A DNA stretch of 64,000 nucleotides from Dechloromonas sp. TW-R-39-2 (GTDB lineage Bacteria; Pseudomonadota; Gammaproteobacteria; Burkholderiales; Rhodocyclaceae), in the NCBI RefSeq assembly GCF_016864195.1, contig NZ_CP045202.1, forward strand, positions 1,829,001 to 1,893,000, given 5' to 3'. The notes under the pieces were generated by a model. That model had not been told where the DNA came from and made no database searches. It saw nothing but the letters and a program-made list of their open reading frames with translations. Made by a program: the position numbers and the translations under genes. This document shows positions 1 to 64,000 of the stretch, in pieces (position 1 is the first letter of the stretch; each line of letters starts with the position of its first letter).

Positions 1-2
1 TC

Positions 3-1799
3 CAGGGACAGACGGTCAATCCCGATACCTTTGTGCTGACGCTGCCCATGGTGCATGGTGCCGAAGCACTGGCCCTGCTGGTTTTTGTCGGTGGTTTGTC
101 CGCCGCCACGGGGATGGTAATTGTCGAAACCATCGCATTGTCGACCATGGTCTGCAACGATCTGGTTATGCCATGGTTGCTGCGGTCGACCCTGCTGAAA
201 GGGGAAAAAAGCCAGGATCTGTCCGGCTTGCTGATTGCCATTCGGCGAATTGCGATCGCCCTGATCCTGCTGCTGGGCTACATCTATTTTCGGGCTGCCG
301 GTGAAGCTTATGCGCTGGTCGGCATTGGTTTGATTTCATTTGCTGCCGTTGCCCAATTTGCGCCAGCCATGTTTGGCGGCATGTACTGGAAACAAGGGAC
401 GCGTTCAGGGGCCATCGCCGGTTTGCTCGGTGGCTTTGCAGTTTGGGCTTATACCCTGCTGCTTCCCTCATTTGCCAAATCGGGCTGGATCGCGCCGGAT
501 TTTGTCGAACACGGCTTGTTCGGGATCGCCGCATTGAAGGCCCAGGCTTTGTTCGGACTGGCCGGCATGGACGAGATATCCCACTGCCTGTGGTGGAGCT
601 TGCTGGTTAATACCGGGCTGTATGTTGCCGTTTCGCTGAGCTCGCGCCCGAGCGCCGTCGAAGCTCGGCAGGCTGAACGTTTTGTCGACGTCTTTCGCCA
701 TTCATCTCCGCTGGCTGAAGCGCGTTTGTGGCGTGGCCAGGTTTCGGTTGAAGGGCTGGTCGGATTGCTGGAGCGCTTTCTCGGGCCGCAACGTGCGCAT
801 CAACAACTGGATCTTTACGCTGCGTCGCGTGGTGTGCATGTCTGGCGCAAACTGCCAGCCGATGCCGATTTCGTTCGCTTTGCCGAAGCCGAGCTGGCGG
901 GAGCGATCGGCTCGGCCAGCGCCCGGGTGATGGTTGCTTCGGTGGCCCAGGAAGAAGATCTCGGTTTGGACGAAGTGCTCGATATTCTCGATGAAGCGTC
1001 GCAGGTGCGGGCTTATAGCCGCGATCTGGAAATCAAGCAGCAGGAGCTGGAAGCGGCGACTCAGGAATTGCGCGAGGCAAATGAGCGTTTGCGCGAGGTC
1101 GACCGCATGAAAGACGATTTCATTTCAACGGTGACCCACGAACTGCGTACGCCGCTGACGTCGATTCGCGCCTTGTCCGAAATGCTGCATGAAGATCCCA
1201 AGCTGGAACTGGTCGAACGGCGGCGCTTTCTCGGCATCATCGTTGGTGAAGCCGAGCGTCTGACACGGTTGATCAACCAGATCCTGGACATGGCCAAGAT
1301 GGAATCGGGACATGCCGAATGGACCAGCAGCGAGGTTGATGTTGGTGAAGTCGTGCGTGAAGCCATCGAGTCCCTGGGCCAGCTTTTCCGCGAAAAAGGC
1401 GTTCGTCTCGACAGCGAAATTGCGCCCGATATTCCGAGGGTGCTGGCGGATCGGGATCGCCTGACGCAAGTGATGATCAACCTGTTATCGAATGCGGTGA
1501 AATTCGTTCCCGGTCAACGTGGACAGGTTCGTGTCAGGGTGACGGCAGATACTGGGCAGGTTCGAGTCGAGGTTTCAGACAATGGCCCCGGCTTGACGGC
1601 TGACGAATGCAATGTCATTTTTGAAAAATTCCGTCAGGGTGGGAATACACTGACCGACAAGCCGCAGGGAACCGGGCTGGGTCTGCCGATCAGCCGGCAG
1701 ATCGTTGAATTTTTTGGTGGTAATCTCTGGGTTGAAAGCCGACCCGGAGACGGTGCGAATTTCATTTTCACGGTGCCCTTGCCGGCATCGGAGGAATAA
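3..1799 (+). CDS. Sodium:solute symporter-STAC-histidine kinase fusion (5' partial)
   Basis: The reading frame is open through the left edge, so the N-terminus is missing. What remains starts in the last membrane helices of a sodium:solute symporter (SSS) domain. A soluble STAC-like segment (roughly 690-1000), a short coiled coil and a HisKA domain follow; the phospho-acceptor His is the CAC at 1137 in THELRTPL. The HATPase domain shows NLLSNAVKF (N box), DNGPGL (G1), an F box and GTGLGL (G2), so the kinase looks complete. Architecture resembles CbrA/CrbS sensors, which couple a transporter-like module to a kinase, but no PAS domain is visible. It probably senses an external organic acid or amino acid and phosphorylates the receiver protein 17 bases downstream. 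The ligand is unknown. Confidence 0.9.
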   Translation, partial: QGQTVNPDTFVLTLPMVHGAEALALLVFVGGLSAATGMVIVETIALSTMVCNDLVMPWLLRSTLLKGEKSQDLSGLLIAIRRIAIALILLLGYIYFRAAGEAYALVGIGLISFAAVAQFAPAMFGGMYWKQGTRSGAIAGLLGGFAVWAYTLLLPSFAKSGWIAPDFVEHGLFGIAALKAQALFGLAGMDEISHCLWWSLLVNTGLYVAVSLSSRPSAVEARQAERFVDVFRHSSPLAEARLWRGQVSVEGLVGLLERFLGPQRAHQQLDLYAASRGVHVWRKLPADADFVRFAEAELAGAIGSASARVMVASVAQEEDLGLDEVLDILDEASQVRAYSRDLEIKQQELEAATQELREANERLREVDRMKDDFISTVTHELRTPLTSIRALSEMLHEDPKLELVERRRFLGIIVGEAERLTRLINQILDMAKMESGHAEWTSSEVDVGEVVREAIESLGQLFREKGVRLDSEIAPDIPRVLADRDRLTQVMINLLSNAVKFVPGQRGQVRVRVTADTGQVRVEVSDNGPGLTADECNVIFEKFRQGGNTLTDKPQGTGLGLPISRQIVEFFGGNLWVESRPGDGANFIFTVPLPASEE

Positions 1800-1816
1800 C
1801 AAGGGAGACAAAACGC

Positions 1817-2188
1817 ATGCCTAAAAAAATCCTTATCGTTGACGACGAACCCAATATTGTCATTTCGCTCGAATTCCTGATGAAAAAGGAAGGTTTCGAG
1901 GTAGCGGTCGCCGGTGATGGCGATGAAGCGCTGGGCAAGGTAGCCAGCTTTGCGCCGGATCTGATTTTGCTCGATGTCATGATGCCGAAAAAATCCGGAT
2001 TCGAAGTGTGTGAAGCTTTGCGCGCCGACCCTGCCCATGCCGCCTTGCAAATTGTCATGTTGACGGCCAAGGGGCGTGACACCGAAGTCGCCAAGGGCCT
2101 GGCCATCGGTGCCGATGCCTATGTCACCAAACCATTTTCGACCAAGGATCTGGTGGCGCGCGTCAAGAGCATGCTCGGCACCGCCTGA
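1817..2188 (+). CDS. Single-domain response regulator (CheY-like receiver)
   Basis: This 123-residue protein is one receiver domain and nothing else. The acidic pair sits in VDDEPN, the phospho-acceptor Asp in LLDVMMP, the Thr in MLTAKG and the Lys in TKPFS, so all the switch residues are present. It has no DNA-binding or enzymatic output domain and therefore probably acts by protein contact or in a phosphorelay. A good ribosome site (AGGGAG) precedes the ATG. Its position directly after the symporter-kinase fusion makes it the likely cognate partner; CrbR-type regulators of CrbS systems carry a LuxR output domain, which this one lacks. Confidence 0.93.
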   Translation: MPKKILIVDDEPNIVISLEFLMKKEGFEVAVAGDGDEALGKVASFAPDLILLDVMMPKKSGFEVCEALRADPAHAALQIVMLTAKGRDTEVAKGLAIGADAYVTKPFSTKDLVARVKSMLGTA

Positions 2189-2256
2189 GTTGCCCTGCGC
2201 CGGTCGACCACCGGAACAGGCCGAAATTCCGACGAATATTTTCCGGATTGGCTGTC

Positions 2257-4419
2257 ATGAAGGCTAAACACCGTTTTATCGCTGCTGTCGTCGTGCTCGG
2301 GTTGTTGATGACCGGGCCGTTTGTCGTCACTTCCTTGCTGGTCTGGCTCGACATGAAAGATGCCGAGCGGGAGTTACTGACCAACCTGCTGCTTTCCCGC
2401 CTGCCGGTTGGTACCGTGATGACGCTGTTCGGGTTCGTGCTGGGCGTGCTGGTCCTGCACAGGCTGTTCAAGCAGTACGTCGAAGGCCTGTTGCGCATGG
2501 CTGAAACACTGCGTTTGATGCTTGGCGCCAATCGCAATTTTCGCGTCACGCCGGAGGGGCCGCCGGAAGTCCAGCAGTTGGCTCACGCCGCCAATGACCT
2601 GGCGCAGCAGCGCGACGAGTTGATGGATGACGTTGACGCCCAGATTTCGCGTGCCAAAGCCTCGGTCGAGGAGGAGAAAAACCGCCTCGCCGCCTTGATG
2701 TCCGAACTGGCACAGGCCGTTGTCGTGTGCAATCTCGATGGCCGTATCCTGCTCTACAACAACCGGGCACGCCTGCAATTCAAGGCGCTGGCCCAAGGGC
2801 CGACATCGGTTGCTGGCGGTGCGTTGATCGGTCTCGGTCGCTCGATTTTTTCGATTCTCGAAAAGAACCAGGTCGAACATGCCCAGGAAGTCATCAGCCA
2901 GCGCTTGCACGGCGGCAAGACGGCGATGGCCAATTTCATCACCACAACGCGCGGTGGCCAGTTGCTGCGCGTCCAGATGGTTCCCGTGCTTGCCGCATCG
3001 GCAAGCGAAGGTGAACCCGGCATGTCCGGTTACGTGCTGACGGTTGAGAACATTACCCGCAGCATGGAGCAGGAAGCTAGGCGCGATCAGGCCCTGCATT
3101 CGCTGACCGAGGGCAGTCGTTCGGCGCTTGGCAGCATTCGTGCAGCGGTGACCAACATGATCGACTATCCGGACATGGAAACCGAGTTGCGCGAACGCTT
3201 TGTCCGGGTTGTCGACGATGAGGCTGCCAAGATGAGTCAGCGGCTTGATCTGACCATGGCCGAGTTCTCCGATTCGATGAAAACCCGCTGGCCGCTCGAA
3301 GATATTCTCGGTATCGATATCATTGCCGCAGCCCAGCGGCGGATCGAAGACAAACTCAAATTGCCGATCAAGACGGAAGAGCTTGACGATGCGCTCTGGA
3401 TCAAGGCCGATAGTTTTTCACTGGTTTTTGCGCTGCTTTCGCTGGCTTCCAAGTTGCAGGATCACTACGAGCCGCGCGAACTGCGCTTCCGTCTTTCATC
3501 CGAGGGGAAACTGGCTTACCTCGACCTGATCTGGGCCGGCCCGGCCATGTCGTCCGAAACTTTCTACACCTGGGAAATGGAGTCGATGCAGGTCGGTGAC
3601 GAGACTTCGCCATTGTCGCTGCGCGACGTGATCGACCGGCATGGCGGGGAAATCTGGTATCAGCGGGAAAAGGCCGCGCATCGGGCTTTCTTCCGTTTCG
3701 TGCTGCCGGTCGCCATTCCTGAGGCCGGGCTTGAAGAGGATGAGCGCAAGCGCGGTTCCGGACGGCCCGAATATTACGATTTCGATCTGTTCAATTTTCA
3801 GGACAAGACGGTTGATCTCGACCGCAAGCTGAGCGAGTTGACCTACACCGTTTTCGATACGGAAACGACCGGGCTGGAGCCGTCGAATGGCGATGAAATC
3901 ATCCAGATCGGTGCGGCGCGGATCGTCAATAATCGCCTGTTGCGCCAGGAAAACTTCGACCAGATCATCGATCCGGAGCGTCCGCTGCGTCCGGAGGGAA
4001 TTCCGATTCACGGCATCACCGAGGACATGGTGCGTGGCAAGCCGACTATTGACGGTGTTCTGCCGGCCTTCCACGAGTTTTGCGAAGATACCGTGCTGAT
4101 TGCCCACAATGCCGCTTTCGACATGCGCTTCCTGCAACTCAAGGAAGAACGTACCGGCCTGCGTTTCTCGCAACCGGTGCTGGATACGCTGCTGCTTTCG
4201 GCCGTCGTGCATCCGAATCAGGAATCGCACAAGCTCGATGTGATTCTTGAGCGTCTCGGCATTCATATCGAGACGCGCCACAACGCACTCGAAGATGCGC
4301 TGGCAACCGGGCAGGTCTTCCTCAAACTGGTGCCGCTGCTGGAACAGAAAGGTATCGTGACGGTTCGCCAGGCGCTCGAAGCCTCCGAAAAAACCTACTT
4401 TGCCCGGATCAAATACTGA
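2257..4419 (+). CDS. Membrane kinase-like (degenerate) protein fused to a DnaQ-type 3'-5' exonuclease
   Basis: This 720-residue fusion starts with two membrane helices (about residues 7-30 and 48-70). A HAMP-like/coiled-coil stretch and a PAS-like domain (about 145-270) follow, then a region shaped like HisKA-HATPase, then a C-terminal exonuclease (about 530-705). The kinase part is degenerate: aligned with the upstream kinase, Glu285 occupies the phospho-His position, and N-box and G-box motifs are not recognisable. The exonuclease keeps a complete DEDDh set: Asp534 and Glu536 in DTETTG, Asp622 in HNAAFD, His675 and Asp680. ATG 2257 is preferred over an in-frame TTG nine bases upstream. Expected output is nuclease activity tethered to a membrane sensor; its substrate (DNA, RNA or small oligonucleotides) cannot be read from the sequence. 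Confidence 0.85.
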   Translation: MKAKHRFIAAVVVLGLLMTGPFVVTSLLVWLDMKDAERELLTNLLLSRLPVGTVMTLFGFVLGVLVLHRLFKQYVEGLLRMAETLRLMLGANRNFRVTPEGPPEVQQLAHAANDLAQQRDELMDDVDAQISRAKASVEEEKNRLAALMSELAQAVVVCNLDGRILLYNNRARLQFKALAQGPTSVAGGALIGLGRSIFSILEKNQVEHAQEVISQRLHGGKTAMANFITTTRGGQLLRVQMVPVLAASASEGEPGMSGYVLTVENITRSMEQEARRDQALHSLTEGSRSALGSIRAAVTNMIDYPDMETELRERFVRVVDDEAAKMSQRLDLTMAEFSDSMKTRWPLEDILGIDIIAAAQRRIEDKLKLPIKTEELDDALWIKADSFSLVFALLSLASKLQDHYEPRELRFRLSSEGKLAYLDLIWAGPAMSSETFYTWEMESMQVGDETSPLSLRDVIDRHGGEIWYQREKAAHRAFFRFVLPVAIPEAGLEEDERKRGSGRPEYYDFDLFNFQDKTVDLDRKLSELTYTVFDTETTGLEPSNGDEIIQIGAARIVNNRLLRQENFDQIIDPERPLRPEGIPIHGITEDMVRGKPTIDGVLPAFHEFCEDTVLIAHNAAFDMRFLQLKEERTGLRFSQPVLDTLLLSAVVHPNQESHKLDVILERLGIHIETRHNALEDALATGQVFLKLVPLLEQKGIVTVRQALEASEKTYFARIKY

Positions 4420-4420
4420 G

Positions 4421-5482
4421 GTGAAAGACGTTCTCGAACAGTGGCTGCCTTGCCAGCAATTGACCCGCCTCGATCGCGATCTGGCCCTGCTCGACGATGT
4501 TTCCAAGGCCGCAGGGCTGGCCGGTGAGGTGCGACGGCTGTCCTCGGCGCTGGCGGCAAGCAGTGCCGGCGGCACACAACTGACGCGTATTATTTCGTGC
4601 CTGAATGACCGGTTGACCGCGAAAGTCGTTGCTTTGACCGCCCGGCATCACCGTTTGCCGCCGGTCGAATGGTGCTGGCTGGCGCTTGGTTCGGAGGGGC
4701 GCCAGGAACAGACTTTCCTGACCGATCAGGACAACGGCCTGATCTTCAATGCCACCAGCCAGCAAGAGGCGGATGCCTTGCGCGAGCTTTTTTTGCCGTT
4801 CGCCGAGGCTGTCAATCAGCGTCTGGCCGAGTGCGGTTTTCTGCTGTGTCCCGGGAAAATCATGGCTGGCAATCCGGCCTGGTGCCTGTCGCTGGATGAA
4901 TGGCGCGAGAAATTCATCGACTGGGTACGCCGCCCCGATCCGGCCGCCTTGCTCAACGCCAGTATTTTCTTCGACTTGCGACCGCTCTACGGCACGCTTG
5001 AACTGGGTGAATCGTTGCGGACGCTATTGCTCTCGCTGACTGTTGATACGCCAGCGTTTCTTCACCTGATGGCGGCCAATGCCTTGCATGCCGAAGTGCC
5101 GCTCAATTTTCGCGGCGAAGTGGCGCTTGAGGAACACGGTGAGGTCGATTTGAAAAAATTCGGCAGCCGGATTTTTGTCGATGCCGCACGAATTTTTGCG
5201 TTGGCTTGCGGCGAACGCTCGGTGAATAGCGCGGAGCGCCTGCGTCGGGCAGGGCCGGCCGCCGGTTTGCTCGAAAGTGAGATTGCTGCGGTCGACGCCG
5301 CTTTTTCGCATGTTTTACGCCTGCGCTTGTTGCAGCAAGCAGCCGATGCGGCAGGTGGCAAGGTTGTCGGTTATGGCCTGAGGCCGGCAAGCCTGCATGA
5401 AATGGACCGGGCCATCCTGCGTGAGTCGCTCAAGCTGGCGCGCCGCCTGCAGCAGCGTCTCAAGTTAAACTATGCACTCTAA
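4421..5482 (+). CDS. DUF294-type nucleotidyltransferase-like protein, lacking cNMP/CBS domains
   Basis: The start is GTG 4421, one base after the preceding stop, which suggests translational coupling. The 353-residue product has an N-terminal helical region, a nucleotidyltransferase-like DUF294 domain with GSEGR (Gly90) and the acidic pair D102/D104 in TDQDNG, and a C-terminal DUF294_C-like domain. It closely resembles the C-terminal half of the next gene product but lacks the cyclic-nucleotide and CBS modules. The family is related to GlnD-type nucleotidyltransferases and is annotated as putative signal-transduction protein; no substrate is established. It is probably a duplicated and shortened paralogue that partners with its larger neighbour. 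Confidence 0.85.
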   Translation: MKDVLEQWLPCQQLTRLDRDLALLDDVSKAAGLAGEVRRLSSALAASSAGGTQLTRIISCLNDRLTAKVVALTARHHRLPPVEWCWLALGSEGRQEQTFLTDQDNGLIFNATSQQEADALRELFLPFAEAVNQRLAECGFLLCPGKIMAGNPAWCLSLDEWREKFIDWVRRPDPAALLNASIFFDLRPLYGTLELGESLRTLLLSLTVDTPAFLHLMAANALHAEVPLNFRGEVALEEHGEVDLKKFGSRIFVDAARIFALACGERSVNSAERLRRAGPAAGLLESEIAAVDAAFSHVLRLRLLQQAADAAGGKVVGYGLRPASLHEMDRAILRESLKLARRLQQRLKLNYAL

Positions 5483-5499
5483 TAAGAATTGAGGTTGCC

Positions 5500-7467
5500 G
5501 TGAGAACGCAGCAAGCAGACGAACAAGTGGCCGTTGGCCAGGTGGAAGCCAATTTGCGTCAGGAAGGACGCCGTCGCGTCGCCGGGAATACCCTGGCTTT
5601 CCTCAAGAATCATGCGCCATTCAGCAAAATGGGCAGCGCCGCGCTGCAATTGTTTGCCGATCAGGCGCAACTGGCGTTTTATCCGGCAGGCAGCGAGATT
5701 GTCGGCCCGGATGCCGGTAATGTCCGTTACTTTTACCTGATCGAGTCCGGTCAGGTGCAGGCCCGCCAGGCCGGTGAGGTGACCGTTACGGAATATTCCA
5801 TTCTCAGCCTGCAAGCCGGGGAAAGTTTTCCGATCGGTGCGGTGACGGCAGGGCGCCCCTCGACCAATACCTACACCGCGCTGGAAGACACTTTCTGCTA
5901 CCAGTTGCCGGCTGAGTTCTTCATGCAATTGATGCAGACCAGCCCTGAGTTCAACCTGTTCTGCACGCGTTACATCGCCAGCTTGCTCGACCAGTCGCGC
6001 CAGCAGTTGCAACTGCAGTTTGCCCAGCGGGCCAACGAGCAACAAACGCTTAACTCGCCGCTGGCCGGCATTGGTTCACGTTCGCCGATTACCGTACCGC
6101 CCGATACGGCCTTGCGTACTGCGCTGGAGACGATGTCGCAGGCTGGTATCGGTTCCTTGGTGATCGCCGATGCGGACAGCAAGCCGGTCGGTGTGTTTAC
6201 CCGCACAGATCTGCTCGACCGTGTCGTGCTGGCCAATGTGCCGCTCGAAGCACCGATCAGCCAGGTCATGTCGGTCACGCCATTCATGCTTGAAGAACAT
6301 GCCACGGCCTACGATGCCATGCTGGCCATGGCAACGCACGGGATTCGCCATGTGCTGGTGACGGATGCCGAAGGCAAGCTGACCGGCGTTGTTTCCGAGC
6401 GTGATCTCTTTGCGCTGCAACGCGTCGGTCTGCGCCAGATTCGCCAGTCGATCGATGGTGCGCCCGACGTTACAAGCTTGCAGCAATCCGCCGCCGATGT
6501 GCGTCAGTTGGCGTTCAACATGCTGGCGCAGGGTGTGGGTGCCGAGCAATTGACCCAATTCATTTCGGCGCTCAACGATGCGCTGACCCGCCGCGTCATC
6601 CAGCTCAATCTTGGCAACCATAATTTCGATGGTATCGAATGGGCCTGGCTGGCGTTTGGTTCCGAAGGGCGTGACGAGCAAACTTTCAGCACCGACCAGG
6701 ATAACGGCATCGTTTTCGATCCGCCCGATGCTGACGCGGTCGACGCACTGAAACAGCGTTTTCTGGCGTTCGCCCGGGATGTGAACAACGACCTTGATCG
6801 CTGTGGTTTCCCGCTGTGCAAGGGCAACATCATGGCCAGCAACCCGCAATGGTGTCTGTCGCTCAACGAATGGAAGGCGCAGTTCAGCGACTGGGTGCGC
6901 ATGCCGCATCCGGACGCCTTGCTGAATGCGACGATCTTTTTCGATTTCCGGCCGCTCTACGGCCAGAGTGCGCTGGCCGAATCGATGCGCGTGCACTTGC
7001 TGGTCCAGACCGCAAGCAGCCCGATGTTCCTGCGTGCGATGGCCAAGAATGCACTCGATGTCGAGCCGCCGCTCGGCAAGTTGCGTGATTTCCTGACTGA
7101 TCTGGAGCCGGGGCAGCCGGGCAAGATCGATCTGAAGAAATACGGTTCGCGGATCTTTGTCGATGTCGCCCGGATTTACGCACTGGCCGCCGGCGTGCAC
7201 AACACCAATTCGATTCAGCGTCTGCGCCTGGCTTCCAAGCGCCTGTCGATTCGTGACGATGAGATCAATGCCGTGCTTGAAGGCCTCGACTTCATCCAGT
7301 TGCTGCGCCTGCAGCACCAGTATCTCGAAGGCGAGCCGGGTACCCAGGGCGATAACCTGATCAATCCGGATAGCTTGAACGAGCTGGATCGACGCATCCT
7401 CAAGGAATCTTTCCGCCAGGCTCGCAAGCTTCAGACGCGCTTGAAACTCGATTACCAGGTGAATTGA
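5500..7467 (+). CDS. cNMP-binding/CBS/DUF294 nucleotidyltransferase-like signalling protein
   Basis: This 655-residue protein carries, in order, a cyclic-nucleotide-binding-like domain (about 40-165), two CBS motifs (about 185-310), the DUF294 nucleotidyltransferase-like domain with GSEGR at 387 and acidic residues D399/D401, and a DUF294_C domain. This is the full architecture of the COG2905 signalling family. CBS pairs usually bind adenine nucleotides, so energy or second-messenger sensing with a nucleotidyl-transfer output is plausible. The GTG start follows the previous stop by 17 bases. The cluster context implies a role in controlling the symporter or the sensor; this is inference. Confidence 0.88.
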   Translation: MRTQQADEQVAVGQVEANLRQEGRRRVAGNTLAFLKNHAPFSKMGSAALQLFADQAQLAFYPAGSEIVGPDAGNVRYFYLIESGQVQARQAGEVTVTEYSILSLQAGESFPIGAVTAGRPSTNTYTALEDTFCYQLPAEFFMQLMQTSPEFNLFCTRYIASLLDQSRQQLQLQFAQRANEQQTLNSPLAGIGSRSPITVPPDTALRTALETMSQAGIGSLVIADADSKPVGVFTRTDLLDRVVLANVPLEAPISQVMSVTPFMLEEHATAYDAMLAMATHGIRHVLVTDAEGKLTGVVSERDLFALQRVGLRQIRQSIDGAPDVTSLQQSAADVRQLAFNMLAQGVGAEQLTQFISALNDALTRRVIQLNLGNHNFDGIEWAWLAFGSEGRDEQTFSTDQDNGIVFDPPDADAVDALKQRFLAFARDVNNDLDRCGFPLCKGNIMASNPQWCLSLNEWKAQFSDWVRMPHPDALLNATIFFDFRPLYGQSALAESMRVHLLVQTASSPMFLRAMAKNALDVEPPLGKLRDFLTDLEPGQPGKIDLKKYGSRIFVDVARIYALAAGVHNTNSIQRLRLASKRLSIRDDEINAVLEGLDFIQLLRLQHQYLEGEPGTQGDNLINPDSLNELDRRILKESFRQARKLQTRLKLDYQVN

Positions 7468-7469
7468 GC

Positions 7470-8165
7470 ATGATCAGCCTCAAGAAATTTCTTTTCAAGG
7501 CCGGTTCGCTCGAACATTTACCGGGAGATGTTCGTCTTTCGCTTGAAAAGTGGCGAGCCAGCAAGCCGCCCGAACTCGACGAGGTGCATTTTCATACGCG
7601 CTATATCGTCATCGATATCGTGACCAGCGGCACCAAACCGGAAAGCGACCGGCTCCTGAGCATTGCGGCCACCTGCGTGCGGCAGGGCGTGATCGTGCCG
7701 GAGGATTCCTTGTTTATCGATCTGACCAGCCTGGAGCAGCATCAGGCGGCTACGGAAGAGGGGCTGGAGCAGGGTGCTGCGGTCGACCGGCAGTTGATGG
7801 CTTTTTTGCAATTTGCCGCCAAGGCGCCGCTGGTCACTTATCACGTTTCCTACGTCGGCGGTTTCCTGCAGCAGTTGTTCAAGGAGCGCCTGGGCGTCGA
7901 TTTTCAGCCGCAATGGGTCGATATGGCCTGGTTGCTGCCGGCCATGTTTGCCGAAAAGAGCCACAGCATCATGCCGCTCGACCAGTGGCTGGATGCTTTC
8001 GGCTTTGCCTCCGGGGTCGGACGGCGCGATGCGATGGACAACACCTTGATGCTGGCGCGTCTCTTCCAGATGCTGCTTGTTCGGGCGGCGGACAAGGATG
8101 TCGACACGGCGTTGCGCCTGGTCGAAGAGTCGCGCGCCAGCAGTTTCCTGCGTCGTACCCATTAG
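7470..8165 (+). CDS. DnaQ-fold exonuclease-like protein with degenerate active site
   Basis: This 231-residue protein starts at ATG 7470, two bases after the previous stop. It aligns with DEDDh exonucleases, but the catalytic set is broken. Motif I reads DIVTSG (Asp49 kept, the usual Glu replaced by Val51). The motif II region reads TYHVSYVGG, without the Asp. Motif III reads RRDAMDNT, with Arg where the His is expected and one Asp kept. It is annotated as DNA polymerase III epsilon-like in related loci, but catalysis looks unlikely. It may be a binding or scaffold version that works with the intact exonuclease encoded at 2257-4419. Confidence 0.8.
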   Translation: MISLKKFLFKAGSLEHLPGDVRLSLEKWRASKPPELDEVHFHTRYIVIDIVTSGTKPESDRLLSIAATCVRQGVIVPEDSLFIDLTSLEQHQAATEEGLEQGAAVDRQLMAFLQFAAKAPLVTYHVSYVGGFLQQLFKERLGVDFQPQWVDMAWLLPAMFAEKSHSIMPLDQWLDAFGFASGVGRRDAMDNTLMLARLFQMLLVRAADKDVDTALRLVEESRASSFLRRTH

Positions 8166-8172
8166 CCGCCGA

Positions 8173-10212
8173 ATGTTCGGCCAGATGACCCGGTTGCAAC
8201 GTTACTACCTGAGTTACACAGGGGGTTTCCTGTTGTTTATCGGCGTGCTGGCCGTGCTTGAGCAGCACGGCATGCCACCGCGCTGGATCGGCTACGCCTT
8301 CCTGTTTTTCACCATCTTTCTCTATGCCGCCATCGGCATCATGAGCCGCACATCGGATGTTTCCGAGTATTACGTCGCGGGTCGCCGGGTGCCGGCTTTT
8401 TTCAATGGCATGGCAACGGGGGCCGACTGGATGAGCGCGGCCTCGTTCATGGGGCTGGCGGGTACCCTTTATCTGTCGGGACACCAGGGGCTGGCCTTCG
8501 TGATCGGCTGGACCGGCGGATTCGTGCTGGTTGCCTTGTTGCTGGCGCCGTATTTGCGACGTTTTGGCGAATACACCATTCCCGATTTTCTCGGGGCTCG
8601 CTACGGCGGCAATGCAATTCGCCTCGTCGCCGTGGGCGCGGCTATCCTGGCCTCCTTTGTGTACGTCGTAGCGCAGATTTATGGGGTCGGGGTAATCACC
8701 AGCCGGTTTGTCAGTCTGCAATTCGAAATCGGGGTTTTCCTCGGCCTGGCCGGCATCCTGGTTTGTTCGTTTCTGGGTGGCATGAAGGCGGTGACCTGGA
8801 CGCAAGTCGCCCAGTACGTCATTTTGATCATCGCTTACATTACCCCGGTAGCCATCCTTTCCTACAACGTCACCGGCAACCCGGTGCCGCAACTGGTTTA
8901 CGGACAAGTGCTGCAGGAGGTTACCCGCCTTGAACATCGCCTGTTCAATACGCCGGCGGAAATCGAGGTGCGCAACCTTTATCGCGAACGGGCCGATCTC
9001 TACGCCCAAAAGATCATGCAATTGCCGCAATCATTGACGCTTGAACGGGAGAAGTTCTCGGCCGAGATCAATCGTCTGAAAGCCAGCGATGCGCAGATGA
9101 AGGATATCGTCGCGGTCGAGCGCCTGCGCCGCGATTTGCCGCATGACCCGGATCAGGCGCGTTCGCAGTGGGAAAATGCGATGTTTTCGGCCGTCGACCG
9201 CGGCAAGATGCCGACGCATCATGCCGAGGCTTTTCCGGGGGAAAGTGATGCCGAACAGATGGCCATGCGGCTCAATTTCATGGCCCTCATCTTTTGCCTG
9301 ACAATCGGCACGGCGGCCTTGCCCCATATCCTGATGCGCTATTACACGACGCCAACCGTGCGGCAAGCGCGCGAGTCTGTTTTCTGGTCGCTCCTCTTTA
9401 TCTTGCTGCTTTACATTACCGCCCCGGCTTACGCCGTTTTCGCCAAGTTCGAAGTGTTCAGCCATCTGGCCGAAATTCCGCTGACCAAGTTGCCCGGCTG
9501 GGTTGCGGCCTGGAGCAAGGTCGGCCTGGTCAACATCGAAGATATCAACGGCGACGGCATTCTCCAGTTGGCAGAACTGTCGATGAATCCCGATGTGATC
9601 GTACTGGCCACCCCGGAAATTGCCGGCATGCCTTACGTGGTATCGGGTCTGGTTGCCGCCGGTGCGCTGGCCGCTGCCTTGTCGACGGCCGATGGCTTGC
9701 TGCTGACCATTACCGGCGCACTGTCGCACGACGTCTATTACCGCATCGTTCGGCCGGATGCTTCGACCCAGTTGCGTCTGGTCATCTCGAAGTCATTGCT
9801 GCTCGTTGTGGCTGTGCTGGCCGCAACGGTTGCGGCGCAAAAACCCGGAACGATCGTCTCGATGGTTGCCTGGGCGTTCTCGATTGCCGGGTCGGCATTT
9901 TTCCCCGCGCTCGTGCTCGGTATTTTCTGGAAAGGGGCAAGTCGGATCGGCGCCCTGGCCGGGATGGTGCTCGGTACCTTGTTGACGCTTTACTACATCG
10001 TTCGGGTTGAATTCAACGAAATTCCCTGGTTGGGGATTTCCAATCTGCACATGGAGCCGTGGCTGTATATCCAGTCAACCTCGGCCGGTGTTTTTGGCGT
10101 CATCGCCGGATTCATCACCATCATTCTGGTCAGTTTGCTGACCCCGTCAGGCGATAGCGCTTCCGCTTTCCTCAAGGGAATTCGGCGTACCGAACAGAGG
10201 AGTGGGCGTTGA
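8173..10212 (+). CDS. Sodium:solute symporter, large subunit (VC_2705/TIGR03648-like)
   Basis: ATG 8173 is preferred; the frame stays open upstream but overlaps the previous gene. The 679-residue product has the SSS fold (for example YYVAGRRVPAF and NGMATGADWMS in the N-terminal helices) and resembles the acetate permease ActP group. A long soluble insertion (about residues 240-360) breaks the helix pattern. A second loop (about 457-468) contains DINGDGILQLAE, which fits an EF-hand calcium loop. The small DUF4212 subunit overlaps its end, as is typical of this two-subunit subfamily. It probably imports acetate or another small organic acid with sodium; the substrate is not proven. Confidence 0.88.
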   Translation: MFGQMTRLQRYYLSYTGGFLLFIGVLAVLEQHGMPPRWIGYAFLFFTIFLYAAIGIMSRTSDVSEYYVAGRRVPAFFNGMATGADWMSAASFMGLAGTLYLSGHQGLAFVIGWTGGFVLVALLLAPYLRRFGEYTIPDFLGARYGGNAIRLVAVGAAILASFVYVVAQIYGVGVITSRFVSLQFEIGVFLGLAGILVCSFLGGMKAVTWTQVAQYVILIIAYITPVAILSYNVTGNPVPQLVYGQVLQEVTRLEHRLFNTPAEIEVRNLYRERADLYAQKIMQLPQSLTLEREKFSAEINRLKASDAQMKDIVAVERLRRDLPHDPDQARSQWENAMFSAVDRGKMPTHHAEAFPGESDAEQMAMRLNFMALIFCLTIGTAALPHILMRYYTTPTVRQARESVFWSLLFILLLYITAPAYAVFAKFEVFSHLAEIPLTKLPGWVAAWSKVGLVNIEDINGDGILQLAELSMNPDVIVLATPEIAGMPYVVSGLVAAGALAAALSTADGLLLTITGALSHDVYYRIVRPDASTQLRLVISKSLLLVVAVLAATVAAQKPGTIVSMVAWAFSIAGSAFFPALVLGIFWKGASRIGALAGMVLGTLLTLYYIVRVEFNEIPWLGISNLHMEPWLYIQSTSAGVFGVIAGFITIILVSLLTPSGDSASAFLKGIRRTEQRSGR

Positions 10213-10460
10213 AGCATCCCGATGAGGCTTACTGGCTCAAGACACGACGCCTGACATTCGCTTTGCTGTTTGTCTGGATTGTTGTTACGTTCGGCGCCAG
10301 CTGGTTTGCCCGGGAGCTCAACGAGTTTTCCCTGTTCGGTTTCCCTCTGGGCTTCTATATGGGGGCGCAAGGGGTGATTTTCATCTACCTCCTGATCATC
10401 TGGTTCTACAACCGCCAGATGCGTCGCCTGGAGCGCGAATTCGGGATTGATGACGAATAG
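10209..10460 (+). CDS. DUF4212 symporter small subunit (TIGR03647-like)
   Basis: This 83-residue protein has two membrane helices (about 16-37 and 48-67), a charged N-terminus and a basic/acidic tail. It starts with TTG overlapping the TGA of the large subunit, a layout that implies translational coupling. The pair of a large SSS protein with a DUF4212 protein is the known arrangement of this subfamily, in which the small protein is thought to be needed for assembly or activity. Length and topology match the family. Confidence 0.9.
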   Translation: MKHPDEAYWLKTRRLTFALLFVWIVVTFGASWFARELNEFSLFGFPLGFYMGAQGVIFIYLLIIWFYNRQMRRLEREFGIDDE

Positions 10461-10728
10461 CCTGCTTTTCCTGCTCTCGGCCGTCAGGGCCATTAGCGAG
10501 ATGCTGGGCCTGTGCTTGCTGGCACAGGCTGCCATGTATGTGCTACTAGGGCATCGGCGAGGGGTAAATCCAATTTACCGACTATTTTCGCTGTTGACCG
10601 CAGCACCCAGAAAAGTGGCCCGGATATTCCTGCCCCGGGCGCTGAGTGAACCCCTGGTCGCTGTTTTCTGCTTCCTGGTTTTATTCGCAATCTGGCTTGG
10701 ATTGGCCATTTTGCGAAAATTCATTTGA
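10450..10728 (+). CDS. Small conserved membrane protein of unknown function
   Basis: The 92-residue product starts at ATG 10450, inside the end of the DUF4212 gene (a TTG three bases upstream is an alternative). It has hydrophobic segments near residues 14-32 and 67-90, separated by a basic stretch. I do not recognise a family. The overlap and shared direction place it in the symporter operon, so an accessory membrane role is likely. Its final codons overlap the -35 element of the tRNA-Ser promoter. Confidence 0.7.
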   Translation: MTNSLLFLLSAVRAISEMLGLCLLAQAAMYVLLGHRRGVNPIYRLFSLLTAAPRKVARIFLPRALSEPLVAVFCFLVLFAIWLGLAILRKFI

Positions 10729-10752
10729 CCAAACCCAAACTCCTGCTACAAT
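10725..10752 (+). promoter_or_regulatory. Promoter of tRNA-Ser
   Basis: TTGACC (10725-10730) and TACAAT (10747-10752) are separated by 16 bases and lie just upstream of the tRNA. The -10 box is followed by a G+C-rich GCGCGCC discriminator, typical of stringently controlled stable-RNA promoters. Confidence 0.8.
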
Positions 10753-10763
10753 GCGCGCCTCTT

Positions 10764-10854
10764 GGAGCGGTGGATGAGTGGTTTAAGTCGCACGCCTGGA
10801 AAGCGTGTGTGGGTTAATAGCCCACCGCGGGTTCGAATCCCGCCTGCTCCGCCA
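10764..10854 (+). tRNA. tRNA-Ser (anticodon GGA)
   Basis: This is a 91-base class II tRNA with encoded CCA. The acceptor strand GGAGCGG pairs with CTGCTCC through one G-T pair. The anticodon arm is CACGC-CTGGAAA-GCGTG with GGA at 10798-10800. The variable arm is long, as expected for serine, and the T arm contains GGTTCGAATCC. It decodes UCC and UCU. Confidence 0.97.
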
Positions 10855-10863
10855 AGACAAATG

Positions 10864-10889
10864 AAAAACGGCCCTTCAGGGCCGTTTTT
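10864..10889 (+). terminator. Rho-independent terminator of tRNA-Ser
   Basis: ACGGCCC-TTCA-GGGCCGT followed by five T lies 10 bases after the tRNA. An A-run on the other side means it may also terminate the convergent GGDEF gene. Confidence 0.88.
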
Positions 10890-10898
10890 CATTTCTGC

Positions 10899-11900
10899 TT
10901 ACCGATTCAACGAGTTTGCATGGTGCTTCTGTTTGACCGAGTACATGCGCTGGTCGGCCAGTTCAAGCAGTTCCAGTGCGTCGTTTCCTTCCTTGGGGAT
11001 ATAGGCAGCTCCGATGCTGGCACTCAGGTCGTATTGCTGCCCGTTGAACTCGAAGGGCTCTTTTTTGATCTCGTGATAAAACCGCCCGATCGCCATATCT
11101 AGTTTTTCTTCAGACTCCACTGATGTCAATACGACACCAAATTCGTCGCCGCCCAGTCGTGCCACGGTATCGGAGGTGCGGGCGCAGGATTGGATGCGTT
11201 TTGCAAATTCGATCAGGACGGCGTCTCCGGATCGGTGGCCGTGCTGGTCATTGATTTTCTTGAGCGAGTTCATGTCAATCATCAGAACACCGGAGGCGTG
11301 TCCGTCCCGTCTGCTGCGAGCAATGGCGTTGCGCAGATGATCGATGAACAGGCCGCGATTTGCCAGGCCAGTCATTGAATCGTGCGTGGCCTTGTGAAAT
11401 AGCTCGTTTTCATCGTACAAGGCAGCAAAGTACATCGATGCGGCAATCAATTCGGCCAACAGTCCGAGCAAGACCACATCCTCTTCGGAAAAACTGTTGC
11501 GCTTGGCGGACATTGCTTTCAGGACACCGACTGCTTCGCCACAGTGAATCAGCGGAATCACCAGTAAAGAGCGTAATCCGACCTGTCTGCAGGCATCACG
11601 GTTAACTCTGGAGTCGGTTTCTGAATCGTTGCAAATCAGTGGGCTTTGCTTCTCGATACAGAGCCCGGAGATGCTTGCGTTGCGTTTCAGGCGCAAGCCT
11701 ATCTGCGGGGCAGCAATGCCCGCTGCGGCTTCATAGACCATTTCCTCGCCATCGACCAGCTCAACGGCGGCGCCGTCGACACCGAGCAGTTTGGCCGTTT
11801 TATCAACGACCAGCGACATGACTTGTCCGACATCCAGCCCCAATTTCACAATTTCGGTCTGGATTTTAATGATATCAATGAGTTGTTTTTTGGTTGGCAT
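10899..11900 (-). CDS. GAF-GGDEF diguanylate cyclase
   Basis: The 333-residue protein has a GAF domain (about 20-160) and a GGDEF domain (about 170-330). The active-site motif is intact (GGDEF 250-254, metal-binding Asp near 209). An RxxD inhibitory site (Arg241-Asp244) lies five residues upstream, so product inhibition by c-di-GMP is expected. There is no membrane segment or signal peptide, so it should be cytosolic, with the GAF domain as sensor of an unknown small ligand. It is a single gene, convergent with tRNA-Ser and divergent from the cytochrome gene. Confidence 0.92.
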   Translation of the reverse strand: MPTKKQLIDIIKIQTEIVKLGLDVGQVMSLVVDKTAKLLGVDGAAVELVDGEEMVYEAAAGIAAPQIGLRLKRNASISGLCIEKQSPLICNDSETDSRVNRDACRQVGLRSLLVIPLIHCGEAVGVLKAMSAKRNSFSEEDVVLLGLLAELIAASMYFAALYDENELFHKATHDSMTGLANRGLFIDHLRNAIARSRRDGHASGVLMIDMNSLKKINDQHGHRSGDAVLIEFAKRIQSCARTSDTVARLGGDEFGVVLTSVESEEKLDMAIGRFYHEIKKEPFEFNGQQYDLSASIGAAYIPKEGNDALELLELADQRMYSVKQKHHANSLNR

Positions 11901-12027
11901 TTCTGGGGCAGATCATTGAGTTGATGCATTCGTAACATAGCACGAGGCTTGGCTTCCTGTGAAAGTGCTATCGGTATCGATCTGTTTTTGGTTGATAATC
12001 GCACCCTCTGATCGAATGGGTAGCCTG

Positions 12028-12474
12028 ATGCGCCATAAAAATATTGTGATGTTTGTACTGGCTCTGCTGTTCGTCGCAGCGTGTGGCGAGCCGGAAGATA
12101 ACCGTCCCGGTAAACCGGTGGCGAGCAGGCGGGCTGCTTTTGCAAAAATGCTGCGTGCTTTCGAACCGATGGGGGTCAAGTTGCGCAAGGGGCAATATGA
12201 CGTTGCCCAGTTTTCTGCTCATGCCAAGGAGTTGGTCGCAGTGAGGGATCTGCCATGGCAGCATTTCGGCCCCGATACCAATTATCCGCCGAGTCATGCG
12301 AAGGGTCGCGTCTGGGCTGAACCGGCATTGTTCGAGACCAAGCGCCAGGCTTTTTTTGAGGCATCGGATCGACTGCTAAAAGCGACCGATGGCGGTGATG
12401 TGAAATTGGTGACCCAGGCTTACGAGTCTGTGCACGAAACCTGTCGCGATTGCCACAAGGCATTCAAGGACTGA
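12028..12474 (+). CDS. Lipoprotein cytochrome c, class II (cytochrome c'-like)
   Basis: The 148-residue product has a lipoprotein signal peptide with lipobox VAAC (lipidated Cys19). A single haem site CRDCH (Cys139, Cys142, His143) lies a few residues from the C-terminus, the position typical of class II cytochromes c. A four-helix, mostly helical body fits. It should be anchored on the periplasmic face and bind one c-type haem; roles in electron transfer or NO/CO binding are known for the family. ATG 12016 is an alternative start; neither has a strong ribosome site. Confidence 0.85.
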   Translation: MRHKNIVMFVLALLFVAACGEPEDNRPGKPVASRRAAFAKMLRAFEPMGVKLRKGQYDVAQFSAHAKELVAVRDLPWQHFGPDTNYPPSHAKGRVWAEPALFETKRQAFFEASDRLLKATDGGDVKLVTQAYESVHETCRDCHKAFKD

Positions 12475-12503
12475 GTTGCGTGGTGATGGTTGTTGTGCGC
12501 AAT

Positions 12504-12531
12504 AAAAAAGCGCCCCGCGGGGCGCTTTTTT
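12504..12531. terminator. Bidirectional terminator between the cytochrome gene and suhB
   Basis: AGCGCCCC-GC-GGGGCGCT is flanked by an A-run and a T-run, so it can stop transcription from both converging genes. Confidence 0.88.
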
Positions 12532-12546
12532 CTGGGGAGGTAAAAC

Positions 12547-13359
12547 TCAGCCGCGCACAGAGGCTGGCAGTTTTTCCTGGATCAGATTAAGCAGGGGGGC
12601 GAATACTTTCGGCGTGCCAGCAATAAGGTTGCCTGTGTCCAGATAGTTGGCGTCGCCCCGCAGGTCGCTGACCAAACCGCCAGCTTCGGAGATGAGCAGT
12701 GCGCCGGCAGCCATGTCCCAGGGAGACAGGCCGAATTCCCAGAAGCCATCGTAGCGGCCGCAGGCGACGTTGGCCAGGTCGAGCGATGCTGCGCCCGGAC
12801 GGCGCTGGCCGGCTGTTTTTTGGCAAAGATCCTTGAAGATGGCGATGTAGGTGTCGATGTGCTCGAATGAACGGTAGGGGAAACCTGTGCCGATCAGTGC
12901 ATCCTGGAGCTTGAGCCGCTTCGAAACACGAATCCGGCGCTCATTGAGGAAGGCGCCAGCGCCCTTGCTGGCCGTAAACAGTTCATTGCGGTTCGGATCG
13001 AAAACAACGGCTTGTTCAACAGTGTTGCCTTTGGCCAGGGCAATTGAAACCGCGTATTGCGGCAAACCATGGATAAAGTTGGTTGTGCCATCAAGCGGAT
13101 CGATGATCCACTGGTATTCCGATTCATCGCCGCCCTTGCCGGCAGACTGGCCGGACTCCTCTGCTAGAATGCCGTAGCTCGGATAGGCTTCCTGCAGGAT
13201 TTCGATGATCGCAGCTTCCGCAGCCTTGTCGACTTCGGTGACGAAATCGTTTGGCTGCTTGGCTGTGACCTTGAGTAAATCCAGGTCATTGGAAGCGCGG
13301 TTGATGATCTGGCCGGCGCGACGCGCGGCCTTGACGGCAATATTAAGGGCTGGATGCAT
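12547..13359 (-). CDS. suhB: Inositol-1-monophosphatase family protein SuhB
   Basis: This 270-residue protein carries the metal-binding motifs of inositol monophosphatases: EES in the N-terminal part, then [10 protein letters not shown], and near the C-terminus SPWDMAAG with the following EAGG. Length matches SuhB (267 in E. coli). The enzyme dephosphorylates inositol-1-phosphate with magnesium. In proteobacteria SuhB also takes part in rRNA antitermination complexes. It is divergent from trmJ, with a 66-base shared promoter region, an order common in proteobacteria. Confidence 0.95.
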
Positions 13360-13425
13360 GGGCTTAAAGAGCTAACGGGCGGCCAGAGCCACCCGATTTA
13401 TATTTGAAAGACTGAATTTTACACT

Positions 13426-14187
13426 ATGAACCCCGAACTGCTGCTTTCGCGTATCAGAGTCGTGCTGTGTCGCCCGAGTCACCCTGGCAATATCGGCGCT
13501 GCAGCCCGCGCCATGAAAACAATGGGGCTTTCGAATTTGTATCTGGTGGCACCAAAGCAGTTTCCTGATCCAGAGGCCGATACTCGGGCCACTGGCGCGG
13601 TCGACGTCCTGCAGGCCGCCAAAATCACCGAAACCCTGAGCGAGGCTCTGGTCGGAACCGTCTTCGCCGTGGCGCTGTCGGCTCGCCAGCGCGATTTGGG
13701 GCCGAGTATCGGGGCGCCGCGTGAAACGGTTGCACGTTTGCTGCAGGAGGCTGGTGAGGGCGATGTCGCGCTGGTCTTTGGCAATGAAACGATGGGTCTG
13801 ACCAACGATGAAATATTTCACTGCCAGGCTGCCGTGACCATTCCGACCAATCCGGATTTCAGTTCGCTGAATCTGGGATCTGCCGTTCAAGTACTTTGTT
13901 ATGAGTGCCGGATGAGTGCTTTTGCCGAGAAACCACCCGTTGTCGCCCAGGGCGTTACGCCTTTTACCTCGCCGGTTGCAACCAACGATGAGGTCGAGGG
14001 GTTTTTCGGCCATCTTGAATCAGTCATGATCACTACGGGTTTCTACAATCCTTTGCAGCCCGGGCGACTGATGCCAAAAATTCGTCGCTTGTTTGGACGA
14101 GTCCGTCTTGAAAAGGATGAGGTCAATATTTTGCGGGGTGTGCTGGCTTCGACTCAGGTCAAGACAGGCTACGGGCGCAAGGAGTAA
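13426..14187 (+). CDS. trmJ: tRNA (cytidine/uridine-2'-O)-methyltransferase TrmJ
   Basis: The 253-residue protein is a SPOUT/TrmH-type methyltransferase. The N-terminal motif RPSHPGNIGAAARAMKTMG, the middle motif FGNETMGLTN and the C-terminal SLNLGSAVQVL form the knotted S-adenosylmethionine site. TrmJ methylates the ribose of position 32 in several tRNAs. The C-terminal extension of about 90 residues fits TrmJ rather than the shorter TrmL. It lies opposite suhB and is followed six bases later by the converging HDOD gene. Confidence 0.94.
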   Translation: MNPELLLSRIRVVLCRPSHPGNIGAAARAMKTMGLSNLYLVAPKQFPDPEADTRATGAVDVLQAAKITETLSEALVGTVFAVALSARQRDLGPSIGAPRETVARLLQEAGEGDVALVFGNETMGLTNDEIFHCQAAVTIPTNPDFSSLNLGSAVQVLCYECRMSAFAEKPPVVAQGVTPFTSPVATNDEVEGFFGHLESVMITTGFYNPLQPGRLMPKIRRLFGRVRLEKDEVNILRGVLASTQVKTGYGRKE

Positions 14188-14192
14188 GCGGG

Positions 14193-15071
14193 TCAGGCTA
14201 TTCCCGAGCGCATTTCAGCCGCCAGGGCATCAATTTCCGGCTGAAGGTGGCCGTATGTCTCACGCAGGAGGATGAGTTCCGGGCTGTCCTCTGCCTGCTC
14301 CTGCATCAACCATTCAAAGTGGCCACCAGCCAGCATATTGGCAACGTAGAGTACGTCAGTCAGTGTGCGGATGGGGCAGGGGAGAGGGCGAACCTGGTCG
14401 TGGTCTTCTGTCGCCAGGACAATTTCCTGTGGAATGCCCAGGGCATTGAGTAGCGATACGCCAATGCTTTCATGCCACTGGATGATCAGGTATTTGACAC
14501 TTTCCGGGCGGTGACGCAATTCTTCATATTGAGTTGCCCGGTACAGCATGTAAAACGCACCCAGGTCATGTATCAGGCCTGCCAGCATGGCCTCGTCAGG
14601 ATTCAGTTTTGTCGTGTGGCGGGCAATGATGCGAGCCGCCGCCGCAGTCTGAATCGAGTGATCCCAGAGCAGGCGAGTGATTTCCGTGAACTCGGCCATC
14701 CCCTTGGCTCGTAACAACTGGTGCATGACGATCGACATGGCCGCTGTTCTGACTGTGTTTATGCCAAGTCGCGCAATGGCTGACTTGATGTCAAATACTT
14801 CCCGACCTTCCGGATTCAGTGCCACCGAGTTGGCCAGATGCAGAAGTTTGGCGCTGATCAGTGGTTCCAGGGAGACAACGGCTGCGATGCTGCCAATCGT
14901 TTGATTGGGGTCTTGCAGGACCTTGCGCAAACGGAGCACAGCATCAAAGTGTGTTGGAAAAATGACTTCCCCACCCAGTTCGGCGGCAATATCTTCAAGC
15001 ATCTGGAAGCGCTGTGCTTTCAGTGCTGCACCCGTCTTATCTTGATCTTCGCAGTTTGAGATATTTAGCAT
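14193..15071 (-). CDS. HDOD domain protein
   Basis: The 292-residue protein contains an HDOD domain (about 35-240), a degenerate HD-phosphohydrolase fold. Characteristic stretches include SAKLLHLANS, IARLGINTVR and a GLIHDLG motif. HDOD proteins mostly act as non-enzymatic signalling adaptors in stress, motility or c-di-GMP circuits. No output domain is attached. It is a single gene, bounded by the hupB terminator upstream and trmJ downstream. Confidence 0.9.
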   Translation of the reverse strand: MLNISNCEDQDKTGAALKAQRFQMLEDIAAELGGEVIFPTHFDAVLRLRKVLQDPNQTIGSIAAVVSLEPLISAKLLHLANSVALNPEGREVFDIKSAIARLGINTVRTAAMSIVMHQLLRAKGMAEFTEITRLLWDHSIQTAAAARIIARHTTKLNPDEAMLAGLIHDLGAFYMLYRATQYEELRHRPESVKYLIIQWHESIGVSLLNALGIPQEIVLATEDHDQVRPLPCPIRTLTDVLYVANMLAGGHFEWLMQEQAEDSPELILLRETYGHLQPEIDALAAEMRSGIA

Positions 15072-15088
15072 ATTGCTATTGTCTCAAC

Positions 15089-15113
15089 AAAAACCCCGCT
15101 GCGGGAGCGGGGT
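15089..15113 (-). terminator. Rho-independent terminator of hupB
   Basis: Read on the minus strand, ACCCCGCT-CCCGC-AGCGGGGT is followed by a T-run. It lies about 85 bases past the hupB stop and before the HDOD gene. Confidence 0.85.
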
Positions 15114-15198
15114 TGATGTTATTTCTGGTGTGCCATACATGCCGGCATTACCCGTAAGGGCTGCGCACTAGTGTATGAGCGTCACGTTATCAACAATA

Positions 15199-15471
15199 TT
15201 AGTTGATGGCGTCTTTCAGACCCTTGCCAGCGCGGAATTTCGGCGACTTGGCGGCCTTGATTTCAAGGGTCTTGCCGGTGCGCGGGTTGCGACCGGTGCG
15301 GGCGGCGCGTTCGCCGACGTAGAACGTACCGAAGCCAATCAGGCTGACGGTGTCGCCGGCCTTCAGGGCAGCCTTGACGGCTTCGACGGTAGCGTCGAGC
15401 GCGCGGCCGGCAGCAGCCTTGGAAATGTCAGCGGATGCAGCGATTTGATCGATCAGTTCAGTCTTGTTCAT
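15199..15471 (-). CDS. hupB: HU-type nucleoid DNA-binding protein
   Basis: This 90-residue protein matches HU in length and sequence: [11 protein letters not shown] at the start, [18 protein letters not shown] in the DNA-binding arm, and a basic C-terminal part. HU bends and compacts DNA as a dimer. An AGGGGA ribosome site precedes the ATG. Position downstream of lon is the conserved proteobacterial order; the gene also has its own promoter. Confidence 0.97.
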
Positions 15472-15523
15472 TTAGGTCCCCTAGGTGGATGAATTTAAAC
15501 AGCAGAATTTTAGTGAGGACGGA

Positions 15524-15553
15524 TTTATATCTCTGGCGAAATCCTTGTGTCAA
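15524..15553 (-). promoter_or_regulatory. Promoter of hupB
   Basis: On the minus strand, a perfect TTGACA (15553-15548) and TATAAA (15529-15524) are 18 bases apart. Transcription would start about 45 bases before the hupB ATG. Confidence 0.75.
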
Positions 15554-15595
15554 GCGGATTTTCGCCGGATTTCCGGCTCGGTATGTAGGCTGGTA

Positions 15596-15623
15596 GCATG
15601 CTGTCGCCATTGTGACAGCATGC
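15596..15623. repeat. 10-bp inverted repeat in the lon-hupB gap
   Basis: GCATGCTGTC and its perfect complement GACAGCATGC flank an 8-base loop, 12 bases past the lon stop. No T-run follows on either strand, so it may be a Rho-dependent or mRNA-stabilising hairpin after lon rather than a classical terminator. Confidence 0.65.
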
Positions 15624-15635
15624 ATTCCTTGTAAA

Positions 15636-18050
15636 TCAATGAGTAAGGAGAGCCTTTGCTGCGGCGGGCTCGCTTGCGGCCTTTACCGCGGCATCTTCGG
15701 CCGACGGCTCAGGGAGTGCGTCCGGCATCCGTTCCAGCGCCCGTTCAAGGACCTGATCGATCCATTTGACGGGAATGATTTCGATCTTGTTCTTGATGTT
15801 TTCAGGCATTTCGGTGAGATCTTTGGCGTTCTCTTCCGGAATCAGGGCAATTTTGACGCCGCCACGAATCGCTGCAAGAAGCTTTTCTTTCAAGCCGCCA
15901 ATGGCCAGTACTTCGCCACGCAAGGTGATTTCACCCGTCATGCAAACATCGCAGCGGACCGGAATGCCAGTATAAGAAGAGACCAGCGCCGTAGTCATTG
16001 CAATGCCGGCTGAAGGGCCATCCTTCGGGGTGGCGCCTTCGGGAACGTGAATATGGATATCCGTCTTTTCGAAGGTTTCATCCTTGATACCCAGACGACG
16101 GGCGCGGGCACGAACGACGGAGCGGGCTGCTTCTACCGATTCCTTCATCACGTCGCCGAGTGAACCGGTACGCAGGATATTGCCCTTGCCGGGCATGTTG
16201 GCGCATTCGATGGTGAGCAGCTCGCCGCCAACCTCAGTCCAGGCCAGGCCGGTAACCTGACCCACCTGGTTTTCCTTCTCGGCCATGCCGAAGGAGTAGC
16301 GATGCACCCCGAGGAATTTGTCGAGATTCTTTGCGTTCACGATCATCTTGCTATCCCGCTTCTTGAGCAGCAAGGTCTTGACCACTTTGCGGCAGATCTT
16401 CGAGATTTCACGCTCAAGGGCCCGCACGCCGGCTTCGCGGGTGTAGTAGCGGACGATATCGCGGACAGCCGTGTCTGCCACGGTCAACTCGGAAACCTTC
16501 ACACCATTGTTCTTCATCTGCTTGGGTAGCAGATAGCGCATGGCGATATTGACCTTTTCGTCTTCCGTGTAGCCGGAGAGGCGAATGACTTCCATCCGGT
16601 CGAGCAACGGAGCCGGAATGTTCATCGTATTGGCGGTTGCCACGAACATGACGTCGGAGAGGTCGAAATCGACCTCGACATAATGATCCTGGAAGGTGTT
16701 GTTCTGTTCCGGATCGAGCACTTCGAGCAGGGCGGAAGAGGGGTCGCCACGGAAATCCTGGCCGAGCTTGTCCACTTCGTCGAGCAGGAAGAGCGGATTG
16801 CGTACGCCAACCTTGGTCAGGCTTTGCAGGATCTTGCCCGGCATCGAACCAATATAGGTACGACGGTGGCCGCGAATCTCGGCCTCATCACGCACGCCAC
16901 CGAGCGCCATGCGAACGAACTTACGGTTCGTTGCCTTGGCAATCGACTGGCCCAGCGAGGTCTTGCCGACGCCGGGAGGCCCGACGAGGCAGAGGATCGG
17001 CGCTTTGACCTTGTCGACGCGCTGTTGCACTGCGAGGTATTCGAGAATGCGTTCCTTGACCTTGTCCAGACCAAAATGGTCGGCATCAAGCACCTTCTCG
17101 GCTTCGCGCAGGTCCTTGCTGATGCGCGTTTTCTTGCGCCACGGCAAGCCGATCAGGGTTTCGATGAAGTTGCGGACAACGGTAGCTTCGGCTGACATCG
17201 GCGACATCAGACGCAGCTTCTTCAGCTCGCCCTGTGCCTTGGCCAGACCTTCCTTGCTCATGCCGGCGGCCTTGATTTTTTTGTCCAGTTCTTCGAGGTC
17301 GGCACCTTCTTCGCCTTCGCCGAGTTCCTTCTGGATGGCCTTGACCTGTTCGTTCAGGTAGTACTCGCGCTGGCTCTTCTCCATCTGGCGCTTGACGCGG
17401 CCACGGATACGCTTTTCAACCTGCAGGATGTCGATTTCGGATTCGAGTTGTGACAGCAGGCGGTCGATGCGTTCGCGGATGCTGTCCATTTCCAGTACTT
17501 CCTGCTTCTGCTCAAGCTTGAGCGGCAGGTGGGCGGCAATGGTGTCAGCCAGGCGGCCGGCGTCCTCGATCCCGGCGATGGAGGAGAGAACCTCCGGCGG
17601 AATTTTCTTGTTCAGTTTGACGAACTGATCAAACTGGGCGACCACGGCGCGGCGCATCGCCTCGATTTCGTGATCTTCGACGCCCGGTTGCGGCAACGGC
17701 TGGGCGGTGGCGATGAAGACCGAAGATTGCACTTCGATGGCTTCGACGCGGGCGCGCTGAGTGCCTTCGACCAGCACCTTGACAGTGCCGTCCGGCAGTT
17801 TGAGCATCTGCAGAATATTGGCCAGGCAGCCGATGCGGTACAGGTCTTCGGGTTCAGGTTCATCCTTGGCGGCTGATTTCTGGGCTACCAGCAGGATGTT
17901 CTTGCCGCTTTCCATGGCCATTTCGAGGGCCTTGATCGACTTGGGGCGGCCGACGAAAAGGGGGATGACCATATGCGGAAAGACGACGACATCGCGCAAT
18001 GGCAGCAGCGGCAGTTCGACGGTTTCCGGGAGCGAGTTGGGGTTCGACAT
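15636..18050 (-). CDS. lon: ATP-dependent protease Lon
   Basis: The 804-residue protein has the N-terminal LAN domain, a central AAA+ module with Walker A GPPGVGKTS, and a C-terminal protease domain with the catalytic Ser in PKDGPSAG and the Lys in GGLKEKLLA. Length fits LonA. It forms a cytosolic hexamer that degrades misfolded and regulatory proteins. The C-terminal 30 residues are Ala/Glu-rich, a lineage-specific tail. It follows clpX by 67 bases and has its own sigma-32-like promoter. Confidence 0.98.
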   Translation of the reverse strand: MSNPNSLPETVELPLLPLRDVVVFPHMVIPLFVGRPKSIKALEMAMESGKNILLVAQKSAAKDEPEPEDLYRIGCLANILQMLKLPDGTVKVLVEGTQRARVEAIEVQSSVFIATAQPLPQPGVEDHEIEAMRRAVVAQFDQFVKLNKKIPPEVLSSIAGIEDAGRLADTIAAHLPLKLEQKQEVLEMDSIRERIDRLLSQLESEIDILQVEKRIRGRVKRQMEKSQREYYLNEQVKAIQKELGEGEEGADLEELDKKIKAAGMSKEGLAKAQGELKKLRLMSPMSAEATVVRNFIETLIGLPWRKKTRISKDLREAEKVLDADHFGLDKVKERILEYLAVQQRVDKVKAPILCLVGPPGVGKTSLGQSIAKATNRKFVRMALGGVRDEAEIRGHRRTYIGSMPGKILQSLTKVGVRNPLFLLDEVDKLGQDFRGDPSSALLEVLDPEQNNTFQDHYVEVDFDLSDVMFVATANTMNIPAPLLDRMEVIRLSGYTEDEKVNIAMRYLLPKQMKNNGVKVSELTVADTAVRDIVRYYTREAGVRALEREISKICRKVVKTLLLKKRDSKMIVNAKNLDKFLGVHRYSFGMAEKENQVGQVTGLAWTEVGGELLTIECANMPGKGNILRTGSLGDVMKESVEAARSVVRARARRLGIKDETFEKTDIHIHVPEGATPKDGPSAGIAMTTALVSSYTGIPVRCDVCMTGEITLRGEVLAIGGLKEKLLAAIRGGVKIALIPEENAKDLTEMPENIKNKIEIIPVKWIDQVLERALERMPDALPEPSAEDAAVKAASEPAAAKALLTH

Positions 18051-18082
18051 TACGATGCCTTTGAAATAGGTATGTGCCCCCT

Positions 18083-18110
18083 ACGTGGGGGCGGGAAACC
18101 GCAATTCAAG
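18083..18110 (-). promoter_or_regulatory. Sigma-32-type heat-shock promoter of lon
   Basis: On the minus strand CTTGAAT (18110-18104) and CCCCACGT (18090-18083) are separated by exactly 13 bases. This fits the RpoH consensus CTTGAAA-N13-CCCCATNT with two mismatches. The -10 region also lies within a GCCCCC/GGGGGC hairpin (18076-18092). lon is a classical RpoH target. Confidence 0.75.
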
Positions 18111-18117
18111 TCCCGGC

Positions 18118-19380
18118 TCAGTTAGAGCCGGAAACCTTTGGCTGATCGGCGTAAATGAGCAGCGGCGGGGTGTCGCCGGAGATCATGTTCTCATCGATGA
18201 CGACCTTTTCGACATTCTCCATGCCGGGAAGTTCGTACATGGTATCAAGCAGGGCATGTTCGATGATCGAACGCAGGCCGCGTGCGCCAGTCTTTCTTTG
18301 CAGCGCCTTCTTGGCGATGGCAGAAAGGGCGCCCGGGCGAATTTCGAGTTCCACGTCTTCCATGCCGAACAGCTTCTGGTATTGCTTGACCAGTGCGTTC
18401 TTGGGTTCGGTGAGAATCTGGATCAGTGCCGGCTCTTCAAGTTCCTGCAGCGTGGCGACGACGGGCAGGCGGCCGATCAGTTCGGGGATGAGACCGAACT
18501 TGATCAAGTCTTCCGGTTCGGCATCAAGCAAAACCTGGCCGACAGCCTTCTTGTCGTCCTTGCTTTTCACTTCGGCACCAAAACCGATGCCGCCGCGTTC
18601 CGAGCGGTTGAGAATGATTTTTTCGAGGCCGGCAAATGCGCCACCACAAATGAACAGGATGTTGGTCGTGTCGACCTGGACAAAATCCTGGTTCGGATGC
18701 TTGCGACCACCTTGTGGCGGAATCGAGGCAACGGTGCCTTCAATCAGCTTGAGCAGTGCCTGCTGAACACCTTCGCCCGAAACGTCGCGGGTGATCGAGG
18801 GGTTGTCGGACTTGCGGGAAATCTTGTCGATTTCGTCGATGTACACGATGCCTTGCTGTGCTTTTTCGATGTCGTAATCGCACTTTTGCAGCAGCTTCTG
18901 GATAATGTTTTCGACGTCTTCGCCAACGTAGCCCGCTTCGGTCAGTGTGGTGGCATCGGCCATCACGAAAGGAACGTTGAGCAGGCGAGCGAGTGTCTGG
19001 GCGAGCAGTGTCTTGCCGGAACCGGTCGGGCCGACAAGCAGAATGTTGCTCTTCGAGAGTTCGACTTCGCCGGCATGGGCTGCCGTGTGGCGAAGGCGTT
19101 TGTAATGGTTGTATACAGCCACGGCAAGAATGCGCTTGGCAACTTCCTGGCCAATTACATACTGGTCGAGAATCGAGCAGATTTCACGCGGCGTCGGCAG
19201 GTCTGAACGACCTGCCTTGGCGGCTTCTTCGGGCAACTCGTCACGGATGATATCGTTGCAGAGTGCAATGCACTCGTCACAGATGAACACCGACGGGCCG
19301 GCGATGAGCTTTTTGACTTCGTGCTGGCTTTTGCCGCAGAAGGAGCAGTAGAGCAGTTTTTCCTGGCCGCCTTTAGACAT
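18118..19380 (-). CDS. clpX: ATP-dependent Clp protease ATP-binding subunit ClpX
   Basis: The 420-residue protein has an N-terminal zinc-binding domain (CSFC and CDEC), Walker A GPTGSGKT, the pore-loop GYVGEDV and the IGF loop used to dock onto ClpP. Length is close to E. coli ClpX (424). It unfolds tagged substrates and threads them into ClpP. A good AGAGG ribosome site precedes the ATG, 15 bases after clpP, so the two are co-transcribed. Confidence 0.98.
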
Positions 19381-19395
19381 CTGAACCTCTAATCA

Positions 19396-20025
19396 TTAAG
19401 CCGCTTCGCGGCGGGTCAAAACTTTGTCGATCAATCCATATTCTGCAGCGTCTTCGGCAGAAAGGAAATTGTCGCGGTCGGTATCCTTTTCGATCCGTTC
19501 GAGCGGTTGACCGCTGTGTTCGGCCATGATCCGGTTCAAACGGTCGCGGATGGAAAGAATTTCCTTGGCGTGGATGGCAATGTCCGAGGCCTGGCCCTGG
19601 AAGCCACCGAGTGGCTGATGGATCATCACGCGTGAGTTGGGGAGCGCAAAGCGCTTGCCCTTGGCGCCGGCGTTGAGCAGGAAGGCACCCATCGAACATG
19701 CCTGGCCGATGCACAGGGTCGAGACGTCCGGCTTGATGAACTGCATGGTGTCGTAGATCGACATGCCGGCAGTGACCGATCCGCCCGGTGAGTTGATGTA
19801 GAAATAAATGTCCTTGTCCGGATTTTCCGCTTCAAGGAACAGCAATTGGGCGACAACCAGATTGGCGCTGGCGTCGTTGACCGGACCAACCAGGAAAATC
19901 ACGCGCTCCTTCAGCAGGCGCGAATAGATGTCGTACGCACGTTCGCCGCGTCCGCTCTGTTCAACCACCATCGGGACGAGGCCGAGTGCCTGCGGATCCC
20001 AGTTGCTTGCGTTGTCGATATTCAT
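19396..20025 (-). CDS. clpP: ATP-dependent Clp protease proteolytic subunit ClpP
   Basis: Starting at ATG 20025 the protein has 209 residues, with the serine-protease triad Ser111 (QACSMG), His136 (MIHQP) and Asp185 at the same positions as in the E. coli precursor. It forms the tetradecameric chamber served by ClpX. The frame continues 12 codons further upstream, but family comparison favours MNIDNAS as the start. It lies between tig and clpX in the usual order. Confidence 0.97.
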
Positions 20026-20068
20026 GTCAGCCCTTGTTCGTTGCTTTGTTGCGTTGTGCATGGGAGAT

Positions 20069-20090
20069 GCCTGCCGCCGGAGCGGCAGGC
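20069..20090. repeat. Strong hairpin in the tig-clpP gap
   Basis: GCCTGCCGC-CGGA-GCGGCAGGC forms a perfect 9-bp stem just after the tig stop. No T-run follows in the direction of tig, so it probably moderates or stabilises the transcript between tig and clpP instead of ending it. Confidence 0.6.
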
Positions 20091-20097
20091 AGTCAGA

Positions 20098-21402
20098 TTA
20101 CTGCTTCTGACCCATCAGTTCATCAAAAACGGCAGCCTTGTCGGTAACCTTGGCTTTTTCCAGAACCCAGGCGACAACGTTGTTTTCGATGGCTACGCCT
20201 TCAACATCGCCGAGGCGCTGCGGTTGGGCGTAGTACCAGCGGATGACTTCTTCCGGATGCTCGTAGCTCTGGGCGGTTTCTTCGACCATGGCGCGAACCT
20301 GTTCCGGGGTGGCCTGCAGCTTTTCGGACTTGACCACTTCAGCCAGGATCAGGCCGAGCGTGACGCGGCGCTTGGCCTGGTCAGCAAACCATTCCGGCTG
20401 GATCGGGAAATCCTTGTTCTTCATGCCGCGTTGTTCCATGTCCTGGCGGGCTGCTTGCATCAGGCGCTGGATTTCCATGTCGACCAGGGAGGTCGGTACG
20501 GTGATCGGGTTGGCCGTGAGCAGGGCTTCCATGACCTGATCCTTGGTCTTGGCTTCGATGCGGCGCTTCACTTCACGCTTCAGGTTGGCTTCGATTTCAG
20601 CCTTCATCTTGGCCACATCGCCGTCGGCAATGCCCATGCCGGTTGCGAACTCGGCATCGAGTTCCGGCAGCGTCGGCGCCTGAACCTGCTTGACAGTGAT
20701 TTCGAACTGAACGGTCTGGCCGGCCAGGTCCTTGGCAAAATAATCTTCCGGGAAAGCCAGATCGAACGTCTTGGTTTCGCCAACCTTGGTGCCTTCAACG
20801 GCGTTCTCGAAGTCCGGCAGCATCTGGCCCTGGCCCAGAACGAACGGATAGTCGGTTGCCTGGCCGCCCTGGAACGGCTCACCGTCCTTCTTGCCGAGGA
20901 AATCGATCACGACGCGGTCTTCCTTGGCGGCGGCGCGGTCGGCATCAACGTAGGTGACGCGCTGCTTGCGCAGGATGTCCAGCGTCTGCTCGATTTCGGT
21001 GGCGCCGACTTCGAGAACCGGACGTTCGATTTCCGCGGTCGACAGGTCGCCCGGGGTGAATTCCGGATAAACCTCGAAAATGGCGGTGAATTCGAGAGCG
21101 GTGGTGCTTTCGGTAGCCTTCGGCTCGATGCGCGGGTAACCGGCAACGCGCATTTTCTGGGCGGTTACGGTTTCACCGAAAACGCGATCCAGGTGCTCGG
21201 AAAGAATTTCGTGGCGAGCCTGGTCGCCGTACTGCTGCTTGGCGATGCTGAACGGCACCTTGCCCGGACGGAAGCCGGGAACCTTCATGTTCTTGCTCAT
21301 GCGCTTGATGCGCTGTTCCATTTCCTTCTCGACATCGGCAATGGCGATGGAGAGGTCGACGCGGCGTTCGAGTTCGTTAGCTTGTGCAGTGGTTGCTTCC
21401 AT
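20098..21402 (-). CDS. tig: Trigger factor (ribosome-associated chaperone)
   Basis: The 434-residue protein has the ribosome-binding N-domain with PGFRPGKVPF, a FKBP-type peptidyl-prolyl isomerase domain (about 150-240) and a helical C-terminal chaperone domain. Length equals the family norm (432 in E. coli). It binds at the ribosome exit tunnel and protects nascent chains. AAGGA precedes the ATG. It heads the tig-clpP-clpX run; a TAGAAT -10-like box lies about 50 bases upstream but its -35 is weak. Confidence 0.97.
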   Translation of the reverse strand: MEATTAQANELERRVDLSIAIADVEKEMEQRIKRMSKNMKVPGFRPGKVPFSIAKQQYGDQARHEILSEHLDRVFGETVTAQKMRVAGYPRIEPKATESTTALEFTAIFEVYPEFTPGDLSTAEIERPVLEVGATEIEQTLDILRKQRVTYVDADRAAAKEDRVVIDFLGKKDGEPFQGGQATDYPFVLGQGQMLPDFENAVEGTKVGETKTFDLAFPEDYFAKDLAGQTVQFEITVKQVQAPTLPELDAEFATGMGIADGDVAKMKAEIEANLKREVKRRIEAKTKDQVMEALLTANPITVPTSLVDMEIQRLMQAARQDMEQRGMKNKDFPIQPEWFADQAKRRVTLGLILAEVVKSEKLQATPEQVRAMVEETAQSYEHPEEVIRWYYAQPQRLGDVEGVAIENNVVAWVLEKAKVTDKAAVFDELMGQKQ

Positions 21403-21520
21403 GAGAATTCCTTGTGACTACAGAGCCGAAAAATAAAGCTGTCAATTCTATCACGGTGGATCAAAGTGCGATCAGGCGCATGCAGATTGAGGCTGATAGA
21501 AGAATATTCGAAATAAGGTG

Positions 21521-21549
21521 TAGACAGGATCGCCAATCCTTCGTAAAAT
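21521..21549 (+). promoter_or_regulatory. Promoter of tRNA-His
   Basis: TAGACA (21521-21526) and TAAAAT (21544-21549) are 17 bases apart and followed by the GCGCGCC discriminator also present at the tRNA-Ser promoter. Confidence 0.8.
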
Positions 21550-21566
21550 GCGCGCCTTCCTGCAGC

Positions 21567-21643
21567 GGCGGCTGTAGCTCAGTTGGTAGAGTCCCGGATT
21601 GTGATTCCGGTTGTCGTGGGTTCGAGCCCCATCAGTCGCCCCA
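21567..21643 (+). tRNA. tRNA-His (anticodon GTG)
   Basis: The 77-base tRNA includes the G-1 that is diagnostic for tRNA-His and pairs with the discriminator C, followed by encoded CCA. The acceptor stem is GCGGCTG/CAGTCGC, the anticodon GTG is at 21601-21603, and the T arm contains GGTTCGAGCCC. Confidence 0.97.
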
Positions 21644-21650
21644 AGAATTC

Positions 21651-21679
21651 AAATGGCCCTCAGCAATGAGGGCCATTTT
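21651..21679. terminator. Terminator after tRNA-His
   Basis: AAATGGCCCTCA-GCAA-TGAGGGCCATTTT lies seven bases after the tRNA. A-rich and T-rich flanks let it serve also the convergent lipoprotein gene. Confidence 0.85.
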
Positions 21680-21719
21680 CATTTCTGCCTCCGGTTTGGC
21701 AGCCTTGGGCTGCGGTTCG

Positions 21720-22367
21720 CTAGTGGCTGGCGGTCACACAGCCGGTATAGCCGGAGCAGGTCAGTGCTAGATTTTTGCCATCGACGCACTGGAACGTCAG
21801 TCTTTCAGAAGCGGTGTTGTAGTTGTCGACCTTCGGGGACGCCAATGGGAGGCATCCTGCGGCCTTTGCTGCTTGCCTGGCGGTGTAGTCATGGCGGGAA
21901 ACCGGGTACGTTTTGGCTTGCTGTTCGGCTTCGTATATCCGGTTGGCAAGCTCAACGTTGTTACTGACCGGATCAAGCGTGATATCCAGTCGATCTTTGT
22001 CGAAGGTGTAAAAAGCACCTGACAGCGGGTCGACGATCAATCCCCCGATGATGCCGATGTATGGTGTCAAAGTCAGCAGATACCAGGGATTGAAGGCGGG
22101 GAGGATGTCGACCGACTTGGCTTTGTACCCCGGCTGAGAAACCTTGACCTGATAGCCGGCTGCCCGCCAATATCCCGTACCTCTTGGCAAATCAGCGGTG
22201 AGTTCAGTGACGCCTGATGCTGCAGGCCGGCCATTATTGTCAAGAACTGCGATTTTCGCCCCTTCCGGTGCCTTGATCTGGACTGTCTGTGTAGAGCCTG
22301 AAATTACAGTCGCGCAGCCTGTTGTGAACATGGTAATAGCTGTTGCAGTAAGCAAAGCCCGTTTCAT
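21720..22367 (-). CDS. Lipoprotein with PEGA-like domain, unknown function
   Basis: The 215-residue protein begins with a signal peptide ending in a TTGCA lipobox (Cys18). After that comes a beta-rich segment (about 25-95) reminiscent of carboxypeptidase-regulatory or PEGA folds found in envelope lipoproteins, and then a short hydrophobic stretch (about 98-118). The last 60 residues contain three or four Cys that may form disulfides. It is probably an outer- or inner-membrane lipoprotein. No specific function is assigned; it stands alone between tRNA-His and pepD. Confidence 0.7.
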   Translation of the reverse strand: MKRALLTATAITMFTTGCATVISGSTQTVQIKAPEGAKIAVLDNNGRPAASGVTELTADLPRGTGYWRAAGYQVKVSQPGYKAKSVDILPAFNPWYLLTLTPYIGIIGGLIVDPLSGAFYTFDKDRLDITLDPVSNNVELANRIYEAEQQAKTYPVSRHDYTARQAAKAAGCLPLASPKVDNYNTASERLTFQCVDGKNLALTCSGYTGCVTASH

Positions 22368-22535
22368 TGTTTTGCTCCCTTATTCATTTGTCGTCGGAGG
22401 TTAGTTGATTTTCATATCCCCTGCAATGCACCGTTTTCTGTTTATTGGGTGCAGCAGGTCAGCGTTGCCGCCGTTTTTTTCCTGATTTCCCCGAACGTCC
22501 AAAAACGCCAGGGAGTTTTTTCTTTGGAGTACTGC

Positions 22536-24017
22536 ATGTCCCCGTTTAGCCCTGCTGCCGTGTTTTCCGGCTTGCAACCGATTGCTGTCTGGTCCCACTT
22601 TGCCACCTTGTGTGCCATTCCCCGGGCCTCCAAGCATGAAGCCGTGTTGCGCGAGTATCTTCAGCAGTGGGCGAATAGCCTTGGACTGGTTGCCACGGTC
22701 GACGAGGCTGGCAACCTGATTATCCGCAAAGCGGCCAGTGCAGGATGTGAAGCGGTACCTGGCGTGGTCTTGCAGGCCCATCTTGATATGGTTTGCCAGA
22801 ACAATGCGGACAAGCCGCACGATTTCTCCCGTGATCCGATTCTTCCCGTCATTCGTGACGGCTGGTTGCAGGCGGAGGGGACAACCCTGGGGGCCGACAA
22901 TGGGATCGGCGTGGCGCTCATTCTTGGCGTTCTGGCGGCTGATGATCTGGTGCATGGCCCGATCGAGGCTTTGTTGACGGTCGATGAAGAAGCCGGCATG
23001 GGCGGTGCCCGGGGTTTGGCGAGCGAATTGTTACAGGGCAGCCTGATGCTCAATCTTGATACCGAGGTGTGGGGCGAGTTTTATCTGGGGTGTGCCGGTG
23101 GCCTGGATGTCAATGTCGAACGGCGTGCCATGGCCGAAGCTTTGCCTGCAGGATACGAGCCTTGCCGGATTGATTTGCGGGGCCTGCGCGGTGGGCATTC
23201 CGGGGTCAATATCCATGAAGAACGCGGTAATGCGATCAAGTTGCTGGTTCGCGTATTGTGCGAACTCGCCGGCAAGATTCCTTTCCGTCTGGCTGGCTTG
23301 CAGGGCGGTAATGCGCGCAATGCCTTGCCGCGAGAGGCGTTTGCACTGATCGCCGTGCCGCGGGAGGCGCAGATGGCCCTGGATGGCATCCTGGATCGCC
23401 TGCAAGAGGTTCTGGGGGAAGAACTGGCGGGGGTTGAAGCGGGCTTGTCGCTGACCCGTCAGGCAGCTCGTTTCGATGTCGTGATGCCTGTGGCCGAGCA
23501 GGCTGTCTGGCTGGGTTCGCTGCACGCGGCGCCGCATGGTGTACGCAGGATGAGCCAGCAGGTGCCGGGAGTGGTCGAAACGTCGAACAATCTGGGGATG
23601 GTGGCGCTGAGTGCCGAGGGCGGCGAGTGCAATTTCATGGTTCGTTCGCTGGTCGACACGGCCAGCCTGGCCTTGGCCGACGAAATTGCCAGTTTGTTTG
23701 CGTTGACCGCGACATCGACCGAAAAAAGCGGTTATTACCCCGGCTGGACGCCGAATCCGGCATCGCCGCTGCTGGCTGTCTGCCAGGCAGTTTATCGTCG
23801 CGAGTACAAGGCAGAATCAAGTGTTCAGGTGATTCACGCCGGACTGGAATGCGGCATTATCGGCGCCAAGTATCCGGGGCTGGATATCGTTTCCTTCGGC
23901 CCGACTATCCGTGGAGCGCATGCACCGGGTGAGGCGGTCGAGATTGAATCCGTCGGCCGTTGCTGGCATTTGCTGCAGGCGATTTTGAGCGAACTGGCGA
24001 CGCAGCCTTCTGTCTAG
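22536..24017 (+). CDS. pepD: Aminoacyl-histidine (Xaa-His) dipeptidase PepD
   Basis: ATG 22536 has a GGAG site seven bases upstream. The 493-residue enzyme carries the M20 metallopeptidase metal-site motifs AHLDMVCQ, GADNGIGVA and DEEAGMGGA and a His near the C-terminus (GAHAPGE). Length matches PepD (485 in E. coli). It hydrolyses dipeptides, including carnosine-like Xaa-His, in the cytosol with zinc. Its TAG stop shares the four bases CTAG with the stop of the converging speE-like gene. Confidence 0.95.
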   Translation: MSPFSPAAVFSGLQPIAVWSHFATLCAIPRASKHEAVLREYLQQWANSLGLVATVDEAGNLIIRKAASAGCEAVPGVVLQAHLDMVCQNNADKPHDFSRDPILPVIRDGWLQAEGTTLGADNGIGVALILGVLAADDLVHGPIEALLTVDEEAGMGGARGLASELLQGSLMLNLDTEVWGEFYLGCAGGLDVNVERRAMAEALPAGYEPCRIDLRGLRGGHSGVNIHEERGNAIKLLVRVLCELAGKIPFRLAGLQGGNARNALPREAFALIAVPREAQMALDGILDRLQEVLGEELAGVEAGLSLTRQAARFDVVMPVAEQAVWLGSLHAAPHGVRRMSQQVPGVVETSNNLGMVALSAEGGECNFMVRSLVDTASLALADEIASLFALTATSTEKSGYYPGWTPNPASPLLAVCQAVYRREYKAESSVQVIHAGLECGIIGAKYPGLDIVSFGPTIRGAHAPGEAVEIESVGRCWHLLQAILSELATQPSV

Positions 24018-24883
24018 CGACCGCGAATAGCTTCCCGGCGTGCCAGACCGAGTTTGGTCGAGCGCTCCATTTTCTGGACGAAGGCGGGGAAGTCGAGGCC
24101 GAACTTGGCGCGCAGTTCCTTGGCGTAATTGTGCAGCCAGCGCCAGCGCGGCTCGAAGCAGTATTCCTTGAAGGCGTAGAGCATGTGGTTGCCATCTTCC
24201 GGCACCGAAATGACGATCACCTGATCATCGAAAACATGCATTGCCTCGCCGATCAAGCCGGCATAGGTTTCTTTTTCGCCCGCCAGATTGATCACCAGAA
24301 TGCCGTTGCCGGCGAGTTTTTCGTAGGCATTTTCGAAAAACTGACGATTGGCCAGGCTGGGCGCGAAACCAGTCTTGTCGAAGGCATCGACCAGCAATAC
24401 ATCGATGCCTTTTTCCGTCGTTTCAATGAATTCAGCGCCATCGGTTTCAAGAATCTGCAGCCGGGCGTCGTCCGGCGGGACCGAAAAGGCGTCGCGCAGT
24501 GCGATCACGTCAGGGTTCAGTTCGACGGCCGTCAGTTGCGTGCCCGGCATGCGGTGGTAGCAGAATTTGATCAGCGAACCACCGCCCAGACCGATCAGCA
24601 CGATGCGCTTCGGGCGTGGGTGGAAAAGCAGAAATGCCATCATTTTCTGGGTGTACCGCAACGCCAGGTCGTTCGGCGCCTTGAGCGACATTTCACTCTG
24701 CATCAGGCGGACGTTGAAGTACAGGAAACGCGACTTGCCGTTATCGACAACGAAGGGCTTGGGATAGCTTTCGTCGAGCAACTGGGCGCGCAACTCGCCG
24801 GCGCGCGCCCAGTTGGGTTCCAGCATCAGTACCGTGCCCGTTTCGATTTCGAACGGGCTGGGCATTTCATAGAGCTTGCTCAA
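24014..24883 (-). CDS. Spermidine synthase-like methyltransferase-fold protein
   Basis: The 289-residue protein has the spermidine synthase/SAM-dependent fold with GLGGGSL (binding loop), a VELNPDV acidic strand end and a VDAFDK segment. No speD is nearby, and SpeE-like proteins without it are often uncharacterised, so true polyamine synthesis is uncertain. It follows prmB by nine bases as the last gene of the minus-strand dap run. Confidence 0.8.
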   Translation of the reverse strand: MSKLYEMPSPFEIETGTVLMLEPNWARAGELRAQLLDESYPKPFVVDNGKSRFLYFNVRLMQSEMSLKAPNDLALRYTQKMMAFLLFHPRPKRIVLIGLGGGSLIKFCYHRMPGTQLTAVELNPDVIALRDAFSVPPDDARLQILETDGAEFIETTEKGIDVLLVDAFDKTGFAPSLANRQFFENAYEKLAGNGILVINLAGEKETYAGLIGEAMHVFDDQVIVISVPEDGNHMLYAFKEYCFEPRWRWLHNYAKELRAKFGLDFPAFVQKMERSTKLGLARREAIRGR

Positions 24884-24892
24884 GCCGGCCGC

Positions 24893-26931
<2,039 letters not shown>

Positions 26932-28101
26932 TTAGTCGGAGTCGGAAAGGCTGAGCGCAAAATCCTTGAAGGAAGCGCCGCTCGGCGTCGTGCTGTCGAA
27001 TTCCAGCGTGGTGTCGATCGTCTGGTCGATGGTGGTCGAAGTGATCTCGGAATTGTTGATCAGCCACGACAGATTGGTCGGCGAATCGGCATTGGCCAAA
27101 GCTTCGTCGAGGGTGATGACGCCTTCGTGGTAAAGGCGGAACAAATCCTGCTCGAAGGTCTGCGATCCCGGCGCCAGCGTTTGCTCCATGGCGTCCTTGA
27201 TGCCCTGGACTTCGCCGCGCTCGATCAGTTCGCTGATGTGGCGGGTGTTGAGCATCACCTCGGCGCTCGGTACGCGCTGGCCATCCGGTTTCTTGACCAG
27301 GCGCTGCGAAACGATGGCGCGCAGTGCGACCGAGAGATCGAGAAAAAGCGCCGGACGATTTTCAGCCGGGAAGAAGCTGATGATCCGGTTGAGCGCGTGG
27401 TAGCTGTTGTTGGCGTGCAGCGTGGCGAGGCAGAGGTGGCCGGTTTGCGCATAGGAAATGGCCGCCTGCATGGTGTCCTTGTCGCGGATTTCGCCGATCA
27501 GGATGCAGTCCGGTGCCTGGCGCATGGCGTTTTTCAGTGCCGTGTGCCAATCCATCGTATCCATGCCGATTTCACGCTGGTTGACGATCGATTTCTTGTG
27601 TTTGAACAGGTATTCGATCGGATCTTCAACGGTCAGGATATGGCCGTTGCGGTTGGCGTTGCGGTAATCGAGCATCGAGGCGATGGTCGTCGATTTGCCC
27701 GAACCGGTTGCGCCGACGATCAGGATCAGGCCGCGCTTTTCCATGATCAGTTCGGTCAGCACGCCGGGCATGCCGAGCGAAGCCAGTTCAGGAATGTTGC
27801 CGAGAATGAAGCGGACAACAATGCTGACTGAGCCGCGCTGGCGGAACACATTGACCCGGAAATTGCCAACCTGGGGAACGCCGAAGGAGAGATTCATCTC
27901 CATCGTTGCCTCGAAGGTCTTGATCTGATCCTGCGACATCAACTCGTAGGCGATCTTCTCAATCATGTCAGGCAGCATCACCTGTTGATTGATCGGCATC
28001 GTATTGCCTTGAATCTTGATGTGGATCGGCGTGCCGGCGGATATGAAAATATCCGACGCCTGCTTTTCCGACATCAGCTGAAACAGCTTGTCGAGAATCA
28101 T
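26932..28101 (-). CDS. PilT/PilU-family type IV pilus retraction ATPase
   Basis: The 389-residue protein has Walker A GATGSGKST, an Asp box, Walker B ILIGEIRD and a conserved His box (ATLHANNS), the full set for a secretion-type hexameric ATPase. The sequence style (MILDKLFQLMSEKQASDIF) is closest to PilU. A Ser/Thr/Asp-rich tail of about 40 residues extends the C-terminus. It would drive pilus retraction at the inner membrane. Its place between dapD and dapE, with no pilus gene in view, is unusual. Confidence 0.9.
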   Translation of the reverse strand: MILDKLFQLMSEKQASDIFISAGTPIHIKIQGNTMPINQQVMLPDMIEKIAYELMSQDQIKTFEATMEMNLSFGVPQVGNFRVNVFRQRGSVSIVVRFILGNIPELASLGMPGVLTELIMEKRGLILIVGATGSGKSTTIASMLDYRNANRNGHILTVEDPIEYLFKHKKSIVNQREIGMDTMDWHTALKNAMRQAPDCILIGEIRDKDTMQAAISYAQTGHLCLATLHANNSYHALNRIISFFPAENRPALFLDLSVALRAIVSQRLVKKPDGQRVPSAEVMLNTRHISELIERGEVQGIKDAMEQTLAPGSQTFEQDLFRLYHEGVITLDEALANADSPTNLSWLINNSEITSTTIDQTIDTTLEFDSTTPSGASFKDFALSLSDSD

Positions 28102-28131
28102 CTCTGGACCTCCGAAGGCCTGGGCTGCCGC

Positions 28132-28950
28132 TTACGGGCGCAGCAGTTCGTTGATGCTGGTCTTGGAGCGCGTCTGGGCATCAACCTTCTTGACGATGAT
28201 CGCGGCGTACAGGCTGTAGGCGCCATTGGCCTTCGGCAAGGTGCCGCTGATCACAACGGAGCCCGGCGGCACGCGGCCGTAGGTCACTTCGCCGGTTTCG
28301 CGGTCGTAAATCGGGGTGCTCTGGCCGATGTACACGCCCATCGACAGTACCGAGTTTTCACCGATGATGACGCCTTCGACGACTTCCGACCGGGCGCCGA
28401 TGAAGCAGTTGTCTTCGATGATGGTCGGGTTGGCCTGCAGCGGCTCAAGCACGCCGCCGATGCCGACGCCGCCGGAGAGGTGCACGTTTTTGCCGATCTG
28501 TGCGCAGGAACCGACGGTCACCCAGGTGTCGACCATGGTGGCTTCATCGACGTAGGCGCCGATGTTCACGAAGGAAGGCATCAGCACGGCGTTCTTGGCG
28601 ACGTAGGAACCCTTGCGCACGATGGTGCCCGGTACGACGCGGAAGCCGCCCTGACGGAACTGCTCTTCGGTCCAGCCCTGGAACTTGGTATCCACCTTGT
28701 CGTAGAAGCGAACATCGCCGCCATCCTGAACACGGTTGTCGCGGATGCGGAAGGAAAGCAGCACGGCTTTCTTGATCCACTGATGGGTGACCCAGTCACC
28801 GCCGATTTTTTCGGCAACGCGCAGCTTGCCGGCGTCGAGGTCGGCAATGACCGATTCGATGGCGCCAACGGTGGCGGCATCGGATTGCGGGGACAGCTCG
28901 GTGCGGCGTTCCCAGAGTTGATCAATGGTGTTTTGCAGCGGATGGCTCAT
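28132..28950 (-). CDS. dapD: Tetrahydrodipicolinate N-succinyltransferase DapD
   Basis: The 272-residue enzyme has an N-terminal helical cap and a left-handed parallel beta-helix of hexapeptide repeats (for example VGIGGVLEP and [15 protein letters not shown]). Length matches DapD (274 in E. coli). It uses succinyl-CoA to acylate tetrahydrodipicolinate. It follows dapC by 14 bases. Confidence 0.97.
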
Positions 28951-28964
28951 GTTTTTCTCTCTGA

Positions 28965-30155
28965 TTACAGTTGTTGGGCGAATTGACGGATACGGCCGGC
29001 GGCTTCAAGACACTCGTCGAGTGAAGCGACCAGCGCAATACGAACGAAATTGGCACCGGGATTGACGCCCCGGATTTCACGGGCAAGGAAGCTGCCGGGC
29101 AGAACCACCACATTATAGTGTTCGAGCAGACCCCGGGCGAACTCGGTATCGGCGATCGGCGTTTTTGCCCACAGGTAGAAGCTGGCATCCGGCATCGCAG
29201 TGCCGAGCACTTCGCCGATCAGCGGCGTGCAGGCGGCGAACTTTTCGCGGTACTGGTTGCGGTTGTCGAGCACATGCGCCTCGTCGTTCCAGGCTGCAAC
29301 CGAGGCGGTTTGCACGGGTGGGGCCATGGCACAGCCGTGATAGGTGCGATAGAGCAGGAATTTCTTGATGATTTTTTCGTCGCCGGCGACGAAACCGGAG
29401 CGCATGCCCGGCACGTTGGAGCGCTTCGACAGGCTGGAGAACATGACCAGCCGTTCGTTGCTGCGGCCGAGCAGCTTGGCGGCCTGCAGGCCGCCGATCG
29501 GCGGGTTGGCTTCGTCGAAATAGATTTCCGAGTAGCACTCGTCGGAGGCGATGATGAAACCGTATTTGTCCGAAAGCTCGAACAGTGTTTTCCAGTCGGC
29601 CAGCGACAGTACCTTGCCGGTCGGGTTGCCCGGCGAGCAGACGTAGAACAACTGGACGCGAGCCCATTCCTCTTCCGACAGTTCGCTGTAGTCAAAAGCG
29701 AAATCATTGTCCGGCAGATTGTTCAGGAAACGGGGTTCGGCGCCGGACAGATAGGCGGCGCCTTCGTAGATCTGGTAGAACGGATTCGGGCTGACGACCA
29801 ACGGGACATGACCGCGGCTGGGATCGATCACCGTCTGGGCGAAGGAGAAAAGTGCCTCGCGCGAGCCGTTGACCGGGAGAATCTCGGTCTCGGCGTTCAG
29901 CGTCAGTCCGTAGCGGCGGTCGCACCACGCGGCAATGGCCTGGCGCAGCGCCGGGATGCCTTGCGTCGTCGGATAGTTGGCCAGGCCGTTCAGTCCCTTG
30001 GCCAGGGCTTCCATGATGAAAGGCGGCGTCGGGTGTTGCGGTTCGCCGATGGAGAGTTTGATCTCCTTGTATTGCGGGTTCGGGGTCACGCCGGCGAACA
30101 GCGCGCGCAGCTTTTCGAAGGGGTAAGGCTGGAGTTGGGCGAGATGCGGATTCAC
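28965..30155 (-). CDS. dapC: Succinyldiaminopimelate transaminase DapC
   Basis: This 396-residue fold-type I aminotransferase has the PLP-binding Lys in [10 protein letters not shown] and the family signature FSSLSKRS. The following Arg-rich GMRSGF is typical of the DapC/AspC group, and adjacency to dapD and dapE makes the DapC assignment firm. It converts N-succinyl-2-amino-6-oxopimelate to N-succinyl-diaminopimelate. It is the first gene of the minus-strand run; its promoter must lie in the short gap before the divergent lipoprotein. Confidence 0.94.
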
Positions 30156-30214
30156 GGCGGGCGTCGAATGGGTGTAAAAATGTCGATTATCCCTGAAAAA
30201 ACCGGATCTGCCTC

Positions 30215-30583
30215 GTGAACAAGACCCTCCTTTTGCTGTTCGCTGCCTTGAGCCTGCAAGCCTGTGCCTTCGGCTACTTTGCCCAGGGCAGCCTGAGCGA
30301 TGTGGCCGGGTCGTTGCGCGGCAAGGCTTATCCGGGGCCGTCGGGCGGCGGTCGTTTCGTGCTTGCCGGCAGCAATGGACTGAGTTGTGACGGGACTGCT
30401 CATCCCCCCAGGCAATCGCCCCAGCCCGGCAGTTGCGAAGGCGAATCGGGCGATGGCGTTTTACGTTGCACGGACGGGCGGGAAGTTTCCTTCGAATGGC
30501 AGGCGCGTACCTGCCGCTCGTTTGAGGGCCGGGGCATGGATGCCCGAGGCAACCGCTTCGAATTCCAGTTCGGCCGACGCTAG
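30215..30583 (+). CDS. Small putative lipoprotein, unknown function
   Basis: The 122-residue product starts with GTG and has a signal peptide with lipobox LQAC (Cys17). The mature part is short, Gly/Arg-rich and has four further Cys that may form disulfides. I do not recognise a family. It is divergent from dapC and its stop shares CTAG with that of the converging symporter gene. Confidence 0.65.
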   Translation: MNKTLLLLFAALSLQACAFGYFAQGSLSDVAGSLRGKAYPGPSGGGRFVLAGSNGLSCDGTAHPPRQSPQPGSCEGESGDGVLRCTDGREVSFEWQARTCRSFEGRGMDARGNRFEFQFGRR

Positions 30584-31827
30584 GCGTTTACCGTTGCCGG
30601 CTTGTCCGTCAGTTTTTGCACGATCAGGCTGCCGACCATGTCGCCTTCGACATTGACCGCCGTGCGTACAGTATCGAGTATGCGGTCGATCGGCAGCAGG
30701 ATGGCGATGGCAGCGGTCGGCAGGCCGACCGATTCGAGAACCAGCACCATGCTCAGCATGCCGACGCTGGGAATGCCCGGCGCGCCGATGGCGCCCAGCA
30801 TGGTGACGAAAAAGATGATCAGCTGGTGCGCCAGATCGAGTTCGATGCCGGCCAGCCGGGCGACGAAAAGCGCGGCGGCCGCTTCGTAAAGTGCCGTGCC
30901 ATCCATGTTGACCGTGGCACCGAGCGGAACGACGAAATTGGCAATGTCTTTCTTGACGTGCAGATGTTGCTCGGTGCAGCGCAGTGTGATCGGCAGTGTG
31001 GCGGCGCTCGAACTGGTCGCAAAGGCGGTCACCAGGGCATCTCGCGAGCCGTGCCAGAAGCGTAGGGGTGACATCCGGGTGACCAGCCAGAGAAGCAGCG
31101 GCAGCACGACGATGCCGTGGAACAGCGTGGTGCCGACAACGACGCTGATGAAATGAATCAGGCTGCCGAGCAAGGCGCTGTTCTGCGTCGCGACCAGTTG
31201 GAGCAGTAGCGCAGCGATGCCGAGCGGCGCCAGGCGCATGATCCAGCCGACGATCAGCAGGCAGAGTTCCTGCAGTTCCTGGACGACGAGGCGAATGTTT
31301 TTGTAGCGCTCGCCGCCGATAACCAGTGCGATGCCGAGAAACAGCGCGATGATCACGACCGCCAGAATGTCGCCCTGGGCCAGTGCCTTGAACGGATTCT
31401 GGAACAGGCCGCGGAGAAACTGGGCGATGTAGTCGGGCAGGGGCATCTGGCGCGCCTGGTAATCCCGCGTTGCGTCAGCGAACATGGCCAGTTGCAGGCC
31501 TTCGCCAGGGCGAAAAATTTCGGCGGCAGCCAGACCAAGGACGATGGCCAGCGCCATCGACAGCGCAAAAAATCCCAGGGTCGTCGTCCATACGCGATGC
31601 ATTTGTTGGTGGGCACGCAAATTGGCCACCCCGACAACAATCGAGGAAAACACCAGCGGGACCAGTACCATGCGCAGCAGGTCGAGGAAGAGATTACCGA
31701 CTACTTTTGCACCGTACAGGGTTTGTCCGACGAGCGGCGCCTGGCCTTGCGTCGTTAGCCACAATCCCCAGGCAATGCCGCATAGGCAGCCAATCAGGAT
31801 TTGAGCGTTGAGCGAAATTCGGCGCAT
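30580..31827 (-). CDS. Dicarboxylate/amino acid:cation symporter (DAACS family)
   Basis: Starting at ATG 31827 the protein has 415 residues and about eight membrane helices with two re-entrant loops. Family signatures are present: the serine-rich ATSSSAATLP of HP1 and NMDGTALYE of TM7. GltP/DctA-like carriers import glutamate, aspartate or C4-dicarboxylates with protons or sodium; the exact substrate cannot be read. Longer in-frame extensions upstream look unlike a membrane protein start and were not used. Confidence 0.9.
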   Translation of the reverse strand: MRRISLNAQILIGCLCGIAWGLWLTTQGQAPLVGQTLYGAKVVGNLFLDLLRMVLVPLVFSSIVVGVANLRAHQQMHRVWTTTLGFFALSMALAIVLGLAAAEIFRPGEGLQLAMFADATRDYQARQMPLPDYIAQFLRGLFQNPFKALAQGDILAVVIIALFLGIALVIGGERYKNIRLVVQELQELCLLIVGWIMRLAPLGIAALLLQLVATQNSALLGSLIHFISVVVGTTLFHGIVVLPLLLWLVTRMSPLRFWHGSRDALVTAFATSSSAATLPITLRCTEQHLHVKKDIANFVVPLGATVNMDGTALYEAAAALFVARLAGIELDLAHQLIIFFVTMLGAIGAPGIPSVGMLSMVLVLESVGLPTAAIAILLPIDRILDTVRTAVNVEGDMVGSLIVQKLTDKPATVNA

Positions 31828-31929
31828 GGTGCATTTCTCGAAACGATGGAATCGCCGCATTTTAGCGACATTGCCGGCAGCTGCGCAGGCTGGCATCATC
31901 GGTATCAATTGAACCAACGGGATTGCAAA

Positions 31930-32286
31930 ATGAGTGATTTGAATGCGTTGACCGCAGCATTGCTGGCCTTTCGCGATGCACGCGACTGGCAGCAGTTCCA
32001 CACGTTGCGCAACCTGATCTCGTCGCTCAACCTTGAGGCGAGTGAGTTACTCGAATTGACCCAATGGAAAAGCGATGTCGAAATCGATGCCTTGCCGGAT
32101 GACCCGGCTGGCCGCGAAGCACTGCGCGATGAGTGCGCCGACGTGCTTCTCTACTTGCTGCTGATTGCCGACAAAAGCGGTATCGACCTGATCGAGGCGG
32201 CACAGGCCAAGCTGCTCAAGAACGCCGCAAAGTACCCGGTCGACAAAGCCTTCGGCTCGCGCGAAAAATATACCCGTCTGGGCTGA
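31930..32286 (+). CDS. MazG-like nucleotide pyrophosphohydrolase
   Basis: The 118-residue protein has the all-alpha NTP pyrophosphatase motifs: a metal-binding EASELLE helix (ExxE) and DECADVLLYLL (ExxD). This single-domain size fits the dCTP-pyrophosphatase/RS21-C6 branch rather than full-length MazG. It would hydrolyse non-canonical or excess dNTPs to NMP and pyrophosphate, protecting the nucleotide pool. It starts about 100 bases from the divergent symporter gene. Confidence 0.88.
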   Translation: MSDLNALTAALLAFRDARDWQQFHTLRNLISSLNLEASELLELTQWKSDVEIDALPDDPAGREALRDECADVLLYLLLIADKSGIDLIEAAQAKLLKNAAKYPVDKAFGSREKYTRLG

Positions 32287-32347
32287 GTCGCCAGCCCGCC
32301 CTGCGCTGGCGTGGCCGGAATGGCCGCTGGATGCGATACTTCGGCTC

Positions 32348-34081
32348 ATGCAATCGAATACTGTCCTGGTCGTTCTGATGCTGCTCAGCGCAGCGCTTGT
32401 CGTCGTTTTTGTCGCCCGTAAGTTCCATCTTCCCTCCTTGCTGGCTTATCTGGCCATGGGGATCGCACTGGGGCCGCACGGTCTGAAGCTGTTGTCGGAA
32501 ACTGCCGAGGTCGAAACGCTGGCCGAGTTTGGCGTGGCCTTCCTGATGTTCTCGATCGGGCTGGAATTCAGCATTGGCAAATTGCGCGCCATGCAATCCA
32601 TGGTGCTCGGTTTTGGCGGTGGGCAGGTTTTGCTGACCGCGGCAGCAACGACGGCCGTGGCTTTGTTCGGTTATGGCCAGCGCTGGGAATCCGGGCTGGT
32701 GGTCGGCATGGCTGTCGCCATGTCTTCAACCGCCATTGTTGCCCGCATGCTTTCCGAACGGTTCGAGCTGCATTCCCGCTCCGGGCGCCAAACCATGGGC
32801 GTGCTGCTGTTCCAGGATATTGCCGTGGTTCCCTGCCTGATTCTTTTTCCGGCGCTGGCGCGTCCGCAGGATGATCTGGGGCAGGCCATCCTGATTGCCG
32901 CTGCTCAAACCGTGGTGGTCCTGGCTGTGCTGATCGGCCTCGGCAAACGCCCGCTGAGAATGCTGCTCGATCTGGTGGCACATCGTCGCTCGGAAGAGTT
33001 GTTTGTTCTGACGACCTTGTGGATCGTTCTGGCCCTCGGTTATGCAACGCATGCGGCAGGTCTTTCGCTGGCGCTGGGCGCGTTTATCGGCGGTATGCTG
33101 ATTTCCGAGACGATGTATCGGCATCAGGTCGAAGCCGACATCCGGCCATTTCGCGACATCCTGCTCGGTTTGTTTTTCGTCACCGTCGGGATGATGCTCG
33201 ACCTGTCGTATGTCCTGTCGCACATCCCCTTGCTGTTACTCGCTGTTTTGCTGCTGATCGGCGGCAAGGCAGCCGTGGTCCTGCTGTTGTCGCGGTCGAC
33301 CGGCAGTTCGCTGGATGTTTGCTTGCGGACTGCGGCGCAGTTGTCGCAGGCGGGTGAATTTGGTCTGGTCCTGATCCAACTGGGTTTTGAACTCAAACTG
33401 ATCGGTGACGACGTTTTTCAGGTGACCTTGTCGGCCATGCTGATTTCGATGTTCGTCGCTCCCTTCCTGATCGAGTCGGCGGCGCGGTTGTCCGGCCAAC
33501 TGGCCAGAGGCGACTGGGCGCACAAGGCGAAGGCGATTCACGATATTGCGGTGGGTGCTTTTTCGATGGATCAGCACGTGATTATTTGCGGTTACGGCAA
33601 AACAGGCGAGCGGGTGGCGCGCTTCCTCTCTGCCGAGGAAATCTCGTTTGTCGCGCTTGATCTCAATCCCGCCACGGTCAAGCAGGCAGCGCCGCCGCAT
33701 GGTGTACTGCTGTTTGGTAGCGCCGATCGTCCCGAAGTGCTCAAGGCGGCGGGTTTGTCGCGCTCGCGAGGTGTCGTGGTCGCCTATCACGACGTGCATT
33801 CTGCCGAGCGCGTCGTTCGCCTGATTCGCCAGGATTTCCCGGCGCTGCCGATTGTCGTTCGGGTGGCCGACGAAGGCGCGGTGGCGCGGCTGAAGTCGGC
33901 GGGGGCGACCGAAGTGGTGCCCGAGGTGCTTGAAGGCAGTCTGATGATTGCCGCCGAGGTACTGGTTCAACTGGGTGTGCCTGTCGAGCAGGCGATGCGT
34001 CGGGTACGCTCTGTGCGCGCCGAACGTTATGCCTCGCTACGTCGTTTTTACGATGCCTCGGCCGAGCAGGGGAAGCCCTGA
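32348..34081 (+). CDS. Kef-type monovalent cation:proton antiporter (CPA2) with TrkA-N domain
   Basis: The 577-residue protein has about 12 membrane helices (residues 1-390) of the CPA2 antiporter fold, then a cytosolic Rossmann TrkA-N/KTN domain with GYGKTGERVARFL. The overall plan is that of KefB/KefC/YbaL potassium efflux systems, gated by nucleotides or glutathione adducts. A C-terminal TrkA-C domain is not obvious. It follows the MazG-like gene by 61 bases. Confidence 0.9.
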   Translation: MQSNTVLVVLMLLSAALVVVFVARKFHLPSLLAYLAMGIALGPHGLKLLSETAEVETLAEFGVAFLMFSIGLEFSIGKLRAMQSMVLGFGGGQVLLTAAATTAVALFGYGQRWESGLVVGMAVAMSSTAIVARMLSERFELHSRSGRQTMGVLLFQDIAVVPCLILFPALARPQDDLGQAILIAAAQTVVVLAVLIGLGKRPLRMLLDLVAHRRSEELFVLTTLWIVLALGYATHAAGLSLALGAFIGGMLISETMYRHQVEADIRPFRDILLGLFFVTVGMMLDLSYVLSHIPLLLLAVLLLIGGKAAVVLLLSRSTGSSLDVCLRTAAQLSQAGEFGLVLIQLGFELKLIGDDVFQVTLSAMLISMFVAPFLIESAARLSGQLARGDWAHKAKAIHDIAVGAFSMDQHVIICGYGKTGERVARFLSAEEISFVALDLNPATVKQAAPPHGVLLFGSADRPEVLKAAGLSRSRGVVVAYHDVHSAERVVRLIRQDFPALPIVVRVADEGAVARLKSAGATEVVPEVLEGSLMIAAEVLVQLGVPVEQAMRRVRSVRAERYASLRRFYDASAEQGKP

Positions 34082-34085
34082 ATTG

Positions 34086-34117
34086 AAAACTCCCTGCGCG
34101 CCAGGCGGGCAGGGAGT
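34086..34117 (-). terminator. Terminator between antiporter gene and rlmJ
   Basis: ACTCCCTGC...GCAGGGAGT forms a 9-bp stem with a T-run on the minus strand, fitting the end of rlmJ. The plus-strand side lacks a clear T-run, so the antiporter transcript may end less efficiently here. Confidence 0.7.
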
Positions 34118-34143
34118 CGGGTTGATGCCGGGCGGTGGCTGGT

Positions 34144-34989
34144 TTAGTCGGTCTGGCTTTCCAGCGTGTATTTCGCGCCTTCGCCCTGGGCCATCAGTTC
34201 GGTCAGTTTGGGCAACGTTTCGTGCAGCTTGCGCTCCAGCGTCCACGGTGGGTTGATGATGAACATGCCGCTGCCGTTCATGCCGAAACCGTCGCGGGCG
34301 GCAGCTTTGACTTCGAGCGTGGCGTGCAGCCAGTTCTTGGCGCCGAGGTTCTTCAGCTTGCCCGGCAACTGGCGCGCATCGAGCTTGGAAAGCATCGGAT
34401 ACCAGATGGCGTAAGTCCCGGTCGGGAAGCGTTTCAGGCTGTCCTGCATGGCCTTGACCACGGCCTGGTAGTCTTCGCGGGTTTCGTAGGACGGATCGAT
34501 CAGGACCAGGGCGCGACGCGAGGGCGGCGGCAACTGGGCCTTGAGGCCGGCAAAGCCGTCGCCGGCCGTGACGCTGATCTTGCGGCCACCGGTCTTGAAA
34601 CATTCCTGAAGCAGCTTGATGTCGGTGCTGTGCAGCTCGAACAGGCGCAGACGGTCGCTTTCGCGCAGCATCTGGCTGGCCAGCCAGGGCGAACCCGGGT
34701 AGTGGCGCAACTGGCCATCCGGATTGAGCATTTTGACGAATTCGAGGTAGTCGACCGCGGCAGGCGGCAATCCCTTCTTGTCCCACAGGCGGCCAACCCC
34801 ATCGCGGAATTCGGCGAGCTTGGTGGCGTGGGCCGACTCCAGCGTGTAGCGGCCGGCGCCGGCGTGGGTGTCGATAATCCAGAAAGGTGCCGGTTTCTCG
34901 CCCATGTATTCGGCGATCTGCAGCAGGATCAGGTGTTTGAGTACGTCGGCGTGGTTGCCGGCGTGAAAGGCGTGGCGGTAACTGAGCAT
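34144..34989 (-). CDS. rlmJ: 23S rRNA (adenine2030-N6)-methyltransferase RlmJ
   Basis: From ATG 34989 the 281-residue protein begins MLSYRHAFHAGNHADVLKH, the highly conserved RlmJ start. The catalytic motif is DPSYE (DPPY-like) and the SAM site includes DTHAGAGRY. RlmJ methylates A2030 of 23S rRNA during ribosome assembly. Its start codon lies only 22 bases from that of the divergent DUF3301 gene. Confidence 0.95.
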   Translation of the reverse strand: MLSYRHAFHAGNHADVLKHLILLQIAEYMGEKPAPFWIIDTHAGAGRYTLESAHATKLAEFRDGVGRLWDKKGLPPAAVDYLEFVKMLNPDGQLRHYPGSPWLASQMLRESDRLRLFELHSTDIKLLQECFKTGGRKISVTAGDGFAGLKAQLPPPSRRALVLIDPSYETREDYQAVVKAMQDSLKRFPTGTYAIWYPMLSKLDARQLPGKLKNLGAKNWLHATLEVKAAARDGFGMNGSGMFIINPPWTLERKLHETLPKLTELMAQGEGAKYTLESQTD

Positions 34990-35011
34990 GGGCGCAGTAT
35001 ACTTCGCCGCC

Positions 35012-35362
35012 ATGCCTATTTACGAAACCATTTTCCTGTTACTCGCCGGATCCGGCATCTGGCTCTGGCTCGATACGCTGAAAGCACGCGAGATCGGCAT
35101 TCAGGCAGCCCAGCGCGCCTGCGCCGAAGAGGGCCTGCAATTCCTCGACGAAACCGTCGTCGGTCAACGCGCCAGCCTGGCCCGCGACGATGCCGGCCAG
35201 CTCAGGCTGCGCCGCGTCTACCTTTTTGAATACAGCGACACGGGCGACAACCGGCGTTCGGGCAGCGTCACGCTGCTCGGCCACGATGTCGAAATCCTGC
35301 ATGTTCGCCCCAACCTTTACGTTGTGCCCAAGGCACCGGAGACGCATGAAAACTTCCATTGA
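35012..35362 (+). CDS. DUF3301 family protein
   Basis: The 116-residue protein has one N-terminal membrane helix (about 3-21) and a soluble part with the DUF3301 pattern (RACxxxxLQFLDETV, VYLFEYS). The function is unknown; the family is common in beta- and gammaproteobacteria. Its 3' end overlaps the mutarotase gene by 17 bases, so they are co-translated. Confidence 0.85.
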   Translation: MPIYETIFLLLAGSGIWLWLDTLKAREIGIQAAQRACAEEGLQFLDETVVGQRASLARDDAGQLRLRRVYLFEYSDTGDNRRSGSVTLLGHDVEILHVRPNLYVVPKAPETHENFH

Positions 35363-36194
35363 AACCATCCAGTTCCACGGCATCGACGCCGTTCGCCTGA
35401 ACGGCCCGCAGGGCACCACCGTAACGGTCAGCCTGCTCGGCGGCCAGGTACTGTCGTGGGTGACGCAGGATGGCCGCGAGCGCATCTTTCTCTCCGAGCG
35501 TGCCGTGTTTGACGGCAGCGTGGCGATTCGCGGCGGCATTCCTGTCTGCTTTCCGCAGTTTTCCAATCTGGGCGATTTGCCCAAACACGGCTTCCTGCGG
35601 ACCAAGGCTTGGAAATTGAACGATCAGCGTCATGCCGACGATTTCGCGCTGGTTACGCTGGAAATCTCCGACGACGAAGAAACCCGCGCCCTCTGGCCGC
35701 ATCCTTTCCGTGCCGAGATCACCATCATGCTGGAGGCCGATCGCATCGATCTGGAATTCTGCGTCGAAAATACCGGCGGCGAGACCTTCGAGTTCACCGG
35801 CGCGCTGCATACCTATCTGCGCATGACCCAGGTTGAAGACGTTGCGCTTGAAGGCCTCTATGGCCATGACTATCGCGATGCGGCCAATGGCGACGTCGTG
35901 ATTCGTGAAACCGGCACCGAATTGCGCGTCGACCGCGAAACCGACCGCGTTTACCACAACGTCAAGCGCCCGCAACTGCTTCAGGCCGCCAACCTCAGTC
36001 TGGCCATCCAGAGCCAGGGCTACCCGGATGTCGTGGTCTGGAACCCGTGGGTCGATCAGTGCGCCAAGCTTAAGGACATGGCGCCGGACGGCTGGCGTCA
36101 CATGCTCTGTGTCGAAGCGGCGATTGCCCGCAAACCGGTCAGCCTGCCGGCCGGCGAAGAATGGTACGGCCGCCAGACGCTGGTTGTGGTTTGA
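35346..36194 (+). CDS. D-hexose-6-phosphate mutarotase (aldose 1-epimerase family)
   Basis: The 282-residue protein is of the YeaD type, with ...GIPVCFPQF and the KHGFLRTKAW segment in the substrate pocket, and a HTYLR and a GxxxxD pattern around the catalytic residues. It interconverts anomers of glucose-6-phosphate and related sugars in the cytosol. The start overlaps DUF3301; no sugar pathway gene is adjacent. Confidence 0.9.
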   Translation: MKTSIETIQFHGIDAVRLNGPQGTTVTVSLLGGQVLSWVTQDGRERIFLSERAVFDGSVAIRGGIPVCFPQFSNLGDLPKHGFLRTKAWKLNDQRHADDFALVTLEISDDEETRALWPHPFRAEITIMLEADRIDLEFCVENTGGETFEFTGALHTYLRMTQVEDVALEGLYGHDYRDAANGDVVIRETGTELRVDRETDRVYHNVKRPQLLQAANLSLAIQSQGYPDVVVWNPWVDQCAKLKDMAPDGWRHMLCVEAAIARKPVSLPAGEEWYGRQTLVVV

Positions 36195-36261
36195 GTAAAG
36201 TGCATTCCAGGGTGTGTCATCGTATTAAGTTCGCCAACCAATTAAAGCGAGATGTTTTGTT

Positions 36262-37098
36262 ATGGATTTAAAAGATTGGATCCAATTGTTGGCGCTCCCG
36301 TTTGTCGGATGGTTGAGTACGGCAGTATTTACCAACACCAAACGAGCGCAGCGCTTGAAGTTGATTGGTGAGTCTTTCGATGCGATCAGCCAACAGCTGA
36401 CCGACACAGGGAGCGGCAGCAGTTCCCAGAGAAGATTGATCGCCGCTGTTCGAATGCGACGATTTTTCGATAAAGAAGGAGAGTTTGCTATCAGTGAGGT
36501 TTTGATCAAGGAATCAATTAAGCATTTTTCAATAAAAATAAAATTTGTCTGTCCTTATGAAAAAGATGCATTGAGTGTGATTTCGGCTTTGCTTAAAACC
36601 CCTGTTGGAAAAGATGATCCGCAAGTACAAAAGGCGCTTGCCGATAGTCTTGCCTATGCCAATGATCTTTCTGGTGTAGACCTGCAAGGTGCTGATTTGT
36701 CCAATTCGTTTCTTGGGGCAAAATCGTCGGCTGAGCAAATGTCTTTGCGTGAGCTTGATTTTTTTGGTGCAACCTTGATCAAGGCTTCGCTAAAGTACGC
36801 AGATTGTGGGGGGGCGAAATTTGTTCAAGCTGAAATGCGGGAGTGCGTAATGGACTACGGTGATTTTGCCAGTGCAGATTTTCGTGGAGCAAATCTGACA
36901 AAAGCCAGGCTCAAACATGCCAATCTGGAGGAGGCAAATTTTCAAGGAGCGGACCTAACGCAGGCCAATTTCGCCGAAGCCAATCTTTCGGGGGGAGTGT
37001 TTAATGGATGTAAATTGGAAGGTGCTCAATTTAAGGGGGCCAAAGGCATTCCAATTGAAATTATGAAAAGGCTAGATACAGCGAGTATCTATCACTAA
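36262..37098 (+). CDS. Membrane-anchored pentapeptide-repeat protein
   Basis: The 278-residue protein has a hydrophobic N-terminal segment (about 6-23), a helical linker region, and a pentapeptide-repeat domain (about 136-262, A(D/N)LxxA type) that would fold into a right-handed quadrilateral beta-helix. Such repeats occur in DNA-gyrase mimics, effectors and scaffolds. Base composition is strikingly AT-rich: the line 36481-36540 has 17 G+C of 60, against roughly 60 % around it, suggesting horizontal acquisition. It lies seven bases before the TIR-like gene, in the same direction. Confidence 0.85.
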   Translation: MDLKDWIQLLALPFVGWLSTAVFTNTKRAQRLKLIGESFDAISQQLTDTGSGSSSQRRLIAAVRMRRFFDKEGEFAISEVLIKESIKHFSIKIKFVCPYEKDALSVISALLKTPVGKDDPQVQKALADSLAYANDLSGVDLQGADLSNSFLGAKSSAEQMSLRELDFFGATLIKASLKYADCGGAKFVQAEMRECVMDYGDFASADFRGANLTKARLKHANLEEANFQGADLTQANFAEANLSGGVFNGCKLEGAQFKGAKGIPIEIMKRLDTASIYH

Positions 37099-37105
37099 GT
37101 AAGTG

Positions 37106-37570
37106 ATGTCACCAAACCAACCCATGTTGTTCAGTTACAAGCGTGTTTTTTTCTCGCACAATTATCCAATAAATCATTTCCAGCAGATGCTGGTTGAGTC
37201 GGTTGAGTTGTGGCTGGCAAGCAAGGGAATTGAATGTCTGACGGTAAAGTCTACTCACCAGTCTGTTAGCTCAGCCATTACCGAAATTCGTTCACGGATA
37301 CAAATTTCCGATGCGGTTCTGGCTATGGCCTTGCCTAAATCGTCCGAGACCTGTGGTGAGAGTCCGGTTACTACGCCTTGGGTTCACATGGAAGCAGCAA
37401 TGGCTTTGCAAGCAGTAAAGCCATTAGCGCTTATCAAAGACCGACGCTTGCCCTTGAATGGTGTTTTTGATCAGGTGGCGACAAAGATACCTGTTCTCGA
37501 AATCGATACGAATATTAGTCAAGCTGAATTTCTGGTTTTTCTGGAAAAGCTAAGTTTTTATACTGCCTGA
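37106..37570 (+). CDS. Small TIR-like domain protein
   Basis: The 154-residue protein is one predicted alpha/beta domain. It opens with a strand RVFFSHNY, then a helix and a strand, then ISDAVLAMAL, and a helix with W92-V-H-M-E96. This last motif matches the WxxxE arrangement of NAD-cleaving TIR domains such as SARM1, in which the Glu is catalytic. I infer a TIR or TIR-like NADase or cyclic-nucleotide-producing enzyme; the assignment rests on motif reading only. The composition is AT-rich like its partner gene. ATG 37106 is used; GTG 37103 and ATG 37124 are possible. Confidence 0.6.
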   Translation: MSPNQPMLFSYKRVFFSHNYPINHFQQMLVESVELWLASKGIECLTVKSTHQSVSSAITEIRSRIQISDAVLAMALPKSSETCGESPVTTPWVHMEAAMALQAVKPLALIKDRRLPLNGVFDQVATKIPVLEIDTNISQAEFLVFLEKLSFYTA

Positions 37571-37728
37571 AGTATCTGGCTGGTTTTTAGTCAGGTAGTG
37601 GTGTTAAGTTGAAGTCAGTAATCATCCATGATTTCTAATGCTGCAAGCAGCTTGAAAGTACAGCTTTGTTGTGGGAAACCCGGATAATGGCGGCCAATTC
37701 GTTTTGAACGCCATTTTGGAAGCCCCGC

Positions 37729-39921
37729 ATGGAAATCAAGGTCAACTTTCTCGACAAACTTCGTCTCGAGGCCAAATTCGACGACTTCACGGTCATCGCC
37801 GATCAGCCCATCCGCTACAAGGGCGACGGCTCGGCGCCGGGGCCGTTCGATTATTTTTTGGCTTCGTCGGCCTTGTGCGCGGCTTATTTCGTGAAGTTGT
37901 ACTGCGACACGCGCAATATTCCGACTGAGCACATCCGCCTGTCGCAGAACAACATCGTTGATCCGGAAAACCGTTACCAGCAGACTTTCAAGATACAGGT
38001 CGAGCTGCCGCCGGATATTTCGGCCAAGGACCGACTGGGCATCTTGCGCTCCATCGACCGGTGTACCGTGAAAAAGGTCGTGCAGACCGGCCCGGCGTTC
38101 ATCATCGAGGAAGTCGAGAATCTCGATGCCGATGCGCAGGCGCTGCTGACCATCAATCCGGATGCCGAGACGCAGACCTTCATTGCCGGCAAGGATTTGC
38201 CGCTGGAACAGACCATCGCCAACATGTCCGGCCTGCTCGCCGGGTTGGGCATCAAGATCGAGATTGCCTCGTGGCGCAACCTGGTGCCCAATGTCTGGTC
38301 GCTGCACATCCGCGATGCGCATTCACCAATGTGCTTCACCAACGGCAAGGGGGCGACCAAGGAAAGCGCGCTGGCCTCGGCGCTCGGCGAGTACATCGAG
38401 CGCCTGAGCTGCAATCATTTCTACAACGATCAGTTCTGGGGTGAAGAATTCGCCAACGCGCCCTTCGTGCATTACCCGAATGAGCGCTGGTTCAAGCCGG
38501 GCAAGAAAGACGCGCTGCCCAAGGGCCTGCTTGACGACTACTGCCTGGAAATCTACAACCCGGACGGTGAATTGCGCGCCTCGCACCTTTACGACACCAA
38601 CTCGGGCAACACCGAGCGCGGCGTCTGTGCGCTGCCCTACGTCCGTCAGTCGGATGGCGAGACGGTGTATTTCCCGACCAATCTGATCGACAACCTGTTT
38701 CTGAGCAATGGCATGAGCGCCGGCAACACGTTGGTCGAAGCGCAGGTGCAGTGCTTGTCGGAAATCTTCGAGCGCGCCGTCAAGCGCGAAATCCTCGAAG
38801 GTGAAATTGCGCTGCCCGATGTGCCGGCCGAGGTGTTGGCCAAATACCCGGGTATCGTCGCCGGCATCGAAGAGCTGGAGAAGCAGGGCTTCCCGGTGCT
38901 GGTCAAGGATGCCTCGCTGGGCGGTGAATTTCCGGTGATGTGTGTGACCCTGATGAACCCGCGCACCGGCGGCGTTTTCGCCTCCTTCGGCGCGCATCCG
39001 AGCCTGGAAATCGCGCTTGAACGTAGCCTGACCGAACTGCTGCAGGGGCGCAGCTTCGAAGGCCTCAATGATCTGCCGCGGCCGACTTTCGAAAGCAATG
39101 CTGTCACCGAGCCGAACAACTTCGTCGAGCACTTCATCGACTCCAGCGGCGTTGTGTCCTGGCGCTTCTTCAGTGCCAAGGCCGACTACGAATTCGTCGA
39201 GTGGGATTTCTCCGGCCACGGTGAAAACTCCAACGCCGATGAAGCCGCCACGCTGTTCGGCATTCTTGAAGCCATGGGCAAGGAAGTGTACATGGCCGTT
39301 TACGATCAGCTTGGTGCCAACGCCTGTCGCATCCTGGTGCCCGGCTATTCGGAAATCTACCCGGTTGACGACCTGATCTGGGACAACACCAACAAGGCGC
39401 TCGCCTTCCGCGAAGACATTCTCAACCTGCATAGCCTCGACGACGCCGGCCTGGCAGCCTTGCTGGAGCGCCTGGAAGAGAGCGAACTCGATGACTACAC
39501 CGACATCATCACGCTGATCGGTGTCGAATTCGACGAGAACACCGACTGGGGGCAGCTGACCATCCTCGAACTCAAGCTCCTGATCAACCTCGCGCTGCAG
39601 GATTTCGAGGCGGCCAAGGAACAGGTCGAAGCCTATCTGCAGTACAACGAAAACACCGCAGAGCGCGGCCTGTTCTACCAGGCGGTCAATGTGGTGCTGG
39701 AAGTGCTGCTCGATGACGAGTTGGAACTGGAAGACTACGAGCCCAACTTCCGTCGCATGTTCGGCAACGAACGTATGAACGCCGTGCTTGGCTCGGTCGA
39801 TGGCAGCCTCCGTTTCCACGGCCTGACCCCGACCAATATGCAGCTCGAAGGCCTCGACCGACACCAGCGGCTGATCGACAGCTATCGCAAGGCGCATGCG
39901 GCGCGGGGCAGGGTGGCTTGA
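37729..39921 (+). CDS. OsmC-YcaO fusion protein
   Basis: The 730-residue protein begins with an OsmC-like domain (residues 1-130) that keeps both peroxidase-type cysteines (Cys50 and Cys112). A YcaO domain (about 170-560) follows, with ATP-site segments such as SALGEYIERLSCNHF and ECLSEIFERAVKRE-like helices, and then a helical TPR-like tail (about 600-720). YcaO enzymes activate amide backbones with ATP (thiazoline/oxazoline or thioamide formation). E. coli YcaO has been linked to RimO methylthiolation of ribosomal protein S12. No peptide precursor is nearby. The 158 bases before it hold no gene. Confidence 0.92.
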   Translation: MEIKVNFLDKLRLEAKFDDFTVIADQPIRYKGDGSAPGPFDYFLASSALCAAYFVKLYCDTRNIPTEHIRLSQNNIVDPENRYQQTFKIQVELPPDISAKDRLGILRSIDRCTVKKVVQTGPAFIIEEVENLDADAQALLTINPDAETQTFIAGKDLPLEQTIANMSGLLAGLGIKIEIASWRNLVPNVWSLHIRDAHSPMCFTNGKGATKESALASALGEYIERLSCNHFYNDQFWGEEFANAPFVHYPNERWFKPGKKDALPKGLLDDYCLEIYNPDGELRASHLYDTNSGNTERGVCALPYVRQSDGETVYFPTNLIDNLFLSNGMSAGNTLVEAQVQCLSEIFERAVKREILEGEIALPDVPAEVLAKYPGIVAGIEELEKQGFPVLVKDASLGGEFPVMCVTLMNPRTGGVFASFGAHPSLEIALERSLTELLQGRSFEGLNDLPRPTFESNAVTEPNNFVEHFIDSSGVVSWRFFSAKADYEFVEWDFSGHGENSNADEAATLFGILEAMGKEVYMAVYDQLGANACRILVPGYSEIYPVDDLIWDNTNKALAFREDILNLHSLDDAGLAALLERLEESELDDYTDIITLIGVEFDENTDWGQLTILELKLLINLALQDFEAAKEQVEAYLQYNENTAERGLFYQAVNVVLEVLLDDELELEDYEPNFRRMFGNERMNAVLGSVDGSLRFHGLTPTNMQLEGLDRHQRLIDSYRKAHAARGRVA

Positions 39922-39964
39922 CCTGACCGAACCGGACGTTTGTAACCGACAGAACTTTTGATCC

Positions 39965-39987
39965 GTGTGGGTTTCAGAAATCCACAC
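39965..39987. promoter_or_regulatory. Inverted repeat upstream of the metal efflux operon
   Basis: GTGTGGGTTT-CAG-AAATCCACAC forms a 10-bp arm palindrome (one G-T pair), followed by TTCTG. It lies 19 bases before the first gene. It could be an operator for a metal-responsive regulator or a weak terminator of ycaO. Confidence 0.5.
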
Positions 39988-40005
39988 TTCTGTTACATTG
40001 CGGCC

Positions 40006-40386
40006 ATGCGTTCCCTGATTCGCTCCCTCTCTCGTGCCATGCTGTTCGTCATGCTGGTCACCGTCTTCGCGCCGAGTTTCGGCTGGGAAGCCGTGTCCGC
40101 GACAGTTGGCCACGAAGAAATGGCGGTCGCCGATCAGGATGTGCATATGGCGCATGAAGCGCACGCCGACTGCGATGGCTGCGACAGCCATGCGGCAGCA
40201 CCGTGCGACGATCTTCGCCACCATTGTTGTCCCGGCCACGTATTGGGGCACATGAGTGGTGGAATCACGAGCATTTCGACGCCGATTTTGCCTTTGCCGC
40301 AGCTTTTCGCGGTCAACGGTCAAACCGACCGCTTTTCCTCGCGCATTCCCGAAGGGCTCGAACGCCCGCCCAGATTCGCCGCCTGA
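40006..40386 (+). CDS. Exported His/Cys-rich protein, probable metal-binding accessory
   Basis: The 126-residue protein has a signal peptide (about 1-25) and a mature part crowded with His and Cys (HMAHEAHADCDGCDSH and HHCCPGH). Such clusters usually bind soft or transition metals. It is the first gene of the RND efflux operon, so a periplasmic metal scavenging or sensing role is likely. I do not recognise a named family; CopL/DUF2946-like proteins are comparable. Confidence 0.7.
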   Translation: MRSLIRSLSRAMLFVMLVTVFAPSFGWEAVSATVGHEEMAVADQDVHMAHEAHADCDGCDSHAAAPCDDLRHHCCPGHVLGHMSGGITSISTPILPLPQLFAVNGQTDRFSSRIPEGLERPPRFAA

Positions 40387-40487
40387 TCCGCGGCGGTCTG
40401 CCCATTTTCCTTGATGTTTGAAGGCCCTTTGCGGGCCTGATGCGGCATGCCGCCGGTTGTTCGAATCTTGCAACCGGAGGAATCCCC

Positions 40488-41696
40488 ATGCGAAGCCTTT
40501 TCAGCATCGCACCTGTTATTGTTTTAAGTTGGTCAGTCAGCCTGCCTGTGCTGGCCGAAACGCGCCTGGCCCAGGCGTTTGAACAAGCCTGGCAACGTCA
40601 GCCGGCCGCGGCCGCCCTGGCTGAGCGCGAACGTGGCGTGGCGGCGCAAATACGTGCTGCCAGCGCGTGGACCGCGACACCGCCGAGTCTTGAACTGGCG
40701 ACGCGCAGCGATCGTTTCAATCAGCGCAATGGCGCCCAGGAGCATGAAGTCGGCCTGGTCTTGCCGCTCTGGCTGCCCGGTGAGCGCAGCAGCAGCCAGG
40801 CATTGGCCGAAGCCGAGGGGCTGGCTCTGAATGGTCGTGAACAAAGCCTGCGCCTGCGTCTGGCCCAGCTTTTTCGCGAAACCTGGTGGAACTGGCAGTT
40901 GGCCGAAAATGAGTCCGCGCTGGCTGGTGAACGGGTGAATGCGGCTCGCCGCTTGCGCGATGACGTAGCCCGCCGTTTTGCCGCGGGTGATTTGTCGCGC
41001 GCCGATCTGAACCAGGCGGAAGGTGCCTTGGCGCAGTCCCAGGCATTGCAGGCCGAAACGCTTGCCCAACAGCTGACGGCCAGCTATCGCCTTGAAAGCC
41101 TGACCGGCCAGCCGGTCGACACGGCGAATGTCCAGCCGGAGCCCGTACCGGCCGGCGCCGCTACCCGGCATCCCGCGCTGCAGGCGCTTCAGGCACGGCT
41201 TGAAGTGGCTCGCCGCAATGTCGATCTGGCTCGCGCCCAGACCCGGGCCAATCCTGAAATCGCCTTGTCGACGCGGCGCGACCGCAGCGCCACCGGCGAA
41301 CCGGTCGATCAGACTTGGGCGCTGGCCTTGCGCATTCCGTTCTCATCCGGCCCGCGTCAGGATGCAAGAGTGGCGACGGCCAATGCCGAAGCCATCGAAC
41401 TGGGCATCGAGCTTGAACGCGAGCAGGAGCGCATGACACGCGAAACCGCCGCCGTGCAATTGCAACTTGCCGCCGCCCGGCAGCAACTTTCGGCCGCCGA
41501 GCAGCGTCGTCGCCTGGCACTTGAGAACCGTGGCTTTTACGAAAAATCATTCCGCCTTGGCGAAAGCGATCTACCGACGCGCTTGCGCATCGAAAGCGAG
41601 GCTTTCGAGGCCGAACGGGCATTGGGCCGGACGCGCATCGCGCTGGCCCTGACCATCTCGCAATTGCGCCAGAGTCTTGGCCTGCTGCCGGAATAA
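40488..41696 (+). CDS. Outer-membrane efflux channel, TolC/CzcC family
   Basis: The 402-residue protein has a signal peptide (cleavage near LAETR) and two repeated helical hairpins of the TolC fold. Its length fits the CzcC/CusC group. A perfect GGAGGA ribosome site precedes the ATG. It would form the trimeric outer-membrane duct for the pump encoded downstream. A GC-rich hairpin (40422-40438) lies in the gap before it. Confidence 0.9.
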   Translation: MRSLFSIAPVIVLSWSVSLPVLAETRLAQAFEQAWQRQPAAAALAERERGVAAQIRAASAWTATPPSLELATRSDRFNQRNGAQEHEVGLVLPLWLPGERSSSQALAEAEGLALNGREQSLRLRLAQLFRETWWNWQLAENESALAGERVNAARRLRDDVARRFAAGDLSRADLNQAEGALAQSQALQAETLAQQLTASYRLESLTGQPVDTANVQPEPVPAGAATRHPALQALQARLEVARRNVDLARAQTRANPEIALSTRRDRSATGEPVDQTWALALRIPFSSGPRQDARVATANAEAIELGIELEREQERMTRETAAVQLQLAAARQQLSAAEQRRRLALENRGFYEKSFRLGESDLPTRLRIESEAFEAERALGRTRIALALTISQLRQSLGLLPE

Positions 41697-41707
41697 GGAG
41701 TTATCTG

Positions 41708-42202
41708 ATGAAATTACGATATTTATGCTGGTTGACCGCAGCATGGCTGCTGGCCAGCAATGGATACGCTGCTGCTGGCGAAATTCCCGTCGCACTGGCG
41801 GAAAGCGACAGTTTCGAAGTCGTCGGGCGGCTTGAGTCCGAAGGCCTTGTCTTTTATGTCGACCGCAGTGACAGCAACGCCCCTGTGCTCGGTGCCCAGC
41901 TTGAAATCGAGCAGGGCGGGGTGAGCCGCAAGGCTGTTTTTCGTCCGGAGCAGGGCGATTACCTGGTGGCTGACGGCGAATGGCTGAAGACCCTGCGCCA
42001 GCCCGGAGAGCATCTGCTCGGCGTGACCCTGGTGGCCGGCGAGGAAAGCGATCTGCTCAGTCTGAATCTTGATGTGCATGCCGAGTCGACCGCAGCAATC
42101 AAGGTCGATGGCTGGGGGAGCATGCTGGCCGGCGCGGCCGTATTGATCAGCTTGCTTGGCCTGTTGATCCTGAGCCGCTTTCGCAAAGGAGCCGCCAAAT
42201 GA
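41708..42202 (+). CDS. Periplasmic protein with C-terminal membrane anchor, efflux-operon accessory
   Basis: The 164-residue protein has a signal peptide (about 1-23), a beta-rich soluble domain, and a C-terminal membrane helix (about 138-157) followed by a basic tail. Similar small proteins occur between the channel and adaptor genes in some heavy-metal RND operons, but no function is known. Its end overlaps the adaptor start by four bases. Confidence 0.65.
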   Translation: MKLRYLCWLTAAWLLASNGYAAAGEIPVALAESDSFEVVGRLESEGLVFYVDRSDSNAPVLGAQLEIEQGGVSRKAVFRPEQGDYLVADGEWLKTLRQPGEHLLGVTLVAGEESDLLSLNLDVHAESTAAIKVDGWGSMLAGAAVLISLLGLLILSRFRKGAAK

Positions 42203-43305
42203 GCCGGGCTATCGTTTTCGCCGCGCTGCTTGCCGGGATCAATCTGTCAGTCATGGCGCACGAAGGGCATGACGACGAGAAAAAACCGGCTGCCGTGCTC
42301 GGGAGTTCGCCGCTGCGTCTGCCGGATGGCGCTATTTTCCTGCCCAAGTCGGCGCAGCGTGGCATGGGGGTTTTAACCCTGAAAACCGCCGAGGCGGAAT
42401 TACCGAAAAGTATCGAACTGCCCGGTCGGGTGATCATGGACCCGCATCTCGGCGGTCGGGTTCAGGCGATGATTCCGGGCCGTATCGAAGCTGCCGGACC
42501 GCATGGTTTACCGGCCGCCGGCAGCAAGGTGAAAAAAGGCGAGGTGCTGGCCTGGGTCGTGCCCTCGGCCGGGGCCATTGAGCGAGCCAACCAGTCGGCC
42601 CTGCTGGCTGAGTTGAAGGCCAGTCTCGGGCTGGCTGAAAAGCGTCTGAATCGTCTGCATGAACTGGCGGATACGGTGCCCAAGAAGGAAATCGAAGCCT
42701 CGGAAAGCGAGGTCGCCAGTCTGAAAGGCCGGCTGGCCGCTGTCGGCGGTGGCTTGTCAGGGCGTGAAGCCTTGGTGGCGCCGGTTGGCGGTGTGCTGGC
42801 GGCGAGTAATGCGGTCGTCGGTCAGGTGGTTGAGCCACGCGAGTTGATTTTCGAGATCATCGATCCGGACAGCCTGCATATCGAAGCGACTGCCTATGAT
42901 CCGCTGGCGCTCGATCAGGTGGCCGAGGCGACGGTTGCCCTCGGTGAGCGCAGCGTCAGGCTGAGTTATGTCGGTGCGCCGCGCCGCCTGCGCGAACAAG
43001 CCTTGCCCTTGATTTTCGAAAACCATGCCACCGGTGCCGGATTGACCCTGCCGCTGGGCCAGCCAGTCAAGATCCAGGTCAGGATGAAGACGATGCTGCG
43101 CGGCATGCCATTGCCGATGGCCGCCCTGACGCGCAATGCGGCAAATCAGACGATTGTCTGGGTCAAGGCCCAGCCGGAGCGTTTTGAAGCCCGTGTCGTC
43201 CAGACACAGCCGCTCGACGGGGTTCAGGTGCTGGTCAGCACCGGTTTGAAGCCCGATGAGCGCGTCGTGATCCAGGGTGCCAGCCTGATTTCGCAGATTC
43301 GCTAG
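42199..43305 (+). CDS. RND efflux periplasmic adaptor (CzcB/CusB-like)
   Basis: The 368-residue protein has a signal peptide, a His-rich N-terminus (AHEGHDDEK), a lipoyl/barrel-sandwich core interrupted by a helical hairpin (about 120-180) and a beta-barrel domain. This is the membrane-fusion-protein plan. The N-terminal HEGHDD may bind metal before transfer to the pump, as in CusB. Overlap with the upstream gene and a 10-base gap to the pump show one operon. Confidence 0.92.
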   Translation: MSRAIVFAALLAGINLSVMAHEGHDDEKKPAAVLGSSPLRLPDGAIFLPKSAQRGMGVLTLKTAEAELPKSIELPGRVIMDPHLGGRVQAMIPGRIEAAGPHGLPAAGSKVKKGEVLAWVVPSAGAIERANQSALLAELKASLGLAEKRLNRLHELADTVPKKEIEASESEVASLKGRLAAVGGGLSGREALVAPVGGVLAASNAVVGQVVEPRELIFEIIDPDSLHIEATAYDPLALDQVAEATVALGERSVRLSYVGAPRRLREQALPLIFENHATGAGLTLPLGQPVKIQVRMKTMLRGMPLPMAALTRNAANQTIVWVKAQPERFEARVVQTQPLDGVQVLVSTGLKPDERVVIQGASLISQIR

Positions 43306-43315
43306 GAGCGCCGAC

Positions 43316-46300
43316 ATGTTCCAGTGGATTGTTGAAAAAAGTCTTGCCAGCCGGCTGTTCGTGCTGGTCGCCGCCGTTGTCCTGATGCTCTGGGGCGGCA
43401 TTCAGGCGACCCGTTTGCCGGTCGATGTCTTTCCCGATCTGAACAAGCCGACCGTCACGGTGATGACCGAGTCGGGCGGCATGGCGCCGGAAGAGGTCGA
43501 ACAGTTGATCAGTTTTCCGCTCGAAACGACGATGAGCGGCTTGTCCGGCGTGTCGGGCATCCGTTCGGTATCGAGCGCCGGGTTGTCCTTCGTCTATATC
43601 AGTTTCGACTGGGGCGTCGATATCTACCGCGCTCGGCAAATGGTCAGCGAACGCCTGTCGGCGCTCGAATCGGTGTTGCCGCCGGGTATCCAGCCGCGGA
43701 TGGGGCCGGTGTCGTCGATCATGGGTGAAATCATGCTGGTGGCGATTCCGATTGTCGGGGAAAGCGCCGGCCATTCAGTCAACGCCAAGGCTGCTCGCGA
43801 ATACGCCGACTGGGTGTTGCGTCCTCGCCTGATGGCGATTTCCGGCGTCTCGCAGGTGATTCCGGTGGGCGGCGAAGTGCGGCAATTCCAGGTGCAACCT
43901 GATACGCAGCGCATGGCGACATTGGGGATCGGCCTTGATCAGATCGAAGCGGCGGTCAAAGGGTTTGCGGCCAACACCTCCGGTGGCTTCCTCGAACTGA
44001 ATGGTCGTGAATACCTGATTCGCCACCTCGGGCGCAGTGCCCGGCTGGATGATTTGAAGAATCTGGCCCTGACGGCCCGCGATGGTCAGCCGATTCTGCT
44101 TCGCCAGGTGGCTGAAGTCGGTTTTTCGGCGGCGATCAAGCGCGGTGATGGTGGCTTCAGCGATCAAAAAGGCAGCGTCCCGGCGGTGCTGCTCAGTATC
44201 CAGAAGCAGCCGACGGCCGATACGGTCGACCTGACAAAACGTATCGAAACCGCGTTGTCCGACCTCAAGGGCAGTGTGCCGCAGGGGATGTCTGCGCCGA
44301 AGGTGATTTTCCGCCAGGCCGATTTCATCGAGTCGTCGATCGGCAACCTGCAGCTGAAATTGTTGATGGCCGGTTGCCTGGTGGCCGGCGTGCTCTTCTT
44401 CTTCCTCGGCAATCTGCGAACCATGCTGATTTCGCTGACCGCCATTCCGCTGTCCATCCTGATCGCGGTGCTGGTCTTCAAGTGGCTGGGTTTGTCGATC
44501 AATACCATGACCCTGGGCGGTCTGGCGATTGCAATTGGCGAACTGGTCGACGATGCCGTGGTCGATGTCGAGAACATCCTGCGTCGCTTGCGCGAGAAAG
44601 CTGCCCGTGGCGAGCCGTATTCGGTGTTCCGGACGGTGATCGATGCCTCGCTCGAAGTGCGTACGGCGATTGTGTATGCGACGCTGATCATCGCGCTCGT
44701 CTTCGTTCCGCTATTTGCCTTGCCGGGGATAGAAGGGCGCCTGTTCGTGCCGCTCGGCGTGGCTTACATTGTTTCGATCCTGGCTTCGCTGATCGTCTCG
44801 GTCGTTGTCACGCCGGTCTTGTCGTCTTACTTGCTGCCGGCGCTGGTGGCGCAGGATCACGGTGAAACGCGGCTGGTCATCCGGCTCAAGGCGGCTTACC
44901 GCCAGGCGCTGGAAAAAGTGCTGCAGGCACCGCGCCTGCCGATTGCGCTGGCCGGCTTTGCCGTTGTGCTGGCAATGCTGGCCGTGCCGTTTTTTCCAAC
45001 CACTTTTTTGCCGCCGTTCAATGAAGGTTCGATCACGCTCGGCCTGCGCCTGAATCCGGGCGCCACCTTGTCCGAATCGATCCGGATTGCGACAACGGCT
45101 GAGGCCGCCCTGCGCAGCCTGCCCGAAATCGAGCATCTCGGTCGTCGTACCGGCCGGGCCGAACTCGACGAACATGCCGAGGGCGTTCATGTTACCGAGC
45201 TGGAAATTCGCCTTAAATCCGGCGGTCGACCGAAGGAAGCGATTTATGCCGACATTCGCCAGCGCTTGAAGGATCTGCCGGCCAGCCTCAGTCTGGGGCA
45301 GCCGATTGCCCACCGGATCGATCACATGCTGTCCGGCGTGCGGGCGCAGATGGCCATCAAGCTGTTCGGCGAAGACCTCGATACCCTGCGCGCCCAGGCT
45401 GGATTGTTGCGTGAGCGGCTGGCCAAAATCGACGGCATGGCCGATCTGGAAATCGAAAAGCAGGTGCTGGCACCGCAAATCAAGGTACGGGTCGATTTCG
45501 ATGCGGCGGCGCGCTACGGCATTTCGACGGCCCAGCTGACGCGCACGCTGCAGACGCTGGTCGATGGCGAAAAGGTGACGCAGATTGTCGAAGGCAACCG
45601 GCGTATCGATCTGGTCGTTCGTCTGCCTGAGTCGGCCCGTTCGCTCGAAGGCTTGAAAAACCTGCTGGTCGAAACGCCGGGCGGCCGCATTCCGCTGTCC
45701 AAACTGGCCAGCATCGAAGATGCCGATGGGCCGAACCAGATCACCCGCGACGAAGGCCGGCGGCGCATCGTCATCTCGGCCAATGCGCAGGGCAGGGCGC
45801 TGTCCGATGTGGTCGCCGACCTGCGTGCAGCGGTGGCTGACTTTCCTTTGCCGGAAGGTTATTTCATCACGCTGGGCGGGCAATTCCAGGCGCAGGAGGA
45901 AGCGGCTAAATTGATTTCCTTGCTGGCAATCGGGTCGACCGTGCTGATCTTCATGGTTCTGTTCAGCCGCTATCAATCCGCACTACTCGCCGGCCTGATC
46001 ATGGCCAATGTGCCGCTGGCGCTGGTTGGCAGCGTACTGGGCTTGTGGCTGTCCGGCCAGCCGCTGTCGGTCGCGGCGCTGATCGGTTTCATCACGCTGG
46101 CCGGCATCGCGACGCGCAACGGCATTTTGAAAATCAGCCATTACCTCAACCTGATGCGCTTCGAAGGCGAGGTTTTTGGCGTGCCGATGATCGTCCGCGG
46201 TTCGCTTGAGCGCCTGACACCGGTGCTGATGACCGCGCTGGTTGCCGCTTTCGCGCTGGCGCCGCTGCTCTTCGAGGCCGAACAGCCAGGCACCGAAATC

Positions 46301-46444
46301 CTGCATCCGGTTGCTGTGGTGATTTTCTCCGGCCTGATCAGCTCGACCCTGCTCGATACCTTCATTACCCCGGCGCTGTTCTGGCTGTTTGGCCGAAAAG
46401 CGGCTGAACGCCTGGCTGCGCAGGAAAGTCGCGAGGCCCTGTAA
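43316..46444 (+). CDS. Heavy-metal RND efflux pump (CzcA/CusA family)
   Basis: The 1042-residue protein has 12 membrane helices and two large periplasmic loops of the RND fold. TM4 reads AIAIGELVDDAVVDVEN, placing it in the heavy-metal (HME) group with the proton-relay acids intact. It exports a metal ion by proton antiport with the adaptor and channel. Which metal is uncertain: the TM4 motif is neither the textbook CusA nor the CzcA version, while the neighbouring DUF411 protein points to copper. Confidence 0.93.
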   Translation: MFQWIVEKSLASRLFVLVAAVVLMLWGGIQATRLPVDVFPDLNKPTVTVMTESGGMAPEEVEQLISFPLETTMSGLSGVSGIRSVSSAGLSFVYISFDWGVDIYRARQMVSERLSALESVLPPGIQPRMGPVSSIMGEIMLVAIPIVGESAGHSVNAKAAREYADWVLRPRLMAISGVSQVIPVGGEVRQFQVQPDTQRMATLGIGLDQIEAAVKGFAANTSGGFLELNGREYLIRHLGRSARLDDLKNLALTARDGQPILLRQVAEVGFSAAIKRGDGGFSDQKGSVPAVLLSIQKQPTADTVDLTKRIETALSDLKGSVPQGMSAPKVIFRQADFIESSIGNLQLKLLMAGCLVAGVLFFFLGNLRTMLISLTAIPLSILIAVLVFKWLGLSINTMTLGGLAIAIGELVDDAVVDVENILRRLREKAARGEPYSVFRTVIDASLEVRTAIVYATLIIALVFVPLFALPGIEGRLFVPLGVAYIVSILASLIVSVVVTPVLSSYLLPALVAQDHGETRLVIRLKAAYRQALEKVLQAPRLPIALAGFAVVLAMLAVPFFPTTFLPPFNEGSITLGLRLNPGATLSESIRIATTAEAALRSLPEIEHLGRRTGRAELDEHAEGVHVTELEIRLKSGGRPKEAIYADIRQRLKDLPASLSLGQPIAHRIDHMLSGVRAQMAIKLFGEDLDTLRAQAGLLRERLAKIDGMADLEIEKQVLAPQIKVRVDFDAAARYGISTAQLTRTLQTLVDGEKVTQIVEGNRRIDLVVRLPESARSLEGLKNLLVETPGGRIPLSKLASIEDADGPNQITRDEGRRRIVISANAQGRALSDVVADLRAAVADFPLPEGYFITLGGQFQAQEEAAKLISLLAIGSTVLIFMVLFSRYQSALLAGLIMANVPLALVGSVLGLWLSGQPLSVAALIGFITLAGIATRNGILKISHYLNLMRFEGEVFGVPMIVRGSLERLTPVLMTALVAAFALAPLLFEAEQPGTEILHPVAVVIFSGLISSTLLDTFITPALFWLFGRKAAERLAAQESREAL

Positions 46445-46497
46445 TGGCCGTTTTTGTACTCACATCGTCTGCTAAATATCTTTTTCAGGAGATCAAA

Positions 46498-46881
46498 ATG
46501 AACTTCAAAACTCTGTTGACCGCAGCATCCATCGTTTTTTCCTTTTCGCTCGGTGCTTCACAGGCGCTGGCCCATGCCGAACACGGCCAGCCGCAACATG
46601 GCGGTATCCACGCCGAGGCCGGCGAAGCACAATTCGAGATCGTCGCCCGGGATGGCAAATTGACGGTCTACGTCACCAGCCATGGCGCGCCGGTTGATAC
46701 GGTTGGGGCGAGTGGCAGGCTGACGGTGCTGGCCGGTACGGTGAAAAGCGACATTGCGCTTGCGCCGGCTGGCAGCAATCTATTGCAGGGGGTTGGGCCG
46801 GTTGCCAGCGGTGCCAAGCTGCTGATCAATGTGCAACTGCCGGGCAAGAAGGCCCTGCAGGCGCGGGCCGTGATGCAATAA
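46498..46881 (+). CDS. Exported His-rich accessory protein
   Basis: The 127-residue protein has a signal peptide (cleavage near ALAHAEHG) and a mature N-terminus HAEHGQPQHGGIH that resembles a metal-binding motif. The rest is beta-rich. AGGAG precedes the ATG. It follows the pump and precedes the DUF411 gene, so it is likely a periplasmic metal-binding helper. A longer in-frame start overlapping the pump gene has no ribosome site. Confidence 0.7.
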   Translation: MNFKTLLTAASIVFSFSLGASQALAHAEHGQPQHGGIHAEAGEAQFEIVARDGKLTVYVTSHGAPVDTVGASGRLTVLAGTVKSDIALAPAGSNLLQGVGPVASGAKLLINVQLPGKKALQARAVMQ

Positions 46882-46896
46882 GCCAGGGAGAGATCA

Positions 46897-47379
46897 ATGG
46901 ATTCATTGAATTTGACTCGTCGCAGCGTGCTGCTCGGCCTGGCCGCGCTCGCACTGGCACCGGCTGTTACTTGGGCCAAACCTTTGCCGCAAGTGGTCGA
47001 TGTCTGGAAAGACCCGAATTGCGGCTGTTGTACCGATTGGGTGGCGCATCTCAAGGAAAACGGTTTTCAGGTTCGCCTGTTCGATAGCGGTAACGAAGCC
47101 GCTCGCCGCCGTCTCGGCATGCCGGCGCAACTTGGCTCATGCCACACGGCGCTGGTGGCCGGCTATGTGCTTGAAGGACACGTGCCGGCCCGTGAAATCC
47201 GTCGCTTGCTGAGCGAAAAACCGGCGGTGCTCGGACTTGCCGTGCCGGGCATGCCGGTCGGTTCGCCTGGGATGGATGGCCCGGCTTACCGGGGGCGGCG
47301 CGATGCTTACTCGGTGCTGCTGGTCGAGCGCGATGGCAAGACGCGGGTTTTTGAGTCTTATCAGCAATCCGGGTCATAA
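46897..47379 (+). CDS. DUF411 copper-binding-type protein (CopG-like)
   Basis: The 160-residue protein has a twin-arginine-like signal (TRRSVLLGLA), then DPNCGCCTDWV (Cys42, 44, 45) and SCHTA (Cys82, His83). These are the metal-site residues of the DUF411/CopG family, periplasmic proteins that bind copper. It is the last clear member of the efflux operon and the best hint of its substrate. The Tat versus Sec route is not certain. Confidence 0.85.
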   Translation: MDSLNLTRRSVLLGLAALALAPAVTWAKPLPQVVDVWKDPNCGCCTDWVAHLKENGFQVRLFDSGNEAARRRLGMPAQLGSCHTALVAGYVLEGHVPAREIRRLLSEKPAVLGLAVPGMPVGSPGMDGPAYRGRRDAYSVLLVERDGKTRVFESYQQSGS

Positions 47380-47386
47380 TCGCCGG

Positions 47387-47755
47387 ATGATTCTGAAGAA
47401 AACCGAACACCTGCCGTCGAACGACAAAGGGACTCGTGTCGCCCTGATTTACGCCCTGGTTGCCGAGCGTCTATCGGCATTTTATGAACACGGGCAGTGG
47501 CTGACCGTCGGGCAGGGCGCTACGCTCTGCGCCGACTGGCTGTCGCGTTCGAAGCGCTCCTTGCCGATGGATGAACGTAAGCGGCTTTCCGAACTCTCCG
47601 ACCAGTTGGCACGTCAGGTCGAAGCCAGCCTGTCACGCGAGGCCGGGCTGTTTACGGCGCATGAAATGATGGAGTCGCTCGATCACAACTACCATTCGGA
47701 AATCGGCCTGTCGATCATGGATGAGTGCGAGCGACTGCACGATTCCTTGATCTGA
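47387..47755 (+). CDS. Unknown small cytosolic helical protein
   Basis: The 122-residue protein starts at ATG 47387, seven bases after the DUF411 stop. It has no signal peptide or membrane helix, is largely helical and acidic toward the C-terminus. I recognise no motif. Its co-directional spacing suggests co-transcription with the metal operon, but the content gives no support for a metal role. Confidence 0.6.
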   Translation: MILKKTEHLPSNDKGTRVALIYALVAERLSAFYEHGQWLTVGQGATLCADWLSRSKRSLPMDERKRLSELSDQLARQVEASLSREAGLFTAHEMMESLDHNYHSEIGLSIMDECERLHDSLI

Positions 47756-47787
47756 ATTGCAGTCGGCGGCAGTGGCTTCGGCTAGGC

Positions 47788-47812
47788 TGGGCGTTATTCG
47801 CCCATCCTTTTT
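47788..47812 (+). terminator. Probable terminator of the metal efflux operon
   Basis: TGGGCG-TTATT-CGCCCA is followed within a few bases by five T. The stem is short but well placed between the small unknown gene and the next gene. Confidence 0.45.
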
Positions 47813-47822
47813 GTGAGTTCCC

Positions 47823-48554
47823 ATGCTGCTTCGCCCATTTTCGTTTGCCTCCCTGCAACGCGCCCTGGCTGAAGGCTGGCGCATGGCCAATGCGACGCGT
47901 GGCGTCAGTATCGGCTACTCCCTGATTTTTGTACTTGCCGGCGGGGTGATCATCGGCGGGCTGCTGCGCCAGGGCTGGACGCCGTTCATCATTGCGGCGG
48001 CCGGTGCCTTCATGCTGATTGGGCCGGCGATTCTGGCCGGATTCTTTGGGATTGCCCAGGCGCATGAGTCGGGCGAAAAAACAGGCATCACCAGCATATT
48101 CCACGGTTTTTCACGGGCGTCAGGTGCCTTGTGGGCGCTGGCGCTGGTTTGCGGCCTGTTGTTCATGATCTTCGTCACCGACGCGGCAATTCTCTACGCT
48201 TACATGCTGGGTGACGTGCCGGTCTGGCTTGGCGACCTGCAGCCGGCAGCCGATGGTGTGGCACGATTTGTTCGCTGGTCGGCCGTTTCGGGGGCCGTCG
48301 TGGCCTTCCTGCTGTTTTGTGTCTCGGTCTTTGCCGTACCCCTGCTTTGCGAACAGCGGGCGGGTCTGGTCGAAGCCGTGGTCAGCAGCGTGAAAGGGGT
48401 TTTCAGCAATTTCATTCCCGCCATTTCGTGGGCTGTTTTGTTGTCGACCGCAGTGATCGGGAGTGTTTTCCTCCTGCCGCTACTGCCGCTGACCTTGCCC
48501 TGGATGGCTTATGCCAGCCGCGCCTTGTATCGCGAAGTGTTGCCGCTCGCTTGA
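47823..48554 (+). CDS. DUF2189/BPSS1780-like integral membrane protein
   Basis: The 243-residue protein has about six membrane helices arranged in pairs and the N-terminal signature RPFSFASLQRALAEGW typical of the family. Members are widespread in betaproteobacteria and have no known activity. It lies alone between the metal operon and prfC, in the same direction. Confidence 0.8.
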   Translation: MLLRPFSFASLQRALAEGWRMANATRGVSIGYSLIFVLAGGVIIGGLLRQGWTPFIIAAAGAFMLIGPAILAGFFGIAQAHESGEKTGITSIFHGFSRASGALWALALVCGLLFMIFVTDAAILYAYMLGDVPVWLGDLQPAADGVARFVRWSAVSGAVVAFLLFCVSVFAVPLLCEQRAGLVEAVVSSVKGVFSNFIPAISWAVLLSTAVIGSVFLLPLLPLTLPWMAYASRALYREVLPLA

Positions 48555-48582
48555 GTTCGGCGTGTTGCATTGCGGCAAAAGG

Positions 48583-48588
48583 TATAAT
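48583..48588 (+). promoter_or_regulatory. -10 element of the prfC promoter
   Basis: A perfect TATAAT lies 35 bases before the preferred GTG start. No good -35 is visible at 16-18 bases, so the site may need an activator or be an extended -10 variant. Confidence 0.5.
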
Positions 48589-48617
48589 CGCGGTCTTTCC
48601 GCTTTTTGAAGCTTGCC

Positions 48618-50192
<1,575 letters not shown>

Positions 50193-50194
50193 TC

Positions 50195-50656
50195 ATGACC
50201 GTCCGGGTACAGGAAGCCGATTTTGACCTTGGCGCGGAGTTGACCGCGCTAAGGGCCGGTGATGCCCGGGTGGGTGCCTTGGCCAGTTTTCTCGGTCTGG
50301 TGCGCGATATCAACGACGGTGCCAGCGTCTCCGAAATGACGCTGGAGCATTATCCCGGCATGACCGAGAAGGCGCTCGAAGCCATCGTCGTTGAAGCCAA
50401 GGGCCGCTGGGATATCTACGATGCGCTGGTTATCCATCGCGTCGGGCCGCTCAAGCCTTGCGACCAGATCGTGCTGGTTGCCGTGACCAGCGCGCATCGT
50501 GGCGAAGCTTTTGCCGCCTGTGAGTTCATCATGGATTACCTGAAAACACGGGCGCCGTTCTGGAAGCGCGAAGCAACGCCGGAAGGCGCCCGCTGGGTCG
50601 ATGCCCGCGACAAGGATGATTCTGCCGCGGCACGCTGGGTAACGAAACAGGGTTAA
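50195..50656 (+). CDS. moaE: Molybdopterin synthase catalytic subunit MoaE
   Basis: The 153-residue protein has the MoaE signatures GALASFLGLVRD, LEHYPGM, the helix around IHRVGPL and the C-terminal KTRAPFWKRE with the active-site lysines. It builds molybdopterin from precursor Z with thiocarboxylated MoaD. MoaD and other moa genes are not in the window. It is coupled to prfC by a two-base gap. Confidence 0.95.
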   Translation: MTVRVQEADFDLGAELTALRAGDARVGALASFLGLVRDINDGASVSEMTLEHYPGMTEKALEAIVVEAKGRWDIYDALVIHRVGPLKPCDQIVLVAVTSAHRGEAFAACEFIMDYLKTRAPFWKREATPEGARWVDARDKDDSAAARWVTKQG

Positions 50657-50669
50657 TGAATCGCCCATG

Positions 50670-50697
50670 AAAAAGGAGGCCGAGGCCTCCTTTTTTT
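50670..50697. terminator. Bidirectional terminator between moaE and the chemoreceptor gene
   Basis: AAAAAGGAGGC-CGAG-GCCTCCTTTTTTT has A- and T-runs on both sides of a 6-bp or longer stem and lies between converging genes. Confidence 0.85.
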
Positions 50698-50715
50698 GTT
50701 TCGGTTGCTTGATGA

Positions 50716-52350
50716 TCAGGTCTTGAACTGCGCGACCGCCTTGTGCAACGAAGCGGAAAGCGCATGCAGCTGGCGAGCCGCTGCAGTCGTGTGCTCAACG
50801 GCAATCGCACTTTCTTCCGACATCTGGGCGATGGTTTCGAGCTGATGGGCAATCTGGTTGCCGGCCTGGCTCTGCTCGCGAATCGAGTCGGAAATGCCGT
50901 TGACCACCTGTGTGACACGCTGGGCGCCATCGCGGATGCGATTGATCGAATCGCCTGCCTGATTGGCCAGTTCGACGCCGTTGCTGACCTGAGTCACCCC
51001 GGCTTGCATGCTGTTGACCGCGCTGCGCGTGCCGTTCTGGATTTTGCCGACCATGCCGCCGATTTCGGTAGTGGACAAGCTGGTCCGTTCGGCCAGCTTG
51101 CGCACCTCGTCGGCCACCACGGCAAAGCCACGACCTTGTTCACCCGCCCGCGCAGCTTCGATGGCGGCATTCAGGGCGAGGAGGTTGGTCTGGTCGGCGA
51201 TTTCCTTGATCGTATTGACGATCGAGGTGATCTGGTCGGATTGACGGCCGAGATCTTCGACGATTGCGGAGGACGACTGGACGGCATCCGAAATCTTGCG
51301 CATTTCATTGGCCGCGTTATGAATGACGGCCGCGCCTTCCTGGGAAATATTGCCAGCGTCGATTGAAATCCCGTGTGCTTCATCGGCATTTTCCTTGACC
51401 TGATCGATGCTCACCGCCATCTCTTCAACTGCGGCTGCCATCGAGGAGGCCGCATCGCTTTGCTGGCGCGCACGATCAGCCACTTCTTCCGAAGCGTGCA
51501 TCAATTCATCAGCCGAGGTGGCAACCTGTTCGGCATTGCCGATGATGGTCGAGATCATGTCGCGCAGGGTGTGCTGCATGGTTCGGATGTTGGCCAGCAG
51601 ACTGTCGTTGTCGCCTGCGGCGCAATCGACCGTGGTGGTCAGGTCGCCGGCGGCAATGCGCTTGGTGACGGCCGAGGCAAGCGAAGGATCGCCGCCCAGC
51701 GTCCGGATGATGTTGCGTGACAGCAGAAGCAGCGAAATGGCCACAAAACCACCGATGCCCAACCCCCAGATCATGAGCTTGATTGCGTCGGCACGGAACT
51801 TGGCATCAACGTCATCAATGTAGATGCCTGAGCCGATGACCCAGTTCCATGGGGTGAACCCTTGAACGTAGGACAGTTTCGGCACGCCTTCGTCTGAGCC
51901 GGGCTTGGGCCAGAGGTAGTCGACAAACCCTGCCCCCTGTGCATTGACGACTTTGTTGAACTCGACAAAGAAAAATTTGCCGTTCTTGTCTTTCAGCTGG
52001 TCGAGTGGCTTGCCTTCAAGATCCGGCTTGATCGGGTGCATCACCATCAGGTTGTTGAGGTTGTGAATCCAGAAGTATTCAACCTTGTCATAGCGCATGG
52101 CGCGGATGGCGGCCATCGCGGCTTTTTGCGCGTCCTCCGTCGAGAGGCGTCCGGCACGGGCTTCGCCTTCGTAAAAGGCAATGGTCGCATGGGCAACCTC
52201 GACCAGATTTCTGACCTTGTCCTGGCGGTCTTCGAGCAACTGATGCCGTTCGTTTGAAAGCAGGACAGCGAACAAGAAAACAAGTGCCGCAATCGTTGCG
52301 ATCGTCATGGCCAGCAGCTTGCTGCGCAGCGTCATTCCATTTGTGGACAT
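50716..52350 (-). CDS. Methyl-accepting chemotaxis protein with single-Cache sensor
   Basis: The 544-residue receptor has membrane helices near residues 13-30 and 190-210 that enclose a periplasmic single-Cache domain (residues 32-185, with [18 protein letters not shown]). HAMP and the cytoplasmic signalling hairpin with [15 protein letters not shown] follow. This Cache type usually binds short carboxylic acids. There is no obvious C-terminal CheR pentapeptide. GGGGG precedes the ATG as ribosome site. It is divergent from clpB. Confidence 0.93.
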
Positions 52351-52446
52351 GGTGCATCCCCCTTGTTATTTTTGTATGCCGAAAGTAATAGCCCAATCTA
52401 GTATAGATTATTTAAAGTTTCACCGACATGAATCAATTCCAGCCGG

Positions 52447-52473
52447 TTGAAAACAAATCGTCCAGCCCCATAT
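52447..52473 (+). promoter_or_regulatory. Sigma-32 heat-shock promoter of clpB
   Basis: TTGAAA (52447-52452) and CCCCATAT (52466-52473) are separated by 13 bases, a near-perfect match to the RpoH consensus CTTGAAA-N13-CCCCATNT. Transcription would begin about 30 bases before the ClpB ATG at 52511. Confidence 0.88.
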
Positions 52474-52510
52474 GGGATTTATCAGACGATTCATGTCCGG
52501 AGGACGAAAA

Positions 52511-55102
52511 ATGCGACTCGACAAGTTTACGACCAAATTCCAGCAGGCTTTAGGTGATGCCCAGAGTCTGGCGCTGGGCGGTGATCAGCAGTTTATAGAA
52601 CCCCAGCATCTTTTGCTTGCGCTCCTGAGCCAGGAGGATGGTGCGACCAGTTCGCTGTTGTCGCGTGCCGGGGTCAATGTACCTGGCTTGCGTAACGACC
52701 TAGAGCGTTCCCTGAAGAATTTGCCGCAGGTATCCGGTCATGGCGGCGATGTTTCGCTGGGGCGCGACCTGACCAATCTGCTCAACCTGACCGACCGGGA
52801 AGCGCAGAAGCGTGGCGATGAATTCATTGCCAGCGAAATGTTCCTGCTCGTGCTGGCTGATGACAAGAATGAAACCGGTCGACTGGCCAAGCAGCACGGC
52901 TTGAGCCGCAAAGCCATCGAAGCCGCAATCATGGCGGTGCGCGGCGGGCAGGGCGTCGACTCGCAGGATGCCGAAGGACAGCGCGAGTCACTCAAGAAAT
53001 ATTGCATCGATCTGACTGAACGTGCTGCCCAGGGCAAACTTGATCCGGTGATTGGCCGTGATGATGAAATCCGTCGTGCGATCCAGATTTTGCAGCGCCG
53101 GACCAAAAACAATCCGGTATTGATCGGCGAACCGGGGGTCGGCAAGACAGCGATTGTCGAAGGCCTGGCCCAACGCATCATCAATGATGAAGTGCCGGAA
53201 ACCCTGAAAGGCAAGAAGGTGCTGGTCCTCGACATGGCTGGCCTGCTGGCTGGTGCCAAGTATCGTGGCGAATTCGAGGAGCGTCTGAAGGCCGTGCTCA
53301 AGGAGGTTTCGCAGGAAGCCGGGCGGATCATCCTGTTCATTGATGAAATTCATACCATGGTTGGCGCCGGCAAGGCCGAGGGCGCGATCGATGCCGGCAA
53401 CATGCTCAAACCGGCCCTGGCCCGTGGCGAGCTGCATTGCATCGGTGCGACGACGCTGAACGAATATCGCAAGTACATCGAGAAAGATGCGGCGCTTGAG
53501 CGTCGTTTCCAGAAAGTGCTGGTCGATGAGCCAAGTGTTGAATCGACCATCGCCATCCTGCGCGGCCTGCAGGAAAAGTACGAATTGCACCACGGTGTCG
53601 ATATCACCGACCCGGCCATTGTCGCGGCGGCTGAACTCAGCCATCGCTACATCACCGATCGTTTTCTGCCGGACAAGGCGATCGACCTGATCGATGAAGC
53701 AGCGGCCCGGATCAAGATGGAAATCGACTCCAAGCCGGAGGTGATGGACCGCCTTGAACGCCGGATGATCCAGCTCAAGATCGAGCGTGAAGCCGTCAAG
53801 CGCGAGAAGGATGATGCTTCGAAGAAACGCCTTGGCCTGATCGAGGACGAATTGGTCAAGCTGCAGAAGGAATATTCCGACCTGGAGGAAATCTGGAAGG
53901 CCGAAAAATCGGCTGTGCTCGGTTCGGCGCATATCAAGGAAGAGATCGATCACTTGAAGGCTGATATTTCCCGACTGCAGCGCGAGGGGCGTCTGGGTGA
54001 GGTTGCCGAATTGCAATACGGCAAGCTGCCGCAACTTGAAGCCCAGTTGAAGGCTGCCGAGAAATCCGGTGAAGGTGAAGGGCGCAAGAATAAATTGTTG
54101 CGTACCCAGGTCGGCGCTGAGGAAATTGCCGAAGTGGTCAGTCGTGCAACCGGCATCCCGGTCAGCAAGATGATGCAGGGTGAGCGCGAAAAGTTGCTCA
54201 AGATGGAAGATCGTTTGCATAACCGGGTGGTCGGCCAGGATGAGGCTGTGCGTCTGGTTGCCGATGCTATTCGCCGGTCGCGGGCCGGTTTGTCCGACCC
54301 GAACCGGCCTTACGGTTCCTTCCTCTTTCTTGGCCCGACGGGCGTCGGCAAGACCGAGCTGTGCAAGGCGCTGGCCGAGTTCATGTTCGATGCCGAGGAT
54401 CACCTGATCCGCATCGACATGAGCGAGTTCATGGAAAAGCATTCAGTGGCCCGCCTGATCGGTGCGCCGCCAGGATACGTCGGCTACGAAGAGGGCGGTT
54501 ACCTGACCGAAGCAGTGCGCCGCAAGCCGTACAGCGTGATCCTGCTCGATGAAGTCGAGAAGGCGCACCCGGACGTCTTCAACGTGCTGCTGCAGGTGCT
54601 TGACGATGGCCGGATGACGGATGGACAAGGTCGCACGGTCGACTTCAAGAATACGGTCATTGTCATGACGTCGAATCTGGGTAGCCAGATGATCCAACAG
54701 ATGTCGGGTGACGATTACGGCGTGATCAAGATGGCGGTGATGGCCGAGGTGAAAACTTATTTCCGGCCGGAATTCGTCAACCGGATCGACGAAGTCGTGG
54801 TCTTCCACAGTCTGGCCGAAAAACACATTGCCGGGATTGCCAGAATCCAGCTCGCTTATCTCGAAAAGCGGCTGGCTCAGCTTGAAATGGGGATTGTTGT
54901 TGAGGATAGTGCTCTGGCCGAGCTGGCTCAGGCCGGGTTTGATCCAGTGTTCGGGGCCAGGCCGCTCAAGCGGGCTATCCAGCAGCAGATCGAAAATCCG
55001 CTGGCCCGCGCCATTCTGGAAGGCAAGTTTGCCGCCAAGGACACGATCCGTGTCAGTTGCGATCCGGCAACCGGCGGTATCATGCGCTTTAGCAAGAACT
55101 GA
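52511..55102 (+). CDS. clpB: ATP-dependent disaggregase ClpB (Hsp100)
   Basis: The 863-residue protein has the Clp N-domain, first AAA+ module (Walker [10 protein letters not shown]), coiled-coil M-domain (about 400-520) and second AAA+ module (GPTGVGKTE). Length is nearly that of E. coli ClpB (857). It rescues aggregated proteins with DnaK. ATG 52511 has GGAGG nine bases upstream; earlier in-frame ATGs lie within or just after the promoter. A heat-shock promoter directly precedes it. Confidence 0.98.
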
Positions 55103-55118
55103 TTCCGGGTTCGGGCAT

Positions 55119-55151
55119 AAAAATGGCGAGGCACGCAGCCTCGCCATTTTT
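55119..55151. terminator. Bidirectional terminator of clpB and the DUF2502-like gene
   Basis: AAATGGCGAGGC-ACGCA-GCCTCGCCATTT with flanking A- and T-runs lies between converging genes. Confidence 0.9.
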
Positions 55152-55167
55152 CATGGTTCCGGGATGA

Positions 55168-55467
55168 TCAGCAATTGCCTTTTTTAGCCTGTCCCGGCGG
55201 GCAGTGGCCGCCGCCCTGATGCGGTACGCCATTGTCGCCGCGCCCGGTATAGTACTTTTCCCCGCGCGGACCGTTATGGCGTTTCCAGTAATCCTGGTCG
55301 CGCCATTCGTAACCATCCCAGTAATGGCCCCGGTCATTACGGCTGCCAAAAGTCACGGTGACGCCGGGGGCCTGGACGCGAACATTGCCGAGATTGACGT
55401 TAACATCCACGGCGTTGGCTAAAAGCGGCGAAGCCGCCACGAGTATTGCGAAGAGCGTTTTTTTCAT
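55168..55467 (-). CDS. Small exported DUF2502-like protein
   Basis: The 99-residue product has a signal peptide (about 1-20, cleavage near ANAVD) and a Trp/Tyr/Gly-rich mature part (YWDGYEWRDQDYW) that resembles the YpeC/DUF2502 family. Two Cys near the C-terminus (CPPGQAKKGNC) may form a disulfide. AAGGA precedes the start. Function is unknown; an envelope or stress role is common for the family. Confidence 0.65.
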   Translation of the reverse strand: MKKTLFAILVAASPLLANAVDVNVNLGNVRVQAPGVTVTFGSRNDRGHYWDGYEWRDQDYWKRHNGPRGEKYYTGRGDNGVPHQGGGHCPPGQAKKGNC

Positions 55468-55573
55468 GGTCATTTCCTTTTCAAAGGCAGTGGTCAACCG
55501 ACTGGTAAGCAAATAACGCGTGATTGTCCGAACGGGCAACAAAGAGATTGTAAAAGAATGTGGAAAGAACCGA

Positions 55574-56356
55574 ATGTTGAATGATCTGAAAGCCTGGCAA
55601 GCGCAGCGCCATGCTGAATTGAGTGCGCCGGACAGCTGGCTGGGGATGATTGGCTTGTTCTGGTTGAGTCCGGGCGCCAATCAAGTCGGTTGTCACGAGG
55701 GCGCGGCGATCCAGCTACCTGATGGCCCGGAGAAGCTCGGCGATGTCATCTGGCAAGGCGATACATTACTTTGGCAGCCGGTGGTTGGCGCGGCGCAGTC
55801 TTTGCGGACCGATTTGGCGGGGCCGCCGAGCGTGATCGATCATCAAAATCTGTCTTTTTTTGTCGTCGACCGCGACGGCCAACTGGCTGTTCGTCTGCGC
55901 GACCGCACCTGGGCGGCAAGCCGGCCATTTGGTGGTCTGGCTTATTTCGACGAAGACCCGGCGTGGCGCATCACGGCTGACTGGCTTGAGCTTTCTCCGC
56001 CGCTCGACATGGCCGTGCCGAATGTCAGCGGTGACCTCCTGCCGGTCACCGTGACGCACAAGGCCGTATTTCTCGTTGCTGGTCAGCCGGTCGAACTATT
56101 GCCGATGTCGGTTGGCGAGCAGGAGGTTTTCTTCGTTTTTCGCGACCGGACGAGCGGCAAGTCGAGCTACGGCGCCGGTCGCTTCCTGAAAACGAAGCCT
56201 GCGGTCGACGGGAAAATCTGCCTCGATTTCAACTATGCCTACAACCCGCCGTGTGCCTTTACGGCATTTGCCACATGCCCCTTGCCGCCGGCCGAGAATT
56301 GGCTGGGCTTTCCAGTGGCCGCCGGGGAACAGAAGCCGGTGGATCGGCATGACTGA
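55574..56356 (+). CDS. DUF1684 family protein
   Basis: The 260-residue protein has the DUF1684 landmarks: WLGMIGLFWLSPG near the start, RPFGGLAYF in the middle and the C-terminal NYAYNPPCAFTAFATCPLPPAENWL. The conserved Asn-Pro-Cys region suggests a small-molecule-binding beta fold, but no activity is established. No signal peptide is evident. Its end overlaps the exporter gene by eight bases. Confidence 0.88.
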   Translation: MLNDLKAWQAQRHAELSAPDSWLGMIGLFWLSPGANQVGCHEGAAIQLPDGPEKLGDVIWQGDTLLWQPVVGAAQSLRTDLAGPPSVIDHQNLSFFVVDRDGQLAVRLRDRTWAASRPFGGLAYFDEDPAWRITADWLELSPPLDMAVPNVSGDLLPVTVTHKAVFLVAGQPVELLPMSVGEQEVFFVFRDRTSGKSSYGAGRFLKTKPAVDGKICLDFNYAYNPPCAFTAFATCPLPPAENWLGFPVAAGEQKPVDRHD

Positions 56357-57575
56357 CAATCTCGATCAACTGGTCCGCTTTCTCCGGCCTTTGGCCGAGG
56401 CGATGCATCTCAGCGGCATGCCGGCGCACGATCTGGAACGCAAACTGAATGCCATCGGGCAGCGTCTTGGCGTGCGGATCGAGAGTTTCGCCGTGTTGAC
56501 GATGCTCACCCTCAATATTGTCAATCCTGCCGGCGAGCGGCATACCGAGATGATCCGCTTGCCCGGCTACGACTACAACATGGCCCGGCTGATCGCGCTT
56601 GAAGCCTTGATTGACGATCTTTCCAGCCTTAATGCGCTGGATGATTATGCGACCCGGCTCAATGCCATCATGGCCGCTCCTCCCTTGTGGCGCGGCTGGC
56701 CGTTTGTCGTTTTCGGCTTTTTGCTCTCGGCTTCGGTCGCTGTGCTGTTGCGCGGCGGCTGGGTCGAGGTGGTCTGCGGTGGCCTGGTCGGCATGATTTT
56801 CGTTGCCGCCTACCAGTCGCTGGCACGGACGCCACGCCTCGGGCCGGCCGCGCCGGTGATTCTCTGTCTGCTTGCCGCTTTCTGCGCCCAGGCTTTGAGT
56901 CTGGTTTTTCCCGGTCAGGCAACATTCATAACGGCGGTTGCTGGCGTCGTTCTGTTGCTGCCCGGGTTTACGCTGACCATCGCGCTTTCCGAACTGGCAA
57001 CACAGAATTTGCTGGCCGGCACCGGCCGCTTGGTCGGCGCCTTCGTCCTGCTCTTCATGATGGGGGCGGGTTTGGCCATCGGTACGCAAATTGGCCAGCA
57101 GTTGCTGCCGCTGGTGCCGGCGGGCAGTCCGCTGCCACTGCCGGCCTGGGTGATCTGGCCGGCCATTGCCGCGCTTGGCGTGTCGCTGCTCGGGGTGCTC
57201 CAGGCGCCGTTTCGCGCCGTGCATGTCTCGGTTGCCGCCTGCTTGCTGGCCTGGGCTGTCTATAGCCTGGTCAGCAGCCTGCTGGGCAACGTGGTCGGTG
57301 CCTTTGTCAGCGCGCTGAGTGTCGCGCTGGCCGGCCATTTGTATCACTATTTTTCGGGGCAACCGGGGATTCTTGTCCAGATTCCCGGCCTGATTACGCT
57401 GGTTCCCGGCAGCATGGGCTTCCGCGGCATCAACGCCCTGATGGGCCATGACAGCGCCAGCGGCATTGGCTTGATTACCGAAATGCTGCTGACCGGCGCT
57501 GTCCTGGCTGTTGGCTTGCTGCTCGCCGACAACGTGGCCCCCTTGTTGTTCGGGGCGCGCGAAAGGAAAAACTAG
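56349..57575 (+). CDS. ThrE-type threonine/serine exporter family protein (DUF1212-DUF3815)
   Basis: The 408-residue protein has an N-terminal cytosolic helical domain (DUF1212, about 1-120) and a membrane domain of about ten helices that ends in a DUF3815-like half. This full fusion is the plan of Corynebacterium ThrE. It probably exports small amino acids; the substrate is not proven. The ATG overlaps the DUF1684 stop, and its TAG shares CTAG with the stop of the converging RND pump. Confidence 0.88.
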   Translation: MTDNLDQLVRFLRPLAEAMHLSGMPAHDLERKLNAIGQRLGVRIESFAVLTMLTLNIVNPAGERHTEMIRLPGYDYNMARLIALEALIDDLSSLNALDDYATRLNAIMAAPPLWRGWPFVVFGFLLSASVAVLLRGGWVEVVCGGLVGMIFVAAYQSLARTPRLGPAAPVILCLLAAFCAQALSLVFPGQATFITAVAGVVLLLPGFTLTIALSELATQNLLAGTGRLVGAFVLLFMMGAGLAIGTQIGQQLLPLVPAGSPLPLPAWVIWPAIAALGVSLLGVLQAPFRAVHVSVAACLLAWAVYSLVSSLLGNVVGAFVSALSVALAGHLYHYFSGQPGILVQIPGLITLVPGSMGFRGINALMGHDSASGIGLITEMLLTGAVLAVGLLLADNVAPLLFGARERKN

Positions 57576-60500
57576 GCCGCTTGCTCGGCCAGGCTGTCTT
57601 TCGCGGTAAACCGGTCGAGATAGAGGTAAACCACCGGCGTCAGATAGAGCGTCAGCAGTTGCGACAACATCAGTCCGCCGACCACAGCCAGACCAAGCGG
57701 TTGGCGGACTTCGGCCCCGGCGCCGATGCCGAGGGCAATCGGCAAGGTGCCGACCAGTGCCGCCATGGTGGTCATCATGATCGGCCGGAAACGGACAATG
57801 CTGGCCTGGAAGATGGCATCGGCCGGGGCGACGCCTTCCTTGCGCTGCTTTTCGAGCGCGAAGTCGATCATCATGATGGCGTTTTTCTTGACGATGCCGA
57901 TCAGCATGATGACGCCGACGAAGGCGTAAAGGCTGAGGTCGACCTTGAAGATGAGCAGCGTGATCAGCGCCCCCAGGCCGGCCGAGGGCAGGCCGGAGAG
58001 AATGGTCAGCGGGTGGATGAAGCTCTCGTAGAGGATGCCGAGCACCAGATAGACGACCAGCACGGCGACGAGCAGCAGCATGCCGAGGCCTTGCAGCGAT
58101 GACTGGAAAGCTTGCGCCGTGCCTTGCAGGCTGGTGCTGAGCGAGACCGGGACGCGGATTTCCTGTTCCATCGCCTTGATCTTGTCGACCGCGTCGCCGA
58201 GCGAAACGCCGGGCATCAGGTTGAACGAGATCGTTACCGAGGGCAGTTGGCCCTGGTGATTGACCGTCAGCGCCTGGGTTTTCTTGTTGAAGCGGGCAAC
58301 CGTATCGAGCGGGATCAGCTTGCCGCCGCTACCGCGTACATAGAGTCGGGACAAGGCTTCGGGATCGGCCTGGAACTCCGGTGCAACTTCGAGAATCACC
58401 TGGTATTGCGCGGTGCTGCCGTAGATCGTCGATACCTGGCGGGCGCTGAAGGCACTCTGCAAGGCATCCTCGACCTGGCCGAAAGTCAGGCCGAGCGAGG
58501 CCAGTTTGTCGCGGTCGATATCCAGCCCGACGACCGGGCTCATGTTGTTCAGATTGTTGGTGACATCGACGAAGCCCGGCATCTGGCGGATTTTCTGGGT
58601 CAGTGTCGCGGTCCACTGGTACAACTCGTCAAGATCGGTGTCCTGCAAGGTGTACTGATACTGCGCCGCGGTAATCTGCCCGCCAATACGGATCACCGGC
58701 GGATTCTGCATATACACCTTGATACCCGGCACGGCGGCCAGTTTGGGGCGCAGGCGCTGGATGATCTGGTCCGGCGTCGAGTTCCGTTCATGGCGCGGCT
58801 TGAGAATCATGAATACGGTGCCGGTGTTGGCGGTCGGGCGGATGCCGCCAGCCCCGACGGCCGACATGAAGGAAGCGATGTCCGGCTCCTGGGCGACGAT
58901 CTCGGCAACCGCGCGCTGATGCTCGACCATCGACTTGAACGAGGCGTCCTGTGCGCCTTCAGTGAAGGCGATGATCTGGCCCGAGTCGCCGCTCGGCAGG
59001 AAATCCTTGGGAACCAGTGTGAACAGGTAGGCGGTCAGCGCCAGTGTGGCGAAAAAGCTGGCCAGAATGGTGCGTGGATGGCGCATCGCCAGGCTTAATG
59101 TCTTTTCGTAGGTGCTGAGCAGGGCGTCGAAGAAGCGCTCGAACATCTGGAACACCTTGCCGTGCGAATCGGGCTCGGCATGCTTGACGTAACGGCTGCA
59201 CAACATCGGCGTCAGGGTCAGCGAGACAAATCCGGAAACCAGAATGGCGACGCAGATGGTCACGGCGAATTCGTGTAGCAGGCGACCGACGATGCCCTGC
59301 ATGAAAAGCACCGGAATGAAAACGGCAATCAGCGAGATGGTCATCGAGATGATCGTGAAACCGATTTCCCTGGCGCCCTTGATTGCCGCTTCGAACGGCG
59401 TTTCGCCGGCTTCGACGTGACGCACGATGTTTTCCAGCATGACGATGGCGTCATCGACGACGAAGCCGACCGACAGGGTCAGGGCGAGCAGCGAAAGATT
59501 GTCCAGGCTGTAGCCGAGCGCCGACATGGCGGCGAAGGTGCCGACCACCGAAATCGGCAGTGCCAGGCTGGGGATCACGGTGGCCGAGAGATTACGCAGG
59601 AAGAGCAGGATGACCATGATGACCAGGAAGCCGGAGAGGACGAGCGTGAATTGCACGTCTTCGATCGAATCACGGATCGAATGGCTGCGGTCGAACAGGA
59701 CTTTCATGTCAACGGCAGCCGGCAGCTTGGCCTGGAAGGAGGGCAGGATGCGCTTGATGGCATCGACCGTTTCAATCGTGTTGGCGCCCGGCTGGCGCTG
59801 GATGGCGAGCACGATGGCGCGCTTGTCGATGTGCCAGCTGGCGATTTTGGCGTTTTCCACGGCGTCGACCGCGCTGGCCACGTCTTCAAGGCGAACCGGG
59901 GCGCCATTGCGCCAGGTGACGATCAGCGGGCGATAGGCGGCGGCGGAAGAGAGCTGGCCGTTGTCTTTCAGGGCGAAGGTTTGACGCTGGCCGTCGAGCT
60001 GGCCGACTGGCTGGTTGACGTTGTTCTGGGCAATCGCCTGCTGCAGTTCATCGATCCCGACGCCGCGCGCAGCGAGCTGGTCGGGGTTGGCCTGAATCCG
60101 TACGGCAAATTTCTGCGAGCCGTAGATCTGCACCTGGGCAACGCCGGGAACGGTTGACAGGCGTTGCGCCAGCTGGGTTTCGGCGTATTCGTGCACCAGC
60201 GACAGCGGCAGGGTCGGCGACGACATCGCGATGTAGAAAATCGGCGAATCGGCCGGATTGACCTTGCGGAAGGACGGTGGCGTCGGCATGTTCGGCGGCA
60301 GCTTGCGCAGCGCGGCGGAAATGGCCGATTGCACATCCTGGGCTGCGGCGTCGATGTTGCGGTCGAGCGAAAACTGCAGCGTGATCGTCGCCGAGCCTTG
60401 GGCGCTGGTCGAGGTCATCGAGTCGAGGCCGGCAATCGTCGAGAACTGGCCTTCAAGCGGCGTTGCTACCGCGGCGGCCATGGTTTCCGGTGAGGCGCCG

Positions 60501-60655
60501 GGTAGGCTGGCGCTGACCGAAATGGTCGGGAAATCGACTGCCGGCAATTCCGAAACCGGCAGCGAACGGTAGCCGATCAGGCCGAAAATGAGCAGGGCGA
60601 CCATCATCAGCGTGGTCATCACCGGCCGGCGGATGCAGAGTTCAGGCAAATTCAT
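57572..60655 (-). CDS. HAE-type RND efflux pump (MdtC/MuxC-like)
   Basis: The 1027-residue protein has 12 membrane helices and the RND porter domains. TM4 keeps the two acids of the proton relay (VGFVVDDAIVMLEN), placing it among hydrophobe/amphiphile exporters rather than metal pumps. The N-terminus MNLPELCIRRPVMTTLMM resembles the MdtB/MdtC/MuxB/MuxC branch, which normally has two different permeases; here only one is visible. Ten bases separate it from the adaptor gene upstream. Confidence 0.93.
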   Translation of the reverse strand: MNLPELCIRRPVMTTLMMVALLIFGLIGYRSLPVSELPAVDFPTISVSASLPGASPETMAAAVATPLEGQFSTIAGLDSMTSTSAQGSATITLQFSLDRNIDAAAQDVQSAISAALRKLPPNMPTPPSFRKVNPADSPIFYIAMSSPTLPLSLVHEYAETQLAQRLSTVPGVAQVQIYGSQKFAVRIQANPDQLAARGVGIDELQQAIAQNNVNQPVGQLDGQRQTFALKDNGQLSSAAAYRPLIVTWRNGAPVRLEDVASAVDAVENAKIASWHIDKRAIVLAIQRQPGANTIETVDAIKRILPSFQAKLPAAVDMKVLFDRSHSIRDSIEDVQFTLVLSGFLVIMVILLFLRNLSATVIPSLALPISVVGTFAAMSALGYSLDNLSLLALTLSVGFVVDDAIVMLENIVRHVEAGETPFEAAIKGAREIGFTIISMTISLIAVFIPVLFMQGIVGRLLHEFAVTICVAILVSGFVSLTLTPMLCSRYVKHAEPDSHGKVFQMFERFFDALLSTYEKTLSLAMRHPRTILASFFATLALTAYLFTLVPKDFLPSGDSGQIIAFTEGAQDASFKSMVEHQRAVAEIVAQEPDIASFMSAVGAGGIRPTANTGTVFMILKPRHERNSTPDQIIQRLRPKLAAVPGIKVYMQNPPVIRIGGQITAAQYQYTLQDTDLDELYQWTATLTQKIRQMPGFVDVTNNLNNMSPVVGLDIDRDKLASLGLTFGQVEDALQSAFSARQVSTIYGSTAQYQVILEVAPEFQADPEALSRLYVRGSGGKLIPLDTVARFNKKTQALTVNHQGQLPSVTISFNLMPGVSLGDAVDKIKAMEQEIRVPVSLSTSLQGTAQAFQSSLQGLGMLLLVAVLVVYLVLGILYESFIHPLTILSGLPSAGLGALITLLIFKVDLSLYAFVGVIMLIGIVKKNAIMMIDFALEKQRKEGVAPADAIFQASIVRFRPIMMTTMAALVGTLPIALGIGAGAEVRQPLGLAVVGGLMLSQLLTLYLTPVVYLYLDRFTAKDSLAEQAA

Positions 60656-60665
60656 CGGGCAACCT

Positions 60666-61862
60666 TCAGCGTGCGCTCGGGGCCGGGCTGGAGGCGGGTG
60701 TCGGTGCTGCTGCCGGCGTGGCCGGGCTGGCTGCTTCAGCCGTTTTTTCCTGCCGTGCCTTGATTGTTGCACCCGGTGTCAGGCGGAGCTGGCCATCGGT
60801 AACCACCTTGTCCCCGGCGGCGATGCCCTGGGTAATGGCCGACATGCCCTGATAGGTCGAGATGACCTCGATTTTTCGTACCTCGGCCGTATTGTCCGGT
60901 TTGACGACGTAGAGGAAATTGCCCTCGGCGCCTTGCTGGATGGCTTCGTTCGGGATCAATACCGCGTCGGCCAGCTTGTCGAGTGTCATGCCGACATTGA
61001 GAAACTGACCCGGCGTCAGTTTGCCGTCCTTGTTGTCCAGGATGGCTTTCATCAAAATCGTGCCATTCGCGGCGTCGACCGCGTTATCGATGAATTTGGC
61101 GGTGCCTTCCAGCTTTTGTTCCTTGTTACCGGGCAAGTTGACCTGTACCTTCATCGGTCCCTGACTCATCGCCAGGCGCAGTTTGGGCAGCAGCTTTTCG
61201 GGTACCGAAAAAGTGACATAGAGCGGATTGACCCGATTGACCACAGCCAGCGCCGTGTCGTTGGTCTTGACTGATGAACCGGGGAAGACGAGGCGGGCAC
61301 CGATGACGCCGGAGAAGGGCGCGCGGATGGTGGCATATGAGAGTTGCAGGCGAGCCAGTTCGAGCGCTGCCTTGTCGGCTTGTACGGTGGCCGCTGCCGC
61401 TGCCTCGCTGGTGCGAATTTCGTTGACCTTTTCATCGGAGACGAATCCCTTGGCTTTGAGGGCCAGGTAGCGTTCGACATCGGCATGGGCTTTGCTCAAC
61501 TGGGCCTGATCCTTGGCCAGCAGGGCTTCGGCTTGCATCGCCTTGGCATTGAAATCGGCCGGGTCGAGCCGGATCAGGACATCGCCCTGCTTGACTTGCT
61601 GGCCTTCGGTATAGGCCACGGAGAGTACCTGGCCATCGATTCGTGATTTGAGCGTGACGCCTTCGTAGGCTTCGGCGCGACCCACTGTGCCGAACAGGAT
61701 AGGCATTTCGCCGGTCTGTGCCGTTGCAACTGCGACCGGAACTGGGGCGGCGACTTTGGGCTGGGGGGTCGAGTTGGCCTTGGAGGTATTCGCGTACCAA
61801 TATCCGCCGCCAGCCAGCGCTGCAATTGCCGTTGCCAATACCAGTCTGCTTGAATTTTTCAT
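60666..61862 (-). CDS. RND efflux periplasmic adaptor (AcrA/MdtA-like)
   Basis: The 398-residue protein has a signal anchor (about 7-24), lipoyl/hairpin/barrel-sandwich and beta-barrel domains of the membrane-fusion family, and an Ala/Pro-rich low-complexity tail (about the last 30 residues). It links the downstream pump to an outer-membrane channel; no TolC gene is nearby, so a shared channel is likely. ATG 61862 is chosen over an in-frame TTG six codons upstream. Confidence 0.92.
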   Translation of the reverse strand: MKNSSRLVLATAIAALAGGGYWYANTSKANSTPQPKVAAPVPVAVATAQTGEMPILFGTVGRAEAYEGVTLKSRIDGQVLSVAYTEGQQVKQGDVLIRLDPADFNAKAMQAEALLAKDQAQLSKAHADVERYLALKAKGFVSDEKVNEIRTSEAAAAATVQADKAALELARLQLSYATIRAPFSGVIGARLVFPGSSVKTNDTALAVVNRVNPLYVTFSVPEKLLPKLRLAMSQGPMKVQVNLPGNKEQKLEGTAKFIDNAVDAANGTILMKAILDNKDGKLTPGQFLNVGMTLDKLADAVLIPNEAIQQGAEGNFLYVVKPDNTAEVRKIEVISTYQGMSAITQGIAAGDKVVTDGQLRLTPGATIKARQEKTAEAASPATPAAAPTPASSPAPSAR

Positions 61863-61958
61863 GTCAGTGCGTTGCGTCAAGAATGTTTTACCGTGTTGCC
61901 GATCCGGTCGAAAATAGGGTGAATTTGCGAGTCGACCGCAATCTTCACCCCGTGTGCC

Positions 61959-63086
61959 TCAGCCCAGTTGGTCGAGGGCCTGGGCCAGCGAAGCGACCGT
62001 GCGTTCCGGGTTGTGCAGTTTGTCCAGCCCGAACAGGCCGATGCGGAAGGTCCGGAAATCGGCGGGTTCATCGCATTGCAGCGGTACGCCGGCGGCAGTC
62101 TGCAGGCCGATGTTGAGGAATTTCTTGCACGACTGGATATCAGCGTCGCTGGTGTAGCTGACGACGACCCCTGGCGCCTGGAAACCTGCTGCGGCAACGC
62201 TGGGGAAGCCGCGGCTTTCGAGCAGGGCGCGTACCTGGCGGCCGAGTTCGTGTTGTTCGGCACAAACCTTGTCAAAGCCATAGGCTTCGGTTTCGAGCAT
62301 CACGTCGCGCATCGTCGCCAGCGCATCGGTCGGCATCGTGGCGTGATAGGCGTGGCCGCCGTTCTCGAAGGCTTCCATGATCTGCAGCCATTTCTTCAGG
62401 TCGCAGGCAAAGCTGCTGCTCGTCGTTGTTTCTATCCTGGTGCGGGCGCGTTCGCCGAGCATGACCAGCGCGCAGCACGGCGAGCCGCTCCAGCCTTTCT
62501 GCGGTGCACTGATCAGCACATCGACCCCGTTGGCCTGCATGTCGACCCAGACTGTGCCGGAGGCGATGCAATCGAGCACAAAAAGGCCGTCGACCGCGCG
62601 AACCGCTGCGCTGACGGCTTGCAGGTAATTGTCGGGCAGCATCATGCCGGAGGCGGTTTCGACGTGCGGAGCAAAGACCACGGCCGGCTTTTCCCGGCGA
62701 ATGGTCGCGACGACTTCGTCGATCGGCGCGGGTGCGAACGGTGCCTGACTGCCGCTGCCGGTCTGGCGGGCCTTGAGTACGATGCTTTCAGCCGGAATCC
62801 GGCCCATGTCGAAAATCTGCGTCCAACGGAAGCTGAACCAGCCATTGCGGATGACCATGACTTTCTGGTCGGTGGCGAACTGGCGGGCAACTGCTTCCAT
62901 GCCGAAGGTGCCGCTGCCAGGCACGACGATGGCCGCCTGGGCGTTGTAAACCTTTTTCAAGATCCGCGAAATGTCTTTCATGACGCCCTGGAAGCGCTGC
63001 GACATGTGGTTGAGTGCGCGGTCGGTGTAGACCACCGAGTACTCAAGCAAGCCTTGGGGATCGGGTTGGGGTAGAAGTGACGGCAT
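61959..63086 (-). CDS. Class V PLP-dependent aminotransferase
   Basis: The 375-residue enzyme has the fold-type I, class V layout with the PLP Lys in SAPQKGWSG and the conserved Asp in FVLDCIASG. It resembles alanine-glyoxylate or serine-pyruvate aminotransferases. The reaction cannot be fixed by sequence alone. Neither neighbour is metabolic, so context does not help; the sigma factor gene lies 38 bases upstream. Confidence 0.88.
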   Translation of the reverse strand: MPSLLPQPDPQGLLEYSVVYTDRALNHMSQRFQGVMKDISRILKKVYNAQAAIVVPGSGTFGMEAVARQFATDQKVMVIRNGWFSFRWTQIFDMGRIPAESIVLKARQTGSGSQAPFAPAPIDEVVATIRREKPAVVFAPHVETASGMMLPDNYLQAVSAAVRAVDGLFVLDCIASGTVWVDMQANGVDVLISAPQKGWSGSPCCALVMLGERARTRIETTTSSSFACDLKKWLQIMEAFENGGHAYHATMPTDALATMRDVMLETEAYGFDKVCAEQHELGRQVRALLESRGFPSVAAAGFQAPGVVVSYTSDADIQSCKKFLNIGLQTAAGVPLQCDEPADFRTFRIGLFGLDKLHNPERTVASLAQALDQLG

Positions 63087-63124
63087 GGTTTGTCTCCGCT
63101 GTTGGCTGTTTTGATGTGAAAAAG

Positions 63125-63751
63125 TCAGGCAATGGCCTTGAGGATTTCCTGGCGAACCTGGTGCAGGATTTGCGAAACGCGTCCGCTCGACAACTCGAAG
63201 CGGTGTGCGACTTCGCTGTGTTTTTCGCCATGCAGTTCGCAGGCAATGAAAATGGTTCGATCGCGGACCGGCGTCTGTTGCAGTTGATCGACGGCGCGGC
63301 GCAACAACTGGTTGGCTTCGGCCCGTTGCTCAGGCCCGGGCTGCGGGTCGGCCACGCTGAATTCATCCGGTGACTCATCACCAATATTCAACGCAGGCCG
63401 CCAGGCCATATTGAGCATTTCATCGGCTCTGGCAAGCTCTTCAGGCGAGACTTCGCGTCCCTCGGTAACCGCCTGGCGTGTTTGCTTGGCCTTGTCGTAT
63501 TCGTGTCGCGACATGCCGCCCACGGCGCGGTAGCCGTCAATGATTGCCCCGCGAATATTGATCCCGGCGAATTTGGCGAACTGGGCTTCGCCGGCATCGA
63601 GACGGTTCGAACGAATCGCCCGCAGCAAGCCGATCATGCCATCCTGAATGACGTCGCTTTGATCGAGAAAGGCCGGCTTCATCTGGTTGAGTGCCGATGC
63701 GACGCGCTTGACCAGCGGCATGTATTTTTCGAGCAGCACGCGTTCATCCAT
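63125..63751 (-). CDS. FliA/WhiG-like sigma factor (sigma-28 type)
   Basis: From ATG 63751 the protein has 208 residues, with sigma regions 2 (YMPLVKRVASAL, DVIQDGMIGLL), 3 and 4 (SSGRVSQILHQVRQEI helix-turn-helix). This compact plan is that of FliA, which directs late flagellar and chemotaxis genes. A TTG start 19 codons upstream gives a longer form. No flagellar gene lies next to it, which is unusual for fliA, so a paralogous role is possible. No clear ribosome site is seen for either start. Confidence 0.85.
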   Translation of the reverse strand: MDERVLLEKYMPLVKRVASALNQMKPAFLDQSDVIQDGMIGLLRAIRSNRLDAGEAQFAKFAGINIRGAIIDGYRAVGGMSRHEYDKAKQTRQAVTEGREVSPEELARADEMLNMAWRPALNIGDESPDEFSVADPQPGPEQRAEANQLLRRAVDQLQQTPVRDRTIFIACELHGEKHSEVAHRFELSSGRVSQILHQVRQEILKAIA

Positions 63752-63808
63752 CGTGTCCGGCGGACGATGGTTCAAGTCATCAGGTGAGTTGGAACTCGGC
63801 TTGATCAA

Positions 63809-64000
63809 AGCGGTGCGCTGTCAGGTGTTTTCAGTCAAGAAGGCATTATGCGTGAAAAGTTCAAAATTGCTGTCGTGCAGCCGCCTTTCGCTGTATTCCG
63901 ACGGTGCGGGAAAAGCATTTTTCCTGATCATTGGCGCTACAGAATTCGTGGCGGGTGACGTAGATACACTCAGGCAAGTCGCCATCATGGAGGTGTGTGA
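63809..64000. other. Right-end region without a supported gene
   Basis: About 190 bases upstream of the sigma-factor gene. I see no convincing promoter or tRNA. Only a 36-codon frame (63848-63958, plus strand) with an AAGAAGG site is present, which is too little to call. Confidence 0.5.

Follow-up and report, generated by a model that had tools for sequence, protein, structure and literature searches.

The window analysed here is a stretch of 64,000 nucleotides of the Dechloromonas sp. TW-R-39-2 genome (3.46 Mb, a single contig), and its closest protein matches bear the names Azonexus and Dechloromonas. The genes at its start (Table 1) all lie on the plus strand with gaps of at most 68 bp, and several adjoining genes overlap or nearly touch, as expected from the original prediction of a co-directional run. 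That prediction is to be corrected in one respect: the run is opened by acs, which lies before the window (TIGR02188, 963.7 bits against a cut-off of 725) and is separated from the SLC5-kinase gene by 367 bp. The gene order is acs, SLC5-kinase, receiver, PK-EXO, DUF294, cNMP-CBS-DUF294, DnaQ-like, TIGR03648, TIGR03647 and a small unknown protein. The same order recurs in four other loci, L147, L148, L149 and L174 (Dechloromonas agitata), from the kinase onward in L146, and, minus the short DUF294 gene, in Azonexus hydrophilus (L166). A tRNA gene is located at 10764-10851, directly 3' of the run.

Table 1. Genes of the run that lie within the window.
Feature	Position	Strand	Basis
SLC5-type sensor histidine kinase, C-terminal part	1..1799	+	HisKA and HATPase_c matched over cut-off; His retained
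Single-domain receiver	1817..2188	+	Pfam Response_reg, E 1.5e-29
PK-EXO: PAS-like part and degenerate kinase core between two N-terminal helices and a C-terminal DEDDh exonuclease	2257..4419	+	
DUF294 nucleotidyltransferase and DUF294_C, without sensor domains	4421..5482	+	Pfam; motif GSEGR..EQ...TDQDN
cNMP-CBS-DUF294-DUF294_C nucleotidyltransferase	5500..7467	+	Pfam
Stand-alone DnaQ-fold pseudo-exonuclease, four of five catalytic residues gone	7470..8165	+	Weak NCBIfam match, residue check
Sodium/solute symporter, TIGR03648 (VC_2705 family)	8173..10212	+	NCBIfam, 750 bits, cut-off 321
Symporter small subunit, DUF4212/TIGR03647	10209..10460	+	99 bits, cut-off 26
Small protein (about 92 aa) that looks hydrophobic by eye	10450..10728	+	Recurs beside TIGR03648 symporter

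The kinase combines a transporter-like N-terminus with a kinase part that retains its His, as in SLC5-type kinases of the CrbS/CbrA kind. It had been called complete at 3-1799, which holds for the HisKA and HATPase_c domains but not for the gene, which the window edge truncates: it begins 913 bp before the window and in full encodes 903 aa. An SSS fold had been claimed for both the kinase and the transporter. The N-terminal part of the kinase is indeed SLC5-like, matching TIGR03648 far below cut-off (E 4.4e-9) and, at E 1.5e-71, the PDB chain 10ed_A ("histidine kinase"), but Pfam SSF gave no match there; the transporter is a TIGR03648 symporter. Both symporter subunits score above their curated cut-offs and are adjacent. 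The large subunit, whose start codon was picked by eye, has about 679 aa and is longer than the 547-position family model, and it precedes the small one (8173-10460), the opposite of the printed description. An Rfam scan returned two tRNAs only, and Rfam may lack the riboswitch candidate reported for such loci (PMC6429828). Pfam and NCBIfam searches with the last protein of the run gave no match; family-less small proteins of about 90-130 aa recur beside TIGR03648/DUF4212 genes (L055, L063, L065, L073-L075, L080, L081 and many of the named loci).

PK-EXO had been described as a histidine kinase fold with Glu in place of the phospho-His, joined to a full DEDDh exonuclease, and both parts of that description hold. 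The core model resembles sensor kinases in Foldseek, with E 1.9e-18 for an integrative WalK model and 1e-13 or weaker for crystal structures, but Pfam detected neither HisKA nor HATPase_c in it up to an E value of 5, and with Glu at the phosphorylation site it does not qualify as a functional sensor histidine kinase. The whole model has a pLDDT of only 59, with residues 351-490 at 71-89; since the model is poor over the exonuclease, that assignment rests on sequence, in which the RNase_T domain (residues 532-688, about 3850-4320) retains all of D-E-D-H-D. The two N-terminal helices look membrane-spanning. The stand-alone DnaQ-like protein, in contrast, has D-V-V-R-N at these positions, as had been anticipated, so that it is not a DEDDh enzyme by its residues; it has weak DnaQ-type NCBIfam matches below cut-off and no match in Pfam.

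Both DUF294 copies, one with and one without cNMP/CBS domains as predicted, carry PF03445 and PF10335 over cut-off together with the GS...DxD motif. Because this motif is kept in both, the proposal that the run is built from paired intact and degenerate family members stands for the kinase and the exonuclease and fails for DUF294. The short copy was modelled with a pLDDT of 94.4, and the predicted fold is that of GlnE and DrrA, shared over the whole domain; no CD-NTases were among the fold matches listed. A PDB sequence search with the long copy found CBS and one cNMP-type match and none over the transferase part. A fold shared in a model is insufficient as proof of function; the transferase motif is kept in 207 of 209 DUF294 domains. 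The short copy is less constrained than the long one (dN/dS 0.19-0.21 versus 0.09-0.11). That it is a recent duplicate was not supported, as in the tree it forms an old clade made up of Azonexaceae and Sulfuritalea.

We surveyed 299 genomes of the phylum for these genes. TIGR03648 scored above cut-off in 81 of them, and strong DUF294 matches, meaning those listed down to about 116 bits, which makes all such counts lower bounds, were present in at least 107. At least 55 of the 82 listed TIGR03648 genes had a strong DUF294 match within 10 kb, the other 27 having none listed, whereas chance would give about 0.007 per gene in an assumed genome of 4 Mb. Strong DUF294 matches were listed in at least 65 of the 81 genomes with TIGR03648 versus at least 42 of the 218 without it (kinship ignored), and DUF294 was found within 10 kb of at least 32 of 68 weaker symporters among the matches listed. 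The association of DUF294, exonuclease and symporter is real, and the random association that would have spoken against the original prediction was not seen.

DUF294 domains were examined in symporter-anchored loci (L006-L101, with L086-L101 selected because they contain DUF294), in loci chosen by eye to lie away from listed symporters (L102-L145, although L136 does adjoin a symporter and weak symporter-like ORFs occur in L123 and L139), and in 80 named loci retrieved through DUF294 (L146-L225). For 65/74, 37/45 and 83/90 domains, respectively, a DEDDh-type protein was encoded in the same ORF or no more than 4 kb away; 5, 7 and 6 domains had no exonuclease, and 4, 1 and 1 were without data. 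The exonuclease lay downstream on the same strand, with no more than 400 bp between the domains, in 49, 28 and 70 cases, and five ORFs (L075, L080, L081, L132 and L133) carry exonuclease, CBS and DUF294 fused in this order. Among the 25 DUF294-free symporter loci in L006-L085, a DEDDh-type protein was found in one (L048). The type of partner varies with the sensors of the DUF294 protein: those with full cNMP and CBS domains stand beside a plain exonuclease in 147 cases and beside PK-EXO in 11 (19 have no partner), and those that are CBS-only or sensor-less in 5 and 17 cases (5 are fused and 5 have no partner). The reduced forms occupy several separate places in the tree, so that sensor loss was not one event, but these counts ignore kinship. 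We conclude that DUF294 proteins and DEDDh exonucleases are paired, swap sensors and are fused.

In all, 18 DUF294 domains had no exonuclease nearby. PK-EXO was found farther along the run in L086 and L089 and elsewhere in the genome for L036, L055, L107, L109, L119 and L145; a PK-EXO search in the genomes of L096, L102 and L108 gave no match, and the L108 genome holds stand-alone DUF294-exonuclease pairs (L067, L091). The other seven domains are in L122, L173, L178, L187, L206 and, twice, L196. In L102, L119 and L145 the lone gene is just upstream of one that resembles dnaK by eye. Among the 39 domains scored in the loci picked as away from symporters, none had acs within a flank of about 5 kb, and five had acs, a symporter or an SLC5-kinase there, with two weak symporter-like ORFs in addition. 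As the pair is found away from acetate genes, an acetate-related target would not be general. In L200-L225, mostly from Pseudomonas, the pair mostly occurs without a symporter, often with a receiver-containing ORF upstream on the opposite strand.

Other genomes hold the parts of the run separately. Four Accumulibacter loci (L160, L161, L164, L192) unite acs, cNMP-CBS-DUF294, exonuclease, symporter and small subunit, with PK-EXO elsewhere in the genome. Conversely, acs, SLC5-kinase, receiver, PK-EXO and a CBS-only DUF294 lie together without a symporter in L215 and with a downstream symporter pair in L190, and L195 has the same set, with no acs called, and a divergent symporter pair. In Azoarcus, Thauera and Aromatoleum (L236, L238-L242), acs, SLC5-kinase, receiver and PK-EXO occur without DUF294 in the stretch read, and DUF294 and a dead DnaQ are at a separate place. 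Our best explanation, to which we give an even chance, is an acetate-type cassette for uptake and activation that contains two nucleotidyltransferase-exonuclease units. Each half is also found on its own, and the window brings the two together, which explains its paired look.

We compared 52 PK-EXO rows, of which L229 and L234 are the same gene. The phospho-acceptor column is filled in 44 and holds His in none. In family f48 the core is missing from four rows (3-6 residues) and shortened in two (177 and 190 residues). With four rows cut by contig ends left out, a receiver lay directly upstream in none of the six reduced-core rows versus 33 of 42 full-core rows (the window among them) under the rule applied. 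The remaining nine comprise L228, with too little sequence upstream; L135, L195 and L215, in which a receiver-containing ORF escaped the rule; L237, which is ambiguous; and L231, L244, L246 and L248, which have no receiver. L059, also of f48, has kept both core and receiver. Since the receiver is missing wherever the core is reduced, the dead core may serve as a docking site for the receiver, although four full-core rows lack a receiver and the six reduced rows all come from one family and may represent few events. In the Accumulibacter loci L244, L246 and L248 the phospho-His of PK-EXO is replaced by Asp, and the stretch read contains neither receiver nor SLC5-kinase, acs or DUF294. For 13 of the 51 PK-EXO rows outside the window, including the Azoarcus, Thauera and Aromatoleum loci with acs, SLC5-kinase and PK-EXO, no DUF294 was present in the stretch read, so that the two proteins would there act from different loci.

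The stand-alone DnaQ matched 416 proteins, and the same four catalytic residues are missing in 120 of 120 homologues among the matches listed, one of which is the window's own. Its dN/dS against three relatives is 0.13-0.26 (dS near 0.9-1.5), as compared with 0.07-0.10 for PK-EXO, which indicates that the gene is kept, though less strictly than PK-EXO. Together these results rule out recent decay of a gene copy. The 20 broken rows form one clade (96/99) from Azonexaceae, Accumulibacter and Zoogloeaceae-type genomes. Full-length PK-EXO was present in 14/14 genomes with broken versus 2/20 with intact stand-alone DnaQ (34 chosen from the 80 named loci, leaving out five more broken ones, namely L157 and, with PK-EXO in the locus itself, L146-L149); because the broken form has a single origin, this association counts as one event and is suggestive only, and it gives no independent evidence for PK-EXO as the reason for the decay of DnaQ, a reading that we set aside. 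Odd stand-alone rows outside the broken clade are L040, L049, L068 and L131; the L011 row is truncated, and the one in L162 at 11549 resembles an Orn-type neighbour. Among the genomes with odd rows, G050 and G086 have PK-EXO elsewhere, and none was found in G157 and G247, the former having an intact DnaQ copy in the same locus (L068). In L131 the DUF294 protein is without both catalytic Asp and the adjoining exonuclease without the last one, and the genome gave no PK-EXO match.

The reading that we prefer, which in our estimate may equally prove right or wrong, is a reversible nucleotidylylation of protein in an acetate cassette, with an exonuclease as a new kind of eraser. DUF294, with its GlnE/DrrA adenylyltransferase fold, would move a nucleotide, most likely AMP, onto a hydroxyl, probably of tyrosine, in an acetate-pathway protein (the symporter, Acs and the SLC5-kinase are candidates), and the DEDDh exonuclease would restore the protein by cutting the phosphodiester. 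In one unit the cNMP and CBS domains would gate the writer. In the other, whose writer has dropped its own sensors, the SLC5-kinase would phosphorylate the lone receiver, which would dock on the pseudo-DHp of the membrane protein PK-EXO and set its exonuclease activity, making the eraser the sensor. PK-EXO would be the only intact eraser of the cassette in the lineage of the window, the dead DnaQ being retained as a probably regulatory partner. The wider proposal, that GlnE-fold DUF294 writers and DnaQ-fold erasers make up a widespread system of this kind, in which SLC5 kinase and lone receiver control the eraser through a pseudokinase that retains a docking surface alone, is more tentative and falls somewhat short of an even chance.

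The original prediction had DUF294 making a nucleotide second messenger and a DnaQ-fold enzyme degrading it. The paired association that it drew on was found, and pairing, fusion and intact sites fit a messenger equally well; nevertheless we consider the messenger itself unlikely, even though very short RNA is a substrate of a DEDD oligoribonuclease (PMC6390093) and nucleotide binding is attributed to the cNMP and CBS families (PMC5715377, PMC8402216). It is less likely still that DUF294 adds nucleotides to RNA 3' ends which the exonuclease trims, altering translation or stability of acetate-gene transcripts. DEDDh exonucleases usually work on nucleic acid 3' ends, and pol-beta-type transferases include RNA-modifying members, but the DUF294 fold matches are protein and small-molecule adenylyltransferases, and the PK-EXO exonuclease sits behind two helices that look membrane-spanning. 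We regard as similarly improbable that DUF294 proteins sense without catalysing and that the exonucleases serve some unrelated process, clustered with them by shared expression only. The dead stand-alone DnaQ would suit such a view, as would the lack of phenotype, which also speaks against our preferred reading, upon deletion of Pflu5625, a Pseudomonas homologue of the DUF294 protein with cAMP-binding, CBS and nucleotidyltransferase domains that belongs to the CrbS/R regulon and for which nucleotidylation was suggested (PMC5715377); the near-universal transferase motif, the fusions and the pairing away from symporters argue against it. The pairing, sensor swap and fusion turn the annotations "nucleotidyltransferase" and "DNA polymerase III epsilon" into a hypothesis of writer and eraser that can be tested.

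We take PA3232 and PA3233 to be DnaQ-like and DUF294 proteins. The PA3232-PA3235 cluster is up during propionate growth, PA3233-PA3235 are down after propionate addition, and a symporter deletion grows normally on propionate (PMC9765439); the CBS protein PP_0354 is upregulated on acetate (PMC8402216), VC2704/VC2705 is named a putative cation-acetate symporter (PMC7858070), an aryl ester of TMP is cut by a DEDD enzyme (PMC6390093), and PMC7698356 concerns DUF2946 only. In the literature searched, including the available parts of PMC5436829, PMC3710099 and PMC4822814, we found no tested DUF294 activity and no description of exonuclease-DUF294 pairing, of an exonuclease as eraser or of PK-EXO.

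Among known systems, GlnE shares the predicted fold, DUF294 resembling both of its domains over the full length in the models. GlnE, the glutamine synthetase adenylyltransferase/adenylyl-removing enzyme, follows a writer-eraser logic; DUF294, however, is one transferase domain with DUF294_C, with or without cNMP/CBS, and the eraser proposed for the window is an unrelated DEDDh fold. DrrA/SidM of Legionella is a secreted effector for which we know of no DEDDh partner. TIGR03648/TIGR03647 loci have the same symporter and small subunit as the window, but in print the small subunit comes first, preceded by a riboswitch candidate (PMC6429828). The CrbS/CrbR (MxtR/ErdR) system of Pseudomonas and Vibrio is similar in that an SLC5-type kinase controls acs and an acetate symporter and that a cNMP/CBS/nucleotidyltransferase protein is in the regulon (PMC5715377). 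It differs in that MxtR/CrbS ends in a REC domain (PMC7918813), absent from the window kinase, and in that CrbR activates transcription (PMC5715377), whereas the window receiver, of 123 aa, has no output domain and adjoins PK-EXO instead of being a DNA-binding regulator. The mechanism proposed here would offer an SLC5 kinase a route to act post-translationally without such a regulator.
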